From assembly GCA_002705565.1 (NCBI GenBank), contig PAHJ01000154.1:12516-55244 (forward strand): a stretch of 42,729 bases of DNA. The letters run 5' to 3'. Below are positions 1-42,729 of this stretch, piece by piece; position 1 is the stretch's first letter; each line of letters starts with the position of its first letter. Both the position numbers and the translations under genes were made by a program. Source of the stretch: Geminicoccus sp. Lineage in GTDB: Bacteria; Pseudomonadota; Alphaproteobacteria; UBA7985. The notes under the pieces were generated by a model. That model was not told where the DNA came from and did not search any database. It worked only from the letters and a program-made list of their open reading frames with translations.

Positions 1-2006
1 ACAGCAACGATGGTCAAAAAGGCCGCGACGCCCATGGAAATCGCAGGCACTTTGTAGTTTTTTAGACTATCGCGGAAATAGGCGGATAGCTGCTTGGGTG
101 CATCGCCATTGCCCATATCGGGAAACGCCTTGCGCAACAGGTTTGCAGCTTCAGAGGACACCGCCCTAGACACACCAAAGGGCACCTGGCCATCGGCGAC
201 CTGACGGATCGCACGGTCGTAGGAGAACGACAAAGCCAGGTAGGACTCCCGTTTCAGCAGGCCGTCTACGGTCGAGACCGCACGGTCCAGATCTCCCGAT
301 GCTGGTAGCTCTCTGATTGCGTTGAGCTGGGATTCAAGGTCTGGCGCGGTTTGGATGATCGCAAGGTTGTCGGCAAAACGCGCGTTGATGTCCGCCTCAA
401 AGAACGGCTGGTACAGCGACTGTAGCGCAGCGATTTTTCCACCAAGCAGGTCGGCCCGGGCTTGCATTTCGATCGCGGCGCCGTCCGGGTCATCCTTGAA
501 CTTTCGGAGGATCGACTTCCGGCGCGCCTTCGAAACGGTCGAGGCATAGTCTTCTGCCACCAGTTTGTAGGGGGCGAAATCAAACTCCTTGTCGGCCCGG
601 TTTACCAGCCTTTGGACCGCTTGACCGCGTGGCGCGCCTTTGACTGCAGCCGTCAGTTCGGCAAGGGTATTGGCGCCCTTCGCGCGCTCCAGCACGTCTT
701 GATACTGCGTGGCCGCATCGGCGCCCAGCATGGCATCAATCGACAGGGCGAAGCGCTCAATCCCGCGCAGAAGAGAGGATTTGCGCTCACGGAATTCGAC
801 GACGCGCAACGTCTCGACAATCATGTCGCCATTAACCCCGTCCACCATCGCGTCCACTCGCGATTGCAGATCATCGGGGACAGACTTCCCGCGAGACAGG
901 AGGGCCGTGTAATCCTGCAGGTCGGCAAAGTCGACCGCGTCCATCGCGCCAGAAGGACGAGCACGCTCGATTTCTTCGAGCAAGGCTTGCGTGTTGGCAA
1001 ATTCCAGAGCGTCCTGCGGCGGCTTTTGCGAGCCCACGAAACCGGCAAAGGCAGCCAGCACCCAAACCGCAATAAAGCCTATCGCCGGCAGGGCAATGGC
1101 ACTCGCCGCGCGCCCGGGGGAGCGACCATAGTCGCCCAACAGGTCATAGGTGTTGGCGTCGAGATTCTGCTTGATCGGCGGCGCAGCCTGAGGCCTGAGC
1201 AGCGCGTACCCCAGCGCATAAGCGGCGTAAAGCAGAGCCAGGACGATACCGGGGATGAAGGCAGCTTTGAAAAGCGTCCCCGTCGAGATCGCAATATCGT
1301 CGCCCAGCAACTCAGGCAGCGGTATCCCCAGATCCTGCGAGCGGCTCTTCTGTGCCGAGGAATAAATATCCCCGACCATGGAGCCTAGCAGCACCAGAAC
1401 GATCGACGGAGGAATAATCTGCCCCAACGTGCCAGAGGTCGCGATGACACCGGTGGAAAGCTCCTTGGAATAGCCTGCGCGCAACATGGTGGGCAGCGAG
1501 ATCAATCCCATGGTCACAACGGTGGCGCCGACAATTCCCGTCGAAGCCGCCAGTAAGGCTCCCACCAAAACCACCGAAACAGCCAGACCGCCGGGCATGC
1601 CGCCAAACAGGCGCCCCATAGACGTCAGCAGTTCTTCGGCGATCTTAGAGCGCTCCAGCGCGATCCCCATTAAGACGAACAATGGGACGGCAAGCAGCGT
1701 GTCGTTCTGGTTTTCACCGAAGGCGCGTGAGTAGTTATTGTTGCTCCATTGGGCGAGCGTATCCAATCCCTTTTGCCAGGCCGGACCGTTGAATATCTCA
1801 TGGTGCGCCGCAAGCAGCGGTTTGAGTTCACCATCATATTCCACCAGCAACCAGCCCAGTTCCGAGCCGATTGCGATCAGAATGAAGCTGATAATGGCCG
1901 AGCCCGATAGCGCAAAGGCCACGGGGTAACCAGAAAGAATAGCCATGAACAGCGTCCCGAAAACGATGAACAGGCTGAGCTCGACGCCGTCTAATCCAAA
2001 GAGCAT
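1..2006 (-). CDS. dctM: TRAP transporter large permease (DctM family) with large internal insertion, 3' end outside window
   Basis: This is the 12-TM-type subunit that carries substrate through the inner membrane in a TRAP (tripartite, Na+-coupled) transporter. The frame stays open from the ATG at 2006 to the left edge, giving 668 visible residues and no stop. DctM hallmarks are clear: hydrophobic helices at about residues 12-47, the PLFVLMG segment near 107-113, the GTLGQIIPPS re-entrant motif near 192-201, and further helices at 243-270 and 300-325. Family members are usually about 425-450 residues in total. Here a hydrophilic, largely helical stretch of about 325 residues (roughly 328-652) interrupts the protein before membrane segments resume near 654. 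An extra stretch of about 50 residues also lies at 50-100. The gene starts 31 bases after the small-permease stop, so it is the third gene of the operon. Family assignment is secure; the role of the insertion is unknown. Confidence 0.9.
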   Translation of the reverse strand, partial: MLFGLDGVELSLFIVFGTLFMAILSGYPVAFALSGSAIISFILIAIGSELGWLLVEYDGELKPLLAAHHEIFNGPAWQKGLDTLAQWSNNNYSRAFGENQNDTLLAVPLFVLMGIALERSKIAEELLTSMGRLFGGMPGGLAVSVVLVGALLAASTGIVGATVVTMGLISLPTMLRAGYSKELSTGVIATSGTLGQIIPPSIVLVLLGSMVGDIYSSAQKSRSQDLGIPLPELLGDDIAISTGTLFKAAFIPGIVLALLYAAYALGYALLRPQAAPPIKQNLDANTYDLLGDYGRSPGRAASAIALPAIGFIAVWVLAAFAGFVGSQKPPQDALEFANTQALLEEIERARPSGAMDAVDFADLQDYTALLSRGKSVPDDLQSRVDAMVDGVNGDMIVETLRVVEFRERKSSLLRGIERFALSIDAMLGADAATQYQDVLERAKGANTLAELTAAVKGAPRGQAVQRLVNRADKEFDFAPYKLVAEDYASTVSKARRKSILRKFKDDPDGAAIEMQARADLLGGKIAALQSLYQPFFEADINARFADNLAIIQTAPDLESQLNAIRELPASGDLDRAVSTVDGLLKRESYLALSFSYDRAIRQVADGQVPFGVSRAVSSEAANLLRKAFPDMGNGDAPKQLSAYFRDSLKNYKVPAISMGVAAFLTIVA

Positions 2007-2037
2007 GGGTCTTGTCTTCTCTTACTAAACTGCCGGA

Positions 2038-3282
2038 CTAAGCCGAGCCCAAAGTGGGTCGGCTGGCGTTGGTTGAAGTGGTGGAAGCATCGATGGCAGC
2101 ATCTGCCGTGGCGTGTTCGATGGCTTGGGCGGTTAGGTCCTCAGCGCTGGCTTCGTCGCTGTTCGCGGCTTCGTCTCGCAGCCTGCGCTCATGCTCCGCG
2201 TCCGAGGTTAGCCCCTTGTCCAGACTGGAAAACAGGAACCCCACAGCCTGGATCAGCATCAGTGCCGCCAGAACCAGAATGAGCAGATAGTAAAGCGGCA
2301 CGTGACTGAAGTTCTCACCGGTCGAGGTGTTCCAGTTGATTTGCTTGAAGCTGGATGCTCCCGGAATCCGACCATCAAAGTTCCGCGTCAGAATGAGTTC
2401 GGTGAGCGGATTGAAGGACGTGATCTGGAATATCTTGTTCATGGCCAAGTGCCAGGACACCCACCACAGCCCTACCATAGAAGGCATGAGGAAAATCAGG
2501 GTGCCAACCACATCGATCCAGTGTTTCACGCGGCGACTCATCGCGCCATAAATCAGGTCAACGCGGACATGACCTTCGTCCATAAAGGTGTAGGCGCAGG
2601 CAAAGGCGATGATGATGGCATTGTACAGCATAAGCTCGGTGGCAAACCATGGCATGGTCACAACGTCATCGCCGGGAACCAGCTCCAAGCCAAAGAAGGA
2701 GATTGGCAAGCCGTTGGCTCGAAACACCTGCTGGAGAAAGATGATGATGATCTGCTGAAAGGCCATCAGCAGCACGAACCAAGATGCGAGCTTGCCCAGC
2801 GTTCCGTTGAAGACATTAATGCCGCCCGCCACGCGACGCAGGATCGGGCGGTAAAACAAGCCTGCGACCAGCAAGCCGAGCGCCAGCGCAAAAATCATGA
2901 AGAAAAAGTCGGCCGACTTGCCGAATATCAGCGCGTTGACGATGTACTCGTCCGCCGGAAACTCAACAACCAGAGCCCGAAGGCGCGCGTACTCCAAAAG
3001 ATCCATGCCATTGCCGCTCACAGAGCCCGCGTCGATCGCAGCTTGTGCGGCGCCAAGCAGATCAGGCTGCTTTTTCAGTATGGCGTCAAAGGCTGACAAA
3101 TCGCCGTTTTCGGTCAGCTTAGCCGTCAGCGCTGCCAATTCTGGCGCAGCCGCGGCGGCGCGCTCGTCGGCTGTCATAATGCCGTAGACCCAAGCAGCGG
3201 CCTTGTAGGGCGCGAGGACCAGGTTGACAAAACCTTGAGCTATAGCGGTCAACAACGACCAAATTCCAGTGAGAACAGCCAT
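2038..3282 (-). CDS. dctQ: TRAP transporter small permease (DctQ family), enlarged
   Basis: This is the small membrane subunit that pairs with DctM in a TRAP transporter. The DctQ core lies at about residues 165-350: a helix near 165-186, the segment with FMDEGHVRVDL near 233-243 (typical of the mannitol/chloroaromatic-type subgroup), and helices near 257-280 and 330-352. The protein has 414 residues against roughly 160-200 for ordinary DctQ. The excess is an N-terminal extension of about 160 residues (amphipathic start, an alanine-rich helical stretch at 38-105, an extra membrane segment at 124-146), loops at 186-212 and 282-328, and an acidic, Ala/Thr-rich tail after 355. The ATG at 3282 has only a weak AAGG element upstream. 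It sits between the receptor and large permease genes. Family identity is secure; the extensions are unexplained. Confidence 0.88.
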   Translation of the reverse strand: MAVLTGIWSLLTAIAQGFVNLVLAPYKAAAWVYGIMTADERAAAAAPELAALTAKLTENGDLSAFDAILKKQPDLLGAAQAAIDAGSVSGNGMDLLEYARLRALVVEFPADEYIVNALIFGKSADFFFMIFALALGLLVAGLFYRPILRRVAGGINVFNGTLGKLASWFVLLMAFQQIIIIFLQQVFRANGLPISFFGLELVPGDDVVTMPWFATELMLYNAIIIAFACAYTFMDEGHVRVDLIYGAMSRRVKHWIDVVGTLIFLMPSMVGLWWVSWHLAMNKIFQITSFNPLTELILTRNFDGRIPGASSFKQINWNTSTGENFSHVPLYYLLILVLAALMLIQAVGFLFSSLDKGLTSDAEHERRLRDEAANSDEASAEDLTAQAIEHATADAAIDASTTSTNASRPTLGSA

Positions 3283-3494
3283 AGTGGCAGAACCTTCTTA
3301 GCGGCGAGGCGTTGGCAGTATTCGCGCTGTCATCAGTGAACCCACAAGTGCGGCGTGAAGCCTTTTTAAGACACGCTGGTGTCGCGTGCTCCCCAACGAC
3401 GGCACACGTATTCCGGCTGTGGGGTCCGGTTCGGTGGCCTCAAGGTATCGCTGCGAGAGTAAAAGCGTCGCGTGGATCCGGTTCGAGCGCGAGA

Positions 3495-3516
3495 GAGGCC
3501 GCTTGGTAGCGGCCTC
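3495..3516 (-). other. Intercistronic stem-loop between dctP and dctQ
   Basis: A perfect 8-bp inverted repeat (GAGGCCGC / GCGGCCTC, 6-nt loop) lies 25 bases downstream of the receptor stop codon within a 258-bp gap before dctQ. No T-run follows it on the minus strand, so it does not look like a complete intrinsic terminator. Such hairpins often protect the 3' end of an upstream message or attenuate read-through, which would let the periplasmic receptor be made in excess over the permeases. That role is inference. The remainder of the 3283-3540 gap shows no gene I can support. Confidence 0.55.
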
Positions 3517-3540
3517 AATGCATAAACGTTCAGTGCGGGC

Positions 3541-4638
3541 TTAGCTGCCCAGAACGCGGTCACGCTGTGCGGTGTACTGACCAGCAGAGCGGGAAATCCA
3601 GCCCGACGAAGCGGCCATGGAAGAGCTGAAGCTGTCGTAGCAACGCTTGAACAGATCGTCGTCCATGTTTTCGTCAAACACTTCCTGAGCAGCTGCGCCA
3701 AAGGCATCCCAAACATCATCCGGGAAGGCGAGTGCGCGAGTACCACCAGCAATCAGACGCTCCAAAGCAGCGCCGTTGTTAGCGAGGTACTGAGCGTGCG
3801 ACCAGAGGTTCGCCTCAGCACAAGCAACTTCGATTGCAGCCTGGTTGGTCTCGGACAGAGCGTCCCAGCGATCGAGGTTCATTGCGAACGACAGAGCTGC
3901 ACCTGGCTCGTGGAAACCAGCGGTGTAGTAGATGTTGGTTGCTTCTTGGAGACCCAGGGACTCATCAGAAGCTGGGCCAATCCACTCTGCGCCATCAATG
4001 GAGCCGGACTGCAGCGCCTGGAAGATCTCGCCACCAGCCATGGTGATCGAAGATGCACCAAGCTTGGAAATCACCTTGCCGCCCAGACCAGGCATCCGGT
4101 ACTTGAGGCCTTCGAAATCAGAAGCGGAGTTGATTTCCTTGCGGAACCAACCGCCTGCCTGCGTGCCAGTGTTACCTGCCAGGAAGCCCTTCAGACCGAA
4201 TTCTTCACCGATCTCATCGTACAACGCGCGACCACCCATGTGGTACATCCAGTTGTTGATTTCCTGAGCCGTCATTCCGAATGGAACAGCGGTAAAGAAC
4301 GCAAACGCTGGGTGCTGGCCAATGTAGTAGTAAGCAGCAGCGTGGAATGCATCAGCGGTGCCAGAAGTCACAGCATCGAAAGCAGCCTGCGTACCGGAAA
4401 CCAGTTCGCCATTCGCCTTCAGATCAATTTCCAGCGTACCGCCGGTGATCGCAGCAACATTGTCGGCAACGCGCTGTGCAGCATCGTGCACACCAAAGGA
4501 GCCGCGCCCCCAGGTCGTCACCATGGTTACTTTCTCACGGCTCTGCGACAGAGCTGGAGTTGCGAGACCGGTTGCGGCCGCTGCGCCAGCAGCAACACCA
4601 GCTACGCCTGCGCCTTTAAGAAACTCGCGACGTTTCAT
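3541..4638 (-). CDS. dctP: TRAP transporter periplasmic substrate-binding protein (DctP/TakP type)
   Basis: This is the soluble receptor that captures substrate in the periplasm and hands it to the DctQM permease. I place the start at the ATG at 4638, just after a strong GGAGG ribosome-binding site, giving 365 residues. It opens with MKRREFLKGAG, a twin-arginine-type signal, followed by a hydrophobic Ala/Gly-rich stretch and a TPALSQS-like cleavage region. Family features include YRMPGLGGKV (with the conserved Arg that usually holds the substrate carboxylate), GGEIFQALQSGSIDGAEWIGP and FHEPGAA. This layout resembles the 2-oxoacid receptor TakP and the mannitol/chloroaromatic subgroup more than C4-dicarboxylate DctP. 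It is the first gene of the minus-strand operon and divergent from a two-component system. The exact substrate is not proven by sequence. Confidence 0.92.
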   Translation of the reverse strand: MKRREFLKGAGVAGVAAGAAAATGLATPALSQSREKVTMVTTWGRGSFGVHDAAQRVADNVAAITGGTLEIDLKANGELVSGTQAAFDAVTSGTADAFHAAAYYYIGQHPAFAFFTAVPFGMTAQEINNWMYHMGGRALYDEIGEEFGLKGFLAGNTGTQAGGWFRKEINSASDFEGLKYRMPGLGGKVISKLGASSITMAGGEIFQALQSGSIDGAEWIGPASDESLGLQEATNIYYTAGFHEPGAALSFAMNLDRWDALSETNQAAIEVACAEANLWSHAQYLANNGAALERLIAGGTRALAFPDDVWDAFGAAAQEVFDENMDDDLFKRCYDSFSSSMAASSGWISRSAGQYTAQRDRVLGS

Positions 4639-4728
4639 AAGTAAATCCTCCCGAAACGGACAGTTGTTTGATGCCCCCCTCCCAGAGGACACCTCTTGCC
4701 CCTAAACCACAAAAGCCTAGAGATGTAA

Positions 4729-4896
4729 ATTGGTATGGAAATCAGACCAATGTACCATAGCGCCGCGAAATAGCACTTTGTTCCGCAGCGTTACCTATCA
4801 AAACTTAGTTCAGTCCGGGCTGTGCGGCAATTGGTGGGGCCATCAAAAATCTACGTACGTAGCAAAACCGGCAACGACGCCAATCTACAAATTGGC
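4729..4896. promoter_or_regulatory. Divergent control region between dctP and the sensor kinase with repeated inverted motifs
   Basis: The 281-bp gap between the receptor and kinase starts contains several symmetrical sequences. ATTGGT at 4729-4734 faces ACCAAT at 4746-4751, and TGGTA at 4731-4735 faces TACCA at 4753-4757. ATTGGT recurs at 4830-4835, and GCCAAT (4879-4884) faces ATTGGC (4891-4896) across six bases. A perfect palindrome CTACGTACGTAG lies at 4851-4862. Repeated ATTGG/CCAAT half-sites in a divergent promoter next to a NarL-type regulator suggest operator sites, which is inference. I could not assign convincing -35/-10 boxes. Confidence 0.5.
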
Positions 4897-4919
4897 GGCC
4901 CTGGGCTATATAGTGCGGC

Positions 4920-6281
4920 ATGGGATTTAAATTAAACCTGCTCCTGATCTCGGTCATTCCGATCCTGTTGTTCACAGCCGCAATGATTGGTGTTGTCACA
5001 CAACAGACCACGACCTTGTCCGCCGAACTGGGTTCTTTGATCGAAGAACGCCTAGTCTCGGACAAGCGAACTGCACTGACCAATTATGCAGAATTGGCCG
5101 AATCTGCCATTCGGCCGTTGGTCGACCAATCCAGCGGGACGGCGATCGAAGCCCAGCAGCAGGCCAGAACCGTCATCAACGCCATGACCTTTGGCGAAGA
5201 CGGTTATTTCTACGTCTATGACTACGACGGAACCAATTTGGTGCACCCCAGGCTAACAAACCTCGTTGGACAGAACCTCTGGGACTTGCAGGACCCAAAC
5301 GGCAATTTCGTCATCCAAGGGCTGATTGAGCAGGCGCGTGCCGGTGGCGGCTTTCACTCCTATATATGGAATAAACCCTCAACCGGGCTGGAAGAACCAA
5401 AAATTGGGTTTGCAACAGGGATCGACACTTGGGGCTGGATGCTGGGAACGGGCCTCTATCTCGATGATATTCGCGGTGAACTTGATCTGGTGAACGCCAC
5501 CATCGGGCGAACCGTGCAGCGTTCGTTTCTTTGGGTTATGGCCTTTGGCCTGCTTGCCGTCCTGTTGGCAGCGATTGTTGTTTATGCCTTCCAACACAAC
5601 CTGCAACGGACTGCTGACGAAAAACTTAAAGCGTTGAACCGCCGGATCGTTGAGATCCAGGAAGAGCAATCCCAGCGCATTTCGCGAGACCTGCACGACG
5701 GCATATCCCAGTTGCTGGTCCTAACACGCTATTCACTAGAAGCGGTTGAAGCTGAACTTGATCCGGCACAGACGGAGCAAAAAGCCACACTAAGCCGGTC
5801 CCGCGGGACCCTGGACCGTGCTTTGACCGAGCTGAGCTCGATCGCGCGGAACCTACGGCCTCCCGCACTGGACCAACTGGGGCTGCAACAGGCCCTCATG
5901 TCCCTGATCGAGGACTATCAGGCGCAATCCAAGCTCAAGGTATTTGCCGATATCGAAGCGCTGGGCGACAAGCTTACGGAAGCGGGCAAGTCGGCGTTGT
6001 TTCGCGTAGCGCAAGAGGCACTGACCAACATCTCTAAACACGCCGAAGCTGAACGGGTTTGGATCACATTGAAGGTGCGAGGCCGGTCTGTGCAACTGAC
6101 GGTCGAAGATGACGGCCTGGGGCTGAAGACACAGCAGCAAGGAGGCCTTGGCATCGCCAACATGCGCGAACGCCTCGCCTCGCAGGGCGGACGGCTGCTG
6201 CTTCGCACCCTGACAGAAGCCGGCACTGGAACCATCGTGACCGGCATCATCCCGCTCAGTCGTGAGGTGGTAAGCCGATGA
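4920..6281 (+). CDS. Cache-domain sensor histidine kinase (HisKA_3/NarL-partner type)
   Basis: This is a membrane sensor kinase that should detect a small ligand outside the inner membrane and phosphorylate the regulator encoded next. The layout is: TM helix at about 3-27; periplasmic sensor (28-198) with the single-Cache signature GYFYVYDYDG and later WGWMLGTGLYLDD; second TM at about 200-224; a linker; the HisKA_3 H-box SRDLHDG with His259; and a HATPase_c domain with an N-box around Asn370 and G-boxes EDDGLGL and GGLGIANMRER. Single-Cache domains of this kind often bind C2-C4 carboxylates, which fits the divergent TRAP operon. Its stop overlaps the regulator start (ATGA), so the two are translationally coupled. 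The ATG at 4920 lacks a strong ribosome-binding site. Confidence 0.93.
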   Translation: MGFKLNLLLISVIPILLFTAAMIGVVTQQTTTLSAELGSLIEERLVSDKRTALTNYAELAESAIRPLVDQSSGTAIEAQQQARTVINAMTFGEDGYFYVYDYDGTNLVHPRLTNLVGQNLWDLQDPNGNFVIQGLIEQARAGGGFHSYIWNKPSTGLEEPKIGFATGIDTWGWMLGTGLYLDDIRGELDLVNATIGRTVQRSFLWVMAFGLLAVLLAAIVVYAFQHNLQRTADEKLKALNRRIVEIQEEQSQRISRDLHDGISQLLVLTRYSLEAVEAELDPAQTEQKATLSRSRGTLDRALTELSSIARNLRPPALDQLGLQQALMSLIEDYQAQSKLKVFADIEALGDKLTEAGKSALFRVAQEALTNISKHAEAERVWITLKVRGRSVQLTVEDDGLGLKTQQQGGLGIANMRERLASQGGRLLLRTLTEAGTGTIVTGIIPLSREVVSR

Positions 6282-6859
6282 CCATTAACGCCATAATCGC
6301 TGACGATCACGAATTGGTTCGCGAAGCGCTGTACGTGCGGCTCAAGAAGATGGACGTGCAAATTGTCGCGGAAGCTTGCGATGGTGCTCAGGTTGTTGAA
6401 TTGGCGGAAAGTGTGGCTTTCGACCTGATCCTGATGGACATCTCAATGCCTGTGTTGAATGGCGTCGAAGCGACAAGGCTTATCAAGCAGGCCGATCCAT
6501 CGCGTAAAATCCTCGTTCTCTCAACACACGACAGTCAGAGCTACATCCGCGCCGTCGCATCCGCAGGTGCCGATGGTTACCTACTCAAATCAGCCGACTT
6601 CGAAGAAATGCAGCGCGCGGTGCAGGTCGTGGCGATGGGGGGGTCCTACTATGCTGACACGGTCAAAGAGAAACTGTTCGGCGATCGCGACTTCTCCGAC
6701 GAAAAATTCAACACTCTAACCCACCGCGAGACGGAGGTGCTTCGAATGATCGATCAGGGCCTGCGTTCCAAGGAAATTGCCCATCGCCTGAACATTTCGC
6801 TTCGAACCGTCGAAGCCCATCGACGCAACTTAAACCGGAAAATTGGCAGCAAAGCCTGA
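6278..6859 (+). CDS. NarL/FixJ-family response regulator
   Basis: This DNA-binding response regulator is the partner of the overlapping sensor kinase. The receiver domain (about 1-120) has the acidic pair DDHE near 9-12, the phospho-acceptor Asp54 in LILMDISMP, a Ser/Thr in VLSTHD and the conserved Lys in YLLKS. The C-terminal LuxR-type helix-turn-helix begins at LTHRETEVL and includes SLRTVEAHRRNL. At 193 residues the protein ends a few residues after NRKIGSKA, slightly short: most relatives carry another 10-15 residues finishing the last helix. I checked the next reading frame and found no LuxR continuation, so a simple frameshift is unlikely. The likely target is the divergent TRAP operon (inference from position). 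Confidence 0.93.
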   Translation: MTINAIIADDHELVREALYVRLKKMDVQIVAEACDGAQVVELAESVAFDLILMDISMPVLNGVEATRLIKQADPSRKILVLSTHDSQSYIRAVASAGADGYLLKSADFEEMQRAVQVVAMGGSYYADTVKEKLFGDRDFSDEKFNTLTHRETEVLRMIDQGLRSKEIAHRLNISLRTVEAHRRNLNRKIGSKA

Positions 6860-6921
6860 CACGGAATGCAGACAGCTGCCTTTTCTGATCCGCTGTGATT
6901 TTGCAGTCTGTACTCTGGAAT

Positions 6922-7006
6922 TGGTGCCCCCGGCCCGAATCGAACGGGCACTCCCGAAGAAACGTGATTTTGAATCACGCGCGTCTACCAATTCCGCCAC
7001 GGGGGC
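6922..7006 (-). tRNA. tRNA-Leu (anticodon CAA)
   Basis: The minus-strand sequence folds as an 85-nt tRNA including an encoded CCA. The acceptor stem is GCCCCCG/CGGGGGC with discriminator A. The D arm contains GGCGGAATTGGTAGACGC, typical of leucine tRNAs. The anticodon stem CGTGA/TCACG encloses loop TTCAAAA, giving anticodon CAA, which reads UUG. The extra arm is long enough for a class II tRNA, and the T loop is TTCGATT. It lies between the convergent response regulator and the divergent YqaA-like gene. Confidence 0.97.
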
Positions 7007-7028
7007 GCTGTGCTTCAGGGCTGGAGCC

Positions 7029-7057
7029 TGTATAAGACTCATAGCACTACGCGCCAA
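7029..7057 (-). promoter_or_regulatory. Predicted sigma-70-type promoter for tRNA-Leu
   Basis: Reading the minus strand, a -35-like TTGGCG (7052-7057) is separated by exactly 17 bases from a -10-like TATACA (7029-7034). The -10 box lies 22 bases upstream of the mature 5' end at 7006, a normal arrangement for a tRNA gene. It overlaps the 5' flank of the oppositely transcribed YqaA-like gene. Confidence 0.55.
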
Positions 7058-7070
7058 GGAGTTTTCTCGC

Positions 7071-7658
7071 ATGGGTTGGCTGAAATCGCTCTACCATTGG
7101 ACATTGCTGCAAGCTGAAAAACCCAGGGCTTTGGGCGTGCTGTTTGCTATGTCGTTTGCGGAAAGTTCGTTTTTCCCCATTCCCCCCGACACACTTCTCG
7201 CCCCCATCGTGCTGGCGCGGCGCGCCTGGTGGTGGTTGGCGGCCACGATTTGCACGGTTGGATCCGTCCTGGGCGGTTTATTCGGCTATTTCATCGGCAA
7301 ATTTGCCTTCGACGCAATCGGCCAGCCCCTACTGGCCTTGCTGGGCAAGACAGAAAGCTTTGATGCCTTTGAGCAAACCTTCAACACCTTTAGCTGGCAG
7401 ATCGTCTTCCTCGCCGGCTTTACACCCATTCCCTACAAGGTCTTCACCATCGCGTCCGGGGCTTTCGATGTCGCCTTGGCTGTATTCTTCATCGCGTCCG
7501 TGGTGTCACGGGGAGGACGATTCTTTTTGGTAGCCGTCATTGTTGCGCTGCTTGGTCCTGTAGCCAAACCGCTGATCGAAAGGTATTTCGGTTGGTTCAC
7601 CCTAGCGGCGGGCCTCGTCGTGGTGGCGGGCATCTTCGCCTACACGGCCCTGCATTAA
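7071..7658 (+). CDS. YqaA-family (DedA-like/SNARE-associated) inner-membrane protein
   Basis: This is a 195-residue polytopic membrane protein. The ATG at 7071 follows AAGGAG at a good distance; upstream in-frame codons run through the tRNA and are not coding. The opening MGWLKSLYHWTLLQAEKP, then FAESSFFPIPPDTLLAP (about 30-46), a Gly-rich helix with GGLFGYFIGKFAFD, and FLAGFTPIPYKVFTIASGAF (about 115-134) are the hallmarks of YqaA, a branch of the DedA/VTT superfamily. DedA-superfamily proteins have been linked to recycling of lipid carriers and to envelope homeostasis; the substrate of this branch is not known. dsbB follows 24 bases later, so the two may be cotranscribed. Confidence 0.88.
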   Translation: MGWLKSLYHWTLLQAEKPRALGVLFAMSFAESSFFPIPPDTLLAPIVLARRAWWWLAATICTVGSVLGGLFGYFIGKFAFDAIGQPLLALLGKTESFDAFEQTFNTFSWQIVFLAGFTPIPYKVFTIASGAFDVALAVFFIASVVSRGGRFFLVAVIVALLGPVAKPLIERYFGWFTLAAGLVVVAGIFAYTALH

Positions 7659-7682
7659 CCAACAGACAGTCAAGCGACCCCT

Positions 7683-8231
7683 ATGTTCAGGCTCTTTATT
7701 CGGATTGAAAACAACTGGCCCTGGGCCTTCCCGCTGGTGATTCTTTCGGCCTGCGTGTTCTTCCTGGGCGTTGCATTGATCTCTCAATACATCGGCGGCC
7801 ATCACCCCTGCACCCTGTGTATCGCCCAGCGCACGTCCTATGTTGTCGCGGCTATCGTGTCTGGCGCTGCAATGGTGATTGGTCGGCGGCCAGAGCGGCA
7901 CGTCGAGCGGGCCATGCTGCTGGGCGTATGTGGGCTTGCTTTCCTATATGGCTGTGCAACCGCGTTTGAACACGTCGGTGTTGAACAGGGTTGGTGGCCA
8001 GGCGACGTCCTCTGTTCAGGGTCGATGACCGCTTTTGGACTTGATAAAGAAGGTCCCGGCCTGCCGGTTAATCCGCTGTTCAACGTGCCTGAAGTCACCT
8101 GTTCCAAAGGTACTTGGGCGCTGTTTGGCCTGTCGATGGCGACCTATAACTTGCTCGCCAATCTTGGTCTGATGGTTCTCTCGACCCTGATCGCTACACG
8201 AGGCCTGCAGCGCTTCCGCAAGGCGGACTAA
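7683..8231 (+). CDS. dsbB: Disulfide bond formation protein B
   Basis: An inner-membrane quinone reductase that reoxidises the periplasmic thiol oxidase DsbA and passes electrons to ubiquinone. The 182-residue protein has four predicted TM helices. The first periplasmic loop carries the redox pair in HHPCTLCIAQR (about residues 40-50). The second loop has the other two cysteines, at DVLCSG and EVTCSKG, as in DsbB. The stop codon overlaps the stop of the convergent HNH gene by four bases. No dsbA is visible in the window. Confidence 0.93.
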   Translation: MFRLFIRIENNWPWAFPLVILSACVFFLGVALISQYIGGHHPCTLCIAQRTSYVVAAIVSGAAMVIGRRPERHVERAMLLGVCGLAFLYGCATAFEHVGVEQGWWPGDVLCSGSMTAFGLDKEGPGLPVNPLFNVPEVTCSKGTWALFGLSMATYNLLANLGLMVLSTLIATRGLQRFRKAD

Positions 8232-8794
8232 TCCCGTTCGAGTTCGGAATCCCAGTACAGGTAATCTTCCCAGCTCTCATGCAAGAAATTCGGAGGAAAA
8301 GCCCGGCCGGCATCCTGCAGCTGATAAGCTGTCGGGCGCAGAGGCTCCTTCCGCAACCCCATGGCGCTGTCCCGCAAGTACCGATTCCCCTTCCGCAGGT
8401 TACACTTCTGACAGGCGGTCACGACATTTTCCCAACTCGTACCACCGCCTTTGGAGCGAGGGATTACGTGATCAAAGGTCAGGCTTTGGACTGGAAAGCG
8501 GGTACTGCAATATTGGCAACGGAAATGATCGCGGAGAAACACGTTGAACCGGGTAAAGGCCGGCGAGCGGTTCATGGGAACGTAGTCTTTGAGCGCAATC
8601 ACGCTGGGGATGGGCATTTCGAATGACGGGCTGCGGATCACATGATCGTATTCCGCCACAACGTTCACACGCCCCTGAAAGCAGGCTTTCACCGAATCCT
8701 GCCAATTCCAAAGCGACAGCGGCAAATAGGATAAAGGCCGAAAATCGGCGTTCAAAACCAATGCCGGATAGTTCTCTAGACTGTGCGCTCTCAT
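8228..8794 (-). CDS. HNH endonuclease-family protein
   Basis: A 188-residue protein with a zinc-stabilised HNH domain. The core lies at about residues 85-145: a CxxC pair in FRCQYCSTRF, the DHVIPRSKGG stretch with the catalytic-type Asp-His, a WENVVTACQKCNLRKGNR segment with the second CxxC and the conserved Asn, and a Lys/Arg-rich end. I prefer the ATG at 8794 because a GGAG lies five bases upstream; a TTG three codons further upstream is less likely. Proteins of this form are common single-copy genes in alphaproteobacteria and are not tied to an intron or phage. There is no mobile element next to it. The cellular role is unknown. Confidence 0.88.
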   Translation of the reverse strand: MRAHSLENYPALVLNADFRPLSYLPLSLWNWQDSVKACFQGRVNVVAEYDHVIRSPSFEMPIPSVIALKDYVPMNRSPAFTRFNVFLRDHFRCQYCSTRFPVQSLTFDHVIPRSKGGGTSWENVVTACQKCNLRKGNRYLRDSAMGLRKEPLRPTAYQLQDAGRAFPPNFLHESWEDYLYWDSELERD

Positions 8795-8901
8795 TCTCTC
8801 CAATCCCTTCCGACTGACACGGAAGCTATGAAGCGACTATGACAAGCGAATGACGAGAGGACAAGTAATGCGCGTATAATGTTTCACACCGTCGCACCTG
8901 A

Positions 8902-9618
8902 TTATGCGTCGATATCGCCCATACCGAAGGCTGTGCGCAGCTTCAGCAGCGCCGCTTGCAGGCCCTCACCGTCGATCCCATGCCCCAAACCGGGCCGCAC
9001 AAAGGTTTCCACAGGGGCTCCCAATTCAGCCAAGGTCTTGGCCGCCTCATCCATGGAGTTAAATGGCACAACCGCGTCGTCTTCGCCGTGGACCAGCAGA
9101 AACGGGGGCCGGGAGCTTGCTTCGCTAAGGGCTCGATCCGGCGCGGGTAACGCGCCGCTGTAGCCCAGAACATAGGCGAGAGGTTCTGGCAACCGCAGGC
9201 CCACTTCGAGGGACATCATGCAGCCCTGGGAAAATCCAAATAGCGCGATGTCCCCCCACTCCAGCTCAAACCGCTGCTTCAGGCCCTTGAGCGCCGTGGT
9301 CACGTAGCCGCGCGCCATTTGCGCGCCGTGGTCCAGTTCGGCTGGATCGATACGGGCGATAGGAAACCACTGACGCCCACCAAACATGCCGCCAGGAATT
9401 TCCTCGGGCGCCTCCAGACTGACTATCGCCGTGCCGGGTAGCACGGGCGCCAGTTGCCGGGCGATTGGAAAGAGGTCATCGGCGTCTGCGCCGTAACCAT
9501 GCAGAAGAACCAGCAGATGCTTCACCGGTTCAATATTGGGGATCAAGGCGCGGTGCGGCGGGTCTGTGCCTTCGATCTGGAAGCCACGGATAACGTCAAA
9601 GTCCGGAGACTGCTGCAT
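8902..9618 (-). CDS. Phospholipase/carboxylesterase family alpha/beta hydrolase
   Basis: A 238-residue cytoplasmic serine hydrolase of the YpfH/lysophospholipase-carboxylesterase type. Motifs in order: oxyanion region LVLLHGYGAD (about 36-45), FGGRQWFPI, nucleophile elbow FGFSQGCM with the catalytic Ser near residue 140, the acid in VHGEDDAVVP, and the catalytic His in GLGHGID near residue 216. No signal peptide is seen. It lies 38 bases downstream of zapA on the same strand and may share its transcript. The natural ester substrate cannot be told from sequence. Confidence 0.9.
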   Translation of the reverse strand: MQQSPDFDVIRGFQIEGTDPPHRALIPNIEPVKHLLVLLHGYGADADDLFPIARQLAPVLPGTAIVSLEAPEEIPGGMFGGRQWFPIARIDPAELDHGAQMARGYVTTALKGLKQRFELEWGDIALFGFSQGCMMSLEVGLRLPEPLAYVLGYSGALPAPDRALSEASSRPPFLLVHGEDDAVVPFNSMDEAAKTLAELGAPVETFVRPGLGHGIDGEGLQAALLKLRTAFGMGDIDA

Positions 9619-9656
9619 AGTGCTTGTCCTGAATTCTTCGGTCTGCGTCGTGTTAA

Positions 9657-10043
9657 TCAGTCGTCTTTGACGACGTCTTCATCTGAGCCTTCGAGCGTTG
9701 AAACGACAACTTCAAGCCGACTGCTAAGCTGTTCAAAGACGTCTGCAACGTAATCATAAGCCTGCTGCACCGCGTCGCTTGCGCCCTCGCCGGCTTCAGA
9801 TGACGCTGGGGCAGAAACCACGCCTTCCGCCGCGGATTTAGCCCTTTCGCTGTGGAGATCGTCGGCCATCAGCAGGCCTGCCATCAACAGAAGCCGGGCT
9901 TCGCCGACCTGCCCGTTGGCAGTCACCAATTGATTGACGCGCTCAGACAGCGCGTTGGCAAGACGCATCACGTGTTCTTCTTGCCCGTCATCGCAGGCGA
10001 TGTCGTAACCTCGCCCATTCAAAGTAATGCGCACCTGACCCAT
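9657..10043 (-). CDS. zapA: Cell division protein ZapA
   Basis: A small cytoplasmic protein that binds and crosslinks FtsZ filaments at the division site. I start it at the ATG at 10043, since MGQVRITLNGRGYDIACDDG matches the usual N-terminus; the 18 upstream in-frame codons are probably untranslated. The family pattern continues with a VMRLANALSERV stretch, then EARLLLMAGLLMADDL. After about residue 75 an acidic Ala/Ser-rich linker leads to a C-terminal helix with QLSSRLEVVVSTLEGSDEDVV. At 128 residues it is slightly longer than E. coli ZapA. It starts four bases after the coiled-coil gene upstream, a pairing known in alphaproteobacteria. Confidence 0.9.
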   Translation of the reverse strand: MGQVRITLNGRGYDIACDDGQEEHVMRLANALSERVNQLVTANGQVGEARLLLMAGLLMADDLHSERAKSAAEGVVSAPASSEAGEGASDAVQQAYDYVADVFEQLSSRLEVVVSTLEGSDEDVVKDD

Positions 10044-10047
10044 CTGT

Positions 10048-10290
10048 CTATTCCTCGGCGCTGTCAGCGTCTTGGAGTTCAGCCATAAGCTGCGCAACTT
10101 GCTCAGTCGCTGATGCAGCAGCAGACCGCAACTCCTCTTGCGCGGTTTCCATCACCGAAATCTGGCGTTGTAACCGTGTAATTTCCTGTGTCTCTGGCCC
10201 CAGACGGTCGCCTAAGGCTTCCAACCGGTGCAAGACAGTGTCCAAGCGCGCTTTAGCGTCTTCTAATCGGCCCATCAGGTCTAAGCTCAT
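10048..10290 (-). CDS. Small coiled-coil protein (DUF4164 type)
   Basis: An 80-residue protein that is almost entirely one amphipathic helix: LDTVLHRLEALGDRLG, then ITRLQRQISVMETAQEELR and VAQLMAELQDADSAEE. It has no Cys, no membrane segment and no signal peptide. It matches the small coiled-coil family usually encoded directly upstream of zapA in alphaproteobacteria. Position and shape suggest a cell-division accessory role similar to ZapB; that is inference. Confidence 0.75.
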   Translation of the reverse strand: MSLDLMGRLEDAKARLDTVLHRLEALGDRLGPETQEITRLQRQISVMETAQEELRSAAASATEQVAQLMAELQDADSAEE

Positions 10291-10556
10291 CCTCGCGTTA
10301 TACTTTCCGATTAGTGTAAATTAGCATTGGTTTCAAGGACATCTACGCGGTACTTCACTCGAATTACGAAAAGCAGTGGATAAATCGCATCACAGTTGGC
10401 CCCGAAAGCCGCTCCTTTCATGGCAGTACGCGCATGCGCGGGGGTTAATTAGTCGGGTGCTCCGTGTTTATAAAGGGCGGTGTAAAGACAGAAAAACGCA
10501 GTCACACGCGCACTGTCTCACCTGTATTTTGCGTTTCAATCAGGAGCTCGATTCCC
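10291..10556. other. Divergent intergenic region between the coiled-coil/zapA unit and tkt
   Basis: No gene is supported here. It should hold promoters for both directions. A perfect 12-bp palindrome CGCGCATGCGCG lies at 10429-10440, about 120 bases before the transketolase start. Its function is unknown, and GC-rich palindromes of this length can occur by chance. Confidence 0.4.
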
Positions 10557-12554
10557 ATGTCTGATGCTGTCGCTCAGGACCCCAACGCTCTCGGTGCCAC
10601 TATGGCCGATGCCGTCCGCATTCTTTCGGCGGAGGCCGTGCAAGCGGCAAACTCTGGCCACCCCGGAATGCCCATGGGCATGGCTGACGTCGCCACGGTG
10701 TTGTTTCGCGACATACTGAAATACGACGCTGCTTGGCCCCAGTGGCCTGACCGGGACCGGTTTATCTTGTCAGCGGGTCACGGGTCCATGCTGCTGTACT
10801 CGGCGCTGTACCTGTCCGGCTACGCAGACGTGTCGATTGATGAGATCAAGAACTTCCGCCAAATGGGTTCAAAAACCCCCGGGCATCCGGAGTTTGGCCA
10901 CACCGAAGGCGTGGAGACGACGACGGGGCCCCTGGGACAGGGCATCGCCAACTCGGTTGGCTTTGCTATGGCAGAACAGTGGCTTGCCGCACGATTTGGC
11001 AGCGAGCTAGTGGACCACCACACCTATGTTATTGCGGGCGACGGTTGTTTGATGGAAGGCGTGAGCCAGGAAGCGATTTCGCTGGCTGGACACCTCAAGC
11101 TCAGCAAGCTGATCGTGCTCTGGGACGACAACGAAATCACCATCGACGGCAAAACTGACCTGTCCACGTCAGAAGACCAGCGCGCCCGTTTTGAGGCGTC
11201 GGGCTGGCACGTTCAGGCGGTCGATGGCCACGACCAGGATGCCGTGCTGACCGCGATTGAGCTGGCGCAGCAGGAAACCGGCATGCCATCGATGATCGCC
11301 TGCCGCACCACCATTGGCTATGGCTCACCAACCGTGGCGGGCACGTCCAAGGCCCACGGTGCGCCGCTCGGGGCTGACGGCTTGCAAGCCTTCAAGGACA
11401 ACATCGGCTGGACCCACGAGCCATTTGTGGTTCCTAACGACGCAATGGATGCGTGGCGCGCGGCAGGGGCCAAAGGCGCTGAGGCGTCCGCCGAATGGAA
11501 ATCCCGCCTGGCAGGATCGGCTCAGGCGGATCAGTTCCAGGCCATGCAGGATAGCATCCTGACTGAAGACGCCCTTAACGCGCTTGAAGCTCTCAAGGTT
11601 CAAGCGGTTGAAGATATGCCGTCGCTCGCGACCCGCGCGGCTTCAGGCAAGGTACTCGAAACCTTGATCCCACACATGCCTTCGATGCTGGGCGGATCCG
11701 CCGACTTGACCGGTTCGAACAATACTAAAACGTCGCACCACAGCGCCGTGACGGCCGATGACTTTGCGGCCAATTACGTGAATTGGGGCGTGCGAGAGCA
11801 CGGAATGGCGGCAGCGATGAATGGTATGGCACTGCACGGCGGTGTCATTCCCTACGCGGGGACGTTCCTCGTTTTCACCGACTATGCCCGGCCTGCAATC
11901 CGTCTTTCCGCACTGATGAAGCAGCGCGTGATCTATGTCATGACGCACGATTCAATTGGTCTGGGTGAGGACGGTCCGACCCACCAGCCGGTCGAACATA
12001 TGGCCGCTCTGCGCGCCATCCCAGGACTGCTGACCTTCCGTCCAGCGGATCTGGTTGAAACGGCGGAGGCGTGGGAATTGGCTTTGCAACATGACGGCCC
12101 CTCGGTGATTGCCCTGTCCCGTCAAAAAGTGCCCGCGCTGCGTCACTTGATCGGCGAAAACTACTCCGCGACAGGCGGCTACATCTACCGCCCGGCCATG
12201 GATGAACGCAAAGTGACGCTCATTGCGACAGGCACTGAATTGAGCCTCGCTGTTGAAGCACAGGAAGTGCTGGAACGGGATCATGGAATCGCGACGGCCG
12301 TGATTTCCCTAACCAGCTGGGACCTGTTCGAGCAGCAGCCTGCGCACTACCGCGAAGAAGTGCTCAGCCCCGGCAGCCTGCGCGTCGCGGTTGAAGCGGG
12401 TTCAGACTTTGGCTGGCGGCGTTTCATCCGCGAAGATGGTATTTTCATCGGCGTCGGCGATCAGTTCGGCGCATCGGCGCCTGCGGAAGAACTGTACGAA
12501 CACTTTGGCATCACCAAAGAAGCTATTGTCCAGGCGGTTCTCGAAAGCCTGTAG
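10557..12554 (+). CDS. tkt: Transketolase
   Basis: A thiamine-diphosphate enzyme that moves two-carbon units between sugar phosphates in the pentose phosphate pathway. I choose the ATG at 10557, preceded by CAGGAG, giving 665 residues, the usual length. Visible features are the N-terminal LSAEAVQAANSGHPGMPMGMAD, the ThDP/Mg site GDGCLMEGVSQEA with the downstream DNEITIDG, ATTGPLGQG-type loop residues (TTTGPLGQGIANSVGFA), the pyrimidine domain with NWGVREHGMAAAMNGMA, and the phosphate-binding RPADLVETAEAW. In many alphaproteobacteria tkt is followed by gap, pgk and fba; here those are absent and two small genes follow. Confidence 0.97.
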   Translation: MSDAVAQDPNALGATMADAVRILSAEAVQAANSGHPGMPMGMADVATVLFRDILKYDAAWPQWPDRDRFILSAGHGSMLLYSALYLSGYADVSIDEIKNFRQMGSKTPGHPEFGHTEGVETTTGPLGQGIANSVGFAMAEQWLAARFGSELVDHHTYVIAGDGCLMEGVSQEAISLAGHLKLSKLIVLWDDNEITIDGKTDLSTSEDQRARFEASGWHVQAVDGHDQDAVLTAIELAQQETGMPSMIACRTTIGYGSPTVAGTSKAHGAPLGADGLQAFKDNIGWTHEPFVVPNDAMDAWRAAGAKGAEASAEWKSRLAGSAQADQFQAMQDSILTEDALNALEALKVQAVEDMPSLATRAASGKVLETLIPHMPSMLGGSADLTGSNNTKTSHHSAVTADDFAANYVNWGVREHGMAAAMNGMALHGGVIPYAGTFLVFTDYARPAIRLSALMKQRVIYVMTHDSIGLGEDGPTHQPVEHMAALRAIPGLLTFRPADLVETAEAWELALQHDGPSVIALSRQKVPALRHLIGENYSATGGYIYRPAMDERKVTLIATGTELSLAVEAQEVLERDHGIATAVISLTSWDLFEQQPAHYREEVLSPGSLRVAVEAGSDFGWRRFIREDGIFIGVGDQFGASAPAEELYEHFGITKEAIVQAVLESL

Positions 12555-12563
12555 AGGCAAGTT

Positions 12564-13004
12564 ATGACCGGAGAGCCTGACGTCGTGGAACTTACCTTCG
12601 CTGCTGCGCTTTCCGCCCATGACCCGACAGAGACGGGCGCCATGCACTTCGTCACACCCGCAGCAGGTTTAAAGACGCTTGGTGCGGACTGGGCGCTTGA
12701 CCTGCAGGCCGCCGTGCAGGCGTGGAGGCCGGATAGCCGGCTGACCGTTGATGCCACCCTTGCACCGGGCTTTGGCCTGTATGCGCTGGAACAGGGTTTG
12801 TTCGAGATCTTCTGCCCCTCGGACCACCCAGCGTTTAGCGATTTGAGCCGATATGCGACAGAGTTTGGCGGGCGAGTGACCACCCATCATCCCGCTGCAT
12901 CCAAAGCGTGGCACCCGAAAGTGCCAACGGGCAAAAGCAAAGACAAAAGTGTCCTGCACACAGCCGAAAGCACCGCGACGGCATTAGAGAAGGAAAACCC
13001 TTAG
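12564..13004 (+). CDS. Unrecognised 146-residue protein downstream of tkt
   Basis: I do not recognise this protein with confidence. It begins nine bases after the tkt stop and ends one base before the next start, so it is almost certainly part of the tkt operon. It is soluble, without signal peptide or membrane segment. The centre (about 40-105) alternates short hydrophobic strands and helices, for example RLTVDATLAPGFGLYALEQG and LFEIFCPSDHPAF. The pattern -PG-AL-AL-G- loosely recalls small proteins found beside sugar-metabolism genes in alphaproteobacteria, a weak impression only. The last 40 residues are basic and low in complexity, probably disordered. Codon use resembles the neighbours. 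Confidence 0.7.
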   Translation: MTGEPDVVELTFAAALSAHDPTETGAMHFVTPAAGLKTLGADWALDLQAAVQAWRPDSRLTVDATLAPGFGLYALEQGLFEIFCPSDHPAFSDLSRYATEFGGRVTTHHPAASKAWHPKVPTGKSKDKSVLHTAESTATALEKENP

Positions 13005-13005
13005 C

Positions 13006-13545
13006 ATGGCGACGATGGACGATGATGAGGGACCACAGCTGGTCAACATTGCCACTCTTGGCGAAACGCCCCTGCCTAGCTCACTGGACAGCGCCGCGCT
13101 GATCCTCCGCGTGCCGGAAGACGTCAATCCAGCCCACGCCAAACTGTTGGACTGGATCACACTGTGCGCGAAGGAACAATGCGCTTTGATCACCGCTTCG
13201 ATGAGTGAAAACGGCGAAGACCTTCCCCCCAACGGGGTCGATGGTTTTGTGTCTTTCAACATGGCGGCCGATCAGGCTCTGCGCTCGGATTTCCCGGATC
13301 TGCAAATCGTTGCCGCCAACCTGACCTCCCGCGATTTGGCCATGCAGGCCGGCGAAGGGGGGGCCGACGCGCTCTTCTTTGGTGACTTAAGAGCCACCTC
13401 GGCGGCTGAGATGGTCAAGTCGGTCAATGACGAGCTGGCGGAATGGTGGGTGGAGATGATGGAGGTTCCGTGCATCGTCCCGGTTACCTCAGCCGCTGAA
13501 GACCCGGACTATGCGCCAGAGTTCATAGCGGTTCCGCTTGGCTAA
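13006..13545 (+). CDS. Thiamine-phosphate synthase-like (ThiE-fold) protein, probably not catalytic
   Basis: A 179-residue protein with the shape of a shortened ThiE/TIM barrel: an ALITASM strand, GVDGFVSFN (where ThiE has GADGVHLGQ), IVAANLTSRDLAMQAGEGGADALFFGDL (where ThiE has its SaH-x-EA-x2-A-x2-GADYIG segment), and a final EVPCIVPV strand. The phosphate-binding T-K/G motif after GADY and the usual AIGGI-type strand are missing, so thiamine synthesis is unlikely. Similar ThiE-like genes sit beside the fba/tkt glycolytic cluster in many alphaproteobacteria. It is tightly linked to the preceding gene. True function unknown. Confidence 0.7.
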   Translation: MATMDDDEGPQLVNIATLGETPLPSSLDSAALILRVPEDVNPAHAKLLDWITLCAKEQCALITASMSENGEDLPPNGVDGFVSFNMAADQALRSDFPDLQIVAANLTSRDLAMQAGEGGADALFFGDLRATSAAEMVKSVNDELAEWWVEMMEVPCIVPVTSAAEDPDYAPEFIAVPLG

Positions 13546-13615
13546 AGATTGCTTGCTTCCGGGTACGCTGTTACTTGCTGCGCAGAAGTTCCCTTAACGA
13601 CACGGGGTCAGGGTC

Positions 13616-14179
13616 ATGAAGATCAACGGAAATGCCATTCGTCCGGGCAACATCATCGAGCACAAGGGTCGTCTGATGCGGGCCGTTAAGCTGCAGCAGG
13701 TCAAACCCGGCAAGGGCGGCGCCTTTGCGCAGGTGGAGCTGAAAGACATCCGCGACGGCACCAAGATGAATGAGCGTTTTCGGTCCGATGAGACGGTCGA
13801 GCGCGTGCGCCTGGATCAGGTTGATTATCAATACCTGTTCGCCGATGGTGATATGCTGACGTTCATGAATAACGATACATTCGATCAGATCGAGCTGAAC
13901 AGCGATCTGGTGGGCGAGCCCCTGCCCTTCCTGCAGGAAAATATGCAGGTCACGATCGAACTTTATGAAGAAGAGCCGATTTCGGTCAGTCTGCCAGAAT
14001 CTGTTGTGCTGGAAATCACCGAGGCCGACGCGGTTGTAAAGGGGCAGACTGCCTCCTCTTCTTACAAGCCAGCCATCTTGGAAAATGGTGTGAAGATCAT
14101 GGTCCCGCCCCACATCGCGGCTGGAACCAAAGTGGTCGTCAATACGGCCGATGGCACTTACATGGAGCGTGCGAAATAG
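13616..14179 (+). CDS. efp: Translation elongation factor P
   Basis: A tRNA-shaped protein that binds ribosomes stalled at polyproline stretches and restores peptide bond formation. The 187-residue length and three beta-barrel domains match the family. The N-terminal KOW-like domain has [20 protein letters not shown]-type sequence and the loop VKPGKGGAF, whose Lys is at the usual post-translational modification position. The middle domain contains [12 protein letters not shown] and the C-terminal domain ends with [11 protein letters not shown]. The ATG at 13616 follows GGGGTCAGGG. It starts 70 bases after the ThiE-like gene and suhB follows two bases after its stop. Confidence 0.97.
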
Positions 14180-14181
14180 CT

Positions 14182-14970
14182 ATGCGTCGCTCTGCGCTTA
14201 TAAATGTAATGGTGAAGGCCGCTGACAAAGCTGGCCGGCAACTGGTTCGAGATTTCGGTGACGTTGAGCACCTGACAGTGTCGCGAAAAGGTCCCGCTGA
14301 CTTCGTCAGTCAAGCCGACCAACGAGCTGAGCAGATCATCCTTGAGGTGCTAAACGAGGCCCGTCCGGAATTTGCCTTTTTCGGTGAAGAAAGCGGTCAG
14401 ACAGGTCCCGAAGAACCCGAAGGTCGCTGGATCGTTGATCCGCTAGACGGCACAACCAACTACCTGCACGGCCTTCCCCACTGGTCAATTTCCATTGCGT
14501 TGGAACAGACTGGCGGCATCGTTGCCGGAGTAGTGTTTGACCCCATCAAGGATGAGCTGTTCTGGGCCGAACGCGGTCAGGGCGCTTATCTGGGCGCTCG
14601 GCAATTGCGCGTGTCTCGAAAAGAGGAAATGTCCGAATCCCTTTTCGCCAGCGGCATGCCCTTCAAAGGACGGCCCGATCAGGAAACCACGATGGCTGAA
14701 ATCGAGCGCGTGGCATCAGTCTCATCCGGCGTCCGTCGATTCGGTTCCGCTGCACTGGATTTGGCCTACGTTGCCGCAGGTCGGTATGACGGATTTTGGG
14801 AACGCGGACTTTCAGCTTGGGACGTTGCAGCAGGCGCCTTAATTGCCAATGAGGCCAGTGCTAGGGTCAGTGACCTAAAAGGCGGGGATAAAATCGTCTC
14901 AGACCGCTCCATAATTGCCGCAGGCCCTATGATATACGACCAGCTCTTTAAACTGGTAACCAATCGCTAA
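14182..14970 (+). CDS. suhB: Inositol monophosphatase family protein (SuhB-like)
   Basis: A Mg2+-dependent sugar/inositol phosphatase of the IMPase family; SuhB homologues also act in ribosomal RNA antitermination. The 262-residue protein carries the metal-site motifs FFGEESG (about 70), WIVDPLDGTTNYLHG (about 84-98) and the C-terminal AWDVAAGALIANEA (about 213-226). The start follows the efp stop by two bases, so the two are cotranscribed; efp-suhB linkage is seen in other alphaproteobacteria. Physiological substrate not determined. Confidence 0.93.
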   Translation: MRRSALINVMVKAADKAGRQLVRDFGDVEHLTVSRKGPADFVSQADQRAEQIILEVLNEARPEFAFFGEESGQTGPEEPEGRWIVDPLDGTTNYLHGLPHWSISIALEQTGGIVAGVVFDPIKDELFWAERGQGAYLGARQLRVSRKEEMSESLFASGMPFKGRPDQETTMAEIERVASVSSGVRRFGSAALDLAYVAAGRYDGFWERGLSAWDVAAGALIANEASARVSDLKGGDKIVSDRSIIAAGPMIYDQLFKLVTNR

Positions 14971-15011
14971 TCTCTGCCCCAACGTATAATGCGGACTTCG
15001 CTTTACAGAGT

Positions 15012-15190
15012 CGCGCATTTGCTCGAATGCGTGCTTATTGGCCGAGCCATGTGTCTTACTTTATGCGATTTGTATGGACCAGTGTTGTATATTTGCACTA
15101 GTAATCGGTGGGATTATCGTAATTTCGACGAATTGGCCTGCTTAGGTACCGTCGAATTTACGTGAAAACCCGTGGTGGTTCGCAACCACT
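15012..15190 (+). promoter_or_regulatory. Structured intergenic/leader region upstream of the OmpA-like gene
   Basis: Three inverted repeats lie in the 249-bp gap. First, arms at 15012-15019 and 15026-15033 (8 bp with one G-T pair, 6-nt loop) may end the suhB transcript, but no T-run follows. Second, CGTAATTTCGAC (15118-15129) and GTCGAATTTACG (15151-15162) pair over 11 of 12 positions with a 21-nt loop. Third, GGTGGTT/AACCACT (15174-15180, 15184-15190) encloses CGC, 30 bases before the start codon. A TATAAT hexamer occurs at 14985-14990 without a good -35. The second and third could form a structured 5' leader. Confidence 0.45.
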
Positions 15191-15219
15191 AGAAAACGGG
15201 GAATGATGAGGACGAGATT

Positions 15220-16713
15220 ATGATCTTGCGTGCGAGCTTTCTCGGCGTCGCCTTGAGCACTTTGTCTTTTGGAGTCGCTGCTCAAGCACAGGAAATCTTT
15301 CAGGCTGGGACAGTCCCTGCGGGCGACCTTCTGGCACCGCCGGTGAGCAGTGTCATGCAAACCGCCGCCACGCCGCCTCTGGACGCAACGGCCTTTACAT
15401 CGCGCAACACCATGGTGACCACCATTGACCCCGGCTACACAGTCCTCAGCCCGGAAGACGCGGCCTTGCTGGCAGCTCAGGCAATTGGCGAGCCGGTAAC
15501 CATCGGCGGCTTCGGCCAAACGGCAGCAACCGCGCCGACCTCGCTCGTGGCCTTTCCAACGGAAGTGCCAGCGACCCCGCAGCCGCTGCTGACGACGCCA
15601 GCAGGTGTTGATACCGGATTGACGGCGGTGGCGATCGTCAACGGCGTTCCGGTTACCTCCGGGCCTGTCACCAACATCCGCAGCGGCTACGGCAACTCCG
15701 CAATCATTTCCAGCAGCTCTTTCGGTGGATCTGTTCTGGTCTCTTACGGCAGCGAACTGCCCATCGTGGGGCCGGACTACGCACGCCAGATGCCAGGTTC
15801 GGGGCTATCAAACCCTGCGCCCATCCCCTACGTCGGTGCTGATCGCGCAGACGCGATCGCCGCCGCCGCACGCAGTGGAATGGACAGTGTCGCGAACAGC
15901 GCAGCCATGATCGGTTCATTCCCGTTGGCAACCAACTTCACCGGCCCGGTCCCTCTAATCCGCCCCGGGGCACCTGAGTACAAGGAACTACCCGATGCCA
16001 TCGTCGCGACGGGCTCCAGTCGCTCCACCGCCTCTGTGCTGTCGCCATTCCCAACCGATCAGGACGGCACAGCTGATGCCGCTGGCGAAAACGTCGCGTC
16101 TCCGGTCAACGAGACAAAAGATGCGGTTCAATCCTTCAGCCGGATCACCGAAGAAGCCGTTACCGCCGCTGCGACCACGCCGCAAGTGGCGACCTCTACC
16201 GGCGACGGCACTGGCTTGGTTAGTCGTTCCAACCGAGATTTGGCCGCAGCGGCCGCTGCGCCCACAGCGGCCAGCACCACGTCTACGGCGGACTCCTCTG
16301 GCGGCACAACGTTTGTGAGCCGCACACGGTCGCTGTCGGACGAAGCGGCTGTCGAAACCCCTTCCGTCACCCCGACCGTCGCGGCAGCAACTTCGGCCGC
16401 AACAGGTTGTACTTCGCAGGGCATTTCCTTGCAGTTTGAAGGCACCTCCAACCGCTTTACCGCCGCACAGACGACGCAGGTTAAGGAGTTCGGAGAGCTC
16501 TGCGCTTCCGCCAAGAAAAATGTTCAGATCATTGGTTACGCCGATGGCAACATCGCCAACGAAAACGATGCTCTGCGCATCGTCAAAGGCCGCGTTCTTC
16601 GCGCCTTGCATGCTCTGACAGATGCTGGATTGGATGACTCCATGGTGACCCGTGAGTCGCTGATCCCGACCGGCAGTCAGCCTGGGAACGCACTCATCGT
16701 GCGGGCGAACTGA
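15220..16713 (+). CDS. Secreted protein with degenerate C-terminal OmpA-like domain
   Basis: A 497-residue exported protein. The signal peptide covers about 1-23 with cleavage likely after AQA. Residues 25-190 are low in charge and rich in Ala/Thr/Val/Pro; about 190-260 contains a Gly/Pro-rich segment; about 260-395 is strongly Ala/Thr/Ser-rich and probably disordered. The last 100 residues resemble OmpA/MotB peptidoglycan-binding domains: ISLQFEG, then VQIIGYADG and RIVKGRVLRALHAL where the family has GxTD and LSxxRAxxV. Key Asp/Arg residues of the usual peptidoglycan pocket are only partly kept. The ATG at 15220 follows GAGGACGAG. It precedes the channel gene pair, suggesting an envelope role. 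Otherwise unrecognised. Confidence 0.8.
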   Translation: MILRASFLGVALSTLSFGVAAQAQEIFQAGTVPAGDLLAPPVSSVMQTAATPPLDATAFTSRNTMVTTIDPGYTVLSPEDAALLAAQAIGEPVTIGGFGQTAATAPTSLVAFPTEVPATPQPLLTTPAGVDTGLTAVAIVNGVPVTSGPVTNIRSGYGNSAIISSSSFGGSVLVSYGSELPIVGPDYARQMPGSGLSNPAPIPYVGADRADAIAAAARSGMDSVANSAAMIGSFPLATNFTGPVPLIRPGAPEYKELPDAIVATGSSRSTASVLSPFPTDQDGTADAAGENVASPVNETKDAVQSFSRITEEAVTAAATTPQVATSTGDGTGLVSRSNRDLAAAAAAPTAASTTSTADSSGGTTFVSRTRSLSDEAAVETPSVTPTVAAATSAATGCTSQGISLQFEGTSNRFTAAQTTQVKEFGELCASAKKNVQIIGYADGNIANENDALRIVKGRVLRALHALTDAGLDDSMVTRESLIPTGSQPGNALIVRAN

Positions 16714-16744
16714 TTGGGGCCAAGAATCAGCTTGAAACACGCGG

Positions 16745-16782
16745 AGGGCTCTTCATTTTTGTTCGAAGAGCCCTTTGTTGTT
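16745..16782 (+). terminator. Probable intrinsic terminator after the OmpA-like gene
   Basis: A perfect 10-bp stem AGGGCTCTTC/GAAGAGCCCT (16745-16754, 16765-16774) with a 10-nt loop is followed by TTGTTGTT. It lies 31 bases after the stop codon at 16713. Confidence 0.7.
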
Positions 16783-16890
16783 AATGGATTCTTTTAGGTT
16801 CTGCCATCAAGTTGCCTAATTGGGCAGCGACAAAGACACGGGTGTTGGTGAACTTTCAGCCAATCACACTTTCTTACGCGTTCTGGGCTT

Positions 16891-16919
16891 CTTTTTCGCA
16901 CAAAAGTCGTGCGAAAGGG
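16891..16919 (+). other. Strong hairpin upstream of the MotA/ExbB-like gene
   Basis: CTTTTTCGCAC (16891-16901) pairs with GTGCGAAAGGG (16909-16919): 11 bp including two G-T pairs, around a 7-nt loop AAAAGTC. It lies 55 bases before the start of the channel gene and could be a leader element or part of a small RNA. No T-run follows on the plus strand. The rest of the 16783-16974 gap holds no gene I can support. Confidence 0.45.
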
Positions 16920-16974
16920 GCGGTGCATCTGTACTTAGGCCGGACGTTCAAACTTTGCTATTAGCGTCCTACTC

Positions 16975-18303
16975 ATGACCGATCAAACGCGTAACCTAAC
17001 GCAGCCCTACATTCCCCTGATTATCATTCTTGCGGTGCTCGTGTTTGTGAGCGGGCTGGCCTATTCGCAAGCAGGACGTCTCAGCGATTTCTTCTTCGCT
17101 CAGGCCGCGATCAACGGTGCTATTCTGCTCGTCGCTGTGCTGTCTGCTGCCCTGATCATCTGGGAGGTGTTCAGCCTGAGCCGGGCCGTGGGGTGGGTCG
17201 AAGGGACGCGGATCACGGGCAGCGCCATGCCCACCACAGAGTCAACCAGCGCCGACATGCCGCAATCGCTGTTCCCGCTGCAATCGCTGATGAACGGCAC
17301 GTACATTCAAAGCGGTTTTTCGACCGAAAACCTTTCGATCGTTATGGACGCCATCAAGGCCCGTAACGACGAGCGGCGGGATCTGTCGCAATACCTGCTC
17401 CAGCTGCTGATTTTCCTCGGCCTGTTCGGCACGTTCTGGGGACTGACATTGACCGTAGGTGACATTGGGAAAGCAATCGGTCAGCTCAACCAAGAATCAG
17501 CATCACGCGACGCTGGTGACCTTTTCGGACAGATGATCCAGAGCCTCGAAGATCCCATTGGCAGCATGGGCATCGCCTTTTCGTCCTCGCTATTCGGGCT
17601 GGCCGGAACCATCATTGTCGGCTTTCTTGAGCAGCAAAGCGCGCAGGCGCACGGGCGCTTTATCGATGAGCTTGAAAACTGGCTGTATCAACATGCCATT
17701 CTGTCGACCAGTGGCGGTGGCTTTGCAGCGGTCGCAGCCACCGGAACAGTGGTCGCGTCCACCAGCGCTTTCAATGATGAGGTGCTTACAGCGACCAATG
17801 CCAAACTCGAGCAGATCGACGTTGGCCTCGCCCGGAACCACGACGCTCTTATCGCCGCGCTGCAGGCACTGGTCGCGGTGCAGGAAGATCAGAAAGCTAT
17901 GAGGAAGGAAGAGCACGGCAAACTAGCCTCGCTCGCCATGCTCACCGATACCAATGAGCGCATGAGCACCATCATGGACAGTTGGAGCCGCCGCTCGGAG
18001 CAGTACTTTGAAGAAGCGGGTCGCGGACAGATCCAGATGGTCAAAGTGGCTGAAGACATCGAGCGCCTCCTCAAGGCACGCGACACGACACGAACGTTGA
18101 ATGACCGTCTGTCCGAGCTCAGCCGCGAATTGGGCGAGAACGCCCGACGCACCGAAAACGCCTTCACCAATCTTCGTGATTTCCTGTCGGGCAGCGAAAC
18201 GGGAAACCAGTTGCAGGCTTTGTTGGAAAGCATGGACAGCAGCCGCGAGGAACTGCGGGCCATGCGCCACGAAGCTGCTGCGCGCAGCACGTCAGACGAG
18301 TAG
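16975..18303 (+). CDS. MotA/TolQ/ExbB-family proton channel subunit with coiled-coil tail
   Basis: An inner-membrane protein of the family that forms proton-driven motors with a MotB/TolR/ExbD partner. The 442 residues show TM helices at about 13-28 and 37-60, a cytoplasmic stretch of 80 residues, then the conserved pair of helices at about 140-163 (LIFLGLFGTFWGLTLTVGD) and 193-215 (IGSMGIAFSSSLFGLAGTI), which correspond to the pore-lining TM3 and TM4. After about 225 the protein continues as a long helical tail to the end, with heptad-like sequence. The next gene starts nine bases later and encodes the matching MotB-like subunit. This is not a flagellar or Tol locus. Similar pairs occur widely in alphaproteobacteria. 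Confidence 0.88.
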   Translation: MTDQTRNLTQPYIPLIIILAVLVFVSGLAYSQAGRLSDFFFAQAAINGAILLVAVLSAALIIWEVFSLSRAVGWVEGTRITGSAMPTTESTSADMPQSLFPLQSLMNGTYIQSGFSTENLSIVMDAIKARNDERRDLSQYLLQLLIFLGLFGTFWGLTLTVGDIGKAIGQLNQESASRDAGDLFGQMIQSLEDPIGSMGIAFSSSLFGLAGTIIVGFLEQQSAQAHGRFIDELENWLYQHAILSTSGGGFAAVAATGTVVASTSAFNDEVLTATNAKLEQIDVGLARNHDALIAALQALVAVQEDQKAMRKEEHGKLASLAMLTDTNERMSTIMDSWSRRSEQYFEEAGRGQIQMVKVAEDIERLLKARDTTRTLNDRLSELSRELGENARRTENAFTNLRDFLSGSETGNQLQALLESMDSSREELRAMRHEAAARSTSDE

Positions 18304-18312
18304 GGATCCGGC

Positions 18313-20610
18313 ATGGCTCGCCGCTCGCGCAATCGCGTCAATATATGGCCAGGCTTTGTCGACGCGCTCACCACACTGGTGATGGTGGTGATCTTCGTGC
18401 TTGTTGTCTTCATTTTCGCGCAACAGTTCCTGTCCACCCAGCTCAACGACAACGTCAGTCAGATCAAATCCTTGCTGAACGAGAACGAGCAGCTCGAGTT
18501 CGAAAAGTTCGAACTGAAGGAGCTGAACACGCAGCTGGATAACGAATTGAATGCAGTGAGGCAGGAACTGGCTTCGCTGCGTGGCGAGCGTAACATCCTC
18601 CGCGACAATCTCAGCAACACGCGTACCGAAGTGCAGTCACTGGCCGGCAACGTCGACACCCTCCGCGACGAAGAACAATCGCTGCTCAAGCGCCTCGCCG
18701 CATCTGAGCTGCAAAACCGGCAGCTCCAGGCCGAAAACTCCAAGCTCGCCGCTGATCTTCTGCTCAATCAAGAGGTGCTGGCCGAGGCTGAGCAACAGCG
18801 TGTGGCGCTGGTCCAGCGGGTCCGGGACGACGGCGACTTGACAGAAGCCATGGAAGCAACAATTGCAGCGGCTGACACCAATCAGGAACGCAACGTCAAC
18901 CGCTTCGTCGCCCTGCGCGGCGAGTTCCTCTCCAGTGTGCAAAACATCGCCCCGACCATTGCCAGCGAAGAAGAACGCGAAGTGCTGCTCGAACTGGCTG
19001 AGCGGATCCCCAGCAACCCTGAAAGCGATCTGGGCACCGTTGCTCCTGACCGCGCGTCCCGGCTCAAGGCGACCGTGCAGTCAACCCAGGACCTCATGGA
19101 GGCCATGTTCCAGCTTGCAGAGAAGAAGCAGGCCGAGCTGAACACGTTGCTGGGCACACTGCTCAACGCGCGGCGGCAGCTTTCTCAGGCTGAGCAGGAT
19201 TTGCTCGACGACAAGGTTCTCGTGGCTCAGCTGAAGCTGCAGAACCAGCAGGTGAGCAAGGATCTGGTTAACGCCAACGAGGCCATCTCTGTCAACGAGT
19301 TCACCATTGAGGCAAAGCTCGCTGAAATTAAGATTCTGACCGATGTGCGGAATGACCTGCAAAACCGCGTCAACGACCTTCAAACCTCGATTCTTTCCTT
19401 CGAAAACTCTGTCGACCTGCTGCGCAACACTGTGGATGAGCAAGAGCGTGATATTGCCAATGCGGTGGGCACGTACGAGGAGCGGATCGAAAGCCTGCTG
19501 CTTCAGTTGGAGGCCCGGAAGTCTGCTCAAGAGGCCCTGCAGTCGGATTTGGATGAACGCAGCCGGGTGATCGCAACCAAGGAGCAGGAAATTGCCAGCA
19601 TTCGACAACAGCTGGCCGCTGGCGAGAGCAACCTGGAATCTCTGGTCGAAGAGCGTTTTAAGGACCAAACCGCCTTACAGCAGGCCATCGACCGAATCGC
19701 CGAACTCGATCAACAGCTTATCTCGCAGGCTGAAGAACTGAGCACGGTGCGGATTTCTGCCAACGCCTCGCAGCAGCGCGTGAACGCAAATGAGGTCGAA
19801 ATCAATGAACTCGCCTCCAAACTTGCTGCCGCCGATGGCGAAACCTTGGCCAGCCGCTCTCAACTGGCCAGCGCGCGCTCTCAAATCGATACCCTGAACG
19901 CCCAGCTGTTCGACGTCCGGCAGAAGCTTAGCCGGATCGAGGCTGTGTTGATGCAGCGTAACGCTACTGTCCGCGCCCAAAGCCTGGAGCTGGAAAACGC
20001 CAGCTTGACCATGGCGGCTGTGCTCGCCGACCAACTTGCGCTGGAACAGGATCTGAACGAGGCCCTGGAACAGCGTGACATCATCCTGTCCCGCGCCCAG
20101 TCCAGCTTCGCCTTTGCCGCCCGCGCCGCCGCCCAGGGGCTTGACGGGATCGTGGTGCAGGAAGAAATAAGCACGGTTGATGAGCAGGAACTGACCCAGG
20201 TGCGATTCAAATCCCGAGAGCGAATTCAGTTCCAGCTTGGATCTTATGAGATTCAGGAAGATTCCTTGATCCAGCTTTCACTCGTTGCTGAAGATCTTTT
20301 TGAGCTGACCCGACGCCTGCCGGCTGACCTCGATTGGGTCATTCGGATTGAAGGCCACACCGACCAGACTCCGGTCAACAGCAACTTTGGCGGAGACTTC
20401 CGAAACAACCTTCAGCTCGGTTTTCTCAGGGCTGAAGCGGTTCGAGCCGCCCTTCTGTCAACCACAACAGGCTTGGTGCCAAACCAACTGTTGGCCTCGT
20501 CTTTTGGGGACACATCACCGGTCCAGGACGCCACCGGGCTCCGGGGTCAAGCAAAAGCGGGGGCTGACCAGCTAAACAGACGTATTGAATTCATCCTCGC
20601 TCCACGCTAA
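18313..20610 (+). CDS. MotB-like protein with very long coiled coil and OmpA domain
   Basis: Partner subunit of the preceding channel, 765 residues. One TM helix at about 14-37 starts with [13 protein letters not shown]; Asp17 is placed like the proton-carrying Asp of MotB. From about 45 to 590 the sequence is a nearly continuous predicted coiled coil, rich in Gln, Glu, Leu and Ala with heptad spacing. The C-terminal 130 residues form an OmpA/MotB peptidoglycan-binding domain with [28 protein letters not shown] and NRRIEFIL. Ordinary MotB is about 300 residues, so the periplasmic linker here is exceptional. The protein could anchor the channel to peptidoglycan and span the periplasm as a rod. 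Function not known. Confidence 0.9.
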
Positions 20611-20660
20611 GCACCCCTCCTACGTTTACAGTTTCATTCTTTGAATACGGGATTCGGCCC

Positions 20661-20888
20661 ATGAAGGCGGACATTCATCCAGAATACCACGAGATCACCG
20701 TTGTCATGACGGATGGTTCATCGTTTAAAACGCGCTCTACCTATGGCGCGCCAGGTGACTCTATGCGTCTGGACATCGACCCTAAGTCCCACCCGGCGTG
20801 GACCGGCGTGCAGCGCATGCTCGACACTGGCGGCCAGGTTGGCAAGTTTAACGACAAGTTCGGCTTCATGTCGGAACTCAAGGTCTAA
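20661..20888 (+). CDS. rpmE: 50S ribosomal protein L31
   Basis: A small protein of the large ribosomal subunit near the central protuberance. The 75 residues start [19 protein letters not shown] and contain [20 protein letters not shown] and [11 protein letters not shown], matching L31. The zinc-binding cysteines of the Cys-containing type are absent: this is the C-minus form. It begins 50 bases after the MotB-like gene. Confidence 0.96.
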
Positions 20889-20921
20889 GCCAGACCTCGA
20901 TCAAAGCGGGCGCGGGCATTT

Positions 20922-20944
20922 TTTGAATGCTCGCCCCTTGCGAT
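20922..20944 (+). terminator. Possible terminator after rpmE
   Basis: A 9-bp stem (GCGGGCATT at 20922-20930 with AATGCTCGC at 20936-20944, one G-T pair) encloses a TTTTG loop, 33 bases after the rpmE stop. It lacks a good T-run, so termination may be weak or factor-dependent. Confidence 0.5.
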
Positions 20945-21018
20945 CCAAATTAGCGCTCCTTACTTCCTATAGTGTCAGCGAGACAGCCGCTCAAACTGAG
21001 GGCTTCAGGCGCTGGCGC

Positions 21019-21083
21019 AGACCGTCACACGTGTGAGGTCTGAACTATAGAACCTTGCTTTTGCTTAAGGAGGCTACCCTATG
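21019..21083 (+). promoter_or_regulatory. ROSE-like RNA thermometer in the hsp20 leader
   Basis: Two hairpins precede hsp20. The first pairs AGACC-G-TCAC (21019-21028) with GTGAGGTCT (21033-21041) around ACGT, with G21024 bulged; its core TCACACGTGTGA is a perfect palindrome. The second pairs CCTT-G-CTT (21053-21060) with AAGGAGG (21067-21073) around a TTGCTT loop, leaving G21057 bulged. It can extend through TAG/CTA (21048-21050, 21074-21076) past a 2-nt bulge. It thus buries the whole ribosome-binding site opposite a TTGCT motif with a bulged G, the signature of ROSE elements that control alphaproteobacterial small heat-shock genes. Melting at high temperature would free the site. The transcript start is not known. 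Confidence 0.8.
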
Positions 21084-21593
21084 CGTACTTTGGATCTTTC
21101 CCCGCTTTTCCGTTCTACCGTTGGTTTCGACCGGATGACCACGCTGCTGGAAACGGCATCGCGAATGGACGCGAACGCGGCGAACAGCTACCCCCCTTAC
21201 AACATTGAGCGGCAGTCCGAAGACCAGTACCGGATTTCCATGGCTGTGGCCGGCTTCACCCTGGATGATCTTGAGATCGAAGTTCAGGACCAAGCGGTGA
21301 CCGTGCGCGGTCGGCAGGCTGAGGCCGCTCCGTCGAACGACGAAGACACCACGTATCTGCACCGCGGCATTGCCGCCAGGGCCTTTGAGCGACGCTTCCA
21401 CTTGGCCGATCATATCCGGGTGGCAGGCGCCAAGCTTGAACACGGCCTTTTGCACGTCGAGCTGGTGCGTGAAGTCCCGGAGGCATTGCGGCCTCGAATG
21501 ATTGAGATTGCTACGACCGCTGAGACGAACGGCGGCGCGAAGGTGATAGAGGGCGAAACAGCCAACCCCGACGTCGCGACAAAAGCGGCCTAG
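21081..21593 (+). CDS. Small heat-shock protein, Hsp20/alpha-crystallin family
   Basis: An ATP-independent holdase that binds unfolding proteins during stress (IbpA type). The 170-residue protein begins MRTLDLSPLFRSTVGFDR, as in alphaproteobacterial class A Hsp20, with PPYNIERQSEDQYRISMAVAGF leading into the alpha-crystallin domain (about 35-130). It contains LDDLEIEVQDQAVTVRGRQ, YLHRGIAARAFERRFHLAD and the AKLEHGLLHVEL strand. The C-terminal tail carries the I-x-I/V-like segment around RMIEIATT. The strong AAGGAGG site eight bases before the ATG is sequestered in a ROSE-like hairpin. A good terminator follows, so the gene is probably monocistronic. Confidence 0.95.
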   Translation: MRTLDLSPLFRSTVGFDRMTTLLETASRMDANAANSYPPYNIERQSEDQYRISMAVAGFTLDDLEIEVQDQAVTVRGRQAEAAPSNDEDTTYLHRGIAARAFERRFHLADHIRVAGAKLEHGLLHVELVREVPEALRPRMIEIATTAETNGGAKVIEGETANPDVATKAA

Positions 21594-21634
21594 CACGCCT
21601 TCTCCAATCTTCCTCATTCTCCGATTTTGGACTT

Positions 21635-21664
21635 GCCGGGTCGTCATGGCGACCCGGCTTTGTT
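21635..21664 (+). terminator. Intrinsic terminator after hsp20
   Basis: A perfect 9-bp GC-rich stem GCCGGGTCG/CGACCCGGC (21635-21643, 21650-21658) with a 6-nt loop is followed by TTTGTT, 42 bases after the hsp20 stop. An ATG at 21665 directly touches it, which argues against that ATG being the next gene's start. Confidence 0.8.
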
Positions 21665-21712
21665 ATGACAGGGCTTCGAGAGCAACGATGTCACCCGAGG
21701 AATCAAACCGTA

Positions 21713-22630
21713 GTGAACGACCCCATCATCGACGACGACGAAATCGATGAAGCCACAACAAAGGAGGAGGGCAGCACTCGATGGTTGGTGCTGCTGGTTC
21801 TGGCCATATCGGCCCTTGGCCTGGGTTGGGCGCTTTTCTTTCGCCCCGAAGGCTGGCCGGCCCCTGATGTTGTGACGGTTCTGCTGGCACCGCTGGGGCT
21901 GATTGCGTTGTTTGGCGGGTCTTACTTTCTGACACGGGGAACCGAGTGGACGGCGCTGCTTCGATCCACGCAAATGAATTGGCCAGAAGGCACGCTTCAG
22001 ATTGTTAAAACGTGGTCCAAGGGCGGTCACAAGCTGCGCCGGGTCGATCACGGAACGATAAAAAACGCCCTCTATGATACGTCGCTTCGATCCAAAGGCG
22101 ACATCGTCGTCGCGCTGGCCACTGGGCGTTCGCGGACGCGGTGGCTCTTTGTTCTGATCGCGGCCCTAGCCGCAGGGTTTGTGGGCTATCTGTTACTGCC
22201 CTCAGACCGAAGTCTTTTTGGTGTGATGTGGTTTCAGACGCTCGTCTTCTCAGGTTTTATGGTGGCGCTGCTCACCACTCGTCTGGGCCAGTGGATTACC
22301 CCGCCTTTCCTCCGCCGCCGCTTCCTGCTGTCCACGCCCGAGGCCGTTTATGCCATCGCAGGGCTGGATAGTGGTGCCTTCTCAGCTCAGGTTATGTTTC
22401 ACATCGCCCGGAATGAGCGCAGGTTGGACCTGCGGGTTTCGCCCGCACTTTGCGATCAGCCCGAAAAGGCGCAACAGTGGGCTGAAATCGCCACCACATT
22501 CGCCCGGGACGCGTTTGATGAGGGCCTGGATTCTGCCGCTTGTAAGGCTGTTGCGTCCGCGGGAACGCTGATCGCGCGCGACGAGTGTGGGGGAACTGAG
22601 CCGGGGCGTGGATTGTACATCGACCTTTGA
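21713..22630 (+). CDS. Unrecognised multi-pass membrane protein
   Basis: I cannot assign this protein to a family. I choose the GTG at 21713 (305 residues), with GAGGA 11 bases upstream; the in-frame ATG at 21665 abuts the hsp20 terminator and is unlikely. After an acidic N-terminus (PIIDDDEIDEA) there are TM helices at about 26-45 and 55-77, a soluble stretch of about 65 residues with basic patches (KTWSKGGHKLRRVDHG), a second pair of TM helices at about 145-165 and 172-195, and a C-terminal domain (about 200-305) containing HIARNERRLDLRVSPALCDQ. The spacing of two TM pairs and soluble domains may suit a membrane sensor or scaffold, which is speculation. Confidence 0.7.
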   Translation: MNDPIIDDDEIDEATTKEEGSTRWLVLLVLAISALGLGWALFFRPEGWPAPDVVTVLLAPLGLIALFGGSYFLTRGTEWTALLRSTQMNWPEGTLQIVKTWSKGGHKLRRVDHGTIKNALYDTSLRSKGDIVVALATGRSRTRWLFVLIAALAAGFVGYLLLPSDRSLFGVMWFQTLVFSGFMVALLTTRLGQWITPPFLRRRFLLSTPEAVYAIAGLDSGAFSAQVMFHIARNERRLDLRVSPALCDQPEKAQQWAEIATTFARDAFDEGLDSAACKAVASAGTLIARDECGGTEPGRGLYIDL

Positions 22631-22742
22631 TCTACGCAGCAGCGTGGACCAGAAGTGCGTGCGACAGCATTTATTTCTCGCACTAAGTTCCCTATACATC
22701 AGTGTAATCTCCCGAAATTTTTAAGGACGAAAGGAGCGTGGC

Positions 22743-23381
22743 ATGGCCCAGCAACCCCCACTGATGCCTAAAGCAACTGCCGTTTGGCTGGTTGACAACA
22801 CCGCACTCACATTCGAACAGATTGCCGATTTTTGTCACCTGCATAAGCTGGAAGTCAAAGGCATCGCAGACGGTGACGTCGCCAAAGGCATCATGGGTCA
22901 GGACCCGACCAAGAGCCGGCAGCTCACCGAGGATGAGATCAAGCGGTGTGAAGGGGACCTGAATGCTTCCCTGACGCTCGCTGTCAGCGACATGCCCGAG
23001 CTGTCCCGCCGCACCAAAGGCCCGCGCTACACCCCAGTTGCCCGTCGGCAGGAAAAGCCTGACGCCATTGCCTGGTTGGTCAAGACCTACCCGCACCTGT
23101 CGGATGCTCAGATCATCAAACTGGTGGGCACCACCAAGACCACCATCGGTGCGATCCGTGAAAAGTCGCACTGGAATATGGCCAACCTGCAACCGCGAGA
23201 TCCGGTCCTGCTGGGCATTTGTAAGCAAGCCGATTTGGATGCAGCTGTGAATAAAGCCAATGCCGCCAACCCGGAAGCCGCAGCAAAACTGGCTGCCGAG
23301 CAGCCGATGTTCGACGAAAACCAGCCCAAGGCCGTTATCCCCGAAGGCATCTTCGCTGCATTCAGTCGCGAGAATCAGTAG
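22743..23381 (+). CDS. trcR: DUF1013 family / cell-cycle transcriptional regulator TrcR
   Basis: A 212-residue soluble protein highly conserved in alphaproteobacteria and annotated as the cell-cycle regulator TrcR. Typical segments are PLMPKATAVWLVDNTALTFEQIADFC, LHKLEVKGIADGDVAKGIMGQDP, PDAIAWLVKTYPHLSDAQIIKLVGTTKTTI and REKSHWNMANLQPRDPVLLGLC-like text. Two regions (about 15-45 and 105-145) look like helix-turn-helix units, the second with IIKLVGTTKTTIGAIR as its likely recognition helix. The ATG at 22743 follows AAAGGAG. It is a single gene, with an acyl-CoA synthetase gene convergent 15 bases downstream. Confidence 0.92.
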   Translation: MAQQPPLMPKATAVWLVDNTALTFEQIADFCHLHKLEVKGIADGDVAKGIMGQDPTKSRQLTEDEIKRCEGDLNASLTLAVSDMPELSRRTKGPRYTPVARRQEKPDAIAWLVKTYPHLSDAQIIKLVGTTKTTIGAIREKSHWNMANLQPRDPVLLGICKQADLDAAVNKANAANPEAAAKLAAEQPMFDENQPKAVIPEGIFAAFSRENQ

Positions 23382-23396
23382 CGCGCAAGGGCTGCC

Positions 23397-25244
23397 CTAT
23401 TCGGCGCTGGCCTCGACCAGCGCCGTTTTCTTTTGTTCCGTCGGGTACAGCGCATCCAGCACAGTTCCGTAGTCCTGCCTGACCACGTGACGCCGGACTT
23501 TCATTGAGGGTGTCAGCTGCGCGTTATCCGTGGTGAATTCTGCCGTGGCTATGGCAAATTTCCGCACTTTCTCGATGTTCGACAGATCCTGATTGACGCG
23601 TTTTATCGCCGCAGAGACCGCCTTGTACAGGTCAGGATCGTCGGCCAAATCCGCCAATGTTCCTCGCTTGCCTGTTTCTTTCTTGAACTCTGTCAGCCAT
23701 TCCGCGTCTGGGACCACCAGGGCTGCGCAGTGCGGGCGCTTGTCGCCGATTACCATGGCTTGCCCGATTTCCGGTTGAAGCGTCAGGAAACCCTCCACCC
23801 GGGCCGGAGAGACGTTATCGCCGCCGGACAAAACAATGATGTCTTTCTTCCGATCCGTGATCTTGATGCGTCCTAAGGCGTCAAACTCGCCAATGTCTCC
23901 GGTGTGCAGCCAACCATCGACAATCGTTTTTTTCGACTCAGCGACATTGTTCCAATACCCGTTCATCAGCAACTCACCGCGTACAATAATTTCGCCGTCG
24001 TTTGCGATCTGGACCTCAGCGCCACGCATGGGCAGCCCCACCCCGTCCAGTTGGCGACTTTGCCGACGGTTGACGGAGATAATGGGCGCGGCTTCGGTCT
24101 GGCCGTAGCCCTGCAAAACAGTGACCCCCAGCGCCTCAAAGAACAGGCCGACCTCTTCATGCAGGGCCGCACCACCACTGACGAACGCCTTTAAACGCCC
24201 CCCGAAGCGGTTCCGCACCTGACTGCGAACAGCCCGCTCAAGAAACCCATCGAGCACTTTGTCGCCGAAGGTCAGTGAGGCGGGGTCTTTGATCTTGCGT
24301 TTGCCAATATCCAGAGTGCGGTGAAACAGGCTTTGCCGCATGGCCGGCGCCGAGCGCAAACCGCGCAGCACGCGTGCTCGAAGTACCTCCAGCAGGCGCG
24401 GCACCGCCGTCATTATGGTGGGGCGCGCTTCAGACAGATTTTCGGCCAGCTTCTCTGGACCCTCGGCAAAGTAGATCTGTGCGCCCATGGCTATGGGGCA
24501 CCACAGCCCGGCAGCATGCTCGTAGGAGTGGGTCATAGGCAGGAACGAGAGAAAGACCTCCTCCCCCACCGACCAACCGTCCTTCAGCACGTCATAGGCC
24601 CCAGCGGCGTTGCACAGGATAGCACCGTGGGACAACTCTACGCCCTTTGGTGTTCCCCCGGTCCCGGACGTGTAGATGATACAGCTCGTCGTCTCGCGCC
24701 CAAGTTGACGGGCCGTCTCGACAACGTCGTCCTTCAATTCCTTGCCGTGCGCAATCAGTGCCTCGTAAGCATGGACGTCCAACGGCAGCTTTTGCCGAAT
24801 GAGCAATGGCTCGATCGAGGCGACGAAAGCGCAAGTGCCGCTGTCGATCGCCGCAGGCAGCAGCTTCTTTGCCAATTCGCGCGTTGAGACAATCGCCCCT
24901 TTCGCCGCGGAATTGCTCAAGATGTGCATGTGATCAGTGGTGGTGTTGGTGGTGTAGGCTGGTACAGCGATAGCGCCCAAGGCCATGATCGCAATATCCG
25001 CGATGGCCCACTCCGGCCGGTTTTCTGCGCAAATTACCACTCGGTCGCCCGGTGCGATCCCCAGATCCTTTAGGCTTCGGGCCAGGTGAATGACCTCATC
25101 CATGGTCTGTCGATAGGTCCGAGATTGATATGCGCCATCGATCTTGTGCCACAGAAAAGGTTTACGCATTCGAGCCTGAGCCGTCTCAAAAAACAGTGTT
25201 GGCAGGTTCGGCATGGCATCGAGTGCATCCACATCTCGCTTCAT
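23397..25244 (-). CDS. Long-chain acyl-CoA synthetase / AMP-dependent ligase (FadD-like)
   Basis: An ATP-dependent enzyme that activates fatty acids to acyl-CoA through an acyl-AMP intermediate. The 615-residue protein has the adenylating-family motifs in order: CIIYTSGTGGTPKGVELSH (about 188-206), LQGYGQTEAAPIISVN (A5), DGWLHTGDIGEFDALGRIKITDRKKD (A7-A8), GGDNVSPARVE, and the C-terminal catalytic-Lys region TPSMKVRR near residue 585. It lacks a signal peptide. The overall form matches the eukaryotic-like FACL branch. The start ATG at 25244 has a purine-rich site upstream. It is divergent from pepF; nothing else shares its transcript in the window. Confidence 0.92.
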   Translation of the reverse strand: MKRDVDALDAMPNLPTLFFETAQARMRKPFLWHKIDGAYQSRTYRQTMDEVIHLARSLKDLGIAPGDRVVICAENRPEWAIADIAIMALGAIAVPAYTTNTTTDHMHILSNSAAKGAIVSTRELAKKLLPAAIDSGTCAFVASIEPLLIRQKLPLDVHAYEALIAHGKELKDDVVETARQLGRETTSCIIYTSGTGGTPKGVELSHGAILCNAAGAYDVLKDGWSVGEEVFLSFLPMTHSYEHAAGLWCPIAMGAQIYFAEGPEKLAENLSEARPTIMTAVPRLLEVLRARVLRGLRSAPAMRQSLFHRTLDIGKRKIKDPASLTFGDKVLDGFLERAVRSQVRNRFGGRLKAFVSGGAALHEEVGLFFEALGVTVLQGYGQTEAAPIISVNRRQSRQLDGVGLPMRGAEVQIANDGEIIVRGELLMNGYWNNVAESKKTIVDGWLHTGDIGEFDALGRIKITDRKKDIIVLSGGDNVSPARVEGFLTLQPEIGQAMVIGDKRPHCAALVVPDAEWLTEFKKETGKRGTLADLADDPDLYKAVSAAIKRVNQDLSNIEKVRKFAIATAEFTTDNAQLTPSMKVRRHVVRQDYGTVLDALYPTEQKKTALVEASAE

Positions 25245-25368
25245 GTTTCCCCATCCTCTTCTGGAGATTTAATCCTAAGTGACACCACGGGAGTTGCCGA
25301 AGTCTCGTCACTTCGCCATGTTCCAGTGATGAGTGCTCAAGAACCTTAACATAGGCCTTATTTAGACA

Positions 25369-27201
25369 ATGTCAATTTACGCAAACCCGCCGGTCCATCG
25401 CGCGGCCCTCTCTGAGTTGGCTTCCATCGAAGACACTGATCTCGGCACGCTGCCCCGTTGGAACCTCGCTGACCTCTACGCAGGCTCGTCCGATCCTCAG
25501 ATCGATGCAGACCTCGACTGGGCAGCCGAGCAGGCACGATCCATGGCGCAGGCTGTCAAAGGCAAGATGGCTCAGATGACGCCAGAAAAACTTGCCCAGA
25601 CCATTGTCTGGTACGAAACCATCTATGAGAAGCTGGGCAAACTTGGCACTTTTGCATTTCTTAACGGCGCGACCCAGCGGACTGATGGTGAGGCCATGCA
25701 GTTCCAGGCAAAAGTCAACGAGCGCTCGACCAACATCAGCGCTGACCTGGTGTTTTTCTCACTTGAGCTAAACGCAATCGATGACGCCGTGATGGCAACA
25801 AAGTTGGCGGACCCGGCCATGGTGCCGTGGAAGAGTTTTGTGGAACGCACCCGCCTGATGAAGCCACACCAACTCTCTGACGAGCTGGAAACCTACACCC
25901 ATGATTTTGCCATCGTCGGCGGCAGTGCCTGGGTCCAGTTGTTCGACGAGACCATGGCGGCGCTCTCCTTTGATGTGGACGGCAAGGAGCTGTCGAACGC
26001 AGAAACCTTTAACCTGCTCGCTGACCGGGACCGCGATACCCGCGCCAAGGCAGCCAAGGCTATTACCAAAACCTTGGGGGATAACCAGCGGCTGATGACC
26101 CGCATCAACAACACGGTGATCAAGCAGAAAGAGCTGGAGGATAAGTGGCGCGGCTATGAGCGCCCGGTGTCTTCCCGGAACGTGGCGAACGAGGTCGAGG
26201 ACGAGGTGGTCAAGGCATTGACCGACACCGTGACCGAGGCCTTTCCCCGGATATCACACCGCTACTACGCCATGAAGGCCAAATGGATGGGGCTGGAAAA
26301 GCTTGAGCCCTATGACCGGAATGCACCCTTACCCGAGGCGGATGAGGCGAAGATTCCCTGGACCGAAGCGCGCGACCGCGTCCTGGACGCCTATGCCGGT
26401 TTCGCGCCGTCGATGGCTGAGATCGCCGGTGATTTCTTTACCAAAGGCTGGATCGACAGCCCGGTTATTCCAGGCAAGGATGCAGGCGCCTTCGCCCACC
26501 CCTGCGTGCCCTCGGCGCATCCCTACGTGCTTGTGAACTACCAGGGCAAGACACGGGACGTGATGACGCTGGCCCATGAATTGGGACACGGCGTGCATCA
26601 GGTTTTGGCGTCTGAGCAGGGCTATTTCAATGGCTCAACACCCCTGACGCTGGCTGAGACAGCATCGGTCTTTGGCGAGATGCTGACGTTCCAGAGCCTG
26701 CTCGCTGACGCCAGCACCAAGCAACAGCGCAAGGTGCTGCTGGCGGGCAAGGTCGAGGATATGCTGAATACCGTGGTGCGTCAGATCGCCTTCCACAACT
26801 TCGAAACCCGCGTGCATGACGCGCGCCGGGAAAAGGAGCTTTTGCGCGAAGACTTCCAGACAGCGTGGATGGAAACCCAAACCCAGGCACTCGGCTCAGC
26901 CTTCAATCTGAATGTCGATGAGTATGGTGACTACTGGTCCTATATTCCGCACTTCATTCATGTGCCGTTCTACGTCTATGCCTACGCGTTTGGGGATTGC
27001 CTGGTGAACTCGCTCTATGCGGTCTACCAGAACAGCGAAACGGGCTTTGCTGAGAAGTACATGCAAATGCTGGCATCAGGCGGCACCAAGCGGCACCACG
27101 AGCTGCTCGCGCCGTTCGGCCTTGATGCGCGAGATCCCAGTTTCTGGCGTCAGGGCCTGAGCTTGCTTGAGAGTTTCATTGATGAGTTGGAGACACTTTA
27201 G
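25369..27201 (+). CDS. pepF: M3-family oligoendopeptidase F
   Basis: A cytoplasmic zinc metallopeptidase that cleaves short peptides. The 610-residue protein has the N-terminal helical lobe (WNLADLYAGSSDPQ, about 35) and the catalytic M3 site MTLAHELGHGVHQ near residue 400, in which the two His and the Glu of HExxH are intact. The third ligand lies in TLAETASVFGEM about 24 residues later. The substrate-side motif YWSYIPHFIHVPFYVYAYAFG near 520 is also as expected for PepF. The ATG at 25369 has no obvious ribosome-binding site; no better in-frame start is seen. A terminator follows. Confidence 0.95.
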   Translation: MSIYANPPVHRAALSELASIEDTDLGTLPRWNLADLYAGSSDPQIDADLDWAAEQARSMAQAVKGKMAQMTPEKLAQTIVWYETIYEKLGKLGTFAFLNGATQRTDGEAMQFQAKVNERSTNISADLVFFSLELNAIDDAVMATKLADPAMVPWKSFVERTRLMKPHQLSDELETYTHDFAIVGGSAWVQLFDETMAALSFDVDGKELSNAETFNLLADRDRDTRAKAAKAITKTLGDNQRLMTRINNTVIKQKELEDKWRGYERPVSSRNVANEVEDEVVKALTDTVTEAFPRISHRYYAMKAKWMGLEKLEPYDRNAPLPEADEAKIPWTEARDRVLDAYAGFAPSMAEIAGDFFTKGWIDSPVIPGKDAGAFAHPCVPSAHPYVLVNYQGKTRDVMTLAHELGHGVHQVLASEQGYFNGSTPLTLAETASVFGEMLTFQSLLADASTKQQRKVLLAGKVEDMLNTVVRQIAFHNFETRVHDARREKELLREDFQTAWMETQTQALGSAFNLNVDEYGDYWSYIPHFIHVPFYVYAYAFGDCLVNSLYAVYQNSETGFAEKYMQMLASGGTKRHHELLAPFGLDARDPSFWRQGLSLLESFIDELETL

Positions 27202-27220
27202 GTCGCAACCTCCACATGGC

Positions 27221-27244
27221 AGGGTCGCTGACCTGCGACCTTTT
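27221..27244 (+). terminator. Intrinsic terminator after pepF
   Basis: AGGGTCGC/GCGACCTT (27221-27228, 27235-27242, one G-T pair) forms an 8-bp stem with loop TGACCT, followed by only a short run of T (27241-27244). It starts 20 bases after the pepF stop. Confidence 0.65.
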
Positions 27245-27286
27245 GGGGGGGCTTTCGATGGATCTTAAACGACCCATATCTGACCT

Positions 27287-28651
27287 ATGACAGATCGCAT
27301 GGACGAAAATCGACTGGGCAGCCGCTTGCGGCGCTACACGCGTGTTGGAACATCACTGGGTGGCCTCGCGGTGCAACTTGGCGCAAACCGCGTTCTGGGT
27401 ACTAAGTTGGATCAGGGCAAGCACGCTGCAGCTCTGAAAGACGCGCTGGGCGACCTGAAGGGGCCTTTGATGAAAGCAGCGCAGCTGCTGGCGTCGATCC
27501 CGGACGCCTTGCCGAAAGAATATGCCGAGGACCTGCGCCAACTCCAGTCAAACGCTCCACCAATGGGGTGGACATTCGTTAAGCGGCGGATGAAATCAGA
27601 GTTTGGCGCGGATTGGCAAAGCAAGTTCCAGTCATTTGAGCGCGAAGCCGCCGCCGCTGCTTCCCTTGGTCAAGTGCACCGCGCAGTCTTGCCAGATGGA
27701 ACCGATGTCGCCTGCAAGCTGCAATATCCCGATATGTCCAGCGCAGTCGAAGCCGATTTGCGCCAGCTCGCCTGGGCCTTTGGCGTGTACCGGAGTTATG
27801 ACAAGGCGATCGACCCGTCAGGCGTGTTTGTTGAGTTGTCCGCCCGCCTGCGGGAGGAGCTGGATTACGTGCGCGAAGCCCGGCATTTGAGGCTCTACGA
27901 TGAGATGCTCGCAAACGAATCCGTCGTGCACGTTCCGGCCGTTCATGAAGCGTTTTCGACTGAGCGGCTGCTGACCATGTCATGGGTCCACGGAAGCCCG
28001 CTGATAGACTTTATCCGAGGAGGTGCGTCGGACGAGGCGCGCCGGACCGTGGCCACCAACATGTTCCGAGCGTGGTATGTCCCGTTCTACAACTATGGCG
28101 TCATCCATGGTGACCCGCACTTCGGGAACTACACCATCCGAGACGATCTGAGCATAAACATGCTGGACTTCGGCTGTGTCCGTTTCTTCCAGGCTAAATT
28201 CGTAAAGGGCGTGAAAGACCTCTACGACGCGCTCCAGACAGGTGATGAAGACCTGGCGGTTTCAGCCTACGAAGCCTGGGGGTTTACGGATATCACGCGT
28301 GAGCTGATTGAAGTGCTGCATGTTTGGGCCGGGTTCATTTTTCAGCCCCTGCTTGAAGACAAACCGCGCCTGATCACCCAGACCAACACCGGCGAATACG
28401 GTGCCGAAGTTGCTCGAAATGTACATCAGGAACTCAAGCGTGTGGGCGGGGTTAAACTGCCGCGGGAGTTCGTGTTTATGGATCGGGCTGCAATCGGGTT
28501 GGGCTCAGTGTTTATGCACCTCGGCGCCGAGATCAATTGGCACCGCATGTTCAACGAACTCATCCACGACTTCGACGTCGATAATATGGTGGAGCGTCAG
28601 CGGGTGTTGTTCGGCAAACACGGGCAACCCATGCCGGAAGAGCTGGATTAA
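27287..28651 (+). CDS. ABC1/AarF/UbiB-family kinase-like protein
   Basis: A member of the atypical kinase family that includes UbiB and COQ8 and supports ubiquinone synthesis or lipid handling. The 454 residues show the N-terminal motif region as MKAAQLLASIPDALP (about 64-78), where the family has KxGQ and this subgroup has Ala in place of Gly. Next come an Ala-rich loop AAAAASLGQVHRA (about 119-131), the Lys of VACKLQYPD, and the catalytic HGDPHFGNYTI (about 278-288) with metal-binding LDFGC near 300. No C-terminal TM pair typical of UbiB is evident, so it is probably a soluble paralogue rather than UbiB itself. COQ9 and UbiG homologues lie elsewhere in the window. Confidence 0.88.
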   Translation: MTDRMDENRLGSRLRRYTRVGTSLGGLAVQLGANRVLGTKLDQGKHAAALKDALGDLKGPLMKAAQLLASIPDALPKEYAEDLRQLQSNAPPMGWTFVKRRMKSEFGADWQSKFQSFEREAAAAASLGQVHRAVLPDGTDVACKLQYPDMSSAVEADLRQLAWAFGVYRSYDKAIDPSGVFVELSARLREELDYVREARHLRLYDEMLANESVVHVPAVHEAFSTERLLTMSWVHGSPLIDFIRGGASDEARRTVATNMFRAWYVPFYNYGVIHGDPHFGNYTIRDDLSINMLDFGCVRFFQAKFVKGVKDLYDALQTGDEDLAVSAYEAWGFTDITRELIEVLHVWAGFIFQPLLEDKPRLITQTNTGEYGAEVARNVHQELKRVGGVKLPREFVFMDRAAIGLGSVFMHLGAEINWHRMFNELIHDFDVDNMVERQRVLFGKHGQPMPEELD

Positions 28652-28659
28652 AAAAGTGC

Positions 28660-29265
28660 CTAGCGGAAGGCGTTCCAACCCGCGATCACGCGACTGATCG
28701 CGGTGATCCACGCCATGCCGCCGAAAACGATGGCCATCCACCAAAATGCGCCGGGAAACAGGCACACGAGCACCAGAAACAGAATGGTTTCAAAACCTTC
28801 GGTTAATCCCCCCAGATAATAGAGCGATTTCTGCCCCCGCAAGTCGGTGCTGATCCCCCGTTTTTCCGCAAAAATCGCAAAAGCGAGGAACGAGGCCCCG
28901 GTGGCAATGAAACTGAAAATCAAGAAACAAGCGGCCAGCGCGTTCTGGTCTGGGTTCATCAGGGCGAAGCCAAAAGGAATAGCGCTGTAAAAGAAGAAAT
29001 CCAGGCAGATATCAAGGAACCCGCCCCGATCTGTCGGACCAGTCTGCCGCGCGACGGCACCATCGAGGCCATCGGCAATCCGATTGAGCAGGATCAACAC
29101 CAGTGCGACCAGCGGCAAGCCTAGCCACAGCACAGGAACAGCGATCATGCCAATAAAAAAGCCGACCAGCGTAACCTGATCGGCACTTACACCCCGACCG
29201 ACAAACCAGGAAGCGGCGCGGTCTGTCGTCGGGTCGATGTACTTGCGTAAATGAGCGTCAATCAC
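28660..29265 (-). CDS. CDP-alcohol phosphatidyltransferase family protein
   Basis: An integral membrane enzyme that transfers a phosphatidyl group from CDP-diacylglycerol, or a related CDP-linked donor, to an alcohol acceptor. The 201-residue protein has about six TM helices and the defining motif at about 66-91: D-GL-DG-AV-AR, then a Gly, and two Asp residues four apart (FLDICLD). The third and fourth acidic positions are intact, so catalysis is likely. The acceptor (glycerol-3-phosphate, inositol or another) cannot be told. The start is a GTG at 29265. It is 30 bases downstream of rpsU on the same strand and convergent with the ABC1-family gene. Confidence 0.9.
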   Translation of the reverse strand: MIDAHLRKYIDPTTDRAASWFVGRGVSADQVTLVGFFIGMIAVPVLWLGLPLVALVLILLNRIADGLDGAVARQTGPTDRGGFLDICLDFFFYSAIPFGFALMNPDQNALAACFLIFSFIATGASFLAFAIFAEKRGISTDLRGQKSLYYLGGLTEGFETILFLVLVCLFPGAFWWMAIVFGGMAWITAISRVIAGWNAFR

Positions 29266-29295
29266 GGCCGAACCGTGCCCGCTGGTGCGAAGGGC

Positions 29296-29499
29296 CTAGT
29301 AGCCTTCGCGCTCCATGCGCTTACGCATCACCTTGCGGTAACGACGAACCGCTTCAGCTTTCTCGCGCTTGCGGCGCTGAGATGGCTTTTCGAAGTGGCG
29401 ACGCAGCTTCATTTCACGGAACACACCTTCGCGCTGTAGTTTCTTCTTCAGGGCGCGCAGCGCCTGATCTACATTGTTGTCGCGAACGGATACTTCCAC
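29296..29499 (-). CDS. rpsU: 30S ribosomal protein S21
   Basis: A small basic protein of the small subunit platform, needed for efficient initiation on some messages. The 67 residues include [22 protein letters not shown] and a highly basic C-terminal half with [16 protein letters not shown], matching S21. The start is a GTG at 29499 preceded by AGGAAG. It leads a minus-strand unit with the phosphatidyltransferase gene. In alphaproteobacteria a COQ9-family gene is commonly divergent from rpsU, exactly as here. Confidence 0.96.
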
Positions 29500-29721
29500 G
29501 GAATGCTTCCTAACCTTAGCAAAGCCCGGAGACGGGCAAATAAAACTCGTCCTCGCGCAGACGATCCGCGCAAGTTCAGATGGTGTTTAGCAAAAGCCTC
29601 ACAAAAAGCAAAGCCTTGGGCCGTGCATATTGCGCATGGAAACCCCTGTTAAAAGCAGGGCCAGAACGGTGAGACACCGCGACAGGTTGACGAGCGGGGT
29701 GGGAAAGCACAATTCCATGGG

Positions 29722-30315
29722 ATGACAGAGACTTATGACCACACCGCCCTGATCGACGCCGTAGCTCAACACGCAGCCTTTGACGGATGGAGCAATGCCG
29801 CCCTTCGACGTGCCGCTGAAGAAACCGGGACTCCCTTGCCACTGGCCATGGATTGGTTCCCTACGCCAATTTCGATGATCGCCGGGCACTCTAAACTGGC
29901 GGACGAGCGCATGCTGTCCGTCGTTTCCGAGGACGGCTTTGACGAACTGGGCGTCACTGACCAGCTTCATCGCATACTCAGCGCGCGTCTTGAGCAGGCG
30001 GCCCCGGTGAAGGAAGCCGTGCGACGCGGGCTTTCGCACCTCGCCCTGCCCCATCATATTTACACCGGGACTCGACTCACCTGGGCAACCGCAGATGCGG
30101 CCTGGAACGCCGTGGGCGCGCCGGATCGGGATTTCAACCACGTGACCAAGCGAACCTTACTTTCAGGGGTCTATGGCGCGACGCTGACCTACTGGCTCGC
30201 CAATGATGATCCTGAGTTAACGGCGACCAAGCGGTTTCTGGAACGCCGGTTGAGAAACGTTGTCCGAGCATTCGGGGCTCTTGGAGGCCTGAGAAAACGG
30301 GTCATGGGCGCATAA
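29722..30315 (+). CDS. COQ9 family protein (rpsU-divergent)
   Basis: A 197-residue homologue of COQ9, a lipid-binding protein of TetR-like fold that assists ubiquinone synthesis in mitochondria. The N-terminal half has AAFDGWSNAALRRAAEETGTPL, similar to a TetR helix-turn-helix. The C-terminal half contains ALPHHIYTGTRLTWATADAAWNAVG and DFNHVTKRTLLSGVYGATLTYWLAND, the most conserved COQ9 segments. Its placement divergent from rpsU is a known family trait. The gap to rpsU (222 bp) should hold both promoters. UbiG and an ABC1-family gene in the window fit a quinone role. Confidence 0.92.
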   Translation: MTETYDHTALIDAVAQHAAFDGWSNAALRRAAEETGTPLPLAMDWFPTPISMIAGHSKLADERMLSVVSEDGFDELGVTDQLHRILSARLEQAAPVKEAVRRGLSHLALPHHIYTGTRLTWATADAAWNAVGAPDRDFNHVTKRTLLSGVYGATLTYWLANDDPELTATKRFLERRLRNVVRAFGALGGLRKRVMGA

Positions 30316-30475
30316 CGCAGAACCATCTTTTCGCGTATGTTTTCAGTGGCTTACAGCCCATAAGTGTAAATTCGCCGCAAAAAATGCAATGGTTGCGCCT
30401 TGTGCAGCACTTGACGCAGGCCTCCCTTGCGCCCATGGTATATGTGTTAATCGAGCAAAGCAGGGAGTATGAGGC

Positions 30476-30628
30476 TTGTCCTATTCGACATCTTTACAAA
30501 CACGGCACCAGCAACTCGAACGGTCCATTATGGACGAACAAAAACGGCCCCTTCCAGACGGCCTTCGGCTTCAACATCTCAAAAAAGAAAAACTCCGCGT
30601 AAAAGAAGCCATCGTAGGCCTCCAATAG
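30476..30628 (+). CDS. Small DUF465/YdcH-family protein, TTG start
   Basis: A 50-residue protein read from a TTG at 30476 with GGGAG eight bases upstream; an in-frame TGA lies just before it, so the start cannot be further back. The sequence has the YdcH pattern: SLQTRHQQLERSIMDEQ, then RPLPDGLRLQHLKK and EKLRVKEAIVGLQ, where the family shows a helical hairpin ending in a K-L-x-LKDEI-type helix. An internal ATG at 30530 would give only 32 residues and cut the first helix. It lies between COQ9 and the helicase gene. The function of this family is unknown. The rest of the 30316-30734 gap shows no other gene. Confidence 0.78.
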   Translation: MSYSTSLQTRHQQLERSIMDEQKRPLPDGLRLQHLKKEKLRVKEAIVGLQ

Positions 30629-30734
30629 GAAATGCGCGCTTGCGGAAACGGGCGCAGATTGTCACTCTCCGTTCATAAGGTTATGCGCTAGCTCCATTTC
30701 AGCGCAATACCTGTACGACAGAGGTCTCCACCAC

Positions 30735-33700
30735 ATGAATGGTGCCAAATACGAAGGGCCGATGACCGCGGTACTCGGCCCTACCAATACCGGAAAAACC
30801 TACCTCGCCCTCCAGCGGATGCTTGGTCACGCGACAGGTATGATCGGGTTTCCCCTGCGTCTTCTCGCCCGCGAAAACTACGACAAAGTGGTCCAAGAGA
30901 AAGGCGTTTCGCAGGTAGCACTGGTCACCGGCGAAGAGAAAATAATCCCCCAAAATCCCCGCTACTGGATCTGCACGGTCGAGGCCATGCCGTTGGATGT
31001 ATCGGTTTCGTTTCTGGCGATAGATGAAATTCAAATCAGTGCGGATCCTGAACGTGGCTATGTGTTCACAGACCGCCTGCTGAATGCGCGAGGCACGATG
31101 GAAACCATGTTCATGGGCTCTGATACCATGGCCGGGGTCATTCGAGAGCTGTTGCCCGATTGCGAGATCGAAACCAGGCCTCGATTCTCCGAATTGAATT
31201 ACGTCTCACCCAAACGGCTGCAAAAAGTCCCCCGGCGCAGCGCCATCGTCGTCTTTTCAGCCTCTGACGTTTATCACGTTGCGGAAAATCTGCGCGGGAT
31301 GCGCGGAGGATGCGCCGTCGTTCTAGGGGCGCTGAGCCCTCGTACGCGGAATGCTCAGGTTGAGATGTATCAGGCCGGAGAGGTCGATTATCTCGTAGCG
31401 ACTGACGCAATCGGGATGGGCCTGAATATGGACCTGGACCACGTGACGTTCGCTAAAACCAGCAAGTTTGACGGTCGCCAGGCGCGTCGGTTGCGCGCGC
31501 CGGAAATCGGTCAGATTGCCGGCAGGGCCGGGCGACACATGAACAACGGCACCTTCTGCACCACCACAGAGATCGGCGGCTTTCCTGAAGAAATTGTGGA
31601 GGCGGTGGAGAATCACCGCTTTGATCCGGTTGAAATGCTACAATGGCGGTCGCGCAATCTGGATTTCAGCTCACCGTCGGGACTGTTGCGCTCTCTCGAA
31701 AAACCGCCCCCTCACCCGCTGCTTAGCCGAACCCGCGACGCCGAAGATCACCAGGCACTCAAAGTGCTGCTAAAGGACGAAGATATCGCCGGAATGGCTC
31801 GATCTAGAGCAGCACTGCGAACGCTCTGGGATGTCGCACAAGTGCCGGACTTCCGCAAAACACTGTTTGAGCAACACACGGCCATGTTGGGCCAGATTTA
31901 CCGCCATCTGGTGCGCGGTGTTGGCCGCGTTCCAGAGGATTTTGTCGAACAGCACGTCTCGCGCCTCGACAACTTGCAGGGCGACATCGATACGCTCGTG
32001 AACAGAATTGCGTCAGTTCGCACGTGGACTTTTATCTCACACCGCGCCTCTTGGGTAACAAACGCCAAGTATTGGCAGGAAAAGGCGCGAAAAATTGACG
32101 ACAAATTATCAGACGCGTTACACGAACGATTAACGCAGCGATTTGTAGATCGTCGGGCGACGATTATGGCGAGGGTACTCATGGACGGGGCAGAGTTGAA
32201 CGCAGAGATCGATGCAAAGGAAGGCACGGTCAAGGTTGAGGGCGAACACGTTGGTCATATCAAGGGCCTGGTCTTTTCACCAGATCCGTCGATCATGGAC
32301 GCTTCCGCTCGACCCGTTTTCACGGCTGCAAGGCGCGTGATGGTTAAAGAGGTCGAAAATCGAGTTCAGCAGCTACTGGCCGACAACGACGGTGCTTTTA
32401 GACTCACCGAAGCGGGTCAGCTGCTGTGGCGGGAAAATCAGGTCGGCCACTTGGTCAAGGGCGAAAGCCTGCTGTTTCCCGGGATTGAGGTCATTCACAA
32501 CGACATGCTGCAGGGGACCGACCGCGAAAAAATTCGTCAACGGGTTGAAAAATGGACCCGTGCGCATCTGCGTAACCGAATGAAGATTTTTCACGATCTG
32601 CAAGCCGCACCGCTGAAAGGAACCGCCCGCGGGCTGGCGTTTCAGCTGGTTGAGAATTTTGGTCTCATCAACCGTGAAAACATCACAGATTTCCTCAAGG
32701 ATCTGGGCAAGGACGAGCGCAAGGCACTCTATGATCAGGGTGTGCGGATCGGTCGGTTTGCTGTCTGGATGCGAGGGCTTGCCAACACCCAGCACTGGCC
32801 TTGGCGGGTGCTGCTGTGGACGCTCTGGAACGAGCATGCTGATGTCCGAGACATGCTGCCTGCGCAAGGCGCAAAGGTCATGCATCCCGAGCGTGATGTG
32901 CCCTTGTCCCTTTACCAGACCCTGGGTTTCGCCGTGCTGTGGCCCCCCAGCCGAGGTGAGCGCAAGGAGCGGCCAATTGTGGGCCAGGTGGAAACGTTGG
33001 ACCGTTTAGCAGGTCATCTCCACAGTCAGTTCCGGGCACGACCTGATTTCATCCAACCCACGGGCATGGACCAGCAACTGGGCTGCGACGCGGCCATGGT
33101 GCGGAAGCTGATGTTCGCCTTTGGTTACGTGCCATCGCGCCTGAGTGCGGAAGAAGCCGTGGCGGCCGCCGCCGATAAACAGGCCAAGGCCGACGCGCAG
33201 AAAGAAGCAGCAACCGTGGCAACGACCGAGGCTGCGGCGGTCGAAGTCGAAACGTCGCCTGCCGATGAAATCACTGCGGATGAAGCCGCGCCTGAAGCTG
33301 CGGCCGACGCGGACCAGGGCAACACAGCGACGGAAGAGGCGTCACCGGCTGAACCAGTTGTCGAAGAGCAAACGCCAGAAGAACCAGTTGTCGAGGAGCC
33401 AACGCCAGAAGCGTCCAACGAACCAAACATCGATGCGAAGGACGAACACGCGCCTGCTGCTGCTCCGCCTCCGGCTGATGCAGCTGTCTGGACACGGCGA
33501 GGCCGCGGCGCTGGCGGGCGACCTGATCAACGAAAGTCGTCTGGTGCCCCCAAGTCTGGCGACCAAAGTGGAGTTGCGGGCAAGCCTGGTAACCGCCAAC
33601 CCCCAGCGGATCGAGCCGGAAGGCAGGCGAAACCGGGTGGCGGCAAGGGCAAGGGGTCTCGGCCACCCAAGAACAACGCGGGCGGCAAGCCGCGTCGAGA

Positions 33701-33761
33701 GGCCGACAAGCCCATGGACCCAAACAGCCCTTTCGCCGTTCTGGCTCAGCTGAAGAAATAA
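30735..33761 (+). CDS. Suv3-like superfamily 2 RNA helicase with long disordered tail
   Basis: An ATP-dependent RNA helicase related to mitochondrial SUV3, the helicase of the mitochondrial RNA degradosome. The 1008 residues hold Walker A GPTNTGKT at 15-22, a DEIQ box at 97-100, an EMYQAGEVDYLVATDAIGMGLN segment (motif V area, about 213-234) and QIAGRAGRH (motif VI, about 257-265). A helical and WH-like region follows to about residue 790. The last 215 residues are low complexity: Ala/Glu-rich with a duplicated EEPVVEEPTPE-type unit, then Gly/Arg/Lys-rich with RRGRGAGG and GGKGKGSRPPK, likely an RNA-binding tail. The next gene starts nine bases later, with S4, TerC, ferredoxin and CarD genes downstream. 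Confidence 0.93.
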   Translation: MNGAKYEGPMTAVLGPTNTGKTYLALQRMLGHATGMIGFPLRLLARENYDKVVQEKGVSQVALVTGEEKIIPQNPRYWICTVEAMPLDVSVSFLAIDEIQISADPERGYVFTDRLLNARGTMETMFMGSDTMAGVIRELLPDCEIETRPRFSELNYVSPKRLQKVPRRSAIVVFSASDVYHVAENLRGMRGGCAVVLGALSPRTRNAQVEMYQAGEVDYLVATDAIGMGLNMDLDHVTFAKTSKFDGRQARRLRAPEIGQIAGRAGRHMNNGTFCTTTEIGGFPEEIVEAVENHRFDPVEMLQWRSRNLDFSSPSGLLRSLEKPPPHPLLSRTRDAEDHQALKVLLKDEDIAGMARSRAALRTLWDVAQVPDFRKTLFEQHTAMLGQIYRHLVRGVGRVPEDFVEQHVSRLDNLQGDIDTLVNRIASVRTWTFISHRASWVTNAKYWQEKARKIDDKLSDALHERLTQRFVDRRATIMARVLMDGAELNAEIDAKEGTVKVEGEHVGHIKGLVFSPDPSIMDASARPVFTAARRVMVKEVENRVQQLLADNDGAFRLTEAGQLLWRENQVGHLVKGESLLFPGIEVIHNDMLQGTDREKIRQRVEKWTRAHLRNRMKIFHDLQAAPLKGTARGLAFQLVENFGLINRENITDFLKDLGKDERKALYDQGVRIGRFAVWMRGLANTQHWPWRVLLWTLWNEHADVRDMLPAQGAKVMHPERDVPLSLYQTLGFAVLWPPSRGERKERPIVGQVETLDRLAGHLHSQFRARPDFIQPTGMDQQLGCDAAMVRKLMFAFGYVPSRLSAEEAVAAAADKQAKADAQKEAATVATTEAAAVEVETSPADEITADEAAPEAAADADQGNTATEEASPAEPVVEEQTPEEPVVEEPTPEASNEPNIDAKDEHAPAAAPPPADAAVWTRRGRGAGGRPDQRKSSGAPKSGDQSGVAGKPGNRQPPADRAGRQAKPGGGKGKGSRPPKNNAGGKPRREADKPMDPNSPFAVLAQLKK
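33351..33410 (+). repeat. Two tandem 30-bp repeats in the helicase tail
   Basis: Positions 33351-33380 and 33381-33410 are two adjacent copies of a 30-bp unit differing at two bases. They encode a duplicated 10-residue acidic block (EPVVEE-Q/P-TPE). The repeat is in frame, so copy number could change without breaking the protein. Confidence 0.8.
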
Positions 33762-33770
33762 CCGCCGACC

Positions 33771-34208
33771 ATGACCGAAGGGCAAGCGGCAAAACTGCGC
33801 ATCGACAAATGGCTGTGGTACGCACGCTTTTTCAAGACTCGCACTCTGGCCGCTGACGTCGCCAATGGCGGAAAAATCAGAGTGAACAAGGTGTCCATTC
33901 GCAAGGCATCAGCAGAGGTCAAAGTCGGTGACGTGCTGACGTTTCACCAGGGGCCCAACATTCGAGTGGTTGAGGTCGCAGCTCTGGGCACGTCCCGACG
34001 TCCCTATGAGGAAGCTCGGTTGCTCTACAGCGACCTTGCCCCTCTGCCTGAACGCGGCATGCGCGAGGAGGCGGGAGAGAATACGGGCCAGCAAACAGCC
34101 GGTCAGCCGATCGATGCGCGCACAATTCCCGTTGCAGAGCGAGAGTTCGGGGCAGGACGTCCCACAAAGCGTGAAAGAAGAGATACTGATCGCTTACGAG
34201 ATCTTTAA
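33771..34208 (+). CDS. S4-domain RNA-binding protein (Hsp15/HslR-like)
   Basis: A 145-residue protein whose N-terminal half is an S4 domain: KLRIDKWLWYARFFKTRTLAADVANGGKIRVN, then VKVGDVLTF, as in heat-shock protein Hsp15, which rescues 50S subunits carrying stalled nascent chains. The C-terminal third is charged and probably disordered, ending GRPTKRERRDTDRLRDL. It starts nine bases after the helicase stop, so the two are cotranscribed. A role in RNA or ribosome quality control fits the helicase neighbour. Confidence 0.92.
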   Translation: MTEGQAAKLRIDKWLWYARFFKTRTLAADVANGGKIRVNKVSIRKASAEVKVGDVLTFHQGPNIRVVEVAALGTSRRPYEEARLLYSDLAPLPERGMREEAGENTGQQTAGQPIDARTIPVAEREFGAGRPTKRERRDTDRLRDL

Positions 34209-34264
34209 CATTCTCGCCAAAAGCACTAGACTTGGACGCATAATTTCTGACTAAGGATGGGACC

Positions 34265-35077
34265 ATGTCCTTCGAAATGCTTTCCGACTTCCTTTCTCTC
34301 AGCGAATTGCTGACGCTACCAGCAATCCTGTCCCTGCTGACCGTGTCCTTTATGGGCGTGGTATTGGGGATTGATAACGTTGTTTTCATTGCTGTTGTTG
34401 CCAAGCGCGCACCCAAGGGTCAGGAGGAGCGGGCCCGCACGCTGGGAATCATCATGGCCATGGTGGCAAGGATCGCGCTGATCTTCTCCATCGGCATCCT
34501 GCTGCGGTTCGAAAAGGTGCAGCTGTTCTCCATGCCTTTCATGCCGGACGACCATCAAGACGTGACGGTCAAAGGTGCCATCTTGATCGTGGGCGGCGTG
34601 TTTTTGATTTACAAGGCTACCCAGGAGATCTTCGAAAAACTCGAAGGTGATGACCATTCCGCAGACGGCCAGGCAAAGCGCCTGCCTTTGGGACAGATCC
34701 TCTTCACCCTCCTCATGCTCAACCTCGTATTCTCAATCGATAGCGTGCTGACGGCTGTGGGCATTGCTTACAACCAACTTGTGCCGATCATGGTGGGCGG
34801 TGTGTTGATTTCGACCTTTATCATGCTCGTTGCGGCTGGGCCGCTCACCCGGTTTATGGAGCGGCACCCAACTACGGAAATGCTGGCCTTTGCCTTTATG
34901 CTGCTCATTGGCGCAATCCTGCTGGGCGAGGGTCTGCACTATGAAGTTCCGAAGGCATTGATATACGGAATCATGGGTTTCTCGATCTTCGTCGAAATGC
35001 TCAACATCATTTCAAGACGACGCAAGGGCGTGCCGGTTCACTTACACAAGCACGCACCAATCAAATTGCCGGACTAG
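34265..35077 (+). CDS. TerC family integral membrane protein (YkoY/Alx type)
   Basis: A 270-residue membrane protein with about seven TM helices. TerC hallmarks are VVLGIDNVVFIAVVAKR (about 30-46) and its pseudo-repeat LVFSIDSVLTAVGIA (about 155-169), each placing an Asp in the membrane. TerC/Alx/YkoY proteins are linked to Mn2+ export, including metalation of exported proteins. The loop with DDHSADGQ at about 128-135 is acidic. It begins 56 bases after the S4 gene. No tellurite-resistance cluster surrounds it, so a housekeeping metal role is more likely. Confidence 0.9.
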   Translation: MSFEMLSDFLSLSELLTLPAILSLLTVSFMGVVLGIDNVVFIAVVAKRAPKGQEERARTLGIIMAMVARIALIFSIGILLRFEKVQLFSMPFMPDDHQDVTVKGAILIVGGVFLIYKATQEIFEKLEGDDHSADGQAKRLPLGQILFTLLMLNLVFSIDSVLTAVGIAYNQLVPIMVGGVLISTFIMLVAAGPLTRFMERHPTTEMLAFAFMLLIGAILLGEGLHYEVPKALIYGIMGFSIFVEMLNIISRRRKGVPVHLHKHAPIKLPD

Positions 35078-35108
35078 AGGCGGCGTCGGACTGAAGATTC
35101 GAACGGGT

Positions 35109-35137
35109 TGCAGGCCAGCACCAAGCGTTGGCCTGCA
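35109..35137 (+). other. Hairpin in the leader of the ferredoxin gene
   Basis: TGCAGGCCA (35109-35117) pairs perfectly with TGGCCTGCA (35129-35137) around an 11-nt loop, 18 bases before the ferredoxin start. There is no T-run. It may be an intercistronic processing or stability element; its role is unknown. Confidence 0.45.
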
Positions 35138-35155
35138 CATTCAGGAAAGGCGAGC

Positions 35156-35494
35156 ATGACCTACGTCGTCACCGAAGACTGCATTAAGTGTAAATACACC
35201 GACTGTGTTGAAGTCTGCCCCGTGGATTGTTTCTACGAAGGTGAAAACATGCTCGTTATCCATCCCGATGAGTGCATCGATTGCGGTGTGTGTGAACCAG
35301 AATGCCCCGCTGACGCAATTCTGCCCGACACAGACCCCGACGCAACCAAGTGGATTGAGCTGAATCGGGATTATTCTGAAGCTTGGCCGGTGATCACGCT
35401 GAAAAAAGACGCTCCCAGCGATGCCGATGAATACAAAGGCATAAGCGGCAAATTGGAGAAGTTCTTCTCGCCGACCGCTGGAAAAGGCGACTAA
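35156..35494 (+). CDS. fdxA: 7Fe/8Fe-type ferredoxin FdxA
   Basis: A small electron-transfer protein with two iron-sulfur clusters. I start it at the ATG at 35156, preceded by AGGAAAGG, giving 112 residues and the usual [26 protein letters not shown]-terminus in two parts: cysteines at CIKCKYTDC and EVCPVDC, then [12 protein letters not shown]. The spacing fits the FdxA type with one [3Fe-4S] and one [4Fe-4S] cluster. The long C-terminal region (about 60-112), with [15 protein letters not shown], is also typical. Redox partner not known. Confidence 0.95.
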
Positions 35495-35775
35495 AGCTCG
35501 CCTTATTAGAAGATCTGATAACCTATTCAACTTATGCCACCTCGACATGTGACAATTGCATGTCAGCGGTTGCGAACGCCTGCAGCCAAATATGGCAGCT
35601 GGGTTTGTCAAAATGGCCGAAATTTGCTACTTTGGGGGAATGACAAAAGCGAAAGTAAGCGGTTTCCGAGGCATGAGAGACGCCTGAGAAGCCACCATTC
35701 GCATATAGTCCAAGCAGGAATAGCGTAAGCCATTCCTGTCGCCAAGACAAAAAGAACTTAAGAGTGAAAAGATAA
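35495..35775 (+). promoter_or_regulatory. Intergenic region upstream of carD
   Basis: No gene is supported in these 281 bases. An inverted repeat TGACA-N6-TGTCA lies at 35550-35565, within a wider GACATG-N9-CATGTC overlap (35544-35564). It lies about 210 bases before carD and could be an operator for carD or part of the fdxA 3' end. I could not assign promoter boxes with confidence. Confidence 0.35.
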
Positions 35776-36270
35776 ATGGCTCAGGACAATTATGATGCTG
35801 GCGATATCGTGGTCTACCCGACCCACGGCGTTGGCGAAGTTAAAGGCATAGAAACTCAGGACCTCGGCGAGTTATCTGTCGAGGTTATCGTTATTCAATT
35901 TGACTCCGAGCGCATGACTTTGCGTGTTCCCACGAACAAGGCCAATCAGTCTGGCCTGCGCCCGCTTTCGTCCAAGAAGATCATGGACTCCGCAATCACG
36001 ACCCTGCGCGGCCGGGCGAAGGTACGCCGCACGATGTGGTCTCGCCGAGCTCAAGAATACGAGGCAAAGATCAACTCCGGCGATCCGATATCCATCGCTG
36101 AAGTCGTGCGCGACCTGCATCGTGGTGCGGAGCAGCCAGAACAATCATTCTCCGAACGTCAGATTTACCAGTCTGCACTGGCCCGCCTGACGCGCGAGTT
36201 TGCAGCGATTGAAAAGATTGACGAAGAATCGGCGACCGAGAAGCTGGAGACCGTTCTTCGCGCGGCTTGA
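35776..36270 (+). CDS. carD: CarD family transcriptional regulator
   Basis: An RNA-polymerase-binding protein that stabilises the open promoter complex. The 164-residue protein has the N-terminal CarD/TRCF RNA polymerase interaction domain (about 5-65), with DIVVYPTHGVGEVKGIE and MTLRVPTNKANQSGLRPL, and a helical C-terminal domain with WSRRAQEYEAKINSG and IAEVVRDLHRG. This matches the alphaproteobacterial form. A strong terminator follows at once, so carD is the last gene of its unit. Confidence 0.95.
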   Translation: MAQDNYDAGDIVVYPTHGVGEVKGIETQDLGELSVEVIVIQFDSERMTLRVPTNKANQSGLRPLSSKKIMDSAITTLRGRAKVRRTMWSRRAQEYEAKINSGDPISIAEVVRDLHRGAEQPEQSFSERQIYQSALARLTREFAAIEKIDEESATEKLETVLRAA

Positions 36271-36295
36271 AACATTCGGAATAATCTAAGTTTGA

Positions 36296-36316
36296 GGGGG
36301 CCGCGGCCCCCTTTTT
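36296..36316 (+). terminator. Intrinsic terminator after carD
   Basis: The perfect palindrome GGGGGCCGCGGCCCCC (36296-36311) is followed by TTTTT (36312-36316), 25 bases after the carD stop. It gives a 6-bp GC stem with a 4-nt loop. Confidence 0.9.
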
Positions 36317-36455
36317 CGTTTCTGGCCTTTGCAATCTCACGCATAATATCATCGAATCCGGCCTTTTCTTGACCCTGGGCGCAGGAGGCTTCAACGGTTA
36401 CCGATATTTGAACTGCATGCGTCGTTATTCCTGACGCTTTCTGAGGCTGTGTATC

Positions 36456-37256
36456 ATGAGCCGCCCAAATCGATTTGAAGTGTTATCCGGTGCCGAGCGT
36501 ATCTGGATGGTGTCCAGCATCCATGGCGATTACAGTCGCTTGGTGGCAATCCATGACGTGATTAACGAGAAGTTCCAAGCGGGAGACAGGCTCGTCTATC
36601 TCGGCAATTACATGGGCTATGGCGACCAGGTCAGAGAAGTGATGGACGAACTGGTTAACTTCCGTCGGCACATCATGGGTCGTTTCACCCTTTTCCCGCA
36701 CGACATCGCTTATTTACGCGGCGCTCAAGAAGAAATGCTGGAACGCGTGTTGCAGCTTCACTTTGCCAAATCGCCGCCCTCGGTTCTGGCGTGGATGCTC
36801 GAACACGGACTGGAAGCCACGCTTCAGGCCTATGGGTCCAGCGCAGAAGAAGCCGCGAAATTCGCCCGTATGTCGGTCAGCGAAATTGCCAACTACACAG
36901 TGGGCCTGCGCAATGCAATCCGTGCACTGCCGGGACACTACTCTCTGATCATGGCGGTCAAGCGAGCTGCTTATGACAGCGGCGAGAACTTTCTCTTTAC
37001 CCACGCTGGCGTGGACCCGAGCCTCAGTCTGGACAGACAGACGGACTCCTTCTGGTGGGGGCACCCATCGTTTCTGCGGATGTCCCAACCCTTCAATGGC
37101 TTCAAGCGAGTGTTTGCTGGCTGGCATCCGAACCATCTTGGCATCTCTGAACTCGAACACGTCACCTTCATTGATGCCGGTTGCGGGTTTAGTGGCCCGC
37201 TGCTGACCTCGTGCATCAATATGCAAGGCGACATTGTCGAAGCCTTCGAGGCCTAG
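36456..37256 (+). CDS. PPP-fold metallophosphoesterase-like protein with lost metal ligands (predicted pseudophosphatase)
   Basis: A 266-residue protein aligning with the PPP phosphoprotein phosphatase family along its whole length. The family motifs can be placed but are altered. GDxHG reads SSIHG (20-24), so the metal Asp is Ser while His23 remains. GDxxDRG reads GNYMGYG (50-56), losing both Asp and the Arg. GNHE reads GAQE (89-92), losing Asn and the catalytic His. The HGG-type site is kept as THAGVD (His183). The final GH reads GWH (222-224). Four of six metal ligands are therefore missing, so phosphatase activity is unlikely. A binding or regulatory role is inferred. It lies between a terminator and rpoH and is probably its own transcript. 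Confidence 0.75.
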   Translation: MSRPNRFEVLSGAERIWMVSSIHGDYSRLVAIHDVINEKFQAGDRLVYLGNYMGYGDQVREVMDELVNFRRHIMGRFTLFPHDIAYLRGAQEEMLERVLQLHFAKSPPSVLAWMLEHGLEATLQAYGSSAEEAAKFARMSVSEIANYTVGLRNAIRALPGHYSLIMAVKRAAYDSGENFLFTHAGVDPSLSLDRQTDSFWWGHPSFLRMSQPFNGFKRVFAGWHPNHLGISELEHVTFIDAGCGFSGPLLTSCINMQGDIVEAFEA

Positions 37257-37360
37257 GCTCAAGACATCGATCCACCGACCCCCTCAATTTTGCTTACTCA
37301 GTGCTCCTAAGACCGCTGCTTGCGCTGCCTTGGTCACGGCAGTGTGAGAAAACGGACATG

Positions 37361-37439
37361 TTGTCGCACTTTGGCAGTGGTATGACCTTTTGCCCTTTTC
37401 ATTGTCGCATTTGGTAGTACCATCCGTCTGGTCTTACCA
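37361..37439 (+). promoter_or_regulatory. Repeated inverted motifs upstream of rpoH
   Basis: TGGT-N3-ACC occurs three times, at 37378-37387, 37412-37421 and 37429-37438, with starts 34 and 17 bases apart. The second is a perfect TGGTA-G-TACCA. A longer direct repeat overlaps the first two: 37361-37378 (TTGTCGCACTTTGGCAGT) and 37402-37418, differing by one deletion and one base. These lie 35-113 bases before the GTG start, in the expected promoter region, and look like operator or activator sites. The protein that binds them is not known. Confidence 0.5.
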
Positions 37440-37473
37440 ATTGCGCACCTGACGCAGCAGAGGGAATAACATC

Positions 37474-38358
37474 GTGACAGCTTTTGACGACAGTGAAACA
37501 CGGCGGGCGAATATTGCGTTCATCAAGCGGTCGATGGAGACGCCGCTACTCAGCCGAGAGCATGAGTATGCTTTGGCTCGCGCCTGGCGGAACGATAACA
37601 ACGATCGTGCCCTCCACGAGTTGATCAATGCCTATAACCGTCTGGTGGTTTCCACAGCAGGCCGCTTCAGAAACTACGGCTTGCCGATGGGCGATCTTAT
37701 TCAAGAAGGTGTTGTCGGCCTCCTCCATGCCGCCAACCGCTTCGAACCCGACCGCGACGTGCGGTTCTCAACCTACGCCTCCTGGTGGATTCGGTCGGCT
37801 ATGCAGGACTTCATCCTGCGTAACTGGTCGATTGTTCGGACCGGGACAACCGCGTCTCAAAAGTCCCTCTTCTTCAACCTGCGGCGCTTGCGTTCGAAGA
37901 TTGAGGAAAAGACGGGTGAGCAACTCAACCAAGATGGCCGTGAGGAAATTGCAGAAACCTTGGGCGTCCCGCTGCGGGATGTTGAGGCCATGGAGGGGCG
38001 TCTGTCTGGGGCTGATGGTTCACTGAATGCCGTTGTGGGCGAAGATGGTGATCAGGAATGGCAGAACATGCTGTCTGACGAACGTCCCACGCCAGAAGAT
38101 AACACCATCTTGGATCACGACAGTCTGGTGCGCCGAGACTGGTTGGAAGAAGCGCTGGACAACCTGGGTGAGCGTGAAGCCAAAATCATCCGGATGCGCC
38201 GTCTGACCGAAGATGGTGTCACTCTCGAAGAGCTGGGAAAATACTTTGGTGTTTCCAAGGAGCGGGTACGCCAATTGGAGCACCGCGCCATGAACAAGCT
38301 AAAGACCTTCATGATGGATCGCGTTGGGCAAGCGGACGACCTCTACCTCGAAGGTTAG
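37474..38358 (+). CDS. rpoH: RNA polymerase sigma factor RpoH (sigma-32 family)
   Basis: An alternative sigma factor for heat-shock or related stress genes. The 294-residue protein has region 2 (RLVVSTAGRFRNYGLPMGDLIQEGVVGLL, then RFSTYASWWIRSAMQDFILRNW), the RpoH box QKSLFFNLRRLRSK (about 129-142), and region 4.2 with LEELGKYFGVSKERVRQLEHRAM (about 250-272). It starts at a GTG at 37474 with AGAGGGA upstream. In sequence it resembles the RpoHII-type paralogues of alphaproteobacteria more than the classic RpoH, an impression only. The hsp20 and S4/Hsp15 genes in this window are plausible targets. Confidence 0.93.
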   Translation: MTAFDDSETRRANIAFIKRSMETPLLSREHEYALARAWRNDNNDRALHELINAYNRLVVSTAGRFRNYGLPMGDLIQEGVVGLLHAANRFEPDRDVRFSTYASWWIRSAMQDFILRNWSIVRTGTTASQKSLFFNLRRLRSKIEEKTGEQLNQDGREEIAETLGVPLRDVEAMEGRLSGADGSLNAVVGEDGDQEWQNMLSDERPTPEDNTILDHDSLVRRDWLEEALDNLGEREAKIIRMRRLTEDGVTLEELGKYFGVSKERVRQLEHRAMNKLKTFMMDRVGQADDLYLEG

Positions 38359-38386
38359 AAAGCTCGAAACCAACCTCAAAGAAAAG

Positions 38387-38411
38387 AAAGGGCGCCGCAG
38401 CGCCCTTTTTT
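38387..38411. terminator. Bidirectional terminator between rpoH and lysC
   Basis: AAAGGGCGC (38387-38395) pairs with GCGCCCTTT (38400-38408) around CGCA, followed by T to 38411. On the opposite strand the stem is also followed by a T-rich stretch, so it can end both rpoH and the convergent aspartate kinase gene. Confidence 0.92.
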
Positions 38412-38419
38412 GTGTCCGG

Positions 38420-39658
38420 TCAGGTGTTTGGCTGCCCGTCGAGCTCAAAAGCATCGTGCAGGGTTCTGACAGCCAGTTCGAGGTAATCAGCACCCACGAG
38501 GACCGACGTCTTGATCTCCGATGTCGTGATCACCTTGATGTTGATGTTTTTTTCGGCCAGAGCGCCAAACATGGTTTTCGCTACACCTGAGTTGGTCCGC
38601 ATGCCAACGCCAACGATGGAGACCTTTGCGACATCCTCGTCAGCTTCGAGTTCCTTATATTCGATATCGTCGTGTTTTTCTTTCATGAGCGCGAGCGCCC
38701 GCGGCAAATCGGCCTGACCGCAGGTAAAGGTCATATCGGTCTTTTCATCCCCGTCGATGACCGTCCGCGATTGGACAATCATGTCCACATTGATGGCAGC
38801 ATCACCAAGCGCACCAAAGATGGTCGCGGCCACGCCGGGGCGGTCTGGGATCCCGATCAGCGTCACACGGGCTTCATCGCGCGAGAAGGCAATGCCTGAA
38901 ACAACGTCTTTTTCCATGCTTTCATCCTCTGCCGTGACCAAGGTGCCCGGCTTATCTTCAAAACTAGAGAGAACCTGCAACGGAACACCATGGCTCATGG
39001 CGATCGACACGCTACGGGTTTGCAGAACTTTGGCACCCAGAGACGCCATTTCCAGCATCTCTTCGTGGCTGATCCGGTCGAGCTTGCGGGCCTTGTCCGT
39101 CACCCGGGGATCGGTGGTGTAGACGCCGTCTACGTCCGTATAGATGTCACAGCGGTCGGCCTTGAGTGCCGCTGCCAGGGCCACGGCTGAGGTATCGGAA
39201 CCACCCCGGCCCAGCGTGGTGATTCGGTTGCGAGGACTGACGCCCTGGAACCCTGGAACAACGGCAACCTCCCGCGTTTCAACAAAACGGCGTTCGATCT
39301 CGGTCGTATCAATGTCGAGGATGCGGGCGTTACCGTGGACATCTTCGGTGTTCAAAGGCAATTGCCAGCCCAACCAGGATCGCGCGTCGATGCCCATGGA
39401 CTGAAGGATCACGGAGAGTACCCCCACCGTTACCTGCTCACCCGTAGACACCACGACGTCGTACTCGCGCGTGTCGTACAGCGCAGCGGCCTCGGAAACC
39501 AGACCAACCAAACGGTTTGTCTCGCCCGACATAGCCGAAACCACCACGGCAACTTCGTTACCCGCGTCGTGTTCCGCCTTCACCCGCCGCGCAACATTAC
39601 GAATGCGGTTGAGGTCCCCGACCGAGGTGCCCCCAAACTTCATGACAATGCGTGCCAT
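38420..39658 (-). CDS. lysC: Aspartate kinase
   Basis: Catalyses the first step of lysine, threonine and methionine synthesis, phosphorylation of aspartate. The 412-residue protein starts MARIVMKFGGTSVGD with the nucleotide/Lys motif, followed by AVVVSAMSGETN, TLGRGGSDTSAVALA (about 150-165) and the DVDGVYTTDPRV substrate region. Two ACT domains fill residues about 265-405 (VTLIGIPDRPGVAATIFGAL and VSIVGVGMRTNSGVAKTMFGAL), which usually bind lysine and threonine for feedback inhibition. It is divergent from ubiG with 84 bp between them and convergent with rpoH. Confidence 0.96.
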   Translation of the reverse strand: MARIVMKFGGTSVGDLNRIRNVARRVKAEHDAGNEVAVVVSAMSGETNRLVGLVSEAAALYDTREYDVVVSTGEQVTVGVLSVILQSMGIDARSWLGWQLPLNTEDVHGNARILDIDTTEIERRFVETREVAVVPGFQGVSPRNRITTLGRGGSDTSAVALAAALKADRCDIYTDVDGVYTTDPRVTDKARKLDRISHEEMLEMASLGAKVLQTRSVSIAMSHGVPLQVLSSFEDKPGTLVTAEDESMEKDVVSGIAFSRDEARVTLIGIPDRPGVAATIFGALGDAAINVDMIVQSRTVIDGDEKTDMTFTCGQADLPRALALMKEKHDDIEYKELEADEDVAKVSIVGVGMRTNSGVAKTMFGALAEKNINIKVITTSEIKTSVLVGADYLELAVRTLHDAFELDGQPNT

Positions 39659-39742
39659 TAACCCAACCTGCTTGTTAATCAGGATAAAAACCCGACATAT
39701 GGGGTACTGAAACTATTCACAGGCCGCAACGGCAGGAGACGC

Positions 39743-40540
39743 ATGCTGGATACCGAGCAAACGAGCACCAACACCGGCCATACGGTCGATGCAGCTGAAG
39801 TCGAGAAATTTACTCGGATGGCAGAAAGCTGGTGGGATCCGCAGGGTGACTTCCGACCCCTGCATAAACTCAACCCCACCCGCATCCGCTTTCTGACCGA
39901 ACAGATCGCCCGGCACTTTGACCGTGACCTCGACACGCCGCGTCCGTTTTCGGGCCTGAAGATCCTTGATGTCGGCTGTGGTGGCGGGTTGGTTTGTGAG
40001 CCTCTGGCCCGGCTGGGTGCCCAAGTTACCGGCGTGGATGCCACACCTGCGAACATCCCTGTCGCCCAAATCCATGCTGAGCAAATGGGGCTGGAGATTG
40101 ACTATCGCGTCGCTACCGTCGCCGATCTGGTCGAGGCGGGAGACAGCTTTGACATCGTACTGGCGCTTGAGATCATTGAGCACGTCAACGATCCGCCCAC
40201 GTTCATCGCGGATGTCATTGGCGCGCGGGCTGACGGCGGGCTGGTGTTTATGTCCACCTTCAATAAGACGATCCGCAGCTTTGCACTCGGGATTGTAGCC
40301 GCAGAATACATCCTGCAATGGCTGCCCAAAGGCACCCATGACTGGCAGCGGTTTGTGCCACCCGCCGAGATGTTCAAGATGGTCGAAGCGCAGGGTCTGC
40401 GGCCTGAGCGGATCAAAGGGTTTATGTTTAACCCCCTGCTCGATAAGTGGATGCTCACCGACGATACCGGCGTTTCCTACATCGCCTGCTTCACCTCACC
40501 GCTGGACAACCCACCCGTCGAGCCTGAGTTTGCGCTCTAG
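39743..40540 (+). CDS. ubiG: Ubiquinone biosynthesis O-methyltransferase UbiG
   Basis: An S-adenosylmethionine-dependent enzyme that carries out the two O-methylations in ubiquinone synthesis. The 265-residue protein has the typical N-terminal ESWWDPQGDFRPLHKLNPTRI, the SAM motif LDVGCGGGLVCEPLARLGAQVTGVD in two blocks (about 74-83 and 90-97), IVLALEIIEHV (motif post II) and THDWQRFVPPAEM near the C-terminus. RBS GGCAGGAG precedes the ATG at 39743. It is convergent with the cytochrome b561 gene, eight bases apart. An ubiG-lysC pairing is common in alphaproteobacteria. Confidence 0.95.
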   Translation: MLDTEQTSTNTGHTVDAAEVEKFTRMAESWWDPQGDFRPLHKLNPTRIRFLTEQIARHFDRDLDTPRPFSGLKILDVGCGGGLVCEPLARLGAQVTGVDATPANIPVAQIHAEQMGLEIDYRVATVADLVEAGDSFDIVLALEIIEHVNDPPTFIADVIGARADGGLVFMSTFNKTIRSFALGIVAAEYILQWLPKGTHDWQRFVPPAEMFKMVEAQGLRPERIKGFMFNPLLDKWMLTDDTGVSYIACFTSPLDNPPVEPEFAL

Positions 40541-40548
40541 CCGCTGGA

Positions 40549-41088
40549 CTACTTTCCCGGCCTGCTTGGCTTGAGAATGCGCATTAAGGTCCCGTCGCGT
40601 TGCAACACACTATGTTTCAACGCGCCCGCAACATGCAGGATCAGCGCCGTGAACAGGATCATCGAACCAATAGAGTGAACTGCATCCACGGTCGCGCTCA
40701 GATCACCGAGACGCCCCAATCGCGGCAGCTCGCTGCCCCAAAGGAAATACTGTGACCCACCGCCCATAAATGCCTTCAAGAGGCCCGTCAGGAGCGAGGT
40801 CGACAGAGCGATCAGAAACAACCACTGCACAGCCCGCGCCAACATACGCTCCCACGCAGCGTGCGCTGGGTTGCCAGGGGCAAAGCCTCGTCCAAGGCGG
40901 TTTGCGATCCGCCAGACAATGATAGCCGCGCCGAGCACACCAACGGTCACGTGCAGGTCATAGACAAAATCGGGAGCATCTTGCCACTGCCCGATCAGCA
41001 TGCCGGCGCTCCACATGATCGTGATCCAGAGGACCGTGAACCAGTGAAGCAAAACGGAAAGGGCGTTGTATCCAAGAGATGTCGACAT
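40549..41088 (-). CDS. Cytochrome b561
   Basis: A di-haem inner-membrane protein that passes electrons between quinone and a partner. The 179 residues form four TM helices. Haem-ligand candidates are His15 (LLHWF), His46 (DLHVTVG), His138 (VDAVHSIG) and His152 (LILHVAGALKH), in the usual places. The ATG at 41088 has AAAGGAAAG upstream. Its first 43 codons overlap, in another frame, the end of the di-haem oxidoreductase gene, so the two are transcribed together. The partner is probably that protein, an inference from position. Confidence 0.9.
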   Translation of the reverse strand: MSTSLGYNALSVLLHWFTVLWITIMWSAGMLIGQWQDAPDFVYDLHVTVGVLGAAIIVWRIANRLGRGFAPGNPAHAAWERMLARAVQWLFLIALSTSLLTGLLKAFMGGGSQYFLWGSELPRLGRLGDLSATVDAVHSIGSMILFTALILHVAGALKHSVLQRDGTLMRILKPSRPGK

Positions 41089-42043
41089 CTCGACTTTCCT
41101 TTTTTTGAAGTCCTCGCAAAAACCGAAGCAAGGCTAGCATTTTTGTTTCAGACAAGGCCAGAAAACGGGTGGTACTGTACTGAGCCTCCCCGCCATGCGC
41201 CTCGACAGCCTGCTTGACCGTGGCGGCCCGCCCATCATGCAGCAGTCCGCTTTTCTGGTTCAAGCCGAGCAAAGAGGCTGTACGCCACTCAGATCGCGTG
41301 GCCGAACCCACTGTCCGGTCTTCGGCCAGACCCGGCCCCATGTCGTGCAGCAGCAGATCAGTGAACAGCGGCAAAGCCTCTCCCTCTGTGTTGCGCACAT
41401 AGGGGTGATGACAAGCCGCGCAGCCGGTGTCCGTAAACAGCTGCAGCCCCTCGGGGTCCGGCAGCGCAGGCAACCTTGCCAGGCTTCGAACTTCGGGGGC
41501 GAGGCGGTGCACAGCATCCGATGCCTGCGCGCCTGCCTGCGGACCAGCCGCAACCACACAGCCCGGCTTATCCGATTCGCATGCTTCGGTGCTGAAGGTT
41601 AGCAGCTCGTTTTCCAACCCCATGTCCATGATCAACGCATTGGCGATTTGATCCTCCAACGTGCCCACCGACGCTTTCCACCCAAACCGACCTGGCACCG
41701 CGCGCTGGTCTGGCAAGCTCAAGACCCACGCGACCCGCCCGCTGATATTATCGCCATCGCGATCAAAGGGATCAGCCGCCGCAAGAAAGTGCGCTTCGCT
41801 GACGGTATCGATCAGTGCGGACACGACCAAAGCATCAGAGCGGCGGTTGCCCAAGCCAGCTTTGCCGCCCCTGATTACACGGGCGTGCGCGTGACAGTCA
41901 GCACAACTCAAGTGGTCGCCTGTTCGCTCAGAAAACATAGGCTGGTTAAGGGCCTCGGTGTGCCCTTGCTGTGCGAAGACGAAGGCCGCTTCAGCTGCCA
42001 GGAGTGCTGCTACGCAGTAGTGCAGACCACGCTTCGATTTCAT
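40958..42043 (-). CDS. Di-haem cytochrome c oxidoreductase (DUF1111/DhOR family), C-terminal extension overlapping b561 gene
   Basis: A periplasmic c-type cytochrome of the di-haem oxidoreductase family. The 361 residues begin with a signal peptide (about 1-24, ending FAQ). Haem-binding sites are CADCH (47-51) and CAACH (208-212). Family text includes DPFDRDGDNISGRVAW, PGRFGWKASVGTLEDQ, LLHDMGPGLAED and FLHDGRA-like LLHDGRAATVKQAVEAHGGEA. The family normally ends soon after the LLRFLRGL helix (here about 303-312), whereas this reading continues for about 49 residues, the last 43 overlapping the b561 start. Its ATG overlaps the upstream gene by 53 bases. Members are often linked to iron uptake or imelysin genes; none is visible here. 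Confidence 0.88.
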   Translation of the reverse strand: MKSKRGLHYCVAALLAAEAAFVFAQQGHTEALNQPMFSERTGDHLSCADCHAHARVIRGGKAGLGNRRSDALVVSALIDTVSEAHFLAAADPFDRDGDNISGRVAWVLSLPDQRAVPGRFGWKASVGTLEDQIANALIMDMGLENELLTFSTEACESDKPGCVVAAGPQAGAQASDAVHRLAPEVRSLARLPALPDPEGLQLFTDTGCAACHHPYVRNTEGEALPLFTDLLLHDMGPGLAEDRTVGSATRSEWRTASLLGLNQKSGLLHDGRAATVKQAVEAHGGEAQYSTTRFLALSETKMLALLRFLRGLQKKESRDVDISWIQRPFRFASLVHGPLDHDHVERRHADRAVARCSRFCL

Positions 42044-42729
42044 CGATTAGCCCACCCAAGTGTTGCTGATACTCCGGCAAGCGCTCATCGGTAAGGGTGT
42101 CACGCCGAACCTCAACCATCATACGCCGCAGGGGCTCAGCGGAGCCGCGCAACTGGGTCAGGCCGGCACTCATTTCGCCCGCATTCTCCATACCCTCGAA
42201 CAGTGACAGCGAGTCATACTCCGAGGCCACATTGAACTGGATGATCGCCTGCATACCGACCAGGCGCAGGAACAGCGCATCGGGAGCCACATCGGCTGAG
42301 GCAATATCGTTCGCGGCTGCAAGGGACTTCAGTCCGGGTAGGTAGGCAGTGTCGAGATAATCGGCAATCAACTCAATCCAGCGCAAGCCGATCCCCTCGG
42401 TCGGACCAAGATCATAGGTCTCTGTTGCGCCATTTTCGGCCTTCAGCTTGGTTGCTATTGCCGCCAACACCGCCACGTCTTGTTCTGGCTCAGCGAACTC
42501 AATAGCGGCCAATTCCGGGTAAACCATGCTGAAAACATGCAGCGAGTGAATCATCGACTGAGCCCGCAAGTCGGCTCCATCGCGGCGCGCATCAATGGCT
42601 CTGTTGATAATGGCCTCAACTTGTTCCAGCAACGCGTGGCTGATCAATGCAGCCGTAAAATCGTAGCCTTCGTTGTAAACACTTTCAGAATCAGAATCTG
42701 TCGGTGCGTCGGCGATCGGCTCCTCTTCG
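41991..42729 (-). CDS. Unrecognised mainly helical protein, 5' end beyond window
   Basis: I do not recognise this protein. The frame is open to the right edge, so the true start lies outside; a TTG at 42647 is in frame but has no reason to be the start. The visible 245 residues begin with an acidic stretch (EEEPIADAPTDSDSES) and then look mostly helical: ALLEQVEAIINRAI, AQSMIHSLHVFSMVYPEL, IGLRWIELIADYLDTAYLPGL, and LRRMMVEVRRDTLTDER near the end. No cysteine motifs or membrane segments are seen in this part. Its last 53 bases overlap the di-haem gene, suggesting coupled expression. An imelysin-type peptidase, often beside DUF1111 genes, was considered, but I see no GxHxxE motif. Confidence 0.75.
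   Translation of the reverse strand, partial: EEEPIADAPTDSDSESVYNEGYDFTAALISHALLEQVEAIINRAIDARRDGADLRAQSMIHSLHVFSMVYPELAAIEFAEPEQDVAVLAAIATKLKAENGATETYDLGPTEGIGLRWIELIADYLDTAYLPGLKSLAAANDIASADVAPDALFLRLVGMQAIIQFNVASEYDSLSLFEGMENAGEMSAGLTQLRGSAEPLRRMMVEVRRDTLTDERLPEYQQHLGGLIDEIEAWSALLRSSTPGS

Follow-up and report, generated by a model that had tools for sequence, protein, structure and literature searches.

The window opens with a gene for a DctM/TakM-type protein, the large permease of a DctP-type TRAP importer. In this permease, four extra membrane helices separate the two halves of the ordinary DctM core and enclose a soluble, all-helical domain of about 325 residues. By the window we mean the whole stretch of 42,729 nucleotides that was analysed (G000:C28:12516-55244). 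The domain is predicted to be periplasmic and may serve as a docking device for the substrate-binding receptor of the importer.

The window starts inside this minus-strand gene and holds its 5' two thirds (1..2006, residues 1-668 of 1055), the remainder lying on the same contig just before the window. As an earlier note on this DNA had read it, translation from 2006 down to 1 runs through 668 residues and meets no stop, and both motifs that it placed in the first half, PLFVLMG and GQIIPPS, are present. Completed from the flanking DNA, the full dctM has 1055 codons (L002:4839-8006, minus strand). Pfam DctM (PF06808) matches the 1055-residue protein in two stretches split by the insert (E 1.1e-58), and with 199.5 bits over both halves, against a gathering score of 23.8, the protein belongs to this family. 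Its TIGR00786 score of 240.8 bits stays under the cut-off of that dctM subfamily (268.45), as does the score of the neighbouring DctM of ordinary length, 530 residues (215.9). A DctP-family receptor encoded together with unfused Q and M subunits places the system among the DctP-type TRAP transporters.

The window's own assembly has nine ambiguous bases at L002:5820-6000, just outside the window. Unbroken frames of 1054-1055 residues, free of ambiguity, are found in MED834 (L007), a CAJQLX bin (L008) and Geminicoccus sp. SP156 (L009), and the proteins of these three sister species are 79-89% identical to that of the window. Because these relatives have unbroken frames, the 1055-residue dctM is not an artefact. 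The fusion of two genes by a sequencing error, named earlier as a possible refutation, or a frameshift, is ruled out by the same frame in the three sister species, so that four species carry the block in frame.

Membrane segments and topology were derived from our own hydropathy scan and from homology. The scan predicts 18 segments in the 1055-residue DctM, and the only loop longer than 60 residues spans residues 322-658, in agreement with the boundaries of about 328 and 652 first proposed for the soluble block. The TRAP large permease does carry a large soluble helical domain, flanked on either side by a membrane helix; this domain lies outside the Pfam DctM model and does not align with ordinary DctM, end-to-end alignment having been the other refutation named. 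When 38 DctM frames from 31 loci are aligned, the window protein departs from the compact ones by a module between the two halves, made up of helix A, the soluble block and helices B-D (approximately residues 654-732). The earlier description of an inserted soluble domain was therefore right about the block and incomplete about the membrane, as four membrane segments were added with it. On the minus strand of the window, the first half of the ordinary core, with both motifs, occupies 1107..2006 (residues 1-300, from Pfam and the alignment). It is followed by segment A at 1044..1100 (residues 303-321, from hydropathy), the soluble domain at 51..1025 (residues 328-652) and the start of segment B at 1..47 (residues 654-668), with segments C and D outside the window. 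A further two-helix stretch lies at approximately residues 786-890, and the neighbouring 530-residue paralogue also has one in some form.

The DctMs of this subfamily fall into length classes of 470-621, 685-700, 784, 1054-1055 and 864-888 residues. Of 385 alphaproteobacterial genomes sampled from the class, at least 29 have a match at E <= 1e-60, a count limited to the top two candidates of each genome. The 470-621 class comprises compact DctMs, including neighbouring paralogues. The four-helix module, with segment A, is also present in the 685-, 700- and 784-residue DctMs of other Alphaproteobacteria; it is missing from the 864-888 class, which has a C-terminal domain instead. Among the module-bearing DctMs only the A-B loop is expanded, from about 20 residues to about 80 and then to 325 (19-24 residues in the 685-700 forms, 82-86 in the 784 forms and, measured as the whole loop, about 336 in the 1054-1055 forms). 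The 784-residue proteins (L044-L049), with their approximately 80 residues in the A-B loop, come from two families. Their TM2-TM3 loop is also longer, at 80 residues versus 49-58 in the other module-bearing forms.

In a tree built on 511 core columns, with the insert left out, all 15 module-bearing proteins group in a single clade (support 100/99). Within it, the 700-residue proteins are the sister group of the 1055-residue ones (99/99); the forms with the C-terminal domain make up a separate clade (100/100). A long-branch warning applies elsewhere in the tree, including the node where the module clade meets the neighbouring paralogues. On the basis of this clade and of the sister position of the 700-residue forms, the four-helix module most likely arose first and the soluble domain later. 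In the ancestor, helices A-D would have been added between the last helix of inverted repeat 1 and the first helix of repeat 2, and in this genus the A-B loop would then have grown into the helical domain. A second, compact TRAP cluster lies directly downstream of the long gene, just outside the window (L002:1279-4893). It encodes a TakP-like receptor, a 270-residue DctQ and the 530-residue DctM, a distant paralogue that in each of the four species is the neighbour of the 1055 form.

Which side of the membrane the domain faces can be judged from solved relatives. The available excerpts of PMC9971032 give SiaM as N-out/C-out and SiaQ as N-in/C-in, and those of PMC9352664 describe the two hairpins as not spanning the membrane. 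Counting from an N-out SiaM, the loop after TM6 is cytoplasmic and helix A leads out, therefore the A-B loop should be periplasmic. The distribution of charge points the same way: the A-B loop of the five 685/700 forms has 0-1 K/R in its 19-24 residues, compared with 2-5 K/R in the TM6-A loop of every one of the 15 module-bearing proteins. Positive charge is only modest in the B-C loop, which has 0-3 K/R, and none at all in two of the six 784-residue proteins. Helix counting and charge together strongly suggest that the soluble domain is, very probably, periplasmic. If it were cytoplasmic instead, it could regulate the elevator from inside, and the insertion site in ordinary DctM is indeed a cytoplasmic loop, by counting on the excerpted accounts in PMC9971032 and PMC9352664. 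However, hydrophobic segment A precedes the domain, three more such segments follow it, and in the short forms the charges put the A-B loop on the outside, which makes a cytoplasmic position improbable.

The insert was found in four of the six genomes of the genus; the two genomes without it are 63% and 79% complete and have no A1 match at E <= 1e-40. It is absent from the five other genomes of the order, and among the 385 class genomes it occurs only in the two drawn from this genus, in answer to the suggestion that the segment be searched alone for restriction to one clade. A scan of genome contigs returned only the three records of the sister species (L007, L008, L009). No match was found in viral contigs, and no plasmid record covers 80% of any of three DctM queries. 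Pfam gives only scattered sub-threshold matches, a PDB search gave a best E of 0.15, and the open-licence papers searched yielded no DctM with such an insert or added helices. The domain thus appears to have no recognised relative and, so far, to belong to one small marine genus. Structure prediction, which had also been suggested, was run with AlphaFold2 on four sequences and makes the insert almost all helix at a mean pLDDT of 50, against 35 for the full-length protein; at these values the models speak to helix content only and lend no support to a fold or a contact. There may be a weak internal repeat, with copies at 591..800 (residues 403-472) and 264..473 (residues 512-581), both on the minus strand. 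Comparison of these pieces gives an hhalign E of 0.0028, with 0 of 100 shuffles reaching the score, but the pieces were chosen after looking, and in an unbiased self-comparison 4-22 of 100 shuffles reach the score.

The insert evolves faster than the core, at 63-82% identity versus 91-97% for residues 1-300. Such divergence, along with the lack of recognisable relatives, is what would be expected of a near-neutral, fast-growing loop without a dedicated function. Nevertheless, the insert is under purifying selection: dN/dS for residues 328-652 is 0.05-0.17 in six pairs, a rough figure as dS is near saturation, its length is steady at 323-324 residues, and all four sequences have no cysteines. 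We therefore regard a functionless loop as very improbable. In the same analysis, likewise with dS near saturation, residues 1-300 have a dN/dS of 0.01-0.05, and helices B-D are the least constrained at 0.13-0.34 (one pair being pN/pS).

The small permease gene of the same operon, dctQ, lies at 2038..3282 on the minus strand (Pfam DctQ, E 2.1e-8) and encodes 414 residues. DctQ has 410-420 residues in this genus versus 269-325 in the 11 other module-bearing loci, and most of the additional length comes from a loop of about 85 residues that links the N-terminal hydrophobic helix to the next helix (approximately residues 35-120; 2923..3180, minus strand), followed by further short additions. This loop, predicted to be periplasmic by the N-in rule, is found in all three complete DctQ proteins that accompany 1054/1055 forms and in none of the DctQs of the 11 other four-helix loci; at the fourth 1054/1055 locus the contig stops 374 bases past the start of dctM, leaving no complete DctQ. 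With M and Q both expanded in the same genus, and with four extra membrane helices that already suggest an altered scaffold, the periplasmic domain might serve assembly or oligomerization, the M and Q domains holding Q to M, or two transporters together, with no receptor contact. We consider this unlikely, though far from negligible, as the solved relative is a monomeric elevator in the excerpted text of PMC9352664.

Upstream of dctQ, a gene at 3541..4638 on the minus strand encodes a TakP-like, DctP-family receptor with a Tat-type signal (E 3e-70 to TakP over 344 residues). It retains the alpha-keto-acid ligand residues of TakP, Gln156, Arg177, Glu214, Trp215 and Glu240, and the substrate of the importer is thus probably alpha-keto acids. 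The receptor extends into the region of the C-terminal swapped helix of TakP (326-365), with the alignment stopping at TakP 345. Its divergently transcribed neighbour is an sCache_2 sensor histidine kinase (4920..6281, plus strand), followed by a NarL/LuxR-type response regulator (6278..6859, plus strand). Two further genes of this region are a DsbB-like protein with weak family scores (7683-8231, plus strand) and a 191-residue HNH-type protein (8228-8803, minus strand), probably an ordinary small HNH endonuclease, whose NCBIfam matches to parts of IscB/Cas9d are all below the cut-off.

The kinase and regulator also stand beside the receptor gene in L069, and their homologues do so at four of the six loci with a 784-residue DctM (L045, L047, L048, L049). 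It could be, then, that the domain binds some other periplasmic partner, such as peptidoglycan, an outer-membrane porin or the adjacent sensor kinase itself, and thereby tethers the transporter or reports on transport. As the same kinase pair accompanies the 784 forms with their loop of about 80 residues, the kinase does not require the domain, and the insert has no Pfam match above the cut-off; we think another partner of this kind quite unlikely.

We tentatively favour a receptor-docking clamp, a reading to which we give somewhat short of an even chance, on the grounds of the position of the domain and of analogy with MalF-P2 and the VcGluQM claw. In this mechanism, the M domain and the expanded DctQ loop would together make up a clamp, or a platform for docking, and keep the TakP-like receptor, probably as a dimer, over the transporter. 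In the model of a docked TakP dimer in the excerpts of PMC9352664, the second monomer points upwards and would therefore come within possible reach of the M and Q domains. Compact TakM-like permeases of 518-600 residues stand beside TakP-like receptors without any such domain, thus the domain is not needed for transport in general. If these domains do dock the receptor, loops of about 20, about 80 and 325 residues on one core would form a natural comparison set for asking how TRAP receptors engage the elevator and drive its movement.

A second helical domain has been added to DctM elsewhere in the Alphaproteobacteria. The 864-888-residue proteins end in a helical domain of about 340 residues (the last 315-339 residues in L052, L053, L054, L056-L059 and L061), without a name in Pfam and, by C-out topology, presumably periplasmic. 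Its profile matches 35 of the 385 class genomes at E <= 0.001. Of these matches, 30 reach E <= 1e-20 and lie in frames of 838-960 residues; the other five are weak (E 3e-5 to 7e-4, frame lengths 163-615 residues) and were not counted. Like the insert, it is a helical soluble domain of more than 300 residues on a DctP-type TRAP permease. Unlike the insert, it is C-terminal and has two invariant cysteines in all eight sequences. Comparison of the two domains gives suggestive motifs that are not significant by hhalign (E 0.02, probability 2.4%, with 1 of 60 column shuffles reaching the score), and hmmsearch gives no significant match between them. It is conceivable, although on balance doubtful, that helical clamps in the periplasm have evolved more than once as a built-in part of DctP-type TRAP transporters, as M insert plus Q loop or as C-terminal M domain, with the receptor kept anchored instead of shuttling.

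Compared with canonical DctM/SiaM (PF06808; SiaM, PDB 7qha), the window protein shares both halves with their motifs, and the operon likewise has separate genes for DctQ and a DctP-family receptor. It differs in its 1055 residues against approximately 430, in the four added helices and the 325-residue domain between the halves, and in the two-helix stretch that follows. The receptor resembles that of TakPQM of Rhodobacter sphaeroides (TakP, PDB 2hzk/2hzl), with the ligands of both cation and carboxylate conserved. This likeness covers the receptor TakP alone. In the maltose ABC importer, the P2 region of MalF is a large periplasmic insertion in the permease that meets the binding protein MalE; it belongs to an unrelated transporter superfamily, and for our insert receptor contact is only inferred. 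None of the four inserts matches DUF3394 in Pfam at E up to 10. This is the family of the claw of VcGluQM, a TAXI-type TRAP transporter, which in the available part of PMC11574862 is likewise a soluble periplasmic domain on extra permease helices, proposed to stabilize receptor docking. That claw, as described there, has a mostly beta structure and sits in a fused TAXI permease, between its last two helices, whereas the insert is all-helical and internal, in an unfused DctP-type permease. A clamp holding a dimeric TakP-like receptor, if that is what the domain forms, would be convergent with both MalF-P2 and the TAXI claw.

Follow-up and report, generated by a model that had tools for sequence, protein, structure and literature searches.

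Known ROSE elements and the hsp20 locus

RNA thermometers of the ROSE type are defined by the motif U(U/C)GCU, which contains a bulged G and lies opposite the Shine-Dalgarno sequence (SD) (PMC3669281, PMC11342760). Besides this motif with its bulged G opposite the SD, their features include an IbpA-type gene and a leader of two to four hairpins (PMC3669281, PMC11342760, PMC4166951). What the upstream hairpins contribute is not fully understood (PMC3669281).

In the 42,729-nucleotide stretch of Geminicoccus sp. DNA that was analysed here (the window), the leader of an hsp20 gene is very probably a ROSE-type RNA thermometer with three hairpins (P0, P1 and P2), of which P2 would act as a zipper over the SD. 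A ROSE-like thermometer of hsp20 had been named in the original prediction, and this reading is supported by the gene, the motif, the multi-hairpin leader, covariation and the recovery of the Escherichia coli ibpA leader by the covariance model R1.

The hsp20 gene (21081..21593, + strand) encodes an IbpA-type small heat-shock protein of 170 aa (PF00011, E 1.4e-17). Its best NCBIfam model is IbpA (NF008013) with 150 bits, which is under the model cut-off of 212. As is typical of ROSE, the element thus lies in the 5' leader of a gene that both PF00011 and NCBIfam IbpA assign to the small heat-shock proteins (Hsp20/IbpA). The gene is separated by 192 nt from rpmE (ribosomal protein L31, 20661-20888), and the ROSE-type element forms the 3' end of this gap. 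The closest named relatives of the window are marine metagenome assemblies, for example Rhodospirillaceae bacterium MED834. An hsp20 paralog in the same genome (L111) overlaps its preceding gene and has no ROSE-type leader.

A candidate RpoH-type heat-shock promoter is located at 20937..20969 (+ strand). It consists of CTTG (20937-20940), 18 nt and CTTACTT (20959-20965), and this block is kept in 5/5 genomes of the genus. The block presumably resembles the alphaproteobacterial RpoH consensus, and it may serve as the heat-shock promoter of hsp20. A sigma-70-like site was sought upstream of hsp20 and none was found. On the 3' side of the gene, a terminator-like hairpin (GCCGGGTCGTCATGGCGACCCGGC followed by TTTG; 21635..21658, + strand) is a weak candidate, with one such hairpin found against a chance expectation of 0.9.

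Structure of the leader

Hairpin P2 (21053..21073, + strand) pairs CCUU[G21057]CUU with AAGGAGG and can be read directly from the sequence. Its 5' strand, CCTTGCTT, occupies 21053-21060, and the hsp20 ATG follows at 21081. The SD AAGGAGG (21067..21073, + strand; likewise a direct reading) is wholly covered through the pairs C53-G73, C54-G72, U55-A71, U56.G70, C58-G69, U59-A68 and U60-A67, with G57 bulged. The motif UUGCU (21055-21059) is thereby placed opposite AGGA (21068-21071), with G21057 as the bulged base. Across both strands of the window, UYGCU..AGGAGG..ATG occurs at one site with two overlapping starts (21055 and 21061), compared to 0.07 expected from shuffles.

The original prediction had paired CCUUGCUU (21053-21060) with the SD AAGGAGG (21067-21073), and these coordinates are exact. 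The same can be said of its seven pairs including one G.U, and of G21057 bulged within UUGCU, all of which are seen in the direct reading. It had also proposed a duplicate TTGCTT in the loop as an alternative pairing; this has to be abandoned, as UUGCUU (21061-21066) abuts the SD, leaves no loop and cannot pair.

Two further hairpins with a single bulged G on the 5' side lie upstream. P1 (21018..21042, + strand) reads CAGACC[G21024]UCAC(ACGU)GUGA/GGUCUG and P0 (20985..21004, + strand) reads AGCC[G20989]CUC(AAACU)GAG/GGCU. Both are supported by covariation within the genus. In P1, 4/10 pairs changed on both sides among five congeners, while the helix stayed 100% paired and the bulged G invariant. 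In P0, two-sided changes were found in 2/7 pairs (A-U to G-C and C-G to U-A), again with all pairs kept and the bulged G invariant. P0 and P1 together therefore account for 6 pairs with two-sided changes within the genus. For the three helices P0-P2, 100% of the cells were paired in the genus, in comparison to 35-57% in slid controls.

P1 had already been noticed as a second, upstream hairpin with a bulged G (21019-21041), and its covariation in the genus confirms it at 21018-21042. The idea of a multi-hairpin leader holds as well. However, two hairpins do not complete it: the third, P0 (20985-21004), had been missed and shows compensatory changes. With P0, P1 and P2, the leader falls within the two to four hairpins of ROSE elements, and the SD is located in the 3'-most of them.

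P2 itself is invariant in 5/5 congeners, and this zero variation within the genus counts against the ROSE reading. Its register consequently has no local covariation, and support for P2 has to come from the class.

Conservation among hsp20 leaders

About 100 orthologs of hsp20 were compared, drawn from the alpha, beta and gamma classes of Proteobacteria. UYGCU..AGGA was found before 82/91 hsp20 orthologs with an SD, but before just 2/64 other SD-bearing genes of the same loci. In 71 distinct leaders, the pairs that directly flank UYGCU:AGGA are formed in 96, 93 and 77% (the last AGGA of AGGAGGA being taken as the register). The maxima in 5000 shuffles were 90, 83 and 70%, and sliding the register by one base gave 10-23%. 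The flanking pairs are CAUR..UAUG in most relatives and CC..GG in the genus of the window, so that the two C-G pairs of the window are the compensated form. On 11 relatives, 10/17 pairs showed two-sided changes (0/500 shuffles). Covariation is thus found for the ROSE helices as a whole, with the support for P2 coming from the class and that for P0 and P1 from the genus.

Many hsp20 leaders of Brevundimonas/Caulobacterales (L094-L100) carry CCTGCTTCGGGGGC in place of UYGCU..AGGA. This sequence may be a variant in which the motif is shifted.

The 5'-side bulge of the upstream hairpins was also compared across the classes. Beside P2, a hairpin with a single 5'-side bulge is present in 51/73 non-redundant leaders, compared to 14.3 +- 3.0 in shuffles, whereas the mirrored control with a 3'-side bulge stayed at chance level (15 of the 73 leaders). 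The bulged base is G in 44/51 of these P2-adjacent hairpins and in about 27% in shuffles. Farther upstream, in the place of P0, 5'-bulged hairpins were found in 44/74 leaders (14.9 +- 3.1 in shuffles), 37 of them with G. On the sequences compared, the single 5'-side bulged G turns out to be a conserved feature, common to the upstream ROSE hairpins of three classes (alpha, beta and gamma). In Rfam, the consensus lines of both RF00435 and RF01832 show such a 5'-side bulge. While the bulge is recorded in these lines, no comment on it was found in the literature searched.

The ROSE motif is also present before betaproteobacterial hsp20 genes (Undibacterium, Oxalobacteraceae, Burkholderiales; L070, L073-L077, L079-L083). 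The same leaders contain a near-invariant hairpin, GCAGAT[G]CTC..GAG/GTCTGC. The element is therefore not confined to the alpha and gamma classes.

Rfam models and the covariance model R1

The original prediction had expected a ROSE covariance model to score the leader. Contrary to this expectation, none of the Rfam ROSE models (RF00435, RF01832 and RF02523) matched the window, neither at the gathering score nor at E<=10. RF00435 does match relatives exactly at this place with 26-46 bits (cut-off 45, one of them above it), and its matches cover just 8/289 alphaproteobacterial genomes.

The covariance model R1 was built from a seed of 11 relatives, from which the window and its genus were left out. 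The seed was limited to leaders aligned in register, as MAFFT misaligned P1 in some relatives. R1 matches 78/289 alphaproteobacterial genomes, and 73/83 of its matches precede hsp20. It recovers the ibpA leader of E. coli as well, with 23.1 bits (E 0.0012), the same leader that is recognised as Rfam ROSE_2 at 100 bits. In the window, the best place for R1 is 21018-21076, but with 10 bits and an E of 0.43. Because of this low score, membership of the window element rests on genus covariation and context and not on the score. Judged by its sequence, the element is a divergent ROSE member. That Rfam misses it reflects the narrowness of the ROSE models, and the coverage of the family in Rfam is narrow. 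The window adds one more ROSE-type leader, from a marine lineage outside Rfam coverage. The comparison yields more than the window itself, given the difference in reach between R1 and the Rfam ROSE models among the 289 genomes.

ROSE-type elements before rpoH

In one alphaproteobacterial order (that of G210), R1 matches were found in 20/43 genomes, all of them directly before rpoH. These leaders combine a bulged-G hairpin with UYGCU/AGGA (for example L128:1501-1553, - strand; also L223-L241). In a second order (that of G053), the element lies before rpoH in 13/30 examined loci. Some are placed directly before the gene (L202, L203, L211 and L222); in others, a short reading frame intervenes and the element lies about 150 nt upstream of rpoH (L207, L212, L214, L215, L217-L219 and L221). 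In some of L217, L219, L221, L212, L214 and L207, the putative thermometer opens onto this short frame, of which ATGAGACGAATTTGTCACCTCAGTCCCGAATAG is an example, and rpoH begins about 150 nt later. The short frame between element and rpoH suggests control through a leader peptide.

In a limited literature search, no description of a ROSE element before rpoH turned up. An element in this position would place the master regulator under a thermometer, in lineages for which none was found described. The window also contains a second RpoH-like sigma factor gene (37534-38316, + strand), the product of which is 40% identical to the RpoH of L128. A ROSE-type leader is absent both before this gene and before the main rpoH of the genome (L267).

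Alternative explanations of the leader

The leader could instead be mainly a protein-binding operator. In this case, the heat-shock protein itself, bound to the bulged-G hairpins, would repress its own translation until aggregates draw it off, and melting would be secondary. This explanation is considered unlikely, even though several observations point toward it. The two upstream hairpins with a 5'-bulged G occur far above chance in the alpha, beta and gamma classes, and the function of the upstream ROSE hairpins is described as incompletely understood (PMC3669281). In E. coli, IbpA uses R93 with Y34 to bind its leader, the residue at 34 having to be aromatic, and thereby represses its own translation (PMC10474464). 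The window protein has R and Y at these positions; among the orthologs, R is found in 99/100 and an aromatic residue in 100/100. It was further shown that E. coli IbpA represses rpoH translation too (PMC10981312), and a ROSE element also stands before rpoH in the two alphaproteobacterial orders described above. On the other hand, hairpin II by itself suffices for thermoregulation in Pseudomonas (PMC3669281), and no IbpA binding site has been mapped to a bulged G in the accessible literature. The conservation of R93 may have other reasons. Moreover, nearly all genomes with the rpoH element have hsp20, so that presence and absence do not discriminate. An operator would also be compatible with a thermometer rather than exclusive of it.

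The two functions could likewise be combined, although such a proposal is speculative and rather doubtful. ROSE leaders would then contain two sensors: P2, which melts on heating, and the bulged-G hairpins, to which the small heat-shock protein or some other factor would bind as a reporter of aggregates. The module would have moved to rpoH in some Alphaproteobacteria. If true, chaperone and heat-shock sigma factor would both be under the control of a single RNA element.

The second alternative is a thermometer of the fourU type or of another register, with U59-U62 paired to the SD instead of UUGCU. Apart from the ROSE register, the SD can be covered by CCUU/AAGG plus GC/GC or by GCUUUU/GGAGGC. 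Nearest-neighbour energies do not distinguish the ROSE register: at 37 C, the three SD-covering registers of P2 differ by no more than about 1.3 kcal/mol, the ROSE register being at -3.3 compared to -4.0 and -4.6 kcal/mol for the others. For the isolated hairpin, GCUUUU/GGAGGC has the lowest energy up to 45 C; it also appears in the folded leader, with its four uridines at 21059-21062. However, the register that is conserved across relatives has UYGCU opposite AGGA. In the congeners L004 and L005, UUUU is changed to UUAA and this pairing is broken, whereas neither UUGCU nor the SD nor any other part of P2 varies. With UUAA in both congeners, the four uridines opposite the SD are not conserved, the fourU pairing was rejected, and a thermometer of this kind is very improbable.

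A pairing extension that covers the AUG in the folded leader was rejected as well, as it is not kept in L004/L005. The whole leader is modestly more stable than its shuffles (z -1.6). Between 20 and 60 C, ViennaRNA predicted a very small opening of the SD, little by 50 C, although the E. coli ibpA control was mispredicted too (flat at about 5%).

That the hairpin is a fixed, non-thermosensing structure with no other effect than reduced hsp20 translation, or that it resembles ROSE by chance, is hardly credible. The Rfam models fail to recognise the leader, but the motif is conserved before genes of a single family in all three classes (controls at 3%), and the leader helices covary.

Proposed mechanism and comparison with known systems

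For the ROSE-type thermometer, we infer melting, translational control and the use of the promoter by analogy with the described elements. The hsp20 mRNA would start near 20970, and all three hairpins would form in its leader of about 110 nt. P0 and P1 would serve as stable supports and P2 as the zipper, in which UUGCU with its bulged G is weakly paired to the AGGA of the SD and flanked by two C-G pairs. At growth temperature, P2 would cover the SD and block the ribosome. The G.U pair and the bulged G would keep P2 weak. Upon heating, P2 would gradually open and allow the translation of hsp20, on top of the induction by the heat-shock sigma factor.

Compared to the known systems, the window shares with the fourU thermometers (PMC4166951) a zipper opposite AGGA, and four U happen to occur in it. 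In contrast to these thermometers, conservation within the genus does not extend to its four U.

In the rhizobial-type ROSE (RF00435), a small heat-shock gene is likewise preceded by a hairpin with UYGCU opposite AGGA. The first hairpin of its consensus is also 5'-bulged, cCgGcc[G]CC(uuau)GG/ggCcGg. However, its second consensus hairpin is bulge-free, its lower stem is longer (CAUR/UAUG), and the model scores nothing on the window.

The E. coli ibpA leader (ROSE_2, RF01832) also belongs to an IbpA-type gene, and its UCGCU with a bulged G lies opposite AGGA. Its hairpins GACCU[G]UCCA(UUG)UGGA/AGGUC and AGGACGC[G]CC(UGAU)GG/GUGUUCU have a 5'-side bulged G, like P1 and P0. The Rfam model detects no similarity to it in the sequence of the window, and the flanking pairs of P2 differ, being CC/GG in the window.

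The short ROSE-like element of Pseudomonas ibpA resembles the window in its U(U/C)GCU, its stable GC-rich upstream hairpin and its short, G-C-clamped P2 (PMC3669281). This element comprises two hairpins in about 61 nt (PMC3669281), whereas the leader in the window would contain three hairpins in about 110 nt.
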